Source of the DNA: Pelagophyceae sp. CCMP2097
Lineage: Eukaryota > Sar > Pelagophyceae
Reading direction: 5' to 3'
Length of the DNA stretch: 57,418 bases
Assembly (NCBI GenBank): GCA_026770575.1
Contig: MU657209.1
Coordinates: 1-57,418 of the forward strand
Each line of letters starts with the position of its first letter. Position 1 is the stretch's first letter. This document shows, one piece after another, positions 1 to 57,418 of this stretch. Position numbers and translations under genes: made by a program. Below the pieces are notes generated by a model, which was given only the letters and a program-made list of their open reading frames with translations, ran no database searches and was not told the DNA's origin.

Positions 1-344
1 AAGTGGTGCGACATCGTGAAGACGGGCGTGCACAAGGAGCTGGCGCCGACTTCCGAGGACTGGTACTTTGTCCGCGCGGCCTCTATCGCGCGCAAGGTGT
101 ACCTCAAGCCGGGCGTGGGCATCGGCGCGCTCCGCAAGTGGTACGGCGGCCAGTACCGCCGCGGCTCGCGCGCGAAGGTCTCGCAGAAGGCGGCCGGCGG
201 CGTCATCCGCTCCATCCTGCAGCAGCTCGAGTCGAGGAGACGAAGGTCGTGGAGAAGACCGAGTCTGGCGGCCGCACGATCACGCGCGTCGGCCAGCAGG
301 ACCTCAACCGCATCGCCGGCCAGGTCGCGCGAGATGACCAGTAA
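1..344 (+). CDS. RPS19: Small-subunit ribosomal protein eS19, 3' part, with a frame break
   Basis: The window opens inside an eS19 gene, so the N-terminus lies outside. Frame 1 from base 1 gives the family core: [16 protein letters not shown], then [15 protein letters not shown] and [16 protein letters not shown], ending in ILQQLE near base 231. From there the family match moves to frame 3, [12 protein letters not shown] then [14 protein letters not shown], with a TAA stop at 342-344. The two halves together cover the usual eS19 C-terminal half, so the gene is real but the sequence changes frame between about 231 and 240. One missing base there would restore frame. A sequence or assembly error is likeliest; a true frameshift in an essential ribosomal protein is unlikely. 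I see no credible intron at the point. eS19 is a structural protein of the cytosolic 40S subunit needed for its maturation. Confidence 0.93.
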
Positions 345-837
345 GTGCGCGGTCCCTTAATAAGATTGTGTTCAAACCCGTCGATGCGTCCACTGGTCGG
401 GGCCGTGCGTGAGCCGGTCTCCTCCGCGTCTCACGCACGTCGGATGGGGTGTTGTTTGTTGTTAATCTATGTTTGTCCATGTTCACCAACCGGCCTGTGC
501 GGCGGCAAAGCCCAAGGTACGGGAGCCCACGGAGCGTCGGAGCCACGGAGGCGTCGGAGCCGCAAAGAATATGCGAGTCGTTGGCGAAGCTTCATTGGGC
601 GATGCACTAGTGTACACTGGCACACTAGCTGAGCTCACTAGCTGCGGGACAACGGGATCGCGGGATGGAACCGGTTAACCCCGCTTCTTGACAACCCTCG
701 ACGCCTCAAGCGTGCCATCGTCGCAAGCGCTCGCCGGCGCCGCTCGATGTTGGCACGTCGCCGTCTCGCCCGCAACCTCCCGGGATGCACGCCATCACAA
801 GTGTTATTCGCGTCCGCCCTTGCGGCTTCCGCCGCGC
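345..837. other. Intergenic stretch without a recognised gene
   Basis: About 490 bases between the eS19 stop and the stop of the minus-strand glutamine-rich gene. Short open frames here have no recognisable protein character. Small CGGAGC-type repeats occur around 525-560 and several ACTAG motifs around 605-645. I assign no function. Confidence 0.5.
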
Positions 838-2997
838 CTAGCCGCCGCCGGTGACCTTGCAGACACACTTGGCCGCGGCGGGGACGGTTGTGAAGTAGAG
901 GCCGAAGAGCCCATCTTCATCGTCGACGTCCACTACGTCGCCTTCAACCGTCGCGGCCAGCGTCATGTTCGGTGCCGGGTTGGACACGCGCACGCGGACG
1001 TCGGTGACGCCCCGGCCGCCGTCCGGCGCGTGCACGAGCGGGGGTGCAGCGCCGCGCGGCCGCGCCACGTCCCAGACGATAGAGCCGATGCGCATCTGCG
1101 ACGCCTCCCTCCGCCACGTGTCCAGGCGGCACCGCGGGCGGGGAGACCCGTCGCCCACGGCGTCGGCGCGGGCGTGGCCCAAGGAGACGAGACAGTCGAG
1201 AAACCGCGGCTGTGGCGCCGGCAGCCGCGGCGCCCTCGAGCGGACGCCCGCCGCCGCGAGGACGAGCATCGCCACCTAGTCGCGGCGGGATCCCCGCTGG
1301 GTTCAGAGGCCTCACGACTCTCTCGCCGTCGTGACTGCGAGAGTTTGCCGACGCCCGACGCGGCTCGGCACCGCGGCGCCGATGCCGCCGTCCGCGACGC
1401 GCCGCAGGCTGTGCCGCGACGCGCGCGATTCGGTGCGCGCGCACAGTGTCGACAGAGCCGCGTCCACCTCGCTCGCCTAGCGGCCGTCCGATAAAGGCAC
1501 CGCGGCTATTTGACGTCGCGAGGCACCACGCGAGCCTCACGAGTCGTTCTTGGCGAGTCTCGGCAAGGGCGAATTCAGCCATCTCCTGCCGGTACGCCGC
1601 GACCGCGACTTGGGCGGCGGCGGCGGCGTCGTACGCGGCTTCGTCGTCGTACGCCGGTCCCAGCCGCTGCGGCTGCGGCGGCTGGCCCGAGGACAGCCAC
1701 TGCTGCGCCTGGTCTTTCGTCCACGACGGCCGCCGGCGATTCCGCAACCCCATCGGCGGAGCGGGAGCCGCCTGCGCGTCGGCCTGCTGCCTTTGCCGCT
1801 GCTGTCGTTCTTGCTGTTGCTGTTGCTGCTGCTGATGATGATCAAGCAGTTGCTGCTGCTGCTGCCGCTGCTGCCGCTGCTGCTGCTGCTGCGCGCGGCG
1901 CTGCTCCACCTCCTCGCTCTTGCGTAGGAGCTGCGGGCTGAAGTGCTGCAGCGTCTGCCGCAGCCGGAGCGCCGCCGCGCGCCGCAGGGTCGACGCGACG
2001 GTGACCTCCGTCACGTCCGTGTCGAGCGATTCAGACCTCGACCGCGGCGACGCGGCCGGCGACGCTGCCTCGGACGGCCTCGGCGGCGGAGGGATGCGGC
2101 GGCCCTCGAAGCCGGGCGAGCCTTGGCCGGAGCCGGCCTCGCCGGCCGGATCCCACGCCCCGGCCGCCGTGCGCGCCGCAGCGGCCGTCGGCGGCGATGA
2201 CCGCGACCGCGGCGTGGCCTGCGACCGCGGCATCGGCCGCGAGTCGTTCTGCTCGGGCGACCCTTGCGGCGACCGCTGGAGGCCGGGGTTCCACTTGGCC
2301 AGAATGGCGAAGAGCGCGTCGCCTTGCTTCTCCGGTGACGACGCGGCTGAGCCCGGCGACGACGCGGCGGCGGCGCCTGGCGTCGACGCAGCGCCCGGCG
2401 GTGACGCGGCGGCGCCGGCCGTGCCGTCGTCGGAGACGTCCGACGCCGCGTCGTTCAGCAGGTCGTTGGACTCGTCGGACGTGGCGCGCACGGCCTCGTG
2501 TGGCCGCGCGGCCCACGCCCCGAGGTGCACAGCCGACGCCGCGGGCGCCTGTCGCGCGCGGATTCGCATGAATGACAACTCTGCGATGCGACGACCGCGC
2601 ATGCCACCGGGCGTGCGAACGACGGACGCGGCGGCGAGACGTCGGGCGCGACGGAGCGGTTCGAACTCGGCGGTTCCAACGAGGCGGAGCGGTTCGCGTG
2701 GCGCCGCGGCACCCCAGCGCGCGGCGGCTCGGAGGCGACGGAGAGGGCGTCGTTGAGGTCGTCGTAGGAGCCGCTCCGCGACTCGCCGAGCAACGAGACG
2801 GTGTCCCCCTCGGCGACGGCGCCGAGACGGCGCCGGTCCGGCCGGAGCTGCGCCCGCTGCAGCAGCGCAGACTGACCGGGCGGCGAGTGGCGCCGCGCCA
2901 TCGGCGCACTATTCCGACGCGCAGCGACGCCCGGCCGCACGGCGAGACTCGGATCCTTCGACAAAGGGACTGCGCGTCCATGCGCCCCCAGCGACAA
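838..2997 (-). CDS. Unknown glutamine-rich protein, four exons
   Basis: I do not recognise this family. The model has four exons: 2997-2608, 2548-1541, 1476-1336 and 1275-838, separated by introns of 59, 64 and 60 nt that all start GT, end AG and keep phase 0, giving about 658 residues. The first 300 residues are Ser/Pro/Ala-rich and probably disordered. A glutamine/arginine-rich tract follows (about residues 355-410, several runs of Q), likely coiled-coil. The C-terminal exon carries MRIGSIVWDVARP and DVRVRVSNPAPNMTLAAT, ending in a compact beta-like segment with two cysteines (KCVCKV). The start sits only 33 bases beyond the FBPase stop on the same strand. The last two splice sites were chosen because they preserve frame and give less repetitive protein; exon 4 could instead belong to a separate small gene. 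Confidence 0.6.
1795..1893. repeat. CTG/CAG-rich imperfect trinucleotide tract
   Basis: Runs of CTG (CAG on the minus strand) broken by CCG, TTG and ATG triplets. On the minus strand they encode the Q-rich coiled segment of the 838-2997 gene. The interruptions keep it from being a pure microsatellite. Confidence 0.85.
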
Positions 2998-3030
2998 GGG
3001 TCCTCGGCGTTCTCGGCCGGCGGTTCAAGA

Positions 3031-4466
3031 TTAGGCGGCCTCGTCTGCTCGCCTTCGTGCGTCGGCGCGCTCGTAGTGCGCCTCCAGGTCGTCGATGTCG
3101 TCTGTGGAACCGAGAAACACGGGCGTGCGTTGGTGCACGCTGGTGGGCACGATGCCAATAATCGGCGCCCGGCCCGTGGAGCACTTGCCGCCGGCCTGTT
3201 CCACGATGAACGAAATGGGCCTAAGGTGCGGGGCGTCGAGGCAAGCGCCGAATGCAGAGGCTCGGACGACCCCTCGGACTCGGACGGCTCTCGGACGCCG
3301 CATACGCACGCGGCCTCGTAGAGGAGTCGGATCTTGCCCAGCTTGTGCTTTTTGTCGGCCGGGTAGGCGTACAATCCGCCGTAAAGGATGGTTCGGTGCA
3401 CGTCGCCGACCATGGAGCCAATGTACCGACCTGTCGAAGCGTCAAAGTCTCCCGGCTCGACAAAGAGGGGGGGGGGCTCACTGGAGTAGCCGTTTTGCTT
3501 GCATTGGAGGATGTAGTCGTTGAGCTCCTGGTCCCAGCCGAGGGAGTTGGCCTCGTTGACACTGTAGATGCTTCCGCGATTGGGGATGCGCATGTCCGGG
3601 TGGGAGAGGACAAAGTCGCCGACGCGCGGGTCCAGCGTGAACCCCTGCACGCCGTCGCCGACCTGCAAAGGGGGCGTCGGCGAGAAGTCTACAAGACGCC
3701 CCAAAAGAGGCGCTTACGGTGATGACCATAATCGTACTACTCGAGTACATGCAGTACCCGGCTGCCACCAACGACTTCCCCGGTTGCAGGGTGTTCAGCA
3801 GGCACCGCTGCGCCGCCGCGTCCAACTCGCCGCCGCCGGCGACGTCGTTGACGAGGCATTCCTCCGTCTGCTCGAAGATGCCAAAGATAGTCCCGGTGGC
3901 GATCGAGGCATCAATGTTCGACGACCCATCCAGTGGGTCGAAGACGGCGACGTAGCGCGAGTCGTAGGCCTCTTCTACGATGACGGGGAACGACTCCTCT
4001 TCTGAAGCGACGATGCCGAGCTTGCCAGTGTACGACAAAGCAGCCTTCAAAACGTCGTTGGAAATCACGTCCAGCTTCTTCTGGTCCTCGCCCTGGACGT
4101 TGACCGCCCCGTCGAGGCCCGTCATGCCGTCCACGGCGGCGTGCCTGCGTGCAAAGGTGCGGCGCGGCGCGGACCGCGGCCGCCGGTCGGTGAAAAGTCT
4201 TACTGGACGAGCGCGGAGATCGTCTTGCAGGCCATCTGTATCGACGCCATGAGAGACTCCAAGTCCTCGAGCTCGGGCTTCTTGGCCGTCTGCGCGATCA
4301 TGAACTTTGTCAGCGTCATGCGCTTCGAGAGGTCCTGCGCCTCGCCGGCGTTTCGCGCAGACGGCGCGCTCGCAGGCGCGCGCAGCACGAACGCCACGCC
4401 CACGCGGCCCAGCAGCCACGCCAGCCACCATCGGCCGACGCAGCGAGGCATCGCGACGAGCGCCAA
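3031..4466 (-). CDS. FBP: Fructose-1,6-bisphosphatase, plastid-targeted, redox-loop type
   Basis: Hydrolyses fructose-1,6-bisphosphate to fructose-6-phosphate in the Calvin cycle. Four exons: 4466-4204, 4144-3718, 3662-3310 and 3220-3031, with introns of 59, 55 and 89 nt; phases agree throughout and give 410 residues. Family motifs run in order: NVQGEDQKKLDVISND, ASEEES, VFDPLDGSSNID (metal and substrate site), AAGYCMYSSS, FTLDPRVGDFVLSHP, RYIGSMVGDVHRT, LLYEAAPISFIVEQAGG. The N-terminus is hydrophobic (WWLAWLLGRVGVAF) followed by a basic Ser/Ala stretch; the VAF junction fits the bipartite signal used for secondary plastids. Between residues GIFEQTEECL and QRCLLNTLQPG lies the insert that carries the light-regulated disulphide in chloroplast FBPases. 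Two of the three usual cysteines are present; the third (NVCQPG in plants) is leucine. Divergent from the BART gene, with 168 bases between start codons. Confidence 0.97.
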
Positions 4467-4634
4467 AAGGACTATCGACGTCGCCTAAAAGGTTTTGATC
4501 AAAGCTTTCGGTGCTGAGAATTCGGCGCTCGTGCGGCGGCGTCAAGCCAGCGGCCTTGTCGGAGCGCCGACCGCCGCGCGGTGCGCCGCTCCCCCCTCCG
4601 CGCTCGCCTCGTTGACGTCGCCGGCTGCGCCGGT
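4467..4634. promoter_or_regulatory. Shared divergent promoter region, FBPase / BART gene
   Basis: Only 168 bases separate the two start codons, so upstream control elements of both genes must lie here or inside the transcripts. The FBPase-proximal third is relatively AT-rich (around 4480-4520), including TTTTGATCAAAGC with a TTTGATCAAA-like near-palindrome. No clear TATA box. Confidence 0.5.
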
Positions 4635-5177
4635 ATGGAGTCGAAGCGCGAGTCAAAAGACGACGACGACGCCCCCAAACGCAGCCGCGCAGACCGCGCC
4701 GAGGGCAAGGACGACGACGCCGAGGGCAAGGACGACGCCGCCGGCGAGGTCAAGGACGACGGCGACGACATGCTGCGGGACGTGTTTGACTTTTATTACG
4801 AGTCGACCGAGCTCGAAGCGGCGTTGCAAAAGTTCTGCTTCGCTAATGCTTCTACCTTTGACGACGACCACCGCCGAAAAGGCGAGTACACTTTGGAGCA
4901 CACGCGCGTGCACCACGCCTTTCGGCAACTCTTCGAGGATTTTGTCGAGGCGCACATCCGCGAACTGGGCAGGGACGTATCCTCCTTCTACCGCTCCGTC
5001 GCAGCCGACCAGCGCCGCAGCACCGAGCTCTACAGCGGCCACACGTTTGCGGCTGTGATCAACGGGGCCATGTCCTTTGACAATTTTTACGACATGATGC
5101 TCGACGCAAAGCGAGGCGAGTTCTTCTGGGGCGTGCCCCTCTTGCAGGACATGGACACGCTAGAGTTCCTCTACTGA
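4635..5177 (+). CDS. BART-domain (ARL2-binding-protein-like) protein
   Basis: Single-exon gene of about 180 residues from the ATG at 4635 (MESKRESKDD). An in-frame ATG lies upstream at 4581, but the acidic/basic start at 4635 looks more natural. Residues 1-45 are a charged KDDDAEGKDD-type linker. The rest is a helical BART domain: LRDVFDFYYESTELEAAL, FCFANASTFDD, EYTLEHTRVHHAFRQLFEDF, and the end MSFDNFYDMMLDAKRGEFF, which parallels the DFLAFKEMFLDYR-type segment of ARL2BP. Proteins with this fold bind ARL2/ARL3-type small GTPases and often work at cilia or mitochondria; which applies here cannot be told. Note that the acidic linker contains two copies of EGKDD. Confidence 0.82.
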   Translation: MESKRESKDDDDAPKRSRADRAEGKDDDAEGKDDAAGEVKDDGDDMLRDVFDFYYESTELEAALQKFCFANASTFDDDHRRKGEYTLEHTRVHHAFRQLFEDFVEAHIRELGRDVSSFYRSVAADQRRSTELYSGHTFAAVINGAMSFDNFYDMMLDAKRGEFFWGVPLLQDMDTLEFLY

Positions 5178-5335
5178 GCCTCGACCGAGCAACGCCGCGA
5201 GTAAACGCCCGCAAGGACCCGTGCCCGCATACTGTAATGTACCTCTGCCCCCAACGGACCCCGCAAACCGCCGCCCCCCAAACGCGGGTCGACGGGTATC
5301 CTATGTGTTCACCCAGGGGTCGCGTTGTAATAATG

Positions 5336-7392
5336 CTAGACGGTAAAGTCCTTGTAGTGGTACAGGTCGTCGCCACCCGTTTTGGCTTTCGTCGCCGCGA
5401 CGAGCTTGTTGTACCTAGCGGCGGCGTCTGCACATTTCGGGGGCCTTCGATTCACGGCTCGCGTCCTTTGGAGCCCCCTCGCCTCTGCTGCGGCCCGCGA
5501 CTCTGTCTCCTTTGTCGTCGGTGTCTTTCCGGGCTTGCGACCCTCCATCGCGGGCGCGGCGCATTGCCGCGGCTCCATGAGCTCGGCGGCAGCGGCCTTG
5601 ACGGCTGCCGACGCCGCCTTTTCCTTTTGCGCAGAGTCGCCGGCCCACTCGCCCGCCCTTTTCGCCACGACGCGCGCCTAAGCACCGCCGTCGCAAAGGC
5701 CCGACTCACGCACGACGAAGCGCCTCGAACGCGGCTTGCAAGGCCGGGCCAAGTACCTTGGAGTAGACTTTGCTCGTGGCGACCATGCGCCGCTGGTCCT
5801 CGAGCGACACGTCGACGTGAAAGTGCTTCGGGACGACGTGCCTAGGGTGCGAGGCCCGTGCCGAGCCGGCGGCGTAAGGCGCGATCTGCCAATGCGCGAG
5901 GGTATCACGTCCACCTCTCGAGGGCAGCCGTCCACGTCTACGGCGCGCGTCTCGCGGCACGCACGCGACGAGGGCGCCGGGCAGCGAGTTGTAGTCGACC
6001 ATGAGCGCTCTGTTTCCCCATTTCGCGTCGGCCTCGAGCGCGGCCTCGCAGAGCATGGAGAGGTGCGCCGCGCAGTAGGATTCGCTCGACGACCCCTGCG
6101 CGTCCTTTTGCGACATGCCAAGGATCGCCGCAGTCTCCTACACGCGCCGTCCGGCGGGCAGCGCCGCAGCGCCGAAGGACAAGCACGAACCTTGCGCGGT
6201 CGCACGTGCTCGCGCACGCACCTACGGATGCTCGCGATACTGAGCGGGCTCGCCGTCTCAGCAAGGCGCGGGGGCGCACGGCGCGCTCCTGCCGTTGCCG
6301 TTCTTGAAGTGGGACATCATGACCTGGACCGGCTCGCGGTAGACGAAGATGAAGGGCGTGGTAGGGAACGCTTCCGCGAGGACGGTCATGGCGGGGACGG
6401 TGATCGACTGGAATTTGAAGTAGAGGTGCGTGTGGAACGGCGACGCGCCCATGAGCGAGACGAGCTTGCGCAGCAGGTCGACTGCCCAGGACGCGTCGGG
6501 CGCAAAGAGGCGTCTGGCGCAAAAAGAAACTCTCACTGGGCTTGCGCCGACGCACGCTGTCTCTCCTTGGTGCAGCCTCGGCAGTGGTTCAACACGATGG
6601 GCGGCGGCGGCGACTCGGAGTAGACCAAGTTCGTCGGCACCGATGCCAACATGTTGGCCACCAAAGTCGAGCCGACGCGCGACTCGTGGAAGACGAATGC
6701 CGTCGGCACGAGCGGCGTGATGCCGCGCTTCGGCAGGTCGGCGACGAGGTCGTCTAGCGACCCACTCCGGTCGCCCTTGCCGCACCTAACGCCGCGTCGG
6801 AAAACCTCAGGGAATCTCCTGCGAGGCGCACCGTGCAAACTCACTTGCTCATCGTCGTCAAGTCGCGGAACATGGGCGTCTTCGACGGGTCGCGCCAGTA
6901 CGAGTCAAAGTCGAGCTTGCACAGCGTGACGCGCGGGTCGCCGTGCTCCACGGCGCGCAGCTCGATGGGCACCTGCGGACGCGATTAGGCCACCGCGGCG
7001 GAAAGGGGCAGCCACGCACGTAAAAGCTCGGCACGCGCGGACCGCCCGCCGTCGAGTTGCCGGCCTTGCCGCGGAGCATCGAAGCCTAGCGCTGCGTCCG
7101 GCGCAGCCCCACGGCCGCGCCCCGCAGGAGACGCACCTTTGGCGCCGACGCAGATGGACCGCCGTGGTCGTCGTCGACGAGCCCCTGCGCGACGGCATCC
7201 TTCGCAGACCCCCGGTGCCGTTTGGGGTGGCGCGGCGGGTTCGAGAGGACGCTGCTTCGAGACCTCCGTCGGGCCCGGCAAGCTGTAGGCGTAGCCGACG
7301 AGGTACAGCGTGCCGAGCGCCGCAAACGCGACGAAGCACCGCAGCGCCGCGCTATTGCTGATGCCGCCGCCGCCGCCGCCGCGACGCGCCAT
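5336..7392 (-). CDS. Sulfotransferase-like type II membrane protein, nine exons
   Basis: Nine exons: 7392-7137, 7085-7020, 6972-6845, 6785-6556, 6481-6280, 6239-6191, 6137-5961, 5885-5757, 5677-5336, with introns of 40-79 nt. The N-terminus has one membrane segment (CFVAFAALGTLYLVGYAYSL), typical of a Golgi type II enzyme. The PAPS-binding loop is FVFHESRVGSTLVANML and the second nucleotide motif FIFVYREPVQVMMSH; LMVDYNSLPGAL and an SKVYSK segment follow as in algal sulfotransferase-like proteins. The predicted role is transfer of sulfate from PAPS to a carbohydrate or protein; the acceptor is unknown. Exon 1 contains a frame conflict: the membrane segment is in one frame and SSVLSNPPRHPKRHRG in another, the latter matching the next exon in phase. 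This suggests a small indel near 7255-7290 or an unrecognised feature. The last 80 residues are lysine/alanine-rich. Confidence 0.82.
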
Positions 7393-7601
7393 GGCCGAGC
7401 ACCGCGCGACGCCTCGACAAGTCCCGCCGCGCGATCAAAATCCACTCCCCTGACGTGAGGGTTTGATTCCCTACAATTGTAGGAATCCTAGGCTTTTTTG
7501 CACGAGAATTCAAGTTGGGTCCTAGGAATTCCTAGGCCGCTGAGGGCCCTAACCCCCGCCGCGTCTGCGTCGGCAGGGCAGGGCGGCGGGCCTGCTTCGG
7601 C
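7393..7601. promoter_or_regulatory. Divergent promoter with two perfect palindromes
   Basis: Lies between the sulfotransferase-like start (minus) and the protease start (plus). It holds CCTACAATTGTAGG at 7470-7483 and CCTAGGAATTCCTAGG at 7521-7536, both perfect palindromes in a locally AT-rich patch. Similar elements recur in other intergenic regions of this window, so they may be binding sites. Confidence 0.6.
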
Positions 7602-10548
7602 ATGGTCCGGGTCTGGCTGCGGCTGGCCTGCTGGGCCGCGGCGCGGGGCTGGCTGGGCGAGGCGGTGCTTCGGCGCGTGCCGGTCACCGCGCGGCCGCGG
7701 CACAAAGTGGCAAAGTCCGTCCGCCGCAACGTCGAGCGGCGGCAGGAGCAGCCCGCGGGCGGCCGCAAGGCGGGCCGCCTATCTGTGAACGCGCCGCTCG
7801 TTGACTGCAAAGACACGATCTACTACGGGTCGATTGGCCTCGGGACGCCCACGCAGACGCTCCAGGTCATCCTCGACACCGGTGCGCCCTGCCGCTTTGA
7901 TGGACTATTGATCGAGGGCCCGCTTCGACGTGGACCTTTCAAAGAGGGCCCTTGATCTCTGTAGGTTCGTCTGACTGATCTTTATGTAGGTTCGTCTGAC
8001 TTTTGGGTCGCTTCCACGGACTGCGACGAGTCGTGCGACGGCCTCGACCTCTTCGACGGCGCAAAGTCGAGTACCTACGTCGCCGACACAAAATCGTTCT
8101 ACGTCGGCTACCTCGACGGCGACAGCGTTTCGGGGCACCGCTCGTACGAGACGGTGCACTGGGCAGGCCTTGCCATCCAGAGGCAAGGGTTTGCAGAAGT
8201 CGGCTCCGTCGGCGACTTTTACATCTGCGAGGGCGAGGACGGCCTCCTCGGCATGGCGTGAGTGCCGCCCTTCGACGATGCGAGAGTGACCTGCCAATCG
8301 TATTCCGGCCAATCGACGTTTCAATCGCAGGGCCAAATCGCTGTCGCGCCTCGGCGTCACCCCGCCGTTCATGTGCGTCGCAGCGCCCCGCGCGCGCCTC
8401 GTAGCCCACGCGACGCAGGTCGCTCGTCGAGGAAGGGGCGCTGGACGCGAACATTTTCGCGTTTCGCATCGGTGGCGTCGGCGACCCCGACGGCGGCGAG
8501 CTCACGCTCGGCGGCGTCGACCCGACGCAGTTCACGGGAACGCTCGGCTGGGTGCCCGTGCTCTCGCCGTTCCGGCTCTGGGAGTGCAACCTGAACGGTG
8601 TCACGTTCGGAGGCGTGAACCTCGACACGCGTCACCCTTCGCAGCGTCCGTGCTGCAGGCATCTGAGAATACAAAGAGCCGGGCATATGTCGCTCCACGT
8701 CAACAGTCGCGGGGAAGCACCTTTCGGCGGACGCGTGGAATCACTTGCCGCGTGGAATCACTTGCAAGGACGGCTCACGTCGAAATCGCATCTCGACGGC
8801 CACGCTAGGTTCCAAGCTCACGGCGATCGTCGACACGGGTACGCATGCCTCGGGCGGCCCTTTTGGTACCTTTATGGGATGGCATCGCGTAGGCACGTCG
8901 CTCATCGTGACCAAGGCGGAAAACGTGCTGAAGATGGCGCAGGCCCTGCAAAGGTCCTTGTGCTACGAGTACAAAGAGACGGCGGACGACGCGTTTTACA
9001 TCATCGGCCCCTGCTCAAAATCCAAGGCTGGGTCGACCAACGAGATTATTTCGGCGCCGTGCGGCGTCGGGCCCGACCTGAACTTCGACTTTGGCGCAGG
9101 CGTCTCGGCGACCGTCGGCCCCGACCAGTACCTCGTCGGCGAGGCCTGCGCGCCGGGCGAGTTCCGAGACTGCTTGGGTTTGTGCTGGGCGAATGAGATT
9201 AAAGACGAGTGGCACGGAGACGGCTTGTGCGACGACGGCAAGTACGGCATCGACCTCGCCTGCCCGCGCTGGGGCTGCGACCAGGGCGACTGCAAGGCCG
9301 CCTGCCATGACGACCCGCCGTCTGACATGTGCCTCCTCGCCGTATCGCCCGACGACGGCAAGACACGGGCCTGGCTCCTCGGAGACACCTTCTTCCGAGC
9401 CAGCTACGTCGCCTTTGACGCAGAGCCCGCCAATGTACGCTTGGGATTCGCGCCCGCCGTTTCGAGCGCCACGATGCCGCCCACGGCCGAGCCGGTGAGC
9501 ATCACTGCTTGCACTCTGACGCCGAGAAAAGACGACCGCCCAGGGCAGCCTCGGTCGTCGGTGCGCCGTCGATGCTCGCCGTCGATGCCTTGCGGTGTAG
9601 GCGCCGGCGCCGTCGCTCCTCCCGACGCCGCTGCCGACGCCGCGGCCGACGCCCGCGCCGACGGACCTTCCTTCATCGGCGCCGACGGCGTTTGCGTGCG
9701 ACGACGACGAATCGTGGAGGGAGAAGCGCGACGCCTCGCACGACTGCGCCTGGGTCGGCCGCGATTCGCCGCGCCGCTGCGCGCTCACGGGCGCCGACGG
9801 CGACGTCGCCATCCGAAGATGCGCGTGCCCCTCTGCTCTTGAATGCGCGACGCACCTTTGACGCACGCTCCGACGCGTAGGCCCCGTCTCGTGCGGCGTG
9901 TGCGCGCCGACAGCTGCCCCGACGCTTTTTTTCCATCTCGATCCGGTGCCGACGCCGACGCCGCGGCCGACGCCGCGGCCGACGCCTCGGCCGACGCCGC
10001 GGCCGACGCTGCCAGGCCCGACGCCACCGCCGACGCCGCCGCCGAGCGCACCCGCGTCGACGCCGGCGCCGTCGGCGCCCGCGGCGGCCGCCGCCGCGTC
10101 AGCGAAAGCCGCGTCGCCGAAAGAGGGCTCTTCGCCGGCGTTTGCGTACGCGCAACACCACTGGCTCGTCCTCGTGGCCGTCCTCGGCGCGTTTACGCTC
10201 GCGAGCGCCGCGTGGTGGTGCTTGGTCCTGGTGCGGTACTTCGGTGAGTCCCTGCCAGTGTGCCCTACTGGCCGTCGAACCAACCCCAGCGACGATCGTT
10301 CCCCTGCAGTTCGGGCGCGGCGCGCGCCGAAGCGCGGCGCGTCGCTGCGGCGGCCGGCTTTGGCCTTTTCGCTCGCCGGCGCCGGCGCGCGCCGCGACCC
10401 CGCGAGCGGCCGCCTCGTCAATCCCTTCGACAACCTCACTTCACCTGAGGCCGCCGATCCAGACGACGGCAACGAGGCGGAGATGGGCAACGAGGCGGAG
10501 ATGGTCGACCTCGCCAAGTCGCGGCAGACGCGGCCGAACTTCGTCTAG
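7602..10548 (+). CDS. Membrane-anchored pepsin-type aspartic protease with LNR-like insert
   Basis: Family A1 aspartyl endopeptidase. Exons: 7602-7881, 7990-8257, 8419-8630, 8809-8838, 8893-9494, one from 9601, one ending at 10243, and 10310-10548; the junction between about 9840 and 9895 is unresolved. The first active site is VILDTGSSDFWV, formed by splicing exons 1 and 2; the second, AIVDTGTSLIV, is formed by removing the 54-nt intron at 8839-8892. Inserted in the C-terminal lobe is a cysteine-rich LNR-like module (DCLGLC, WHGDGLCDD, CDQGDC). The family end signature LLGDTFFRASYVAFD follows. Then come a Pro/Thr linker, a second Cys-rich module (CDDDESW, DCAWVG, ending CPVSCGVC), a PTPRP repeat, one membrane segment (WLVLVAVLGAFTLASAAWWCLVLV) and a basic/acidic cytoplasmic tail. 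The N-terminus is hydrophobic, consistent with secretion; the propeptide is short. Likely a cell-surface or vacuolar protease. Confidence 0.88.
7961..8001 (+). repeat. Duplicated splice acceptor (16-bp direct repeat)
   Basis: GTAGGTTCGTCTGACT occurs at 7961-7976 and again at 7986-8001. The downstream copy is the acceptor that joins the DTG and SSDFWV halves of the protease active site. The upstream copy would place a TGA right after GSSD. Confidence 0.9.
9952..10046 (+). repeat. CCGACGCCGCGG-type repeat encoding PTPRP
   Basis: Tandem 12-base units (CCGACGCCGCGG and close variants) encode the PTPRPTPRPT linker between the second Cys-rich module and the membrane anchor of the protease. An earlier, shorter relative lies near 9615-9660. 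Confidence 0.85.
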
Positions 10549-10785
10549 CCTGCCGCCGTCGAGGATTTTTGAACGAGGGACCTCGTGTAGAGGGAAAATA
10601 CCTTTAAAATACCCTCATTGAAGAGAGCTTGACTTTGGCGTCGGTTTCGGAAACTCGAGAGAGCGAAGAGAGCGACTTTGCGTTTGAAAGAATTTTTCAT
10701 TCCTCGCTTTTTCCGCGTTAGGACGAGCGGACGTTAGAACCTGCGTCGTCGCTTTCATTCGACCTCGTCGCTGGCTGCTCTACAT

Positions 10786-13500
10786 ATGCTGGCGAATCCC
10801 CTCCCGCGTGCCGCGTGCGCGTCGTCCACGCCGAGGCCGGCGCGCCGCGCTTCCTTGCCGATTGAAGCATATACTGGTGAAGCAGACACTGGCCTCGCCG
10901 ACCTCGACGAGGCGGCGATGCCGATCCCGTGCTACACGTGCGGGTCGCCTACGAGGAGGGAGCGCTCGCCGTGGCCCGCGGCCGCGCGCCGCACTCTGTT
11001 CCCGGACAATGAAAAAACCGAGCCCGAGGCACAACGCGGCAACCGGCGGCCGCTGCGGTGGCGCGTCCCCATCACGCTCGGCCTCTTGCTGGCGAGTTGT
11101 CTCTGCATCGCGAGCGTCATCGGTCTGCTGCAGGGCGCCACGGAAGACGGGAAGGCGCTCGAGGGCCAGAAACATGAATGTACCGACGTACGTCCGCCGC
11201 CTCCGCCGCCGCGGCGACGTATCCGCCGCCGATGCGACGTACGCCTCGCCTTACGATCCTTCTAGGTGCGCGACCGCGTCTCCGAGTGGGGCAAGCGCCT
11301 TTCCGTCGAGGCCTCGACGTTCTTCTTCCTCATGGCGCGCGAGCGCGACGTTTCCGAGCCGAAGACGCCCTTCCTTGCACCGGGAGTCCTCACCAGCGCC
11401 GTCCGCGTCGAGCGCCTCGTGCGCATGGCCAAGGAGTTCCAGGAAGAGCCTCCCATCGTGGTCTGGCACCCGACGGTGCGCCTCGAGGACCGCGCCGCCT
11501 ACGAGGCCTACGCCGGCGAGCTCTCCGGCGGCGGCCCCGTCGACATCACCGACATGACCGACGCCTCGTCTCTGACACCCTCGCACAAGACGGCAGTGCC
11601 GGCGGCGGAGCGCGAGACTTACAACCCGCTGACTCTCCATTGGGCCGTGGCCGAATCGGGCGGCGACGAGCTCGGCATGGACGCGCAGCAGCTCGTCGGC
11701 ATGGACGCGCAGGAGCGGTACCGCCAGACGCTGCCGGCCGTCCTCGCGGCCAAGTTCTTCGACGACGGCCGACTCATCGCGCACGCGCCATACCTTTCCA
11801 ACAGGGAAACGGTATCCGACTTTTCTCTCAGTGTCCTCGTGCCCTACGTCGACGAGGCCTGCTTGAACGGCGGCGAATGCTTCTACGACGCCCAGACGCC
11901 CGTCCTCGGCTACGTCAGCTTTACGCTCCGCGCCGACAAGTGGCTCTTCCCCGAAAACGTTCAGGTCACGTCCGCCTCCACTGGAGACGTCATCAAGACG
12001 GTTCAGTCGGGCTACCAGACGCACGTCCAGACGCGCGAGGCCTTTTTGGATTTGGACTTGGAGTGCTACCACCGAAACGAGTTGGGCACCAAGGCCAAGT
12101 TCTCTCGAGTCTGCACGGCCATTTCCGTCCTCTTCATCGGTCTCAATCTCTTGCTCCTGTGGCGCCTCGAGGTCGAGGCATCGCGCGGGCGGCGACGGAC
12201 CGAACAACAGATCCAAGACGCCGCGGCCGCGGAGCAACGAATGGACGAACGAATTCGATACCGCTTCGAGATGGGCGAGAAGACGGAGAGGTACCTGAAC
12301 CACGAGGTGAAGAACCGCATCTTCGTGTTAGGGCAGTCGTGCGCGGAGCAGCCCCTGCAGCTGCAGATCGACGATCTCATGGAAGTGTTGAACAGCAAGG
12401 CTGCGCTGATGCGCCTTTCGACGGGCCGATACAAGCCCTCTTGGTGCGCCGTCGAAACGAATGCCTTGATCGAAATTCGTTGGCAACGCTTCGTTGCGGC
12501 GAACAGCCCGTTCGACCGCCCGCCCGCCACGGGCGCCGCAAAGCACCGGACTGGCCTCGAGCTCGACGTCGTCCTTTTCAACATCATCCTCGACAATATT
12601 CTGTCAAACGCCTTCAAGTACGGCGACGCGTCCAAGCCGCCGTCGCTCGGGCTGCACATCGAGCCGCTCGACGGAAACGCGACGCGCGTCAGCGTCTCTT
12701 TGGAGCTGCGCAACTGGGCCGGGCCCGAACACGCGGCCCTCCTGCAAATGGGCGAGGAGGAGCTGAACGTGATCGCGCACGCCGAGGGCCGCCGCGCGCA
12801 CGAGCACTCTGCTGAAGTGAGCTCGGGCGACGGATTCCCCATGGCGGCGGCGGCCGCGAGCGCCCTCGGCGGCACGCTCCGACTCGTGTTGCTTCCCGAC
12901 GGCGTCGTTGCGATTCTCGAGCTGCCGGACATCGTGGCCGTGCTGCCCGGCGCCGCACGACGCTGCGCTTCGCCGAGGACGGAGGTCGAGCTGACGCGGC
13001 TCAAGGTCGCAATGGCCGACGACTCGGCGACGTTCCGCAAGACGTTTGTGAGGCTCGCGGGGAAGGTGACGTCGCAAGAGCCCGTCACCGCCGGCGCGAC
13101 GCGAGAATCCATCGACGACTTCCCGAGGATGATCGTCGACAGCGACGTCGACGTCGTGCTACTGGACTTCAACTTCGCGCCCGTCCACCACACCAAGACC
13201 GGTGTAGACATCTGCCGCGAGTGCAGGCTTCTCGACGCCGAAGAGGGCAATGAGCCGCGCCTCATCTTCATCGTCTCTGCAAACGACTCTTCCGACGACG
13301 CCGAGCGGTACCGGGCCGCGGGCGCCGACGGCTCGCTCGGCAAGAAGCTGACCGCCGCCAAGCTGCGGCAGATCCTCGAAGACGCGGTGCGGACGCACCC
13401 GCGCTTCGCCGCGTCGCGCCGCGCCGGTTCGCCGGTGACGATGGGCGCGTGGCAGTCCCCGCGGCGCACGACGAGGTTGATGCCGCGCCTGGATGCATGA
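10786..13500 (+). CDS. Hybrid sensor histidine kinase with response-regulator domain
   Basis: Two exons, 10786-11187 and 11266-13500, joined in phase 0 across a 78-nt intron, about 878 residues. A later ATG at 10918 is also possible. Layout: cytoplasmic N-terminus, membrane segment about 93-115, an extracytoplasmic sensor of about 300 residues that resembles CHASE domains in position, second membrane segment about 415-436 (VLFIGLNLLLLW), then a coil. The H-box is RYLNHEVKNRIFVL (His near 475), the N-box NIILDNILSNAFKYGD (near 572) and the glycine-rich ATP lid SSGDGFPMAAAAASALGG. The C-terminal receiver has the acidic pair MADDSA, the phospho-acceptor in VVLLDFN (near 764) and the lysine in GKKLT. 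All catalytic residues appear present. The ligand is unknown; no output domain follows, so a phosphotransfer protein is expected downstream. Confidence 0.93.
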
Positions 13501-13834
13501 AAAAGCTCGATGTCGTCTCCGGCGGTTCAAAGGCGGGCCGCCGCCGGCTCGACGACTGCAGGCCGCCGGCTCGACGACTCGCAATGCATGGTTTGAACTT
13601 GTTCCAAACTCGGCTCACTTCTCCTCGTCTCTTCGCGTCGCAGGAGCGCGCGAGACGGGCGACGATCCGCGGGACCCGCTACCGCGCGCCCTCGCGGCGA
13701 CGGGTTGCTCTGCTACACGTCACTCCAGTCCCCTCTCGTCTTGCCCCTGACGGATGCTCCGGCAAGGGTCTTTTGAGCGCGCGCCGTGGCGCGTTTACTA
13801 ATGATTATTCCGTTGTTCTTGCCTCGGCGGGCCG
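13501..13834. other. Convergent intergenic region with a short direct repeat
   Basis: Lies between the stops of the histidine kinase (plus) and the sacsin-like gene (minus). GCCGCCGGCTCGACGACT occurs twice near 13540 and 13562. No gene seen; it should hold both 3' ends. Confidence 0.5.
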
Positions 13835-16800
13835 TCAGGTGACGACGTCCCAGAGGAGGTCCGGAAAGTCTCGGGCGACTTGTTCCGGGTCGAAGCCGAG
13901 GTCGCAGAGAAGGGATATCCAGGCCAAAGCAAAGTGTGCTCTATACTCATCCATGAAGAACTCGTGCCTTGTCCCGTGCACCACGTCAAAGAAGTGCGCG
14001 AGCTTGTGGATCAAGAGGCCGTAAAAGTACGCGTAGACAAAGGCGTCCGTCCGCACGTCGGCGAGGTTTAACAAGGAGCGCCGCGCGTCGACTGGTGCGA
14101 CGTTGAGGAACAGTTTCTGCCGCACGAAGCGGCTCGCCGCCCCCGCGTCGTAGAACAGCGTCACGAGCGCCGCATCGACACCGAAGCAGCCGCAGACTTT
14201 TCGCAGAGCGCCGCAGCACTGCCGCACGAGGCGCCTTCGCACAAGGCCGACTTGGCCACGGTCGAAGATTTCGTCCAGAGTTGGAACGGCATGGAAGAAG
14301 GCAACGTCGGCCACCGCATCATCATCTTCGCGGAAGTTGCCGATGCGCACGATGTTGTAACCTTTGGTGACGCGCTCTTTTCGCACAACGCCGACGCTCG
14401 CCGAGGAGAAGTTGACCGCCACGCCGGCAACGTCCTCGGCGCGCGCGTGCCGCACCAGCACCGCGTCGACGCCCGGCGGCTCGGCCTCCGCGGGGCTCGA
14501 CGCCAGCCGTTCCCGCGTGCGTCGCGCCAGCTCGCGCCGCGCCGCCACCTCGCTCTCCCGCCAGCCCTCGGCGCCGTAGAACACGACGCGGTCGGCAGCC
14601 GACACCGCTGCGCCGCCGCCGCCCGCGCCGAGCCGGCCCTCGGGGCCCGCGCCGAGCCCGTCGAGCCGCTCGCCGGCGTCGTCGGGGAAGGCGGCCCGCG
14701 CCGCGCGCGCCGTCGCCGTCTTCTCGAGGACGCGCTCCTGCGCCGTCGGCCGCCGGCGGACGCTGGCCATGTCGACCGCGGCCGTCTCGCCGTCGGGCGA
14801 GACGACGCAGAGGACCGCCTCTGCCGAGAGGACCGCGGCGACGCGGGCGGTCATCCACGGCGCGCCGTCGCCCCCGAATCGAGGCGCGCTGTCGCCGGTG
14901 GCGGGGACCAAGACGAGCGCGCCGGGCGCGAATTCGTTTGCTTCGACGGCGCGCGGATCGCCGTCGTTGACATCGTAGGCCTCGCCGATGCCGTGGTCCC
15001 ACTGCGGCGTCGGGATCTCCCACGTGTCTAGAACTTCAGCCATTTCTCGCGAATCGTCGACGCTGAGCAGCTCGGCGAACACCGCGCGCTCGCGGATCGC
15101 GCCCGCGCCGACGAAGCGGTCGATGGCGATAGCGATGGCCGGGAGCCATCTTCTGCGCCAGCCGCGCCGCACGCCGCCGTTTGCGACTTCATAGAGCACG
15201 TAGAGCGTCCCCGCGGCGTCGTCGAGGACGGCCTGCGACCCCGTCGACGACGCGGTGACGTCGTCGCGGCTGCCGTCTTGTCGCAAAACGGAGAATCGCG
15301 ACTCGATGCGCGCCGCCGCGCGGATGGTCAAATGCCGCAGCCTTGCAAGACGCAGCTGCGCCTGCGCGTCCGAGGCGCCGTCCCGCTGCGAGTGGCGGAT
15401 GGCGCGGCGCAGCGACGACCCGAAGGCCGCGGACCGCAGGTTTGCGGACCATAAAGCCAGTGCGGCCGAAACGTCCACGTCGACGCCAGCGTCCAACGCT
15501 ATAACGTCGACGGCGCTCTCGGCGACGCCGCGCGAGAGCGGCGCGCAGCCGAGTCTGGCAGCGACGTCGTCGAGGTCTCGATGGACGACGCCGCACCGGG
15601 CCTTGTCTACGCGGCCGTCGAGCCACGGCGAGTCGTCGTAAAAGAGCGTGCAAGCCGGCCGCAGCAAGCCCTCTGTCGACGGGACTATCAGCGCGCCAGA
15701 GTGCGCGTCCCCTTGGACGGCGACCTCGTCGTAGAGGCGCGCGAGGCTGACGGCCGTGTCGACGGCCCGCCGCGACGGCCGCGCAGCCTCGTCGCGTAGC
15801 TTCTCGGCCCATTTTCTTAAAGCGACAGCGGGAGGCTTTTGCCCGATGCCCAAATCGTTGAAATAGCTCGCCGCCGCGGAGAGAAAGCAGTCGTGCGCGC
15901 GGTCGAGGCGCAGAGCGAACGGGGGCGCGTCGCGCTTCAGGTCTGAAAACAAAGACTCGACCGGCGCAAAGGCCCTGCGCGGCTCGCGCAGCGGCACGAC
16001 GCGCTCCGCGCCGAGCGCCTGGAGGCGTTTCTTCGCCGCCGAGGGGCTGCGCGCGACGAGGTGGTTCACCACGGCGTCCCAGGAATAGCGCAGTTCGTCC
16101 GAGACGCCCGCGCCGACGGGCCGTGGGCCCCGCGTCAGCCTTGAAGAGCGGTACTCTTCGTCCCATGCGTCAAAGGCGGCGACGTCGAGCGAGGCCACGT
16201 TGATGACGTGGTCGAAGACGTCGTCGACGCTCGCAAACGACGCGGCGCCGAGCAAAGCGACGCACTCGGTGGGTGCGTAGCTGCCGTGCGTCTGCACGGC
16301 AACGGCGCGGCTCCAACTGGAAGCGTGCTCGCGCAGCGCCGACGACGACGCGACGACGCTCCCTTGGAAGGGCACGAGCAGGCCCCGGGAGGCCTCGACC
16401 ACGCGCGGTGCGACGAGGCCCCGCTTTTGAAGCGCCGCCAAAGCCCGCGTCGGCGGCGAATAAGCCGGCCGCGCGAGTCGCAGCGGGCCGAGCTGCTTGA
16501 CCCACGAAGTCTCGCCGTCGCACACCTCGGCGAAGCGGCCGAATATCGCCTTGACAATGAGCGCCGCCCTCTTCAAACAAACCTCGTCGCAGCCCTCTCC
16601 CACTGCGGCGTCGACAAGGCGCGCGTAGGCCAACAACTTGTCTCGCCTCAAACCGCGCGGCATCCCCGCCCTCTCCAGAAAAGGCAGCAAGTCAAACAAG
16701 TCCTTGCAAGGCACATTTGCCGGCCCAAACTCGAGATTGAGAGCCTCGCGTGGGTCGGCCAGGTCGGCGGCCGCGAAAAGCTTCGAAGCGTCTCCCTCGC

Positions 16801-19800
16801 TCCAGAAGCATTTCGCCCGGCCGAAGAACGTCTCAAACGTCTCGCCGCTGGGCAGCAAGTCTTCGCGGATTTCTTCGTACTCGCGGAACAAGTCCCGCAG
16901 GACGGAAAGGCGCTGCGAAGCGTCGACCAACGCAAACGCGGCTGAATCCGAGACGGTCGCCTGCCAAAAGACGGCGCGGGGCAGTGGGGACACACCCAGG
17001 CGGCCGTACAAAGCGACGAGATGCGGCTTGGGCGGCGCGAGCAGCCGCAGGTCGCAGAGGACGCGACCCGTCGGCGTGGTCTTCGAACCGCCGTGCCCCG
17101 CGGGCCGCGAGTGCCTCGCCGCCCTGCGCGGCTCGAGCGGCCGCCGCGCGCCGTCGTCGTAGAGGAAGAGCGGCGCCGTTGAAACGTGCGCCTCGAGGCG
17201 CGAATCGTCGAGCGTGGCCGCGTCGGCGGCGCAGAGGTCGAGGAGCGCCGCGCGCGCGTCACCGCCTAGAGCAACACGACAATCGCCAATCGCCGTCACG
17301 TCCCTGAACGTTTGCCTCTCCGTTTCCGCGGACGCGGGTCGGCGCCGAGCGTGGCGTCCCAGAACGCCTCGCCCGTGGGTAGCGCGGCGATGGCGTCGAC
17401 GACTGCTGCGCCGGAGAGTTTTGCCATTTTGCGAGCGAGGCCCGGTGCGACGTCTGCGTCCGCTGCGACGTCGACGCCGAGCGCGGCGACGGCGGCGAAG
17501 AGGAGCGCAGTGTCGTTGGCGCGTGTCGACGCCGAGGGCAGAAGGACGCGGTGCGCGTCGCCGAGGCGGACTGCCTCGCCGCCGGCGCACGCGACGAGCG
17601 GCCAGTCCTCGAGGTCCTTAAACGGCTCGTCTCCAAACGCGGCCCAAAACGCGCCGAGCCACTTCATCTGCGCCGCCGACGCTTCCACTCGCGCGCGGCC
17701 GTGCCACGCCGCCGGCAGCGAGAGTTGCACGGCCTGCAGCGGGCCGAACGGCTTCGCGGCCGACGAAAGCGAGGCGTGGCCGCGCCAGAGCTGCCGCGCC
17801 GCGCTGCCGGCGTCGCCGCCGTCGTCCTCGACGAGCAAAGCCAGGGACGAATCATCCAACAGCAAGCGCGCGTGGCCGACGATAATGGTGTTGTCGCGGG
17901 CCGCGGCGAGATTTATTGAAAACCGCGAATCGTCGAGGCGGCCCACGGAGCCGTCCTGGAGGACGACGGGCAGCCCCTTCACCACGCAACCGTGGGAGGA
18001 CGCGACGTAGGCGAGGACGTGGCGGCACCATGCTATCCGGTCGCCGCGTTCGAGGCCCCGGAGGACGGCGGCGATGGTTTCAAAGTACGCGTCGACGTAG
18101 TCCAGCACGACTTGCGGCGACACCACTCGGATGCCCGGCGAGACGGCGCGGAACTCGGGCGCGCGCGCGGACCGCACGACGGCGCAGCCGACGTCCTGGA
18201 GCGCTTTGAGAACAAAAGGAGGTGTCGCGCGGCCGTCAGCGTCCGGGTCATCAAACACAGCCCGGCGCGCGGAGCACCACGCCGTAGACACCTCGAAGCA
18301 GTCGACGTCCAAAAGCTGCGCGTAGAGCTGCGCGTGGAGCGCGGCAAACGGCGATTTCGCGTCGCTCTTGGGTAGCAGCCGGCGAACGTCCGCTTTGTCT
18401 TCGGCGGCCAGCAGCGCGACGCATTTCGCGTGGGCGCCGCCAGCCAAGCGCATCATGCGCTTATTCCACTCGGCGCGCACGGCGTCGGCGCCGTCGCGTG
18501 CCGGGCCGGCCGCGCCGCCGGTGGCCGTGTCCACGCACAAAGCGTTGCGGTCTCGCGAGAGCTCAAAGCGCGCGTCCACGTGCGCGCACAGACCCGTCGA
18601 GATGGGCGTCGGCAGAGAGACGTACAAACGGCCCTCGACGGGCGAACCGTCGACGCGGCACGCGCCTAGGCCCCAAAGGACTCCGAGGACGGCAGGCGGA
18701 GGACTCCGAGGACGGCACGCGGTCACCCAGCCTCCGACCCAGCCTCCGAGGGGAATATCGTCCATCGAGGGGAATATCGTCCATCGAGGGGAATATCGTC
18801 CATCGAGGGGACGATGGCCGTCCATCCTCCGAGGATCCAACAGGCATGGCTCACATGCGGCGTAGGGCATGAGGGCGAAGAGCCCGGCGGCGCGCGTCCG
18901 GCTGGATGCTCCGAAGTCGACGTCGTCCGCGCCGCCGAACGCAGTCGCCACGAGCCACCGCTCCTCGGCAACGAGGGCGCCCTGGGAGCAGTGGATCTCG
19001 AGGCGGAAGTGCGGCGTCGGCAGCTTTGGGCGCTTCTGCATGGCGGCGTGGTAGGCTTTGGAATGCAAAGGTTCCTCTTCGTACGCGTCCGTGGCACACT
19101 TCTTCATCTCCTTGCCCATGCACAGGCGCACGGCGTCGATGAGCGCGCGCCTTTGAGGCCGCGTGGCCGCAAAATCGCCGGCGACGCGGCACGCGGAGAC
19201 ACATTGCCGCTGGCCCTTTGTTTCGCGCCAGACCTCTATCCGCTCGACTGATTTCAGGAAGAGGAGGCGGCGGTGCACGAGGTCGACAAACGGCGCGACG
19301 ACCTCGCGCCAGGCGTCGTCGACGGTCATCGCCTTGCCGGAGATGCGCGAGGCCTTTGCGCTCTTTGCGTCGCGGAGCGGCAGCCGGAAGATGGTCCCCG
19401 TCTCCGACGCCGCCCAGCCGCCCGCGCCGTCGTAGCCGCCAAAGTCTTCAATCTTAAACGCGGCGAGGTGGTCGCGGAGCTGGTCGCGCACTCCCACAGA
19501 GCGCACGTCGTAGAGCGCCCCCGCGCCGTTTCCGGGCAGGCCGTGCGTCTGGTGCGGATCAAACACGGCAAACTTGCCGCCGGAGACAAAGCTGGGCACG
19601 TCAGTGCAGTGGTAGCACGAGTTGAACCCTAAGCCGAACTGCCCCGTCTTCGTCGGGTCGCCTCGCTTGACGCCGTCGCCGACGTGCTGGATGGAAACAA
19701 AGTCGTCTGCGCCAAATTCGGCGTCGTCAAAGACGTACAAAGCCGCCCCCTGCCACTTGGCCAGCGCCGGCGAGATGCAGTTGGTGGCGTGTCGTTTGTC

Positions 19801-19944
19801 GGAGAGTAAAACCTTGAAGACTCTGGCGCCGGCGTCGTCTGCGTTTTGGAGTTGTTCGTTGAGTAACTGCGGCGCGCCGTAGTCGCGGAGCACGTTACGT
19901 AGAGTGGTAGTCAGAGGCGCCACCTGGCCAAACGCGGCCGCCAT
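13835..19944 (-). CDS. Sacsin-like protein with GHKL ATPase domain
   Basis: Three exons: 19944-18855, 18665 to about 17334 (donor at 17333 or, less likely, 17309) and 17265-13835, about 1,970 residues. The N-terminal domain matches sacsin repeats: LLNEQLQNADDAGA (ATP-binding N-box), the region ALYVFDDAEFGADDF, and HVGDGVKRGDPTKTGQFGLGF (G-box and lid). PVEGRLYVSLPTPISTG with HVDARFELSRDRN follows, also sacsin-like. Family proteins are large cytosolic HSP90-related chaperones. The middle (about 850-1700) is alpha-rich and unfamiliar. Near the C-terminus is LLIHKLAHFFDVVHGTRHEFF. Some sacsin relatives end in an HELAH metallopeptidase-like motif there; here the Glu is Lys, so catalysis is not expected. 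The first intron (189 nt) is free of stops in frame and contains minisatellites. Divergent from the RanBP2-type zinc-finger gene. Confidence 0.85.
18678..18806 (-). repeat. Minisatellite cluster inside a sacsin-gene intron
   Basis: Three exact 19-bp units (GGGGAATATCGTCCATCGA) at 18750-18806, plus two 22-bp units starting AGGACTCCGAGGACGGCA at 18678 and 18700. Both lie in the 18666-18854 intron. Three units of 19 bp make 57 bp, a multiple of three. Confidence 0.9.
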
Positions 19945-20203
19945 CCTGGGACCACTCCGGGGCCGATCAAGGCGCGCCTCGAGGCGCTCGAGGCAGCGCG
20001 CGCGACCAGATCCGAATATTAATATCCGGTCCTACACGTGACTGCGAGTGAGCCGGCCTCAGGATCCTATCGGAATATCGCTAAAAACGTTCTTCTAGAT
20101 CTAGAACTAGAGGCGGCCGCGGAGGCCGCATCGCGCAGGCCCGGCTCCGAGAGCTCGAGCGGCTCGCCCGCGAGCAGTCTGGGAGGGCATCGGACGCACC
20201 AAA
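19945..20203. promoter_or_regulatory. Divergent promoter, sacsin-like / zinc-finger genes
   Basis: Contains TTCTAGATCTAGAA, a perfect 14-bp palindrome at 20093-20106, and an ATATTAATAT core near 20017-20026, both in locally AT-rich sequence. No TATA box could be assigned to either gene. Confidence 0.5.
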
Positions 20204-22344
20204 ATGCCCTTTTGGCGGCCGAACCTGAGCCGCACGTTTTCCGCTAGCTGGGTCTGCCCGAGATGCACCCTGCAGAACCAGCGCCGCTTCACCGCATGCC
20301 AGGCCTGCGGGGCCGCCTTCGACGAAGCCGCGCCGCCACAGCCGGGGCCGCCCAACGCGCCGCTGCCCATGGTCATCGCGCGGCGGCTGTCGCCTCAAGT
20401 GTCGCAGCGCGGGCTGCCCCCGGTCCACGCGGCGCCGGACGCGCCGCCGCCCTACTACCAGCCGTACCAGCCGCCGGCCGCATCGAGCCAACCCTTTGCG
20501 AGGGCCCACCGACCGGCGGCGCCGCAGCCGAGCGCCGTTTCCGACGACAGGGCGAGCGCGCCGCGCCCTCGGTCGCTCGAGGAGTTTGTGCGGTCCGGTG
20601 GGGCCCCCGGCGCCGCGACGATGCAGGTCACGGTCCTCCTCTGCGATGGTACGCAGCTCGAGCTCACGACGACGATCGACGCGGATCAGCTTCGCGGCAG
20701 ACTCCGATCCGCCCTCTTCGAACAGCACGACCGCAGGCCGCGCGACGGCGACCGCCGGCCGAGGGCCGACGGCGCGACCGCGAGGGGCGATGGCGCGGCG
20801 GCCCCGCGGCCGCGCGCGTCGTCTGCAGATTCGCCGCGGGCCGACGACGACGTGTTCCGCGCGCTGCCGAGCCAGCTGGCCGCATCGCACGTGGAGAACC
20901 TGGCGAACGCCGGGGCCGCGGGTGGCGAGGCTTTCGCGCGAGACCACCAAGTGGCCGTCGCCGACGCCGTCAGGCGAGTCTGTCGCTCGCTCGTCGAGTT
21001 CGTCGGTCGCGAGTCGGAGGCCTCCGCGAGTCGGAGGCCTCCGCGAGTCGGAGGCCTCCAGAGCGGCACTAGGTCGTACGGCGACGGCGAACTGGACGGC
21101 GAGGTGCGTCGCGCTTTTGACAAGTTCCTCTCGCGGCCCGAGGCTGGGTCTCGCGTCAACGCGCCGACGACTGGCGGGACCACTTACGACCGCGACGCGC
21201 CCTTCGAGACGCAAGTCGGCCTCAACGCGGAGCGCTTCCGCCAGCGGAGCGGGCCGGCGCCGGAGCGCAACCCGGACGCGTCCCTGCCGCTTCCACCGGA
21301 CCGGCCCGACTCGAACATCGCGGTGCCCTTTGAGGTGGCCTCCGTCGGCGCCAAGATTCGCAACACGGCCAGAGTCGCGGGCCAGCGCGTCGAGGAGATG
21401 GACCACTTTGTGGAAGAGATCCGCACGCCCATAATCGAGGTGCGCCGTCGACACCTCAGTCTGCGTCGTCGAGGCGCTGGTAGGTGCGCGACGCGGACGA
21501 CTCGTCCGAGGGCGCGCGCCTCGGCGCGCGGCGCGCGATGGAGCGCGGCCTGCGCGACTCGGCGCTGGAGCAGGACGCGGCCGAGGTCGACGTCGGCGCG
21601 TCGCTGAAGATGCTCTGCCTCGCGCCGGACCGCGGCAGGGCGGCCGTCTACGGCGCCGCCTTCGTATCTATCGCGCAAAAGTGCTTTGCCGTCCTCGGCT
21701 GGGGCGACTTTGAGGCATCAAAGGTACGGCTGTACTACATGCCTTCAATTAGAGCAAACGAAATGGTCTGCGCGCGCGGCGGCGACGACGACCGACGGCT
21801 CTACGTCAACGTCCTCGCTTTTGAGCAGTCGCGTCTCGCCGAAGCGCACGTTGGCCCAAGCGAGCTCGCAGCGGTGATTCCTTATTGGGTGCAGCGCTTT
21901 GCGAACGCCTCGCGAGACGGCGCGGCCGACGCGCGCCCGCCCGCGTCCAAGGGCCTCTACGACCCCGCCGTCCGCCAGCGCCTCGCCGTCCTCGCGGGTC
22001 TGCCTCGGCAGGCACTCGCACCCGTCGCGAACGCGCCAAAACCACCGCCTGTCCCCGAGACGCCGCTCCGGCGGGAAACGAGGCCCGCCGGGCGCGACGA
22101 CGACGCCCGCGGGGCCGAGGAGCTCACACGGCGCCCCCAATCTCGGGCTGCCGTGGCTCTCGAGGCCCCAGTCGGCACGGCCTTTGCCGCGCTGCGGGCC
22201 ATGTTCCCCGCTGCGCAATGGGACGACGCGGCGCTGCGCTGGCTCGCGGCGCAGGGCGGCGCCGACGCCGCCTGCGAGATGGTGCTCGGCTTTGAAACGG
22301 CGGCGCAGATGCGCAGCCAGCTCAACGATGCCTGTGTCGCGTGA
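20204..22344 (+). CDS. RanBP2-type zinc-finger protein with C-terminal UBA-like segment
   Basis: Two exons, 20204-21439 and 21484-22344, joined in phase 0 over a 44-nt intron, 698 residues. Residues 15-40 form a RanBP2-type zinc ribbon: SWVCPRCTLQNQ then FTACQACGAAF, with the expected W and four Cys; such fingers bind ubiquitin or single-stranded RNA. Residues 145-180 (MQVTVLLCDGTQLELTTTID) look like a beta-grasp strand pair. Exon 2 holds a helical/beta region (AAFVSIAQKCFAVLGWG, RRLYVNVLAFEQ, VIPYWVQRFA) that lines up loosely with the C-terminal part of the neighbouring sacsin-like protein. The C-terminus (ALRAMFPAAQWDDAALRWL, then GADAACEMVL) resembles a UBA domain. A ubiquitin-linked role is inferred; the function is not known. 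Confidence 0.72.
21009..21059 (+). repeat. 17-bp unit in three tandem copies within an exon
   Basis: GCGAGTCGGAGGCCTCC is repeated exactly three times. Because 17 is not a multiple of three, each copy is read in a different frame (GRESEAS, ASRRPPR, VGGL), while the 51-bp total keeps the gene open. Confidence 0.92.
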
Positions 22345-22693
22345 CCGCGCTGGAGACGACGTTCTATTACGTGCACCGGTACCCGTGGAGACGTGCTTCA
22401 AAAGGTTTACAATCCGGAGCTCGGACCGAGGTCACTGCGGGCCTCATCGGTTCTCGAGTTCTCGCGCTATCCGAGTGATCTCGGGTCACTGCGCAGGACC
22501 GTCGCGTCGGGCGATCCGCCCAAGCGTACAGACGCCGGGGCGACTCGGACTAATTTAGACCCTCTAGCATGCTCTGGGGCTTCGAGACCCGCCGACAGCT
22601 CGAGAAGCGGCATGACACGCCTCCGACCTCGCTTCGAGGAATCCAAAGCATGCACAACATTAGAGGACGACGTTCCAAAGCCGCGCCGTGCAC

Positions 22694-22747
22694 AGGGCCC
22701 CGCAGGGGCCGAGAGCCTACCACTATCTAAGCACTGTATGGCTCCCC
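22694..22747 (+). repeat. Inverted repeat, left copy
   Basis: Starts AGGGCCCCGCAGGGGCCGAG and continues through GAGCC, then a diverged half containing AAGCACTG. The first 24 bases match the reverse complement of the right copy exactly; the remainder matches with small gaps. Confidence 0.8.
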
Positions 22748-23157
22748 GGGAAGTGCCGAGACGCCGCTCGCGCGCCTCAAAGCCGGCGCGCGCGCCTCGC
22801 TGTACAGCGTCGCGTCGAAGCCGTCGTCATAGTCGTCGTTAGAAAATAGTCCAATTTTTCAAAGTCTCAAAATTTGGCCTTTTAAGATTTTAGACGCCAC
22901 TTAGCGCATTCGACGCGTGCTGAAGCGGCGAGTCCGAATCCGCTATTTTCAGCGTGAATAGCGTTAGTTGCCTTTTTAGCGATAAGCGTCATTTTGCCAG
23001 TGCCGGTGACATGCGATACAACGGAAATCCCGTTACTGTGCTCCAAATCCGCGCAACTCGAAAATCGAAAAACTAAAAAACACACGCCATTCGCTCCCTC
23101 CACAGCGAGTGAAAAAGGTCCCACTGACGAAAACGGCCGCAAAAAAACGGCTGCAAA

Positions 23158-23177
23158 GAACGTTCCTCGGAACGTTC
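23158..23177. repeat. Perfect 9-bp stem hairpin
   Basis: GAACGTTCC, two bases, then GGAACGTTC. The arms are exact reverse complements, and each arm nearly repeats the GAACGTTC palindrome. Confidence 0.85.
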
Positions 23178-23200
23178 TGAAACACCCCGCAAGCCGCTAG

Positions 23201-23252
23201 GGAGACATGCAGTGCTTCGATGGTAAAAGGCTCTCGGCCCCTGCGGGGCCCT
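23201..23252 (-). repeat. Inverted repeat, right copy
   Basis: Reverse complement of the 22694-22747 element, with GCAGTGCTT in the diverged half and the identical 24-base CCCCTGCGGGGCCCT-ending arm. It overlaps the downstream end of the WD40 gene. Confidence 0.8.
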
Positions 23253-24099
23253 ATCGCCGTCGTAGCTCGCCGTCGCCGGACGAGAAGACGCAGCTTGCCA
23301 CCGGACGAGAAGACGCAGCTGTAGATGAAGCCGGCGTGCCCCTCGAGCGTCGTCTGCAGCGCACCCGTCTCGGCGTCCCAGAGCCGCGCCGTCCTGTCNN
23401 NNNNNNNNNNNNNNNNNNNNNNNNNNNNNNNNNNNNNNNNNNNNNNNNNNNNNNNNNNNNNNNNNNNNNNNNNNNNNNNNNNNNNNNNNNNNNNNNNNNN
23501 NNNNNNNNNNNNNNNNNNNNNNNNNNNNNNNNNNNNNNNNNNNNNNNNNNNNNNNNNNNNNNNNNNNNNNNNNNNNNNNNNNNNNNNNNNNNNNNNNNNN
23601 NNNNNNNNNNNNNNNNNNNNNNNNNNNNNNNNNNNNNNNNNNNNNNNNNNNNNNNNNNNNNNNNNNNNNNNNNNNNNNNNNNNNNNNNNNNNNNNNNNNN
23701 NNNNNNNNNNNNNNNNNNNNNNNNNNNNNNNNNNNNNNNNNNNNNNNNNNNNNTCTGCAGCGCACCCGTCTCGGCGTCCCAGAGCCGCGCCGTCCTGTCG
23801 TAGCTCGCCGTCACGATGCGCTTGCCATCGGGCGAGAACGCGCAGCTCCGGACGTAGTTGGTGTGCCCCTTGATGATTGCGGTGCCCTTCAAAATCCGGT
23901 CTATCCAGATGAGTTTGCGCACGGTCGGCGCCACGGCGCGCGCATTTCGAGCGACTCGTGCTGTCACGAGGAGTGCGTCCGGTTTTCCCCCCAGCCGGAG
24001 GATGAGCGCGAGCAGGTCGCTCAGTTCGAGCACCTTGAGGACCGGCGCGGCGGCGGGCGCGGCGGGTCGCGACTGGACGACTCGCGAGGCCTCATCCAT
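23251..24099 (-). CDS. WD40-repeat protein, interrupted by an assembly gap
   Basis: From an ATG at 24099 (MDEASRVVQSRP) a helical N-terminus of about 75 residues (VLELSDLLALILRLGGKPDA, VRKLIWIDRILKG) leads into a WD40 unit: GHTNYVRSCAFSPDGKRIVT, SYDRTARLWDAETGALQ. A 355-base run of N then removes an unknown number of repeats. On the far side the same unit resumes with DRTARLWDAETGALQT, then GHAGFIYSCVFSSGGK, after which the frame degenerates around a 20-bp duplication (AGCTGCGTCTTCTCGTCCGG, twice). The true 3' end is uncertain. WD40 propellers are interaction scaffolds; near-identical units suggest recent internal duplication. It could be a partly decayed copy. Confidence 0.7.
   Translation of the reverse strand: MDEASRVVQSRPAAPAAAPVLKVLELSDLLALILRLGGKPDALLVTARVARNARAVAPTVRKLIWIDRILKGTAIIKGHTNYVRSCAFSPDGKRIVTASYDRTARLWDAETGALQXXXXXXXXXXXXXXXXXXXXXXXXXXXXXXXXXXXXXXXXXXXXXXXXXXXXXXXXXXXXXXXXXXXXXXXXXXXXXXXXXXXXXXXXXXXXXXXXXXXXXXXXXXXXXXXXXXXXXXXTGRRGSGTPRRVRCRRRSRGTPASSTAASSRPVASCVFSSGDGELRRR
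23399..23753. other. Assembly gap inside a WD40 repeat array
   Basis: 355 Ns. The bases on both flanks carry the same sequence (CTGCAGCGCACCCGTCTCGG onward, about 45 bases ending CGCCGTCCTGTC), so the gap probably reflects collapse of near-identical repeat units. The real length is unknown. Confidence 0.95.
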
Positions 24100-24279
24100 C
24101 GCCTCGCGGGATACAACGTGGAGTCGTGGACCTACAATGTAGTACAGGCGCCGGCGCTTGCAAGCCGGCGCTGCAAGTGGTAGCGTTCTGGGCCCATAAC
24201 CGGAGATATCTCCTATCGTGTTGATAGGAAGAGCAAAAGGGATATCGCGTCCCAGTGCTCTGGTCCGCTGGAGACTGGG

Positions 24280-24287
24280 TATATAAA
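24280..24287 (+). promoter_or_regulatory. Candidate TATA box (TATATAAA)
   Basis: TATATAAA about 120 bases before the ATG of the twin-CX9C gene. A CCTATCGTGTTGATAGG hairpin lies upstream near 24213. It is the clearest TATA-like element in the window, though not proven functional. Confidence 0.5.
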
Positions 24288-24405
24288 GAGTCACGACATG
24301 CTCCTATATACCCACGACCACGCGGAGCGTTTTTGTCATCGCCGAAGAATCAGGTTTTAGCGACGTATTTTGCACGAAAGGTCCGCCAGCATCACCTCAA
24401 ACACG

Positions 24406-24843
24406 ATGGCGGAGGCGGAGCTGAAGCTGCCGGGGTACTTCCCGCAGGCGCCGAAGCAGTGCGAAAAGCCGGCCGAGGCGTTCTTCGAGTGCTTTTCGAC
24501 AAAGGGCGAACAAAAGGAGGGCGTCGCGGTGCGTGGCGCCTCGCTTGCGTCCCGGGCGCGGCGGATAACCCCGCCATAGGACCCGAACGCCGGCCGGCGA
24601 GCGCTCACGGAATGCGCCTCGCTCCTCACCGCGTACGAAACGGTGCGCTCGCGAGACACGCGCCGCCTCGCTCGACGTGCCTCGCTCGACGCGCTTCGTG
24701 TGTAGTGCATGACGCGGTACATCAAGCGCAACCCGCCCGCGCCGTACTACAGGGTGCGTCGCCCCTTTGATCAACGCATGGTCACGAGACCCATTCAGGT
24801 GCCCGAGGAGTACAGGCAAGGCGGGAGCGAGGCGGCGCGATAG
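24406..24843 (+). CDS. Twin CX9C (CHCH) mitochondrial protein
   Basis: Four small exons: 24406-24528, 24580-24642, 24706-24753 and 24799-24843, all phase 0, with introns of 51, 63 and 45 nt; 92 residues. The two motifs are C-EKPAEAFFE-C and C-ASLLTAYET-C, each with nine residues between cysteines. The second motif is completed only by splicing exon 2 to exon 3 (its last Cys opens exon 3). Such proteins are imported into the mitochondrial intermembrane space by the MIA40 relay and serve respiratory-chain assembly or structure. The C-terminus is RYIKRNPPAPYYRVPEEYR. I cannot assign it to a named subfamily. The last intron is 45 nt, stopless and in phase, so retention would insert 15 residues. 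Confidence 0.88.
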
Positions 24844-25054
24844 TGCGACTCGATGCAGCCAGCCCACGCCGCACCGGCGTCGAGCGCACTCGGCCGGCGC
24901 TCGGGCCGTCCCACCCACGGCAGCGTCGAGCTCGTCCCGGGAAGAGGTCCAAGGTTTAAATGAATTGGATTCAGAGGAGACACCGTCCCCACTCGAGCGG
25001 CTTTGCGCGCGGCGTCGGACGTTGGCGAGGCGGGGTCAGTGCTGCGGGCCGTAT

Positions 25055-26290
25055 TCAGAGGGCGACATATAGAGGGAGGGGTTCGTGCTGTATGCGGGCC
25101 TGCTCGAGGCCAACAATGGCCATCTGCAAATTCGGCTCGAGTAAAAGAGCGTCCGCGTAGCGGTCCTCGGCCAAAGCCCAGCACCGCTCGCAGCAGTGGA
25201 TGCGCGCCTGGCAAACGCGGTCGGGCCAAAGCCCTCAAAGCGGGCGCGCGGTCGACTCACGAGGACGCAATACAGCGGCGCGCACGGAGCGAGGAGCAGC
25301 GCGGCGGTGACCTTGGATACGGCCTCGTTCCAGCGCCGGTTCGCGGCCAGCGCGAGGCCCAGGCACCTAAGCCGTCGTCTCACCGATGCGACCGTCGACG
25401 GAGGGAGGGCGCCTCGTCCGTCGAGTCTCCGACGTCGTCTCAAGGATCCAAAGGCCGCGACGCGGCGAGATGCTCGAGCGCCTTTGCGCGGTGGCGCTTG
25501 TGGATTTGATACACGTCGAAGTCGCGCTTCATCTGCGGCGGCCGCTTGGGCAGCTGTGCGCAGGCGGCGATCAAAAGAGCCTCGAAGCGCCTCTACGCGA
25601 CGGCGCGACGGCGCGACCGAGCCACGGAGCGATGGGCGCGACGGACCTCTGGCGCCTTGTCGAGCCACTTCGCAAAGTCCACTTCGGCTCCAAGGTAGTC
25701 TTGCAGCTTGGCCCGCGCCTGCGAACTTCATCGGATGCGCATCAAAGGCGGGACTGCGTCGACAAGGTACGCACGCAGCCGCGGAGGAACCGCGCGTGGG
25801 CGAAGACGTCGTCGACGCCGAGCGCCGAGTGCTCTGCGTCGTTGGCGGCCGCCGGCGCGACGTCGTCGGACCGCACGCCGGCGACGCGCGCCCCCGCGCC
25901 CGCACCGCCCGCGCGCCGCGCGATCACCGGCGGCGGCTCGCGCTCGATGACCAGCGACAGCGCCTCCTCGGCGGCTTCCCAGCGCCCCAAAGCGCAGGCG
26001 GCTCGGCCCTTGAGGAGCTCGCAGCGGAGGTCTGTATCTTCGAAGAAAGCGAGCTCGTCGGCCGCCTCGGCGTAGCGCCGCGCGCCGTAGAGCACTTCCG
26101 CGCGGACGAGCGCGACGTCGCCGCACCGCGGGTCCGCCGCCGCCGCCTCGCGCAGACACGCGAGCGCGCGCGCCTCGCGGCCGGCGGCGCCCGAGGCGAG
26201 CGAGGACTGCGCCTCGCCGAGCTTGCGCACCGACAGCGCGCGCCGCCTCGACGCGACGAGGAGCCGCGCGCACTGGCGCCGCGCCCGCAT
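25055..26290 (-). CDS. TPR-repeat protein, exon structure partly resolved
   Basis: The 5' part is clear: 26290-25775 encodes helical TPR-like pairs (LACLREAAAADPRCGDVALV, LYGARRYAEAADELAFFED, LKGRAACALGRWEAAEEAL). Exon 25718-25647 (ARAKLQDYLGAEVDFAKWLD) follows in phase 0. Then come a segment with LPKRPPQMKRDFDVYQIHKR, a segment CLGLALAANRRWNEAVSKV and a final exon 25207-25055 (CWALAEDRYADALLLEPNLQ) ending in TGA. The segment at KRPPQM runs into an in-frame TGA after RPLDP while the code beyond it still looks protein-like, so one junction or base is wrong. TPR proteins are interaction scaffolds, often chaperone partners; no partner domain is visible. Confidence 0.65.
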
Positions 26291-26292
26291 GC

Positions 26293-26619
26293 CTAGCAGC
26301 CGCTCAACACGGGGTCAGCGCCTCTGCGGCGGTGCCGCGACGCGCCTCGGTAGACGCGGAGCACGTCCGTGGCGTGCCTGACCCAGCGCGCCTGCTGGTC
26401 GCGGCGGCCCCAGGTCATCTCGAGGCGCGCGAGGACGCGCTGCTCGCGCGTCAGCGTCCGCAGCAGGTCCGCCGTGATGGGCGCGTCCGGGTCGAGGACC
26501 GGCGGGCTGCGCCGCATTCCATCGGCGTGTGTCTCGACATGGCCGCTGTCAGAGATCCAGGCCGCAGCCGCCTCCATTGCTGACACCAGCTGCCCGGCGT
26601 CGGCTCGCTCGCCAGCCAT
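26293..26619 (-). CDS. Hypothetical ORF, possibly the first exon of the TPR gene
   Basis: Begins MAGERADAGQLVSAMEAA and continues with LLRTLTREQRVLARLEMTWG and RWVRHATDVLRVYRG, a helical, charged sequence of about 108 residues that ends three bases before the TPR ORF start. A TAG acceptor lies at the junction (GGCTGCTAG then GCATG), suggesting it is spliced to the TPR exon, but I found no phase-consistent donor. No family recognised. Confidence 0.5.
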   Translation of the reverse strand: MAGERADAGQLVSAMEAAAAWISDSGHVETHADGMRRSPPVLDPDAPITADLLRTLTREQRVLARLEMTWGRRDQQARWVRHATDVLRVYRGASRHRRRGADPVLSGC

Positions 26620-26846
26620 GCCTAGCCCGACCGAGCCAGGCCCGCAGGACCCGGTCGACGCGGCGGCCACCGACCGGCGGGATCCCTCGAGGGTGACAGG
26701 GACCTTGGTCGACGGGCTCTGTTTCTCGTTGAACACTACAATCGCTAAATAAAGGTCGCTAAATAAAGAAAAAGAAAAGACGAAGCCTTTTCATAAAAAA
26801 CTTTTGTAAAGCATCGCCGGTCTACGCCGGAAGCCGTCTGCCGAGG

Positions 26847-27560
26847 ATGGTCAAGCTCAAGCACCACGAGTGCGTCTCGTGGCGCGCGCCGCCGCGGCGC
26901 TGCTCGACGCCTTGTTTAGGCAGAAACTCCTGCGCAAGGTCGACTTTTTGCAGTGGAAGTCGGACAACACCCTTCGCGAGGCGCAGGTCCTGCGCCGCTA
27001 CCACGTCTCGAAGCGCGAGGACTATGTAAAGTACAACAAGCTCGTCGGCCAGGTCGCCGCCATGGTGACCAAGCTGAAGAACATGAAAGTCGACGACGCG
27101 CAAAGGGCCGAGATTTCAGAGGGGCTCCTGCGCAAGTTGTTCGCCATGGGCGTCATCGACTCCGACGCCTCGCTCGCAAAGGCCGACAACGTCACTGTGC
27201 GTCCCGCTTTCCGAAGACGCACACATCCGGACGAAAAGCGCAGGTCTCGGCCATGTGCCGGCGGCGGCTGCCCGTCGTCATGTTCCGCCTAAAAATGGCA
27301 GAGTCCGTCAAGGAGGCCGTCGCCTTCGTCGAGCAGGGCAACGTGCGTTTCCGGCGAAGCGCTTCAACGCGGGCTGGGGCACGCCGGGCTTGTTCCCACG
27401 CACAAACTAGGTGCGCGTGGGCCCGAACACCGTCACGGACCCGGCCTTTCTCGTGACGCGCACGCAGGAGGACTACATCACCTGGACGGCGGACTCGAAG
27501 ATCCGCAGGCACATTGCGAAATACAACGGCAAGTTGGACGACTACGACCTCATGACCTGA
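26847..27560 (+). CDS. IMP3: U3 snoRNP protein IMP3 (S4 domain)
   Basis: Four exons: 26847-26869, 26920-27196, 27244-27342 and 27411-27560, with introns of 50, 47 and 68 nt, all with GTGCGT donors; 182 residues, the usual size. Exon 1 is only 23 bases (MVKLKHHE). Spliced sequence includes [31 protein letters not shown] and, in the S4 RNA-binding domain, [40 protein letters not shown] and [20 protein letters not shown]3 joins the U3 snoRNA to pre-18S rRNA in the small-subunit processome in the nucleolus. All landmarks agree with the family. An A-rich run follows the gene near 27594. Confidence 0.97.
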
Positions 27561-27748
27561 AACCCCAAATGTCCTCGTTAATATGTGTGCTTTAAAAAAA
27601 AAGGCCCGTCGCGGCTCGCCGAAGAGACGCCGGGAGGGTTGGAGGGCCGCGCACGCAGCCCCTGGGCGAGCGCGGCGCTTGACACGGTAGGTTGTAGAAA
27701 TGTGTGTTCAGAGAAAAGGTATAGATCGATCAGAGCCCAAAATAGCTG

Positions 27749-28827
27749 ATGCTGGGCTTCCTCCTCCTCACCGCGGCCTCGGCGCTGCAGGCGCCGGCGC
27801 CGACGCGCCGCGGCGTGGCGCGCCTGATGTCGTGGCAGCCGAACGAAAACTGGAACGGCCAGGGCGAGGCGCGCCTAACGGACTTTGAGCGCTCGGCCCG
27901 CGAGGTAAAGCGGTTGCGGGGCGTCGGGAGGGCGAGGACGCCGCCTGCCGGGCGGGCGCGCCCCAGGGCTCTCCTTGACAGCATGCGAAACTTGGTATTT
28001 GTGTACAACGTTGGTCGGATTGTGACCCCCGCGCGTTCTTTGCCAAAGTCGGCATTCTGTCCGGCGTGGACGATGCATGCATCGTGCCTCTGACGCATGC
28101 ACGTAGGCCGGCGTCTCGGACCGAACAGTCACCATCCGCCGGCCGTGCGTTTTTTCGCGTCGCTTTTGCGACGCGCGGAACGGCCGCCGCCGCGCAGCGC
28201 CCGCCATCTTCCGCGCTTAGGCTCGGCCTCGTGCTGGACACGGACGACAAGGGCGACGTGTTCATCAAGGAGGTGATCAAGGGCGGCAACGCCGATGTCG
28301 TCGGCGAAGCCAAAGTCGGTGCGACGTTGCGCCCTTTCCTCGGACGGTGCCCCCGGGTTGGACGGCGCCCCGGGCTATGCGCCACCCCCAGTCCGCGCCA
28401 CCGCGTCACATGTAGGCGACGTCATCGCCATGTGCTCGGCTACGTTTGGCCGCGAGATGTGGTCCACGCGCGGCGTCGGCCTCGATCGCGTCATGCGCGC
28501 AATCGAGGTCCGCTCCGGCGCCACCGTCTCCCTCGTGCTCCAGTCCAAGGCCGAGCAGAAGAACCTGCTCGCGGGGCTCTTCTCCAACCAAAAGGTGCGG
28601 ACGCGAACATACACGCCCCCCGCCGCGCGCGACTCCAGCGCCTAAGGCGAGCCCGACGATTAGGTGACCCAGGAGAAGCGCATCGAGACGTCGGACGCGA
28701 AGCGCAAGGTCCTCGAGGCGGAGATCAAGAGCGAGCGCAAGGAGGCCTCCAAGGGTACGTCTTTAGTGCGACGACGCTCGCCGGCATCCCGGACGCCGGA
28801 AACGTAGGCTGGTTCGGCCTCTTCTAG
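27749..28827 (+). CDS. Plastid-targeted PDZ-like protein
   Basis: Six exons: 27749-27904, 28107-28144, 28221-28318, 28416-28594, 28664-28754 and 28808-28827; phases agree and give 193 residues. The start MLGFLLLTAASALQAPAP is a signal with an ASALQAP motif matching the ASAFAP-type plastid presequence of algae with red-derived plastids. The core reads as a PDZ-like fold: RRPLGLVLDTDDKGDVFI, EVIKGGNADVVGEAKVGDVI, then RVMRAIEVRSGATVSLVLQS. A basic/acidic helix follows (KRIETSDAKRKVLEAEIKSE) and the protein ends GWFGLF, the last exon being only 20 bases. PDZ-like domains bind C-terminal peptides, for example in plastid proteases or scaffolds; none of those partner domains is present. Intron 1 contains a perfect 16-bp palindrome at 28070-28085. 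The 38-base second exon is the least certain. Confidence 0.8.
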
Positions 28828-29135
28828 TCAGCTTCGATGGAGAAGCGCCCCGCATCCCGCCCCAGCAACCACGATTCGCCCACCGATGCAAGACATCGGT
28901 CGAGCCGCAACCCAAAAAACATTCGACCTCTGTTGGGTTCCGTGAAGTACATAAACAAGCGGGGCACCAAGCGCGACGCCCGGGTGGGGTTGTCGCAACG
29001 ACGTGCGCAGTCCGACTTCAGGTTTGGCGACCCGAAAGTGTCAACGAGTTTCGGGGTCGTCCATTGTTCTTCCCGTCCGAGTCCCCGGCGGCGCATCCAC
29101 GGCCCGGCCGTCGTCTCCTCGGCTCGCCACGTAGC
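28828..29135. other. Intergenic region
   Basis: Between the PDZ-like gene and the methyltransferase start. No gene, repeat or clear promoter motif seen. Confidence 0.5.
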
Positions 29136-30243
29136 ATGTTCCCTCCGTTCCCTCCGACGCGCCCGATCATGCCTCCGAGTCTGGGCCGCCGGCTCGAGGT
29201 CTTGCGCAAGGTCGTCGTGTCGGTCTGCCTCGTCGTCGTCCTCGCGCAGATGCGATTGAGCACGCTTTGCCTCCTATTGGCCTGCACGACGATGCTCGAC
29301 GCGCTCCGCTGGTTTGTGGCGCGCTACTACTTTCGCTGCTTTGAAGCCGAAGTCGGCGAGGCGTTCTTCGCGCACCGCGCTCAGACGGTCCCCGCCGCGC
29401 TGGCGGCCGAGTTCGAGGGCGCCTTTGGCGACGAGGTCTTGCAGGTCGTCGACGTCGGCTGCGGCCGCGGCGGCGTCGCGACGCACGCGCTGGCAGCACA
29501 AGGCTTCCAAACGCTGGGCTTGGACCCGCAAGGCGCCGCCGTCGAGGCGGCCATCGCCTCGGCGGCGCACCTGCCGGAGTCCGAGCGGCCCGAGTTCCGC
29601 CTCGGTTCGTGTTCCGCGCTGCCGTTGGAAGACGAGAGCGCGCGGCCCGGTGCCCACCTATTCGGATACCGTCAGACAAGAGCGATGAGCGGACCCGGCG
29701 GGGGAGGCCTCGGCGCCGGCGCCGCGGCGCGTGCGACGCCGCATGCAGGTCGACGCCGTGGTCATGTCTGAGATGCTCGAGCAGTACGACGACTTGGGCG
29801 CCGCCGTCTCCGAGGTGCTCCGCGTCCTCAAGCCGGGCGGCGTATTCATCATCGACACCATCGAAATGACGTGCGTGGTTTGGCGCGGTACGCGTGCCGC
29901 GCGGTCCCATCGACTCTCGTGCAGGCCGCACTCGTGGACTGTTTGTGCCCTCTATTTGGACCACGCGACGGCGATCATCCCGCGCAACGCGCGCGACTGG
30001 CGCATCTACCTCTCCCCGGAGCAGCTCGAGGTCATCCTCACGGACGCGGGCTTCCACGTCGACGCGCGGCGCGGCTCGCCGCCGGCGGACGCTGAGCAGG
30101 CAAAATCCGAGGCGTTCGTGCTTGCGGGCCCCATCGATTCCGCGGGCGGGGCGTACCTCTGGTGGGCCAAGAAGCCGGTGCGCGGCAAGGAGGACTCCAA
30201 GGAGTCGCCGCCCGAGATCACGGGCCACCACAAGCGCGACTAG
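29136..30243 (+). CDS. COQ3: COQ3-like SAM-dependent O-methyltransferase
   Basis: Resembles the ubiquinone O-methyltransferase COQ3/UbiG. The SAM loop is VVDVGCGRGGVATHALAAQG; the later core is DAVVMSEMLEQYDDLGAAV and VLRVLKPGGVFIIDTIEMT. After splicing out 29871-29924 the family-typical TPHSWTVCALYLDHATAIIP, NARDWRIYLSPEQLEVIL and GFHVDARRG follow. Before the fold are two hydrophobic stretches (VVVSVCLVVVLAQM and LSTLCLLLACTTML), unusual for soluble COQ3 and perhaps a membrane or organelle signal. The first junction is ambiguous: donor at 29650, acceptor at 29698 (phase-consistent, adding a basic linker) or at 29748 (better family fit, one base out of phase). Role in ubiquinone synthesis is inferred from similarity. 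Confidence 0.85.
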
Positions 30244-30256
30244 CGCTCAAAGACGT

Positions 30257-30364
30257 CCAAAGACCAAGGGCGGTGCTTTACCCGGGGAAGATGCGCGGGT
30301 CGTCCGGCTCCTGCCAAAGACCAAGGGCGGTGCTTTAGAAGATGCGCGGGTCGTCCGGCTCCTG
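30257..30364 (-). repeat. Tandem duplication of the 3' end of the membrane-protein gene
   Basis: Two units (30257-30312 and 30313-30364) share CCAAAGACCAAGGGCGGTGC at one end and GAAGATGCGCGGGTCGTCCG at the other. The copy at 30313 contains the working stop codon and last codons (DDPRIF); the other lies just downstream and lacks the in-phase TAA because of a CCCGG insertion. Confidence 0.9.
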
Positions 30365-31417
30365 CCGGAACGACTCGCTTCGGGCCTCGTCCAACGGCGC
30401 CAAGAGGGCCAGGACGAAGGCGCCGGTGAAGATTGTAATCGGCACGGCGAGCATGACCGCGAGGACGCCGCCGTCGAGGCGGCCGTTTGCGCCGCTCGCG
30501 CCCCACGATGCCCCAATGAGCGCGCCCGCGGCGATTGCGGCCGTGCAGAGCGCTCCTCCCAGCGCGACGCGGAGCCAGTAGACGCAGGGCGCCGCGGCGC
30601 GCGCGGCGCGGTCGTGCCAATAGGCGCTCATCAAACCTTTCGGCGCCGTGTCGTCTATTGCGGCGCCAGAGTTTCGCCGGAATTGCTTGCGCGCCGCTAA
30701 AGCATCGGCGACGCAGCCGGCGGCGATGCCGAGCCAGAAGCCGACGGCCCACTCGGCGGCGTCTTTGCAAAATGAGGACGCGGCGAACGCGCCCGCGCTT
30801 CGGCGCCTTTCCAGCAGCGCCCAATAGACGGCGCGCACGGGCCAGGCGGCGGAAAGGCCGCTTAAAGCGCGCACGCAGACGGGGCACACACGCTCGGCGG
30901 CCGAAGATAAGAGGATTGCTGCGAAGCCCTGGAGGCAGCGGCCGAGGCTGCCGGGGCCCGGCTCGAACGCTTTGTCGCGCTGCTCCGCGCCGCCGCAGCG
31001 CCCGGTGCACCGCCTGCCAAAGTCAAAGTTCGCCGCGCTGCCGCCAAAGCGCGGCGCGCAGAGGAGCCTGATTGCGAGGTCGACGGTGAGCGCCAAAGCG
31101 CCGGCGACGAGGAGCGCCGTGCCCGCGTCAGGTAGTTCCGATAGCGAGACCCTCTGCCTCGGCGCCGTCGAGACGGCCGCCGCGCAGAGGAGCATCGCGA
31201 CGGAAAACAGCGCCGCCACCAAAGCGCCGCGGCGGTCGTCGGCGGGCGCGACGAGGACGCCCGCCAACGCGGCCACGCCCGCGGCCCACCAGGCGGCAGC
31301 GGCGGCGGCGAGGGCGCTGCGGCGCGTCAGCTGCGGCTCGCGCGAGCCGGGCGACACGGCGTAAAATTCGTCGATGCCCTCCGCCTGTGCAGTCGCCAGC
31401 GACACGGACCGGCCCAT
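30335..31417 (-). CDS. Polytopic membrane protein of unknown function
   Basis: Single exon, about 360 residues from MGRSVSLATAQAEG; an earlier ATG at 31513 is possible. At least six hydrophobic segments are visible, including ALAAAAAAWWAAGVAALAGV, LVAALFSVAMLLCAAAV, AGTALLVAGALALTVDLAI, WALLERRRSAGAFAA (weak), WAVGFWLGIAAGCVADAL, VALGGALCTAAIAAGALI and LAVMLAVPITIFTGAFVLALL. A loop carries a cluster of cysteines (RRCTGRCGG and RVCPVCVRAL). I do not recognise the family; composition is very alanine-rich. It converges on the methyltransferase, whose stop is only about 90 bases away. Confidence 0.7.
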   Translation of the reverse strand: MGRSVSLATAQAEGIDEFYAVSPGSREPQLTRRSALAAAAAAWWAAGVAALAGVLVAPADDRRGALVAALFSVAMLLCAAAVSTAPRQRVSLSELPDAGTALLVAGALALTVDLAIRLLCAPRFGGSAANFDFGRRCTGRCGGAEQRDKAFEPGPGSLGRCLQGFAAILLSSAAERVCPVCVRALSGLSAAWPVRAVYWALLERRRSAGAFAASSFCKDAAEWAVGFWLGIAAGCVADALAARKQFRRNSGAAIDDTAPKGLMSAYWHDRAARAAAPCVYWLRVALGGALCTAAIAAGALIGASWGASGANGRLDGGVLAVMLAVPITIFTGAFVLALLAPLDEARSESFRQEPDDPRIF

Positions 31418-32070
31418 GATCCTCCGATGCCAAGGGACGACGATCGGAATCCCGCGAGACTCCGGCGAGTTTCGAACGCCCGACAGCCGGGAGCCTCTCG
31501 CCCGTCGGTGCACGCCTCAGCGTCCGCCGTTCCGAGCAGTTTCGAAGCCGAGGAGCCTTCTGGAGCCGAGGAGCCTTCTCGGACTTTTCCAGAAGAAACA
31601 TCCACAATCCGTTTAATAAATTTCTTGCGGGGATTTCGAGAACCGCCGTGCAGCATGCCTCTCGCTGCTCGAGGGCCATCTGAGCCCCTTCACTGAAGAA
31701 GTGCATGAGGCTTATACACCACGACAGAGCGAGAAGAGAGAGACTTTTTAAATTCAATGACAATCAAATATAAATTCCTAGTTTTAAAAATCCAACTTCA
31801 ACAGCAATAATAACCGTCAACAAAACAATAGGAATTTCCTAGCGGCGTTTCGCCGGTCAAACTGAAACCAAATTAAGTTTGCTAACATTATTTTGGACAG
31901 TTTTCTCAGTGTGTGAAGTTAATACCTGTACTTGTAGTCAGTAACTTTAATCAGTGTGCGAGTGCTGTCAGAGGGCCGCCGCAGAGGCGCGAGGACCCAC
32001 CGCTCCCGCGGCGCTCCGCGGTCCCTCGCGAGCAAGGGCGGCGCGAGGCGCGACCCGGCGGCGCGGTGGT
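31418..32070. other. AT-rich intergenic region before the beta-helix gene
   Basis: From about 31610 to 31950 the sequence is clearly AT-rich compared with both neighbours. It holds TAGGAATTTCCTA at 31829-31841, related to the palindromes at 7521 and 56693, and a half copy AATTCCTAG near 31776. It presumably contains the promoters of the two divergent membrane-protein genes. Confidence 0.55.
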
Positions 32071-35000
32071 ATGCGTTTGATCGGCGGGGTCCTCCTCGTC
32101 GTGCTCTTATGCGCCGCCGAGGCGCGGTCCCACGAGGTCTGCGAAGATGTCTGCCGAGGGCTCCACTGCGACGAGTTTCACACCGAATGCAACCAAGCCG
32201 AATCGCTCTTCGGCTGCAAATGCGACGGCTGCGCAAACTGCCGGCCGGAGGGGCGCCGGCTCGAGGCGGCCAACTCGACGGCGGCCAACTCGACGGCGCC
32301 CGGCTGCGCGCAGCCGTGCTTCGGCGACGCGCGCGGCTGCGACGCGTTCATCCCGCTCGGCGCGACGTGCGTCGACCTCGAGACGAACGAGTATCTCCAG
32401 GTCGCCATGGCGACCTGCGACTGCTCCGGGTGCCTGCTGTGCGACGAGATCGACGCGTTTGGGCCCGCGGTCGACGCCTGCGCCGGTGGCGATGGCGGCG
32501 CGGTTTCGGAAATAAGCACCGAAGCGGCGATGACCGCGGCGCTGGCCGCGGGCGCGCCGTGCACGTCCATGGTCCTCACCGGCGACGTGGCCCTGGGCGC
32601 GGCCGCCTATTTTGAAAGTTCGGTGCGCCTCGTCGGCGCGGCCGGCGCGTCGCGGCCCGTGCTGTCGCCGGCGTCTGGGCCGCACCGCCTCGTCACTATC
32701 GTGGATCAAGCGGTCGTCTCGCTGGCGTCGGTCGTCCTGCGCGACGGCTACGAAGTCTCTGCCGGCGGATGCGTCTTTGTCGGCGGTGGCTCGAAGCTGT
32801 CGCTGGACCGCGTGGCGTTCGAGAACTGCGCCGCAGGCACCGTGGGCGGCGGCGTCGCCGGCTGGACGTCGTCGTTGCTCCACGTCGCGCGGTCGTCCTT
32901 CGACAACAACGCCGCGGGGCTCCTGGGCGGCTCGGTGTTCGGGCACGATCTCGCGGCCGTTGTCCTCACGGGCGGGACGAGGATCGGCCGCTCGAGCGCG
33001 TTCATCGGCGGCGGCGTCGCGGTCGTGACGGCGGCGAGGCGAGTCCCACCCCGGGGCGACGTCGGATTTGCGCGTCCGTGCGACATTGTTCGAGCGCGTA
33101 GGGTCGAGATGTCGGAGGAGTCGCGCATCGAAGCGTGCTTCGGGTCGTCCAGCAGCGGCGGTTTATTCGCGGGGCGCGGCGCGTTGGCGACCCTGTCGAG
33201 CGGGAGTGTCATCGCGGCGTCGCACACGGCCGGGAACGGCGGCGGCTTCTTCAGCTACATCTCCAGCACCGTCGTCCTCGAGGGGGGCTGCACCGTCGCA
33301 AACTGTACCTCGATCAACGCCGGCGGTGGTGGGCAGGCCTACGTCGCCGACGTGTTCACGGCGTCCGACTGCACCTTCATCGGGTGCTTGGCGATGGCCG
33401 GGGGCGCCGGCCTCATCGTGAGGATGACCGAGGGCTACGGCAGCGGCACGATCACAAACATCGACTTTTTTCACTGCACCGCACCTCGAGGCTCCGGCGG
33501 CGGCTTCTCGCTCGGCTTCGCGAGCAGGGCGACGCTGACGGACTTGCGGTTCGTCGGCTGCACGGCGGGCCAGGCTGGCGGCGCGGTCGCGGCCCCTTAT
33601 TCGGGGATCGGCGCGATGGTGCTCCTTCGGACCTCTATCACCAGATGCCACGCCGACGGCGACGGCGGCGCCCTCTTCCTCGGCGCCGATTTCCGGGCCT
33701 CGATCGACGCGTCGACGCTCTCCGACAACACCGCCGGCGGCGACGGCGGCGCCGTCGCGGCGGGCGCGACGTCGAAGCTCGCGGTGTTTGGTGGGACGCG
33801 CGTCGAACGCAATTCCGCGGGGAACCGCGGCGGTGGCCTGGCGCTGCTCCCCGCGTCGATTGCGGGCGTCCAAAACGCCGTCGTCGCGGACAACAGCGCC
33901 TTTGGCGGCGGCGGCGCGGTATTTGTCGGCGCGGGCGCGACGCTCCACCTCGGGCGCGCGGCCCTCCTTTCTCGCAACGTCGCTGGGTCCGACGGCGGTG
34001 CCGTGGACGTCCGCGGCAAGGATGCGCTGCTCTACGTCTCGACGTCGTGCTCCTTCGTTGAGGTCACGCTTGACTGGACACTCACCAACTCGTTGGACGC
34101 CGCAGACGCCTCCGTTTTACTCGACTACGCCGGCGCGCGGGACGCGCGAGGCGCGCCGGCGCGCTTCGTGCCGCAAAACGGCGCCGTGACGCATTTTGAG
34201 GCGTGCCTGCCGCCGGGCCGCGGTTACGAGCTCTGGGCCGCGTCGTCGAGAGGGCAGACCTGGCTCCAGGGGTCGTGGTCCATTAAGCTCCCGCCGCACG
34301 GTGGCACCGTCGCCTCGTTTTTAGAGCCCCGCCTGACGTTCGTCCAAGCGGTCAACGAGTACGGCGTTCAAGGCATCGGCTCCCAGACGCACGGCGCGCT
34401 CGCGGCGGCGTTCCACCTCGACGACGACGACGCCTCGTTTGACGCCGCGGTCGACGGCATTGATGCGGTGCGCATCGTCGGCAACGTGGCCCTCGCGGGC
34501 GGCGGCGGCGGCGTCTCGGCTACCAAGGCGGGCCGCGCTGTCGTGTACGAGGCCCTGTTCGAGGCCAATCACGCGCTGACAGGCAGCGGCGGCGCGTTCG
34601 CCGTCGGCGCGCAGTCAACAGCCGTGTTACAGAGCGTCAACGCCGTCGCGAACGTGGCGGGCCGCGATGGGGGCGCCGTGCGGGTTGGCATGCTCGGCGT
34701 CGTGGACATTTACAACTCGACGGCGACGGCCAACGACGCCGGCGGCCGCGGTGGGTTCGCGATCTTGGATCGGGTGCGCACGGCGTCGCTGCGGTCCGTG
34801 ACGGCGCGCGGGAATAGGGCGGCGGACCGCGGTGGAGCGCTATCGCTCGAGCTCTGCGACCAGGACCCAGTTGTCGTCGCGCACTCGACTTTCCAGAATA
34901 ACTCGGCCGCTCTCAGCGGCGGCGCGCTCGACGTCCAGTCGAGCTTCCTGCGCGTCGAGGGCGCGACGCTCTTCGCCGGCAACTCGGTCGACGCGGGGAG

Positions 35001-38000
35001 CGGCGGCGGCGTCGCCGTGCGGCCGACGGGCGCGGCGCTTGCGCTCGCGAGCCAGCCCGCGGCGTGCGTCGCCGTCCTGCGCGTCGTCGTGGACTGGCGC
35101 CACAACGCGCAGCGCTGCGAGGTCGTCGGGGCCATTTTTGGCACGACGCACAACCTCGACGGCACCTGCGACTCGGTCCCGTCGAGTTGCGACCCGCTTC
35201 GCACGATCGCCAGCGCGACGCGATGCGCCGGCTGCACCTGCAAGGAGAACCTGGTCGGCGCGGGCGAGTCGTACTTCAGCGTAGACCGCGTGGCCGACGG
35301 CGCTCTCTTACCGACGGAAGCCGCGACGCTGTTCGTCGGCGAGCCCGACGCGGGCGCGGCCAAGGAGTTTGAGATTTGCCTCGAGGCCGGCGAGTACAAG
35401 ATCGTCGCGCACGACCGGCGCGGCGCGGCGTGGTTCGGGGGCACGCTGGAGGCGACGGTCTTGGACTTTGAGCTCGAACCGATCCACCGCGCGAGCGCCG
35501 AATGGTCCCCGTCGGGGTTTTCGACGGAGCCCGTGCGGTTCAGCGTCCGGGCCGTCTCCTCGAAAGACCTCGCGGTGCGCTTCGTCGACAACGCGGCGAT
35601 TGAAGGCGGCGGCGCGGCCGTGTTCTGGACCGCAGAGGCGCCGGCCGGCCTCGAAGCGGCCGCAACCTATTCGACCGGCAACGCGGCAGGTTACGGGTCG
35701 TTCGCGGCGACGCCCGCGACGCAGCTCCTGATCAACACGACGCAGCTCCTGATCAACTCGACGCTTACAAAAGCCAACGCCGTGCCGAGTGCCGCCATGC
35801 CGCCGATCGAGACCGTCTTGGTCGACGGCTACGGCCAGGTCGTGAGCGCCGACTCGACGACGGCGGTCAACGTACAGTTTATCGACGACGCCCTGGGTGT
35901 GGTCCAGGCCTCTGGGCTCGTTGCCGTCTGCGCACACGGCGTCGCGCGGTTTGACGCGATAACGATCATAGGCCTCCCGGGAGACACGCACCGCCTCCAC
36001 TTCATGGCGCCGTCTGCTGCGCTGGAGACGGCGCCTTTGACGGTCGATCTGACGCCCTGCCCCGTGGGCTTCGCGGAACGCGCCGACGGCGACGCCGGTG
36101 TGTCGTGCATCGCGTGCTCGTACATGGAGTTCTACGACGGCGGCTACTGCGTGGCGTGCCCGCGCGGCGCGGCCTGCGAGCGCCACGAGCCGCTCAACGC
36201 CTTGTCGGCGCAGGTCGGGTACCAGCTCTTCACCTTGGAGACGCTGCCGATCAAGCGCGGCTTCTATCGCTTCTTCGCGACGTCTGACAAGATCTACAAA
36301 TGCCCTGACAATGATTTCTGCGAGGCTGGCCACTGCAGCTGCGCCGGCGTCGGCTACGAGGAGGCCTTTCGCGATCCTTCGCGGACGCACGGCTCGGGGC
36401 TCTGCGCCACCAACTCCGAGGGGCCGCTCTGCGCGCTCTGCGGCGCGGGCTACCACCCGCGGCCCTCGTCGCTCGGCAGCGGCGGCGGTTGCGCCAAGTG
36501 CGAAAGCAACTCGGTGCTGCCAATCTTCTTTGCAGGAGTATTCGCGGCGCTCATCGGCGCGCTAGCACTCGCCTCGGCGGCGGCCGTCGCCTGCGCGGGC
36601 GTCGCGATTACGCAAAACCGAATCCTTCGGGCCGCGTCGTTCGTGCGGTCGCGCTGGTTCATCATCGCCGTCGTGCAGGTCTGGTACGCGGTCAGCACGG
36701 TCGTGCGCTTCACCGCCATCGAAGAGGCCAGCTACCCCGAGCCGCTCCAGTCGGTCCTCCAGTTTCTCGGCTTCTTCTCCTTCGACCTCTCCTTCGTCAT
36801 GCCCTCGTTGCAATGCTTCTATCACATGACCTATTTCGAGCTCTTCCTGACCTGGTCGCTCTTCCCGCTTGCGTTCGGTGCCTTTCTCGGCGTCGGCGTC
36901 GTCGCCGTCGCCGCGGCGCGCGTGCGCGGCCCGCCGTGGCCGGTCGAGGTCTGGAGGCAATTGACGCGGACCGTCGCGGGCCGGGCGACGCGGCGCACCG
37001 CCGTGTCGCTCTTCTGGCTCGTTTTAGTCCTCCTGCACACGTACATTTGCTCCATCATCTTCACGTTTTACTCGTGCTCAGAAGCGTTTGCCGTCTCGGA
37101 GACGGAGCGCGAGCAGTGGCTCGCGTACGACTATGGGGTGCGATGCGGCAGCGAGGCGCACATCGCCTTTGAGGGCGCGGCGGCGACGCTGCTCGTGCTT
37201 TACGTCATCACACCCGCGTCATGGGAAACCCGAACCGTCGAAGCAACGACGGGATGCTGACCGAGTCGTGAGAGGCAGCAGAGGCTCGAAAAACACCGGA
37301 GACGAGACACGCAATCGTGGCCGTCGTGCGTGAATAACTGGTGCCTTTGGACCGTCGTCCCGTCACGATCACGTTAGGTGCTGGTCGTCCCCGCGTCGCT
37401 GGCGCTCAAGCTCAAGCTGAACCGCCGCGCGGGCCGGTCCGACGGCGCGCTTGCCTTCTTCACGCGGCACGTGCGGCCGGCGGTCTGGTACTATGAAATC
37501 GTGGCGCTCGAAGTGCGCCTCGTCGTCTGCGGCGCACTCGTCCCCGTCACGAGCCGCGGCCTCCGCCTGTCCATCATCCTCGTCGTGACGCCCAGCGTCG
37601 AAGAATTCTGGCAAACGTTTGAGGGCAGCCTTTGGCGACGACGGCCTTCCCTCGTGGAGCCTTTCGTAAGACGCCACGCTAGGTGATCTTTGGCTGGACG
37701 ATCGTGACGCGCGAGATGCGGCCCTACATCAACCGGGGCCACCAGGTGCTGGTCAACTATCTGCAAATCTTCGTCCTGAGTTGTCTCGCGCTGGCCCTCA
37801 TCCTGTACGGGGAGCTCCTCTCCGACAGAGCTGCCAAAATCTTTGCCTGGATCGTTTCGGCCATCTCAATCTTCATCACGGTCAGACTCTACAGCGCGTA
37901 TAAAAGCGAGGAGGTGACAGAGATCGTGGAGCTCGTGCGGTCGCGGCGCGCCTTTGACCGAAACGCTTTCCTCCGCCTCCACGTCGGCATGAACGTGCGC

Positions 38001-39662
38001 GTCATGGACCACGCCGTTTTTGCGGCGGCGCTCGCCATCCTCGACGATGAATTCTTGGAAACGACCGCAAAGGCGCCGCAGGCCGCCGGCGCCGCGGCGG
38101 TACCGGGGTGGGCCTACCTGACGGCGCATCTCCTGCCGCTGCGGGACGTCTGGACGCGCGCGGCGCGGAAGCGGACGGTGCTCCTGACGCACGCGCCGCG
38201 CCTCCTTGAAAACGCGGCGCTGCTCGTGCGGACGCGGGTGCGGTGCGCGCCGGAGGCGGGCGGCGTCGTCATGTCAGAAAGAAAGTTCGCCAAGGCAGTC
38301 GACAGCGTCCTCGGCCCGCTCGCGCAGGAGCTCTGCGGCGACGTGGTCGCGGAGACGTTTTCGCGCTTCGCGGCCGCGGAGCCGCAGCCGACGCTCGCCC
38401 TCGACGATTTCGAGGCGGCGCTGCGAGCCATCCTCGACCATACCTCAGAGCAGGAAGAGCAGGACCTCGACGCGTCTCTCCGCTGTGGCGGGCGGGCGTC
38501 GGTGCCGGCGTCGCTCCGCGGCCTCGCGCTCGCCGTCCTCCCGGCGAAGAAGTTCGCGCCGTGTAAGAAGTACGACGCCGAGAATCAGGACTCGGAGGAT
38601 GATTCGCCCGGGGGCGCCCGGGCCGCCGTCGGCGCCTGGGCCGCCGTCGAGGAGCGCGCGTCGCGCATGCTCCTCCGGCTGCGGCCGACGGGGCGGCACG
38701 CGACGCGCGGCAGCCCGCACAAAGAAACGCCGCAGGCCCGGTCGGCGGCGGACGTCGGCCCCGCGCCCGGCGAGGCCTGCCGCAGGCATAATGACAAGTT
38801 CTTCGACCTCGCGGTCCACGCGCACGCGGCCAACTTCAAGTGTTGGATGGTGATGGAGGAGGCGGCCGCGGCGATCCTGGCCGAGCCCGACTGGGGCGCG
38901 AGAATTTCCGCGCTCGCAGACTTTTCCGACGGCCCGGACGCGTTGCTGCAGACGCCGCTTCAGGACCCGCGCCTCGTGGCCTGGGTGGCCGGGCTCGGCG
39001 GCGACGCCCTGCGCGAGCATTTCGACGAGGCCGTGCTGCCGCACGCTTTGCGGAGCGTCGCGCTGGACGCGCACCCGGCCTTTATCGCCGCGCTCCGGGC
39101 CCTGATGTGCGTGCCCGAGGCCGACGATGACGCCGAAGACGAGAAAGAGGAGGAGGCGCGGGCGTTGTGGACGACCAAGGTCGAGCTCTACAAGTTTTGC
39201 TCCGCGACGGCGGTGAAGAGCGCGACGCGCATGAGCGCAAAGGTCGAAGTGTACCGCGGCGAGGACGGGCCGGCGAGCGCTTCGTGGCCGCGCGCCGCGC
39301 GCATCACCGACCCGCTGCGCGCGACCGTCGTCTGCGACGACGCCGAGGCCATCGTGCGGGCTTACGACGCGCTCCGCGGCGGCGGCGCGGACGGCACCGG
39401 GGTGCATCTTGAGCACGGCGGCGGCGCGGACGACACCGCGGCGAACGCGCACCCCTTCCGCGTCACCAGACTCAAGAACAAGCTCGGGCTCTGCACCAAG
39501 CCCTTCAACCTCCACATCAACTGCGTCTTCGACCGTGGCGACGGCGCCGCGCCCATCACGACGGAGATCCAGATCGTCCCGCGCGCGGTCAACGCCGTCA
39601 CGGGCCCGTCGCACAAATTTTACACGCTCTCCAGAGCGCTCAAAGCCGAAGCGCTCGTCTAA
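32071..39662 (+). CDS. Beta-helix (POMP-type) receptor/channel fused to a RelA/SpoT-like domain
   Basis: Exons 32071-37203, 37378-37584 and 37683-39662, joined in phase 0, about 2,440 residues. Signal peptide MRLIGGVLLVVLLCAAEA. Residues 25-150 are cysteine-rich, EGF-like. Residues 150-1330 form a right-handed beta-helix of POMP type: many units of GGAV or GGG followed by FxxNxA-like turns (for example SSFDNNAAGLLGG, STLSDNTAGGDGGAVAAG). A Cys-rich GCC2/GCC3-like stretch follows (CIACSYMEFYDGGYCVACP). From about 1480 come some nine membrane segments resembling the channel-like half of oomycete and algal POMP proteins. The tail (about 1880-2440) is cytoplasmic. Its last 165 residues, VKSATRMSAKVEVYRGED, ITDPLRATVVCDDAEAIVRA, RLKNKLG, ITTEIQIV and SHKFYTLSRA, resemble RelA/SpoT-like nucleotidyltransferases; that assignment is tentative. 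Confidence 0.82.
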
Positions 39663-39814
39663 GGCGCCCTGTAAGGAAATGCGATCCTCGCGGTCACTCT
39701 TTGAAGTCCCCGGAGGCGAGGGCGTCGGACGAACAATTAGATAGGGCGGGCTCGGGTATGCGCAGTGGCGGGCTGCGCCTTGCGGGATGCGCGCAGAGGG
39801 CGGCCTTGCTCGGG

Positions 39815-42800
39815 CTAGTCCTGCGCGGGCAGCACGGTGATCTTGAAGTCGTACTCTTGGTCGCACCCTAAAAAGGAATCGCACATAAAGTACAGCATCA
39901 AGTCGTGTTCCCCCGGCTCCGTCGGCGCGATGAAGTCGAGCTGCAACTCGGCGCGCGCCTGGACCGCGACACGCTTGATGGAGAGGAGGTTGTTGTTCTT
40001 GACGTCGGCGACGCAGAGCCACCAGCCCTCCTTTTTCGGGAGCGGGTATCGCGGCGCCTTGACCAGGCCAATGTCCGCCGCTCCTTCATCGACCTCGCGC
40101 TCCAGCGTCACGGTGACGGCGGCGGCGTCTCCCGCGCGAATCGCTTCGGCGTCGGATACGGCGAAGCTGAGCTCGATGTTGGGGTAGTCGTTACAGAAAG
40201 CCGCCACGTCCGCCATCTGTTGCGGGTCCTCCAGCGCCAAGCACTTGGTCCGGATTTCGTCGTCCAACCCAAGAATGTCGAAGACGCCCTCGACCTCGAC
40301 GCCCGCCTCCTTGAAGCGGTCCAAAGTGTCCAAGTCGACGTGCGGCACTTGTAAAAGCGGCGAGTCCGTGGACCACACACCTTGCACGACCATTTGGCAG
40401 AGCTCCATTGCCGCCAGCGCCGGGACGAGCCAGCCGTTGGAGGAGATGACGTCCACCAAAGCTTGTAAAAGCCGCACGGCGTCTCGCAAAGCGGCGTCGC
40501 GGTCGGAGCGGAGCTCGGTGGACAGCGGCGCGCGAGAGAAGTGCGACTGCAACAAAAGCATCGCTTTGAGGTGCGGGTCCGTGAACTTGGCGCCGTCGGG
40601 GACCTTGTGTTTCGAGTGCGCCGCCAGCCTCTGCAGCGGCTTCTCCTCGCCCTGGCGCGTCGGCAGGGAAGCGTATTCCGACGCATTGGCAAGGATCTCA
40701 AGTAAAGCCGCCACTTTCGACTTCTTCGCCACCGACGAGGCGAACAACTCCACCGTCGTGTACGCGATGCAGTAGTACGCGCCGATCATGCCCAGGTTCA
40801 ACGGCGCGATGTCCATCTCGTCGGCTACGGCGATGCACCTCGACTCCTCCAAGTCGGAGATCACGCCTTCCACCAGTTCGGACAAGTGGTCCGAGACGTG
40901 GCGGTGCGTCGACCCCTGCAAGTCGTAGAAATTCGGGTTCATGGCCAGCCTGCGGTAGTACAAAGTCCAGGTCAAGTAGTCTACCGCGTCCTGCTTGTTC
41001 TCGATCGTCTTGGTCACCACCTCGGCGTTCATGTGGTCGTGCAGGAAGTGGTCCAGCCGAGACTCCACCGGCAAAGGCTCGTAGAGCAGGCGCTTCAGGT
41101 ACTCCTTCTTCGGAGTGTGGCAAAAAACGGCACATTTCGAATCCGAGTCGACGCCCGCGCGGCCAGTCTTGCCAATCATCTCCAAGAGGTCCGTCACCGG
41201 GTAGTCGACGTAGCGGTGCTCGCGGCCGTCGTACGCTTCCGTGCCCATGACGACGACGAGGTGGGCGGTCAAGGCGACGTCCCAGCACGCGGCCGCGGGC
41301 ATGACCAAAACCCAGACGCGCCCGGCGCGGTACTCGGCCCGCACCGTCTTCGCGTCCGAGGCGCACAGTCCGGCGTGGTAAAACGCGACGCCCTGGGCCA
41401 GCGTCTGCTTTAAAGCGACGTCTCGCAACTCTAAAAGCTCGACCTGCTCGGCCGTGCGGACGTACTTGTCGCGGCCACCCCCGGCCTTGTTCGCCGCCAC
41501 GTCCGCCAAAGCGTGGGCCATGATGTCAATGGCCGTGAGCTGGCACTGCTTGCGCGACGGCACAAAGGCGATGGTCGGGAGGTCAGGGGCGTGGCGCGCG
41601 ATCACGCCGTAAAGCACTTTCCCCATGGCCAAAAGCCTCGACGCAAAGTGCGGCGTGTCGAACGAGTGCAGGAACAGCTCTAAAGGGATGGGCCGCACGT
41701 TGGAGTGGAAGGAAAAGGTCGAGGCGTGCGGGCAGCCGAGCCAGTCTCCGACGTCCTTTGCGTCAGCCAACGAAGACGCCAGCCCGACGACGCGCGGAGG
41801 CGCCTCGAGCTGCGACGACATGTAGCGCATGCGCGAGACGACGACCTCTAAAGTCGGTCCTTCCGCGCCCTCGGCCGTGCCGACGCAGTGCAAGTCGTCT
41901 GCGATGAACAACGAGACTCTTTGGACGGCCTTGCGCTGCTTCCAGCGGCGCGAGAGCACGTCCCACTTGGCCGCCGTGCAGACGGCGATCTGCGCCGTGT
42001 TCAAAGCCTTTAAGTCTTCAGCGACGTCGCCGCAAAGCTCGACGACGTGAGCGCCCAAGCGTTCGCCAAATTTCTCCTTCCACTCGGCCAGCCTCTGCCG
42101 CACCGCCGCCTGCTTGGGCGCCACGTACACAATGGCGCCGGAGATGTGCTTCTTCTCGCCCGCGGCGGCGCGGAGGACGAGCTCCTTTTTCAACTGCCGC
42201 AAGATGGCAAACTCAGCGCAGACGAGCCGGCCCGACCCCGCCGGGGCGCAGACGAGCACGTTGTCGTCCTGCTCGTAGAGCGAGGCAAACGTCTGCGTCT
42301 GGATCGGGTTGAAGTGCGTCAGCGGCGGCGCGGCCATGTGGTCGTCGCTCGCGCCGGGCGAACCCAGCGCGTAAACGCGCTCAAAGGCCTTGTGCGCCAG
42401 CGCCGACACTGGCAAAGGCTGCAGATCCAGCAGCTCCGTGTGCGGCGGGTACTTGCGCGGGAGGACGAGGTGGCGGAACGAGATGGGCAGCGTCGCGGTG
42501 GAGTGGAGCCACCGATCGGAGACCACTTTTAAAAAGTACTGCGGCGGGAGCGGGTCCGAGATTGGAATCGCAAACACGACCGTGTGCTCCTCCTCGGCGT
42601 ACTGCGCGCGCAGCTGCCACGGCTCGTGGTGCAGGATCGTCTCGCCGTCGACGTCTTCCACGATGATGTGGAACGTTTGAGAGTGCTCGTGCACCTAGAC
42701 GCAATTGATTCAAATCCATCCTCGGGGGTCTCAACCTCACCTTTGGGTCCCACTGGAAGTCGGGCGTGATGACGAGCTCGACTCTGAGCAGCGCCCGCGA

Positions 42801-45800
42801 GACGGGCTGCACGTGCGCCGACAACTCGACGCGCGGGATCTGGTGGACGAGGCGGTGCAGCGTCTTGCCCATCTTTGGGAGCTTGACGAGCTCGGCCAAA
42901 TCCTGCGGCTTCAAATCATAGTAGCGGTCCCAGGCGATCTCCTTCTTCTCCAGCTTGCGCACAATCGTCTCCGGCACGCCCTTGAACTGGCGCAGAGGCG
43001 ACTGCGAGAGCCAGAGACGACGTTCGCACATTTTGCACAAATCCAACGCCTTGGAAGCAATCGCGGCCCACTTCCGCCTGAGCGCGATCTCGAAGATGGC
43101 GCGGCAGAGGCGGTTCGCGGACTGGCGCACAAAGGTCATGTCCGCCACGAGCGCAAAGCCCTCGAGCTTCAAATTCGAGATGTACGCCTGCAGCAGCGCG
43201 TTGATCTTTGCACTGGGCTCGTCCATAGACTCCTTGATCGGAATCGGGACGCGCGTCGCCAGCTTCTGCAGCTCCAGCTTCTCCTCTTCTCGGACGTGGA
43301 TGTGCTTGAATTCGCCGGAGAAGGAAAAAAGGCGGAAGAGCTCAATATCGGACAAAGTCGGCTTCAAATGCTCGTTGTACGTGGCCATCGAGGCGTAGGA
43401 GACGTAGTAGTGCGCGGAGACGCGGCCCAGCGCCGTGATCTGGAAGGCGCCCGTCTTGCGGTCGTACTTGATGAGATTGTGCCGATCGAGAGTCGTGGCG
43501 GCCGTGTGCGCCAGGTCGATGCGGTGCTGGAGTAAAGAAGCGTCGTCGTTCAAGGCGCCGGCGGGGACGCCGTAGCGCGCCGGGTTGCGGAGCATGCGCG
43601 TGTAGAGGTACGTGTACGCCAGCCAGTCTGCGGCGTCCTTGAGGTTGGTCACCGAACCCATCTCGATCTCGGCGTTCAAATTATCTGGCAAGTGTTTGAT
43701 CATCTGCGACTCCACGGGCAGCTGCTGGTTCATCAGCGAGAGGTAGAACTGCAGCTCCGAGTGCTGCGTGATGATGATGCCCTCGCCCTCGGAATCGAAC
43801 TGCGGCCGGCCCGCGCGGCCCATCATCTGCACAACGTCCAGAGGCGACAGCTCGACCCAGGCGCCCTTCTCCGGCGAGTAGATCTGCGTCCCCTTGATGA
43901 TGACGGTGTGCGCCGGCAAGTTGACGCCCCAGGCCAGCGTCGCGGTGGAGACAAGGACCTGAATGTGCTTGTCCGAAAATAAATCCTCCACCAAGTTGCG
44001 GTCCGCGCGGGCCATGCCCGCGTGGTGGATCGCAAAGCCGTAGGGCAGCAGGTCCTTTAAAGCCTCGGACTTGGCCGTCTCGCACTCTTCGGCGAGGATC
44101 TCGCGCGTGGCAGAGTCCTCTCGGATGAACTGGCCGATGGTGTCGCCGTGCAGCGCCAGGTCGCGGATGGCCGTGGCGGTCTTGACCGTCTCGGCGCGCG
44201 AGTGGACGAAGATCAAGACCTGGTTCTTCCCCGCTTGATGCAATACTTTTTCGTAGCAAATTTGGTTCATCATTTGAAATCTCTTGATCGCCTTCTTCTC
44301 CCCGACGCCGATGTACTGCTGCTGCAGCGGCACCGGCCGGAACGAATTGTCGAAGAAGAACATGCCCGTCTCCGGCTTCACGCGCAGCAGAGCGGCCACG
44401 TCCTGGTAATTCGGCAGCGTCGCCGACAGCCCAACCAACCGAACCGCGTCCTGCGTCTGCTCCACCTGCCGGATCGTCCGCGCGATGATCGACTCCAGCA
44501 CCGCGCCGCGGTCGTCGTGGAGTAAATGGATCTCGTCGATGATGATGAGGCGCACGAGCTGCGTGTACGCGCGGTCGCCGCCCTTGCGAGTGACGATGTC
44601 CCACTTCTCGGGAGTCGTCACGATGACCTGCGTCTCCGTGATCTGCTGGTACGTCAGCGACTGGTCGCCGGAGAGCTCGCGCACGACCATGCCGAACTTC
44701 TCCAAGCGTTTGGAGAAGTTCAGGACGCACTCCTGGACCAAAGCCTTCATCGGCGCCACGTAGACAATCTTAAAGGCCGAAGTGTCGATCTTGCCCGTCT
44801 CCGCGTCGCGGTACGCGGCCATGGTGTTGAGCATGCAGAGCACAGCGCAATTCGTCTTGCCCGCGCCCGTCGGCGCGCAGAGCAAAATGTTCTCAGACGA
44901 TTCCAACGCCGTAGGCCGGATCTTCGACTGGATCGTGTTCAGCGTCTTCATGCCTTCAAACGCCGGCTGCACCCACTCCGGCAGCGACGAGATGGGCGTC
45001 AGCGGGATGCTGTGCGTGCCGCCCGTCTTCAACAGCGCGGGCACGTGCACCTCTTCATAACCCTTCTTCTGCGCGCGCCAAGATTTGGGAGGCAGCTCGC
45101 AGACCTTGTTCGACATGTAGTGGCCGCCCTGCGCAAAGGATAAGGCGTCTAAGTCTAAAATCTCGCCCGCCTTGACAGGGCCGCCCGGCACCAAACGCTC
45201 CGCCGAAGCGCCGGATTCGGCCACCTTGCCGCGCTTGTCCGCGAAGCGGTCCTGGAACGCGGCGGCGCCGCCCGTCGCCGCCGGGCCGAGGACGAGGCCC
45301 TTGTTCTTCGGCAGCGACGACGCCGTGCCGGAAAAGGTAGACTTCTGCGCCTCCAAAGTGTCCCTCGACTCCTGCTCTGTCACCTGCACACCCGCCAGCC
45401 TTCCAAGGCCGATGGCCTCGCGGCGCGTGCGCGAGGCAAAGTCGGCCGCGCGGTCCTGGGCCCACGTTTCGGCAGTGCCCGTTTGCCTCAAAGCCTCTAA
45501 AATGGCCGCCCCGCCCCCAGCCACGTCCAGCATCATCGACTGCTCCACTTCCGCGCGCGCCTCGTCGGACTGCGCCTGCTTCAGGCGCGTGCAGTACAAG
45601 ATGCGCCAGCGGTTGCGCATCAGGCGCTTGATGAAGTCGAACTTGTCGTAATCGAGTAACATGACCAGCTTGTTCTCGCACTCTCGCTCGTCGCCCCCCG
45701 CCGCCCCGAGAATGTCCAAAACGTCGCCGGCCATCTTGGAGGTCATGTTCGCGTCGTCGTAGAAGCCGCCGAGGCCGCGCTGCAGCCAGTGCGCGTCGAT

Positions 45801-47027
45801 GGCGTGGACATGTAAAAGTTCTTCCGCGGCCTCGTCCGCCTCGGCCATCAACTCCTCGTCGTCCTCGACGCCCGTGCGCACGGCGGACGTGTGCGCCGCC
45901 TCGACGCCGCGCTGCGCGTCGTCGTCCTCCTCTTCGGATTGGACCTCGTCCATGTCGTCCTCAGAAGCCTCCTCGTCCTCGTCGAAAACCACCGCGACGC
46001 CCATCTCCTCGTCCATCTTGTCGCCCTCGTCCCCGGCGTCGGCCCGCACGGCCCCGGAAACGCCAAAGTCCGTGATCTGCACGCCCAAAGAGACGAGGCT
46101 GGAGTACTTCTCCGCGAGAGAGGCGCCGACGAGCTTTTCGATCTCCACGCGGCGGTCGGCGCTTTTCAACTTGTCGTCCTTCAAAATGTAAAGCACCTCC
46201 TCCGCGGCGCCGCGCAAGACGTCCGCCGGGACGTCGCCCATGAGGCCGTGGACGGCGGAGAGGACGCCCTCGTAGGCGGACCGGCACTCCTTGGTCTTGG
46301 GGACATACGTCACCGCCTCCAGCTCCGCACTCCCGGCGAGGACGTTGGACGCCTTATCTCGAGCGCGCTTCTTGCGCTTCTCCTCCTGCCGAGACCCGTC
46401 GCGCTCGCGCTTCTCGCGCTGGTCCTTGGCCTTCACCAATTTCTCCGTCCTAGAGGGGCGCAGTTGAGGCGTCTGCGAAACTGCATCCTTTGAAAATGAC
46501 GGCAAAGAAATGGTTCGGAGAATGTAGGAAATGTGGTTCATCAGGTCGCGGCGCGCCGCGTTTCCGCAACGCCTCGCTCAGTGATTTTGATAGAAAAAGT
46601 GTTCTTCGTCACGACCATCGGCTTTCAAAACTCGTTCGGCGCTGCATCGTGCAGGTCGGGCGGCTTGACGCGGCCGACCTTGTCGCCCATCTTGGTGGTG
46701 CCGAACTTGCCGTGCAGCGACTCGACTTCGCCCGTCGGCTCATCCGAGCCTACGAGACCGCGCCGTCGACCCAACAATCTCCGCAAACGCGCGCGCGATG
46801 CTTTAGACCGGAGAGTATGCATCCGAGCGCGCGCTTTTAAGCACGCGCACGAGCGCCTCTCCGCGCATCCGCACGCAGCGCCTCAGTTGGATTTTGACTC
46901 TTCGTCTCCGCTCTTGAAAACGACGCCGCCTCAAACGTCGTCGTCGGCTGTCGCGGTCGGCCTCGAGGACCAAGTTGGAGTTGGCCCGGTACTCATACTG
47001 CCGGTTTCTGGCGAATTCCTCCGCCAT
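39815..47027 (-). CDS. BRR2: BRR2 / SNRNP200, spliceosomal Ski2-type RNA helicase
   Basis: Unwinds U4/U6 RNA to activate the spliceosome, as part of U5 snRNP. Four exons: 47027-46937, 46749-46670, 46472-42741 and 42694-39815, about 2,260 residues. The N-terminus is diagnostic: RQYEYRANSNLVLEADR, then DEPTGEVESLHGKFGTTKMG. Cassette 1 is intact: APTGAGKTN (Walker A, near 590), IIDEIHLLHDDRG, GLSATLPN, TLAWGVNLPAHTVIIKGTQ, QMMGRAGRPQFD, followed by a Sec63-type domain. Cassette 2 is degenerate: APAGSGRLVCAE lacks the Walker A lysine, and IADDLHCVG and MIGKTGRAG replace canonical motifs. Two exons hold almost all of the protein, in contrast with the intron-rich small genes nearby. The second and third splice sites rest on phase and family fit. 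Confidence 0.96.
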
Positions 47028-47186
47028 GGTGCCCGCGCGCCCCCTTGGCTAAAGGGGTTGGCGAGGAGCGTCGTGTCTGTTCAGATGCTTTCGGCGAGCG
47101 CACTGGATGACGGCCCTCATGGGGACTGTCTAGGGATCCCTACAAGTGTAGAAAGCTCGTCCCATCGCAACTCGTCTCGAGTGTGG

Positions 47187-49555
47187 TTACGTGAGGTCGA
47201 CGACGTCGTCGTTCGCCCGGCGCGCGGGCGGCGGGCTCGTGAGGTCCATCACACTGGCGCTCCCGTCGGAGTCGTACGCGTCCGTCTCGTCGTCGGCCCG
47301 CGGCGGCGGTCGTTCTTGCGGTTGGCGCGCCGGCGACGGCGGTCGTGCGTGCGGTTGGTTCGCGGCCTTGTTCGATTGGGTGGGGCCGCCAGCATAGGGG
47401 TCGTAGTCGAGGAAGTCGTCGTCGCTGTCATCAAACGCCAGCACCTTGGACCCCATGGGCGGCCTTTGAGACGGCGGCCGCTGCTTCGACGCCGTCTTCG
47501 GCGCTGTCGCGGGCGTGCGCGGACGCGCCGCCTCGGGGGGTGCCGCGGCTGGCGAAAAGTATGACCGGATGTCGGCTGGCTGCGCGCCCGCCGGTGCCTC
47601 GGGGCCGCAAATGTCGCCGAGGCCCGTGGGCCGCGTCCACTCGCTCGTCGGCGGCGCGTCGCCGCAGGCGCACCAGCCGCGGTCGTGCGCCTTTGCGTGG
47701 AGCGCCGTCGCGAGACCGAGGCCTATCCAACAAGTTTCCAAAAGAGGTCCCCCGAGCCTTGAAAAGACTGACCCGAGTCGGCGTCGTCGGCGGCTTCCGT
47801 GAGGATGTACTTTCGGCCCTTGACGCACTGGGCGATTGGCGGCTGCGTCTTGCAGAATTTCGAGTTGACCACGGACCATCCGTCATAGTCTGTTCCACCT
47901 TTGTCGTACAACGAGACCTTTGCAATCCCACACTGCTCGGCCTCGCGCATGAGCTCCTCCGACGTCGCGCCGGCCTTGACGGCGCCGGGCCGCGACCGGC
48001 GCTCGAATCTTTCCATCGCGCAAAGTAAAGCCATGCCGCACGTCCGGTCCGCCGGGACGTAGGCGCGGTCGTCGCCGCGCGGCGCTCGAGCCTTGCGCCG
48101 AGCGAGGAGCCACGGCTGCGGCACTTCTCCCGCGACGAGGCGAGCCACGAGCTCGGGTTTCGTGCCCGCGACGGCCTCGCCCGTCGCGGCGCAGAGGGCC
48201 TTGAGCTGCGCCCCACTGAGCTTGGCGAGCCGCGCGGAATCGCGCGCCAGCCATAAGCGCGCGTGGTCGCGCGGGACGGCGCCGGCGTCCGCGGCGCGCT
48301 TCTTTTTCGGTGACGCCTCGGGCGGCGGCGGCGCGTCGTGGAAGAAGTCTTCGTCGTCGGAGGCGGCGCGCCGCCGTCGCGTCGGCGTGAGCGGGGCCGT
48401 TGGCTCCTCGCGTTTGCGGCATTCGCGATACATTAAAGCGAGCTGGCGCACCGTGTCGCGAAGGTCCTTTGTTCTTCGTATTTCGCACGTCGAAGCGCGG
48501 GCGCTTACAGCCGCCTCGACTTGGTCCACCGTCGGGTTGCGGCAGCGGCCGACGCCGCGGCAGCCGCAGCCGCAGGCAGTGTGGACGAACCTGCGCGCGT
48601 CGCCTTCGACAATGTAAATAATGCGCGTCGGGGCGTCATTCCGTAAATCCCACGAGGCCTTGGTCTGCCGCATCGCGGCGTGCTGCGCATCCCAGCGACC
48701 GTCGCGCATCGACTCTGCGAGGTCGCAGATTTCTTTTCGCTCGATTATGATCGGGCAGAGAAGCGTCTCATCCACGCCCGCGCCGCCGGCCTTCTGGAAG
48801 ACGTAGTCGCCGAGGCCCGTGCGGAGTGTTTGGGCGCGGAAGGGCACCGCCTCGTCCTTCAAGAACTTTGAGAGGCCTTCGAGGCCGCCGCGCGCGTCGC
48901 CGCCGCGCTCGCGCGTGTCGACGACAAGGACGACCGACGCATCGCCGCCGCCGGCCCACTCGTGGAGCGGCCCGCGGCGGTGGCCGCCGTTGCCGATTCG
49001 CTCTTCGGCGAGGTCGCGCGCCTTCCAACGGCCCTCCTCCGTCAACTCGAAGACGTGGCCGCCGGCTGAAGCTTTGCGCTGCCGCCGCTTGACCCATTTG
49101 CGCGTCTCCAGCGGCGCCAGCTGCGCCCAGGCCACGCAGCAGCCCGGGTGCTGCGCGATCTCCGCCAAAGGCCGGAACGACCGGCCCTCTTCGAGCTTCA
49201 AAGCCGCAGAGGCTAAAAGTCGGTCCATGGGCACGAGGCCTTGCTCACATGAGCCTTCGAGGTCCACCAGCGCTGAGAGCAGCGCGATTGCGGCGGAGGC
49301 GAAGCGGCCGCGCTGCGTCGCCCTTTCCTCGCCCTTTTCCCCGCCCGCGCGGAGCACCACCGCGACAGCGTCGCCGACGCCGTGGCAGCGCTGCGCCTGC
49401 GATACGTTCATCAGCGGCCGGTCCTCGACGGCAATGTTGACGAGGGCGGTGACGAGGGCGCGGCGCCTATGGTCCTCGTGCGCCGCAGACCGCAGCGAGG
49501 AGGCCGCGTCCCATAGAGTGCGCGCGAACTCGTCGCGCAAGTCGACGTGCGACAT
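47187..49555 (-). CDS. MUS81: MUS81-type structure-specific endonuclease with SAP motif
   Basis: Two exons, 49555-47773 and 47722-47187, phase-consistent across a 50-nt intron, about 772 residues. The N-terminus has a helix-hairpin-helix-like region (MNVSQAQRCHGVGDAVAVVL) and a winged-helix-like segment. The XPF/MUS81 nuclease core is complete: VVDTRERGG, GLGDYVFQ, IIIERKEICDLAESMRDGRW and RIIYIVEGD, containing the catalytic Asp/Glu/Arg/Lys residues. Further on, SARLAKLSGAQLKALCAATG with GTKPELVARL looks like a SAP DNA-binding motif, not usual in MUS81. The tail is disordered, with WCACGD, ADIRSYFSP (PIP-like but without Gln) and two SUMO-interaction-like ends, VMDLT and VVDLT at the C-terminus. 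MUS81 cuts branched DNA at stalled forks with an EME1-type partner, not seen in this window. Confidence 0.9.
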
Positions 49556-49976
49556 TCAAGCAGGCAGCGGGCGGCCTACACACGAAGCGTCGGGGTGCTT
49601 TACACACGAAGCGTCGGGGGTGCAGGGCGAGTCGCACGGCGGGGAAGCCCGGAGGCGCGCCCCGCCGGATTCGAGATCGCCGATAGGGGGAGATTCACGC
49701 ACTGCTTCCGACGAGCCGTGCGCTCGAAACCGCCCCGTCGACGTCGCTCGCCGCGCTTCGGAACCGTCTTTCAAGTTCTGGGTTTTCGTGTGAAAATCGC
49801 CAAAGCAGCTGTTTCCGTGATAAGGGCCATGGACCCTTTCTGTCTTCAGGAGCGCAGCGAGACCTTCCTCGTCTTCCGCTCGGGGCCTCGACGCCCGATG
49901 CAGGCATCCGGGTTCACGCCCGATGCAGGCAATCGGGTTTAATTTGTAGCCCGGGAGGGCTCCTCGGCGGTCGTCG
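49556..49976. other. Intergenic region with two tandem duplications
   Basis: TACACACGAAGCGTCGGGG occurs at 49577-49595 and 49601-49619. A 25-base unit starting ACGCCCGATGCAGGCA occurs at 49891 and 49916. No gene is recognised. It probably contains the MUS81 promoter and the 3' end of the methyltransferase gene. Confidence 0.6.
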
Positions 49977-51164
49977 TCATTGGCGGCGCGTGAAGTGGAT
50001 GAGTTCGATGGGATGCGTCGACGGTAGATAGGCCTTGTCGAAGCCGGCGGCGGCCATCGACGAAAGGAACGGCTCCACGCCGTCGTCGCCTGCGAGGAGA
50101 GGGTCACACATTGAGAGTAGCAGGCGCGGGGCCGCACCGTTCTTGACGTGTCGCCGCTCGAGCGAGAGGAGGACGTGCGACTCGGCACCGGCGAGGCCGT
50201 CGATCGCCTCCACGAGCGCCACCCACGACTCGCCGTAGAGCGGGATGTAGACGCAGTCGCAGCAGATGATCAAATCGAACGGCGCGCCGGCCGTGATCTG
50301 CGGAGGAGCGCCGTCGTCGAAGATGCTCCACTCTCGACAACGGCATGCGAAGGTGGCGCACCTCGTCGCGGAGCGCTTTCGCGCCTTGGGCGGACCAGGA
50401 GAACTCGCGGACGTCGACGCGCGCGCCGCCGGCCGCAAAGTTGGATTCCACGTTGCGCTCCAGCAAGCTCACGAGGCTCTCTTGCTCCTACGGTGACGCC
50501 AGGAGTGGTCGTCGCCTCCAGACCAGGAGCCAGACGAAGAGCACCTACCGTGAGCACGACGCGACCGGCGCCGAGGCGGGCGCAGACCATGCCGGGCACC
50601 CCGAGGCCGCAGCCCAGTTCAATCACCGTCGTTTCCGCGCCAAACGGCACGAGCGGCGGCTGCGCCTATCCGCGCGTCCAAAGGAGCGCCGCTCTGGAAC
50701 TCCAAAGAGGCCCCCATGCTTCGACAAACGGACGCGGGAATGTGCGAGTATGGCGGCCTCGACGAGCTTGACGGCGGCGCGCCAGAGGACCGTACCGGCC
50801 CACGAGGCGCCCGAGAAGATGGGCTCGATTGCCTCCGGCGTCATCCGCCTGCGCGCCGCCAAATCGTGCAGGTAGGGGGCAAAAACCCTCTTCGAAGGAC
50901 GTTTGGACGCCGGCCCTTGCTGCGACATTTCGAGCGGAGCCACGCGGTCGCCGCCGTCTGCATCCGTGATGCGGATCTGGAAGTTCGTCTGGCAGATGAC
51001 GCGACCGTGCGGGTCGGTGCACCTGCGACGACGCGTCGCGCAGACGCGGTGTGGTCCTGGGATCCTTTGAGACTGCTTTTTGACGCCGCGATGTGCTCTT
51101 GGCCCTCGATTACCAGCCGGTTCGCCTGCGACTCGGCGGGCTCGTCCGTCTCGATCTCTGCCAT
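49977..51164 (-). CDS. METTL21-like protein methyltransferase
   Basis: A class I methyltransferase of the lysine-methyltransferase group (Methyltransf_16). Recognised parts in order: start MAEIETDEPAESQANRLVIE at 51164; NFQIRITDADGGDRVAP; a pre-core helix FSGASWAGTVLWRAAVKLVE ending at 50734; the SAM loop VIELGCGLGVPGMVCARLGA in exon 50665-50549; EQESLVSLLERNVESNF in the exon that opens at 50487; and FDLIICCDCVYIPLYGESW in the last exon, ending RRQ at 49977. The introns at 50666-50733 (68 nt) and 50488-50548 (61 nt) are clear. The next one, between ALRDE and WSIFDDG, would be only 31 nt. Substrate unknown; relatives modify chaperones or translation factors. The 5' exon boundary near 51020-51070 is not resolved. 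Confidence 0.8.
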
Positions 51165-51380
51165 CCTCCCGTCGATGCAAGCCGTGGAGGCCGGAGGAAG
51201 TGTCACCGTCCGAGTCCCGTGACCCCAGGGTATCGCCGGTCTCGAGCCTTGCACTTTGGCCCCAGCAACGACGCAAGAACACGTTCGAAACACGAAGTAC
51301 GGGTCTCAAGATCGGCCACTGAGATACGGCTGAGGCTATAGGGACTCTTCGATCGGCGCTGTTGTTACGCAGTGCGTGGT

Positions 51381-53453
51381 CTACTTTTTGCGCAGGAGGA
51401 TGCAGGCGGTGGCGGCTACTGCGTACGTCGCCAGGGCCACGGTGAGCCACGAAGGGTCCTTCTTCGACGCCGCCCGCGCGGTGTGCACCGGCGGTTTCGT
51501 GTATTTGGTCTGCACCACCGGCGGCGAAGGCGGGTAGTAGCCGAGCCTGGGCGACGATGCGTCGGGTGCGTCGGAAAATAGCGGACGTCACTCAAGCTCT
51601 CGCGAGAGAAGGGACGCGGCACTCCAATACTCCTTGTCGAGGTCCGAGTAGGCGGAGACGGCGTGGTCGTCGATGTAGAACTGGGCCCAGGGCTTGCCGA
51701 AGTGCAGTTCGTGGTAGGGCACGTTTTCCTCTGCGAGCGTGGCGATCGTCGTGGCGCCGATGTCTGCGATGACGGCGCCGACGTTGCCCGCGTGCGTGCG
51801 CATGCGCCGCGCCGTGCACAGGATGATATAGTGACCCATGGCGTGAAGGTCGCGCAGCATCTTGAGCTTTTGGGGGAGCGGTTCACACGTAGAGTAGTCG
51901 CCCGACACGCGCGGCGCCGTGAAAAGAGTGTTGTCAATGTCAAAGCAGAAGCGCTGCGCCACCGGCGCCGGCCAGTGCTGGCAGAACTCGACGAGTTGCG
52001 CCGGCGTCCCGAGCACGTGCATCGCATCCTTGGCGAGCACCTAGAGGTCGGCCGTCCATGGCTGCCGCGACGGCAAGAGCAGGGCGCGCCCACCAGCGCT
52101 TCGAAGGGCTCGCCGGCGTCGAGCATCGCCTTGATCACGCCCGACGTGTAGAACTCGCCCTTTTGGTCCTGGGACAGCTGAGTTTCGCCTGAGGCGCGCC
52201 GTCCGCCGCCGTCCGCCGCCGTCCGCCGTCCAAAGCGGCCAAAGAGGCGCACCCTTCTCGATGATGAGCGCGCAGTACGCGAGAAGGTCGCTGCCGCTCT
52301 TGAAGCAGTAGCAGCCCGTGTTCCTGGCGGCGCGTCCGTTTCGGCGGGCGCCCGCGGCCTTTGGACAGTCGGAGATCTTGACCGGACCGGACCGGACCGG
52401 ACCGGACCGGACGACTCACGCCCAGTCGGAAATCTTGACCTTTTCCTTAATGGCGGTGATGACGGCGCTGTTGCCGTCGCGCTTGACGTACGAGTAAATC
52501 GGCTTGGGCTGCGTGTCGTGGAAGACGAACGAGGCGCCTCGAGTCGCAAGGTTGCAGGGGCACTGGGAGCGCGCGCAGTAAACGACAATCGGACTCACCG
52601 GCTCGGCCGCTCACGGCGCGGTACATGCCGACGATGTCGACGGTGTAGAACGCGTCGCCGTCGACGAGCATGCACCTACCGCGCCGCCTCGGACGGGCCG
52701 CGCGGAGCGCCGGCCGATCCATGCCGTGTCCAGTAGACGCGGCCGCGTTGGTGACGGCCGCGTGCGCTGCTTCGCGCTGATGCCTTCGAGGCCGAACCTA
52801 GCGCAGCTCCGCCTCGTCTGCTGAGCGACCGCCGGCGCGTGTGATCACGACGCGTGTTGCGGCCGTCTGCGCGACGCACCTCACGGTCTCGGCGGCGCCG
52901 AGCGTCGGTCGAGGCAGCCTGCGCGGCGATTTTTATGGCGCGCGTTTGTGGCGGCGGAAACGAGCGCCGCGTGCGCGCTCGACGAGGACGACGCCCGGGA
53001 CGCGCTCGCGCACGATCTCCATCAGCGGCTTCATGTCGAGGAAGGTCGGGTTGTACCTGCACCGTGCCGTGGCCGCAACGGGGGCGGTTCAGCGCGAGGG
53101 GCTTACACGACGATGAGCGTGTCGTCTGGACCGAGCTTGAGCGAGTCGACTACCCAGAGTATCATCTCGCGGCCGAGGACGCGGACAAACGGCTTCGGCT
53201 TCGGGTAACCCTCCTTCTGGAACCGCGAGCCGATGCCTAGCGGAGGCGTACGCAAAGGCCAAAGCGAGAGCCCAAAGGCCGAGCGGCGACCCGAACGACG
53301 CCGGGCATGCACCGCCTACGAAATATTTCATGAAACGTGAGGTGCAGATGCAAGAAGGCGTTGCAAGCGGGGACAGGGCTTTGCTGCGGGGCGGCGGCCG
53401 TCCGGGACGCGGCGCGCGTGACCGAGCGGGATCATGATGTTCATGCCGGCCAT
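51381..53453 (-). CDS. Tail-anchored nucleotidyltransferase / HAD-phosphatase fusion
   Basis: The start MAGMNIMIPLGIGSRFQKEG is made by joining 53453-53423 to 53236-53107; with YPKPKPFVRVLGREMILWVV it is the glycine-rich nucleotide-binding loop and LPKP-type motif of sugar-phosphate nucleotidyltransferases. The next exon starts at 53056 (YNPTFLDMKPLMEIVRERVP). Then come MLVDGDAFYTVDIVGMYRAV (acidic metal site), KPIYSYVKRDGNSAVITAIK, NTGCYCFKSGSDLLAY and FYTSGVIKAMLDAGEPFEAL. The C-terminal half is a HAD phosphatase: CFDIDNTLFTAPRVSGDYST, GHYIILCTARRMRTHAGNVG and FYIDDHAVSAYSDLDKEY. The last exon, 51546-51381, adds a Pro-rich linker and one membrane helix (WLTVALATYAVAATACILL) ending RKK, a tail anchor. 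Predicted role: making and dephosphorylating an activated sugar or polyol for surface glycans. Boundaries between 52900 and 52700 are not resolved. Confidence 0.82.
52201..52230. repeat. GTCCGCCGCC tandem repeat (three copies)
   Basis: Three 10-bp units, the last with one change. They lie in a probable intron of the nucleotidyltransferase/phosphatase gene. Confidence 0.85.
52381..52410. repeat. ACCGG pentanucleotide microsatellite (six copies)
   Basis: Six exact ACCGG units in an intron of the nucleotidyltransferase/phosphatase gene, right beside a second copy of the upstream exon's last bases (AAGATCTCCGACTG versus AAGATTTCCGACTG on the minus strand). Confidence 0.93.
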
Positions 53454-53723
53454 GGTAAGCGGCGTCGTTGATCGGGGGCGCGACGGGATTCAGGAAATCT
53501 TGAAATTTCGCCGTTTGGCGATATTTTAGCTCGTCAGCGGCCGCGCCCGGGCCGGTGCTGCCGGGCCAAAGCCGCGTTACAATTGTAAAGCCGCGGCCGC
53601 GCCGCGAGCAAGCTCGCGCTCAGACTCGTCGACGTTGCTCGTGCTGGATCAAAACATGGGAACTTAGACATTTTAACACGGCCCGCGTCGCACTCTGGCG
53701 CAGAGTGCTTGGGCCCTCCCTTT
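53454..53723. other. Intergenic region with a TTACAATTGTAA palindrome
   Basis: Between the nucleotidyltransferase start and the J-domain gene stop. TTACAATTGTAA at 53577-53588 is a perfect 12-bp palindrome whose core is shared with 7470-7483 and 54998-55007. No gene recognised. Confidence 0.55.
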
Positions 53724-54944
53724 TCAAAGTCGGCAATGGTTCGTGTACCGGAAGAGCGTGTAGCCGAAGACGTTGAACTCGACCGACGCCGACGAGAAGG
53801 CGGCATCGCTTGGCCTGGCCGCCGCCTTGCCGGCGCCGGTGCAGCCGCCGCAGAACGGCCTCGGTTGGCTCGCCGTGCGCGTAGGCTGATCCGGCGGCTC
53901 GCCGAGGCCCCGGGCCGTCGCCGCGCCGGGGCTGGCCGCCACGTTCAGCATCGGCCCGCTGGACCCGCGCTTCAAGCCCGCAGGCGGCCTATTCGTCGTC
54001 TCGGCGACCCTCCGGCGCCAGTCGGCTTCGTGGATCTCAAAGCCAATCGACTCCAAGCGATTGCGGCGCGGCGACGCGAGCTGGCCGCACTCGTGCGCGA
54101 TGCGCTGCTCCACAGCCCAGCCGCCGAGCTGCTCCGTCGCCCACTCGCCGAGCGACGGCCGGGCGCGCTGCGACGGCGCCGCCGCCGCCGCCGCCGCGGG
54201 AGCGAAGCAGTGGCCCTCCTTGAGCCTGAACGCCGCCATGCGCCAGAACATGGACTCCCAGAACGCGTCGTCGTTGGCGGGGTCCGGCACGCCGCGGAGC
54301 TGGCCCGCGCTCTTCTGCCGCGGCATGGGCGGCCCGCCGCCGGGCTTTGACAGCGGCGGCTCGCGCGGCCGCGGCGGCGTCGGCGGACGCGCGGGCCGCG
54401 TCTCGTGCGCGTGCGCGCCTTGGTGGCGCGCGTGCGCATCCGCGCCGGCCGGCGGGGCGTCGCTCGCCGTGCGCGCGCCGGCGGCCCGCCGCCCGGCGGC
54501 CGCCTCGTGCGCCGTGGGCGCGGCGGCGGCGCGCCGCCCGCCGGCCTCGTCCGCGGCAACGAGGTCGTGGTACGCGGCGGTGAGCGCGGCGAAGAGCTCG
54601 CCCGTCGTGCCGTTGTTCTTGTCCGGGTGGTAGAGCAGCGCCGCCGCGCGGTACGCCCGCCGCACGTCGTGCAGCGAAGCCGCGGGGGCTACGCCCAAAG
54701 CGCGCCGCGGGTTGCGCGCCAAAGCGCGCAGCGACGCGTCAAGGGCGCCGTCGGCGTCTTGCAGGTCGCCCCCCCTGACGCCACCCTTGGCGGCGCCACC
54801 CTTGGCATCGCCGCCCTTGGCCGCCGCGTCCTCGGCGGCGCCGCGCGCGCGCAGGAGGATCGCCGCGGCCTCGGTGTGCCTCCCGGCGACGAGGGCCGCC
54901 TTCGCCACTTCGAGGACGCAGGGCGCGACGAGGCAGCGCGCCAT
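53724..54944 (-). CDS. J-domain protein with helicase-associated (HA) domain
   Basis: Single exon from MARCLVAPCVLEVAKAAL, about 406 residues. The first 60 residues include an Ala-rich helix and a run of GGDAKGGAAKGG. The J domain is RRALGVAPAASLHDVRRAYR, AAALLYHPDKNN, FAALTAAYHDL, with the essential HPD intact; it should stimulate an HSP70. A low-complexity Ala/Pro/His linker follows. Residues 245-340 resemble the HA domain known from algal and bacterial proteins: FWESMFWRMAAFRLKEGHC, LGEWATEQLGGWAVEQRIAH, LASPRRNRLESIGFEI. HA domains are thought to bind nucleic acid. The pairing suggests recruitment of HSP70 to a nucleic-acid complex, but that is inference. Divergent from the bactofilin gene, 175 bases away. 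Confidence 0.85.
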   Translation of the reverse strand: MARCLVAPCVLEVAKAALVAGRHTEAAAILLRARGAAEDAAAKGGDAKGGAAKGGVRGGDLQDADGALDASLRALARNPRRALGVAPAASLHDVRRAYRAAALLYHPDKNNGTTGELFAALTAAYHDLVAADEAGGRRAAAAPTAHEAAAGRRAAGARTASDAPPAGADAHARHQGAHAHETRPARPPTPPRPREPPLSKPGGGPPMPRQKSAGQLRGVPDPANDDAFWESMFWRMAAFRLKEGHCFAPAAAAAAAPSQRARPSLGEWATEQLGGWAVEQRIAHECGQLASPRRNRLESIGFEIHEADWRRRVAETTNRPPAGLKRGSSGPMLNVAASPGAATARGLGEPPDQPTRTASQPRPFCGGCTGAGKAAARPSDAAFSSASVEFNVFGYTLFRYTNHCRL

Positions 54945-55119
54945 CGCGCCCCCCCGCGAAGAACTCAACTCAGGGTGGAAACGTACGCGTGACCTTTTAC
55001 AATTGTACGCGTGACCTTTCTGGATTCGGGGGAAATATCCTGATATTTGTGAAACACCCCAGAAAATGCACGCGAGAGAGAGTTCGAGGAGCGCTTGTAG
55101 CGGACCGTTTCGCGCCGCG
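54945..55119. promoter_or_regulatory. Divergent promoter, J-domain / bactofilin genes
   Basis: A 16-bp direct repeat (GTACGCGTGACCTTTT at 54983-54998, and with a final C at 55005-55020) flanks and overlaps TACAATTGTA at 54998-55007. ATATCCTGATATTTG follows near 55037. The repeated block is the best candidate for a regulatory site in this window. Confidence 0.6.
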
Positions 55120-56536
55120 ATGTCGACGCAGGGGCCGCCGCCGCCGCCGCGGTCGAAGAAGAGCCGCAAGCCGGCGCCGCGGCCGCCGCACGACCGCAGG
55201 TACGCGTCTTTGAACCGGGGGGCGCCGGCCCCAGTGGTCTTTGTGCTCGACGCGTGGCTCTTTTGCTAGGGCCGGCGAGGACGGCGTCTCCATCGCGTAC
55301 AATGCGCCCAAGGCGGAGTACAACCCGTACGGCTACGTGGACCAGGCGGCGTCCAAGGACGACGACGCCGACGACGACAGCCACGACGGCTTTTCGCCGG
55401 GTGTGGCCGCGCCGTCCGTCGTGCGTGGCGACAGCGCCAGCCGCGCGCGCGGGTACGACGACTACGGCGCCGGCGCCGGCGCGGCGCCGCTCGACGGCGG
55501 CGACTCGCCCATGCCGCCGGCCAAGGTGTCGCTCCTCGACCTCGAGCCGGAGACGACGATCGGCGAGACGATCAGCATCGAGGGCAAGCTGCGCTTCGAG
55601 CGGCTGCTGCGCCTCGACGGCAAGTTCGAGGGCGAGCTCATCTCCGCGGGCGACTTGATCGTCGGACCCACTGGGGAGTTGGTCGGCGACGTGCGCGGCA
55701 TGGGCGACGTCGTCGTTTTCGGTAAGGTTATGGGCAGCATCAGCGTCGACCGCCTCGAGCTCCGCGCCTCGGCGGCCATTTATGGCAACGTGGCCTGCAA
55801 GAGCCTGCGCATGGACCCCTCGGTGGTGCTGGTGGGCACGCTGAACATCCACCCGTTTGCGCCGCAAAACATGGACCGAAACGGCGAACTCACCGCCGAC
55901 GCGCCGCAAGTGGAGCGTGCAACGAAGCCCGCCGACGCGCCAAACCTGGAGCGCGCAATGACGCAGCCCGTCGCCGCCGACGAGCCCGACGGCGTCACGC
56001 CCGCCGAAGCGGCCTTGGCCGCGTCCGAGTCGACGCCCGTGATCGTGCCCGTGCCCGACGCGCCGGCGCCCGAGGCGCTGCCGACGGAGGGGGACGTCGC
56101 ATCGATGGGTATGAGTGCCGAGGCTGGCGACGACGCGGCGCAGGCCCCGTCGCCCGCGCCGGCCCTCGACGTCGCCGCGGAGCCCGAGGTCGCCGCCGGC
56201 GCGCCCGACACGTTCGCACAGCCGTCCCCCACCAAGCCCGCCGCGCCGCCCGCCAAGCCCGCCGAACCGCCCGCCGAGCCGGCCGCGGCGCCCGCCGAAC
56301 CGCCTGCCGAGCCGGCCGCGGCGCCCGCCGAACCGCCTGCCGAGCCGGCCGCGGCACCCGCCGAGCCGGCCGCGGCGCAGGAACCGGCCGCGCCGGAGCC
56401 GGCGGTCTCGCCGCAGGAAGCGACGCAGCCCGCCGCCGACGCGCCCGCCGCCGAGGAGCCCACCGCCGCGGCAGCCGAGGAGCCCGCCGCCGCCGCGGCC
56501 GAGCAACCACCGCCGGAGCAGGCCGTCGAGGCTTAG
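55120..56536 (+). CDS. Bactofilin-domain protein
   Basis: Two exons, 55120-55199 and 55270-56536, 448 residues. The split codon at the junction gives HDRRAGEDGVS. Residues 1-145 are disordered, with NAPKAEYNPYGYVDQ. Residues about 145-245 are a bactofilin beta-helix: TTIGETISIEGKLRFERLLR, LDGKFEGELISAGDLIVGP, ELVGDVRGMGDVVVFGKVMG, SISVDRLELRASAAIYGNVA, LRMDPSVVLVG. The regular hydrophobic/Gly spacing is typical. Bactofilins form nucleotide-independent filaments in bacteria, where they shape cells; they are rare in eukaryotes. The C-terminal 170 residues are Ala/Pro/Glu-rich, with three exact or near-exact PAEPPAEPAAA units. No signal peptide or membrane segment, so a cytoplasmic filament is the likeliest product. 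The intron argues against bacterial contamination. Confidence 0.9.
56258..56356 (+). repeat. 33-bp unit in three copies, encoding PAEPPAEPAAA
   Basis: Units of 33 bp begin CCCGCCGAACCGCC and encode the Ala/Pro/Glu tail of the bactofilin protein. The first unit differs by one base from the other two. Confidence 0.88.
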
Positions 56537-56686
56537 GATGTTACATCCCTTTTGTCTATTTAAATTCCACCCTTCTATGCAGAGTGCCGGCTAAGTCGAC
56601 AGCCCCACCCAGGATGGATCTTAAGCACCAGCCTCACCCGAGCGCGCGCGCCCCATCGATACGTAAAAAATAGGATATATTGCCAA

Positions 56687-56908
56687 ATGTCTAGGAATTC
56701 CTACATAACGACGATTATCGGCGGCTGCACGCGCAAGGTCGACGTCTACAACGACTCGCTCTTCGTCGAGTTTTACGTCGCCCCGAATTCGGTCAAGGCG
56801 TGGACCGACGTCTTTGGCGGCGGGCCATCCTCGCCCAACGCGTTCTTCGTCGACAACCTCAAGGTCCAACTCCTCGTCCTCAACGCGCACGTGCCCACGA
56901 ACCTCTAG
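56687..56908 (+). CDS. Unassigned small ORF
   Basis: 73 residues beginning MSRNSYITTIIGGC, then KVDVYNDSLFVEFYVAPNSV and NAFFVDNLKVQLLVLNAHVP. The composition is less Ala/Arg-biased than most shadow frames here and looks like beta-sheet protein. The same frame stays open after the TAG for another 113 codons (to 57247), and that stop has the form of a TAG splice acceptor (CCTCTAG then GGG). No family recognised. The ATG is four bases before a TAGGAATTCCTA palindrome, so the first codons fall inside a putative regulatory element. Confidence 0.4.
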   Translation: MSRNSYITTIIGGCTRKVDVYNDSLFVEFYVAPNSVKAWTDVFGGGPSSPNAFFVDNLKVQLLVLNAHVPTNL

Positions 56909-57308
56909 GGGCCATCGTGGCACCCGCCGCCGCACCCGCACTTTCACAACCCAACAAGCGTACTCGAAGCTGCCGCGCCCCTACTTCCTCAACCCAACCA
57001 CAAAACTCCGGCCATGCCCCTCGCGCGTGCCCACAATGTGCTGGACTGCCTGGCCGGCCCTCGTACCGCTTCGGCGCGCGAAAATAAAGCCGCCCGCCGA
57101 GAAAATGAGCCGCCGAGGAGACAACGGCCAGTGCAAGCCCGAATGCAGCAACCCGAGTTTTCCGGCAGAGAAGCATGGTTGAGGCCCTTCGGGGTCGACC
57201 CCAGTCGCTCCTGCGCAGGACCTCTTGATCTGCACGTGGCCCTCTGAGAGTCTGTCATCTCCCCGGGGTATAAATTACAACCCTCACGCCTCACATAACT
57301 TCTTGTTC

Positions 57309-57371
57309 AGGACCCGAAGGGTCCTTGCCGTTTATTCAACGTCAGTTTACGGCAAGGGCCCTTCGGGTCCT
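57309..57371. repeat. 23-bp inverted repeat with one mismatch
   Basis: Arms 57309-57331 and 57349-57371 are separated by 17 bases. Each arm also contains its own small hairpin (GGACCC GAA GGGTCC; GGGCCC TTC GGGTCC), so alternative folds are possible. It could be a mobile-element end or a transcript-end structure. Confidence 0.9.
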
Positions 57372-57400
57372 TTGATTGAAGGATTACCAGGGGCAATTAT

Positions 57401-57418
57401 GTCTGTCTGTCTGTCTGT
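57401..57418. repeat. TCTG tetranucleotide microsatellite, cut by window end
   Basis: GTCTGTCTGTCTGTCTGT, at least four units. Confidence 0.95.

Follow-up and report, generated by a model that had tools for sequence, protein, structure and literature searches.

A pelagophyte receptor-like protein with a beta-helix ectodomain, nine predicted membrane spans and a tail of predicted RelA/SpoT-synthetase fold

Results

One spliced gene in a family of paralogues

The window analysed here, a stretch of 57,418 nucleotides from the nuclear genome of the pelagophyte Pelagophyceae sp. CCMP2097 (contig MU657209.1), carries one spliced receptor gene with a product of about 2,420–2,440 aa (Table 1). A plus-strand open reading frame (31954-37260) includes the ATG at 32071, and the last exon corresponds to the open reading frame 37683-39662. 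When the three exons are joined, both introns have GT-AG borders, the frame is maintained and a protein of 2439 aa is obtained, exon 1 contributing 1711 residues as read with 33039-33101 kept in. This segment is likely a third intron, in frame and of the GC-AG type, because neither of the two annotated paralogues compared has its 21 residues; its removal would shorten the protein to 2418 aa. From its N-terminus, the protein has a signal peptide, the beta-helix ectodomain, a Cys-rich stem, nine predicted spans and a helical linker, and it ends in a domain of ~160 aa. We regard this anatomy as established.

Table 1. Features of the receptor gene in the window (window coordinates).
Feature	Coordinates	Strand	Basis
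Exon 1: signal peptide, beta-helix ectodomain, Cys-rich stem, first membrane spans	32071..37203	+	Open frame; splice site and junction match paralogues
Signal peptide, about residues 1-20	32071..32130	+	Hydropathy
Beta-helix (POMP/PF13229-type) region, residues about 139-980, 27 GG clusters	32485..35010	+	GG positions; paralogue match
Probable in-frame GC-AG intron within exon 1, 63 nt	33039..33101	+	Window-only insertion; inferred from DNA
Cys-rich stem, residues about 1330-1480	36058..36510	+	Cys counts; motif common to P0014
Nine predicted membrane spans, residues 1482-1849	36514..37889, two introns within	+	Hydropathy; K+R loop counts
Introns inside membrane region	37204-37377 and 37585-37682	+	GT-AG
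Exon 2, part of membrane region	37378..37584	+	Splicing; paralogue junctions
Exon 3: last membrane spans, linker, conserved helical segment, RelA/SpoT-like domain, stop	37683..39662	+	ORF
Conserved segment FFDLAVHAHAANF..., predicted helical, N-terminal of domain	38799..39110	+	Invariant block; partly in P0018-P0023
Predicted RelA/SpoT-fold domain	39171..39662	+	AlphaFold model of 39099-39659; Foldseek; VIA; bridge profiles
Putative metal-binding Asp (D71 in 39099-39659 numbering)	39309-39311	+	Alignment with Rel positions
Putative metal-binding Glu (E156 in 39099-39659 numbering)	39564-39566	+	Alignment with Rel positions

The initial annotation had read all these parts as one gene, and the paralogues bear this out. 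The family comprises the 12 loci found, the window included, and every paralogue locus fetched has all its regions on the same strand (11/11). At L010 and L011 a single open frame encodes the entire layout, and the annotated proteins P0010 and P0012 also have it. P0011, whose sequence is contained exactly in L010, was not counted as an independent relative. The exon junctions of the window (LYVLVVPASL and SIILVVIFGW, compared with P0010/P0012) recreate uninterrupted paralogue sequence. A reading as two neighbouring genes, one for a beta-helix membrane receptor that stops near 37260 and one for the tail (37683-39662), would account for the stops in all three frames between the exons and for the 'partial' mark carried by two NCBI matches. 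However, the two one-frame paralogues refute this reading for themselves, the splice junctions speak against it in the window, and membrane and tail matches occur together at the same 12 loci. We therefore dropped it for the family and consider it scarcely credible here.

In P0014 (ENA, 17 member sequences) the stem and membrane region are likewise fused to the tail, with a Cache/PDC-like sensor replacing the beta-helix ectodomain. This established swap indicates a modular receptor family. Across the paralogues, the C-terminal domain shows a median dN/dS of 0.23 (45 pairs from 10 of the 12 loci, the search pattern not having found the domain in C11 and C619), and the 12 pairs of lowest dS give values of 0.37-0.75.

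Ectodomain, stem and membrane region

Residues 1-19 are hydrophobic (KD 1.72), and the signal peptide was called from hydropathy alone. The 27 GG clusters, counted by hand, extend from residue 139 to residue 978 with 16 of the 26 gaps measuring 24-32 residues; residues 1-1150 contain 36 GG, as compared to a mean of 20.7 and a maximum of 32 in 500 shuffles. The window ectodomain had no match in a Pfam search, and PF13229 was also absent from P0012. The paralogue P0010, identical at 68% of window residues, does match PF13229 Beta_helix (8.6e-12). Six cysteines are present in residues 1301-1400 and nine in residues 1401-1500, and the stem motif GPLC.LC..G...C..C is common to P0014. The membrane regions of the paralogues are homologous to that of P0014.

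The nine spans were picked by hand from hydropathy, and their number is odd because a hydrophobic segment located between the second and the third was left out. Predicted inner loops contain 4, 7, 7 and 3 K+R residues versus 0, 2, 1 and 1 in the outer loops. This fits the positive-inside rule, and together with nine spans it predicts a cytosolic tail. Signal peptide, beta-helix, stem and nine spans, all proposed initially from the sequence, are thus supported by hydropathy, by GG and Cys counts and by the P0010 match. A 'channel-like' character had also been suggested for the membrane region, and this was not confirmed: searches with the membrane-region profile gave no convincing match to a channel family or to a PDB entry. 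The sole trace of a channel is a weak Ion_trans_2 match in P0005 (E 0.002, 18.4 bits, under the 22.5 cut-off), and these searches give a channel no support.

Predicted fold of the tail

The motifs that had suggested a RelA/SpoT-like tail (RLKNKLG, TTEIQIV, HKFYTLSRA and others) are present in the order originally given. The model of the whole 659-residue exon-3 product, built with 8 sequences, was unusable (mean pLDDT 40.3). The AlphaFold model of 39099-39659 has a mean pLDDT of 65.9, and a Foldseek search with its core yielded 669 matches at E<=10, 9 of them at E<=0.001. Among the best 50 of these 669, which were examined, 46 are alarmone synthetases or tRNA-modifying relatives (best E 1.8e-4), SAS1/SAS2 synthetases being the best matches; TM-scores are low, 0.31-0.44 for ranks 1-41. 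With VIA, rows 1-24 of 50 are Rel/SpoT/SAS/CapRel proteins. A search that might have returned an unrelated fold thus puts the tail among alarmone synthetases; by its modelled fold, the tail is RelA/SpoT-like.

Sequence links through a TPR-linked family

Pfam PF04607 did not match the tail at E<=10, nor L116, P0022, P0020, P0034 and P0016 at the same threshold, nor P0002-P0008 up to E 5. Models from Pfam, NCBIfam, PHROGs and PADLOC gave no convincing score against the tail, and PDB sequence searches with the tail or its profile gave nothing relevant. The RSH profile was built from 25 of 80 loci (the best 80 of 573) together with L020 and L021, the rest being mostly titled Pelagibacteraceae. Its direct comparison with the tail was not significant: of five option sets tried, the default gave E 0.06, a score reached by 18 of 200 shuffles, one other gave 0.0096, and the global setting produced a meaningless alignment. 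The untrimmed comparison gave no sensible alignment, with the reversed control scoring above the real one (10.5 vs 2.9).

Further searching revealed one new, weak place, L116 (E 0.008), whose domain adjoins TPR repeats and keeps Gly-Tyr, and the name 'TPR-linked' rests on this layout. The domain of L116 has 35 matches, itself included; the bridging family includes L116 and L148-L150, and the bridge profile (A5) combines L116 with three others picked for diversity from these matches. By profile, this family of the same genome has the same domain as the tail (hhalign 98.0%, E 1.9e-13, score 83 versus at most 20.4 in 200 shuffles), L116 differing by its TPR repeats and Gly-Tyr. The bridge in turn matches RSH (93.3%, E 2.6e-7, obtained without shuffle control), hhalign E-values in this chain being those for one comparison. 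Its best PDB match is Tas1 (7.2e-6, over the first 36 of 123 profile positions), with SAS2 YwaC at 3.4e-4, whereas a search with just the tail profile failed to detect Tas1 up to E 10. The chain through the TPR-linked family therefore supports a link of the tail to Rel/SAS and Tas1, its closest apparent connections running to Tas1 and SAS2-type synthetases. The RelA/SpoT relation proposed initially is supported by fold and by this bridged chain, which points to a remote homology, and fails in the direct RSH and PF04607 comparisons. In viral contigs, 30 stretches matched a pattern and no relative was confirmed.

A genome scan with PF04607 at E<=10 found only C312, C329 and C382. The alga thus has separate RSH genes (C312 and C329/C382), with HD_4 plus RelA_SpoT matches, which makes ppGpp a probable component of its chemistry; the receptor layout was not seen at these loci within the frames read. 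HD_4 hydrolase matches at C128 and C13 lie away from PF04607 matches, and such enzymes could remove a putative product of the tail.

Active-site residues

Of 45 homologues found, 36 were read, 31 entering alignment A3 and 23 alignment A4. The putative metal-binding Asp and Glu, R-L-K-N and E-x-Q are invariant or at least 90% conserved in the 35-row and 31-row alignments. The acidic pair formed by the Asp of strand 1 (D71) and the Glu of E-x-Q (E156) is present at >=90% of A4 and matches Rel positions; we take it to be catalytic in Rel-type synthetases. Every one of the 13 rows of A2 has the K-S..R...K frame in the first helix; in the wider (35-row and 31-row) alignments this frame falls outside the 90% columns.

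The Gly-Tyr element serves the guanine base in synthetases. The Gly-Tyr of the KPNGY loop is absent from all 13 rows of A2, as the initial annotation held for the tail. Compared with the canonical loop, that of the tail is shorter by two or three residues, and a conserved F/Y lies close by in an ambiguously aligned region. By our reading of the alignment, the Arg of G-R-x-K (SAS1 R46) is not kept either, being Ala or Ser in the rows covering the position. The diatom RSH paper (PMC6881373) reports that this ATP-site Arg matters for synthetase activity and that AtRSH1, which lacks such activity, has Val there.

Discussion

We tentatively favour, at somewhat under an even chance, a receptor-controlled pyrophosphotransferase that would not mainly make classical (p)ppGpp. 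Located at the plasma membrane, the protein would bind a ligand or surface by its beta-helix ectodomain, the Cys-rich stem and nine-span region would carry the change inward, and the cytosolic RelA/SpoT-synthetase-fold domain would transfer pyrophosphate from ATP to an acceptor under ligand control. The acceptor is probably not GDP/GTP used in the classical way, and an adenine nucleotide, as for Tas1, or another 3'-hydroxyl acceptor would fit better. It is conceivable, if more doubtful than not, that beta-helix or Cache ectodomain, nine-span module and a RelA/SpoT-fold enzyme with a product other than ppGpp define a new eukaryotic surface-receptor class.

The main rival, a serious one which we also consider somewhat doubtful, sees in the tail a pseudoenzyme. 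As a module of RelA/SpoT fold that binds nucleotides or docks proteins, it would sense cellular nucleotides or couple the receptor to another enzyme, without catalysis. The missing Gly-Tyr loop and R46-equivalent Arg are in its favour, as is the weak constraint among the closest copies (the 12 lowest-dS pairs), but the putative Mg-binding acidic residues persist across diverse relatives, and Tas1, an active enzyme that does not use GDP/GTP (PMC8118318), also lacks Gly-Arg in its aligned sequence. The same loss of Gly-Tyr and replacement of the ATP-site Arg make a receptor-controlled classical synthetase producing ppGpp/pppGpp improbable, despite SAS1/SAS2 heading the Foldseek matches and the alga's own RSH genes; the bridging family's preference for Tas1 in the PDB also disfavours it.

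Beta-helix ectodomains are common in adhesins. An adhesin or channel with the tail as mere scaffold, devoid of any nucleotide-related role, would be consistent with this and with the sub-threshold P0005 match. We judge it very unlikely, however, given the failed channel and PDB searches, the conserved active-site-like residues of the tail and the sensor-like domain of P0014.

Should the favoured pyrophosphotransferase reading be right, alarmone-type second messengers would come under direct extracellular control, beside RSH genes and many TPR-linked cousins; the fold of the tail suggests that extracellular cues could turn a nucleotide signal on or off directly. The family reveals a large RelA/SpoT-like group in this alga, unrecognised by Pfam. 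Among the papers listed by full-text searches, judged by titles and abstract openings, none describes the layout, which is a weak test of absence; nor are we aware of any receptor whose output domain has a RelA/SpoT fold. The diatom paper (PMC6881373) describes (p)ppGpp as made in plastids. A surface receptor of this type would add a cytosolic, externally controlled route, whose product can be sought.

Comparison with known systems

SAS1/RelQ and SAS2/RelP keep Gly-Arg-x-Lys and Gly-Tyr. These enzymes (PDB 5ded, 6fgk, 6ewz) resemble the tail in fold, order of elements and positions of the putative metal-binding Asp/Glu, and differ from the algal receptor in being soluble, without a receptor part. 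Tas1 (PDB 6ox6) has in common with the bridging family the block K-x-R-x-R...K...DY.GD....D-x-x-R, whose counterpart in the tail is K-S-x-x-R...K...Y...D-x-x-R, whereas it is an injected soluble effector and interbacterial (p)ppApp synthetase. A receptor with a nucleotide-making output is in itself of a known kind: receptor guanylyl cyclases and Cache-GGDEF proteins combine a sensor outside with a nucleotide-making domain inside. They serve as a working analogy only, their output domains being unrelated and their membrane part single- or few-pass. Ochrophyte RSH enzymes (PMC6881373) have the synthetase fold in common with the tail and differ by their HD_4 plus RelA_SpoT matches; those of this alga show no receptor layout in the frames read.

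Receptor gene and its paralogues

A single receptor gene had been placed at 32071..39662 in the initial annotation, and these coordinates are correct and agree with our exon model (see table). Both introns are of the GT-AG type, the product as read after their removal is 2439 aa long, and the exon junctions correspond to uninterrupted sequence when aligned to the paralogues. The segment 33039-33101 is probably a 63-nt in-frame GC-AG intron, which is easily overlooked by anyone following the open frame. A 959-aa open frame (39815-42694, minus strand), presumably resembling an ASCC3/Brr2-type helicase, is arranged convergently with the receptor gene. GC content is 0.40 at 23001-24000 and at least 0.60 in all other 1-kb steps of the window.

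Coordinates of the receptor gene and of isolated HD_4 matches
Feature	Location	Strand	Basis or remark
Receptor start ATG	32071	+	open frame
Exon 1	32071-37203	+	frames and splice sites
Exon 2	37378-37584	+	frames and splice sites
Exon 3	37683-39662	+	frames and splice sites
HD_4 match	C128:85166-85594		no PF04607 match nearby
HD_4 match	C13:65413-65927		no PF04607 match nearby

The genome (66.2 Mb, 638 contigs) was searched with the C-terminal RelA/SpoT-like domain (the tail), giving 17 matches at 12 loci, window counted; the membrane region of paralogue L011 returned the identical 12 loci, with weak extra places on contigs C80, C55, C31 and C152. At all 11 other loci, alignments of the window protein lay on a single strand and covered 0.98–1.00 of the membrane region, 0.96–1.00 of the RelA-like region and 0.81–1.00 of the linker. 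Beta-helix coverage was 0.96–1.00 in 10 of the 11 and 0.26 in L012, where the stretch compared ends. In L010 and L011 a single open frame (2375 codons, Met at codon 35, and 2450 codons, Met at codon 46, respectively) spans the whole protein, beginning upstream of the start Met and running through the final residue, and the L009 frame (2168 codons) holds most of it. The L011 signal peptide was unflagged by a hydropathy scan at its cut-off; a hydrophobic start is visible by eye. On visual inspection, P0010 (2395 aa) and P0012 (2472 aa), both annotated proteins, are complete receptors, and P0013 is complete apart from a differently reading end. Apart from its first residues, the L009 frame is letter-for-letter part of P0012; P0010 likewise includes the final 550 residues of the L015 frame. 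Both proteins are from Pelagophyceae sp. CCMP2097, the source of 5 of the 8 matches of the first protein search; P0011 is a piece of L010 itself. It is almost certain that the receptor layout is real and conserved. A full-text literature search found no paper on this layout with a RelA/SpoT-like tail among the titles and abstract openings of its best matches. In the available portion of Atkinson et al. 2011 (PMC3153485), 'transmembrane' and 'receptor' do not occur and 'membrane' occurs once; 'transmembrane' is likewise absent from that of the diatom RSH paper (PMC6881373).

Fold of the tail

The tail very probably has the RelA/SpoT fold. P0022, a tail relative, led to a weak match on C57 (E 0.008), the source of L116, in whose product the same RelA/SpoT-like domain adjoins TPR repeats (PF13424 in neighbouring frames, 3.4e-45 and 1.9e-34). 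The L116 domain keeps N-G-Y and has 35 genome matches, a count that includes the query and some fragments of a single gene; the weakest is at E 7e-4. Domains of this bridging type go unrecognised by Pfam and may constitute a large protist family of their own that has not been described. Built from four of them, the bridge profile A5 matched Tas1 (7.2e-6, 36/123 positions), SAS2 YwaC (3.4e-4) and two staphylococcal synthetases (0.0039, 0.0044) in the PDB. Against tail-family alignments, hhalign, whose E-values refer to one comparison, gave 96.8% with A2 (13 rows) and 97.8% (E 1e-12) with A3 (35 rows). With trimmed rows, bridge and tail families matched at 98.0% (E 1.9e-13) with a score of 83.0, against a top score of 20.4 in 200 column shuffles. 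The bridge matched RSH at 93.3% (E 2.6e-7, without shuffle control). Direct comparison of tail and RSH gave the expected register (K, D, R-x-K, L-H, E-I-Q-I, H-x-x-Y) at E 0.06, with 18 of 200 shuffles scoring equally high.

Active site and alarmone-related genes

Arg124, Asn127, Leu129 and Pro135 (numbered from the translation of 39099-39659) are invariant in the 31 rows of A4, and Asp71, Leu73, Arg74, Ala75, Leu125, Lys126, His139, Phe144, Glu156 and Gln158 are conserved in at least 90%. In the tail–RSH profile alignment, Asp71 and Glu156 align with the metal-holding residues of Rel. The family is without Gly-Tyr and its loop is two or three residues shorter; a conserved Phe/Tyr nearby may or may not replace the missing Tyr, its equivalence being ambiguous because profile alignments disagree. 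The tail–RSH register places Ala or Ser at the equivalent of SAS1 R46. According to the diatom RSH paper (PMC6881373), AtRSH1, which is without activity, has Val there. Loss of this Arg alone does not imply an inactive tail. The median dN/dS of the tail domain is 0.23 (45 pairs, 10 domains), and the 12 lowest-dS pairs range from 0.37 to 0.75. We lean slightly towards a catalytic tail; classical (p)ppGpp is a very improbable product of this putative enzyme, for which an acceptor other than guanine seems more likely. There are also relatives that pyrophosphorylate tRNA (PMC11559606).

Three PF04607 places occur in the genome, together with seven HD_4 matches spread over five loci, so that alarmone-type chemistry and its removal are at most plausible in CCMP2097. 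Two of these loci, apart from any PF04607 match (see table), may encode stand-alone alarmone hydrolases. The RSH places on C329 and C382 have identical scores (94.7 bits); these contigs are maybe allelic or duplicated.

Relatives with another ectodomain

The metagenomic protein P0009 is of the same receptor type, and 45 further tail relatives from several sources were found at E up to 10, one of them (P0056) named Aureococcus anophagefferens. P0014 (ENA, 1369 aa, 17 member sequences) shares its Cys stem and membrane region with L011 (26% identity, conserved columns over the whole length), and its tail domain is 40% identical to that of the window. Its residues 195-352 matched the GepA model at 3.9e-8, with 32 bits against a whole-protein cut-off of 1200, and its ectodomain matched a chemoreceptor structure (0.0037) and, below threshold, Pfam MCP-like_PDC_1 (0.036). 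Judged by these matches, the P0014 ectodomain resembles a Cache/PDC sensor, whereas that of the window receptor is a predicted beta-helix on the same stem, membrane region and tail. Since the body is common and the ectodomain different, stem, membrane region and tail appear to be one unit on which ectodomains are exchanged, which suggests ectodomain swapping within this receptor family.
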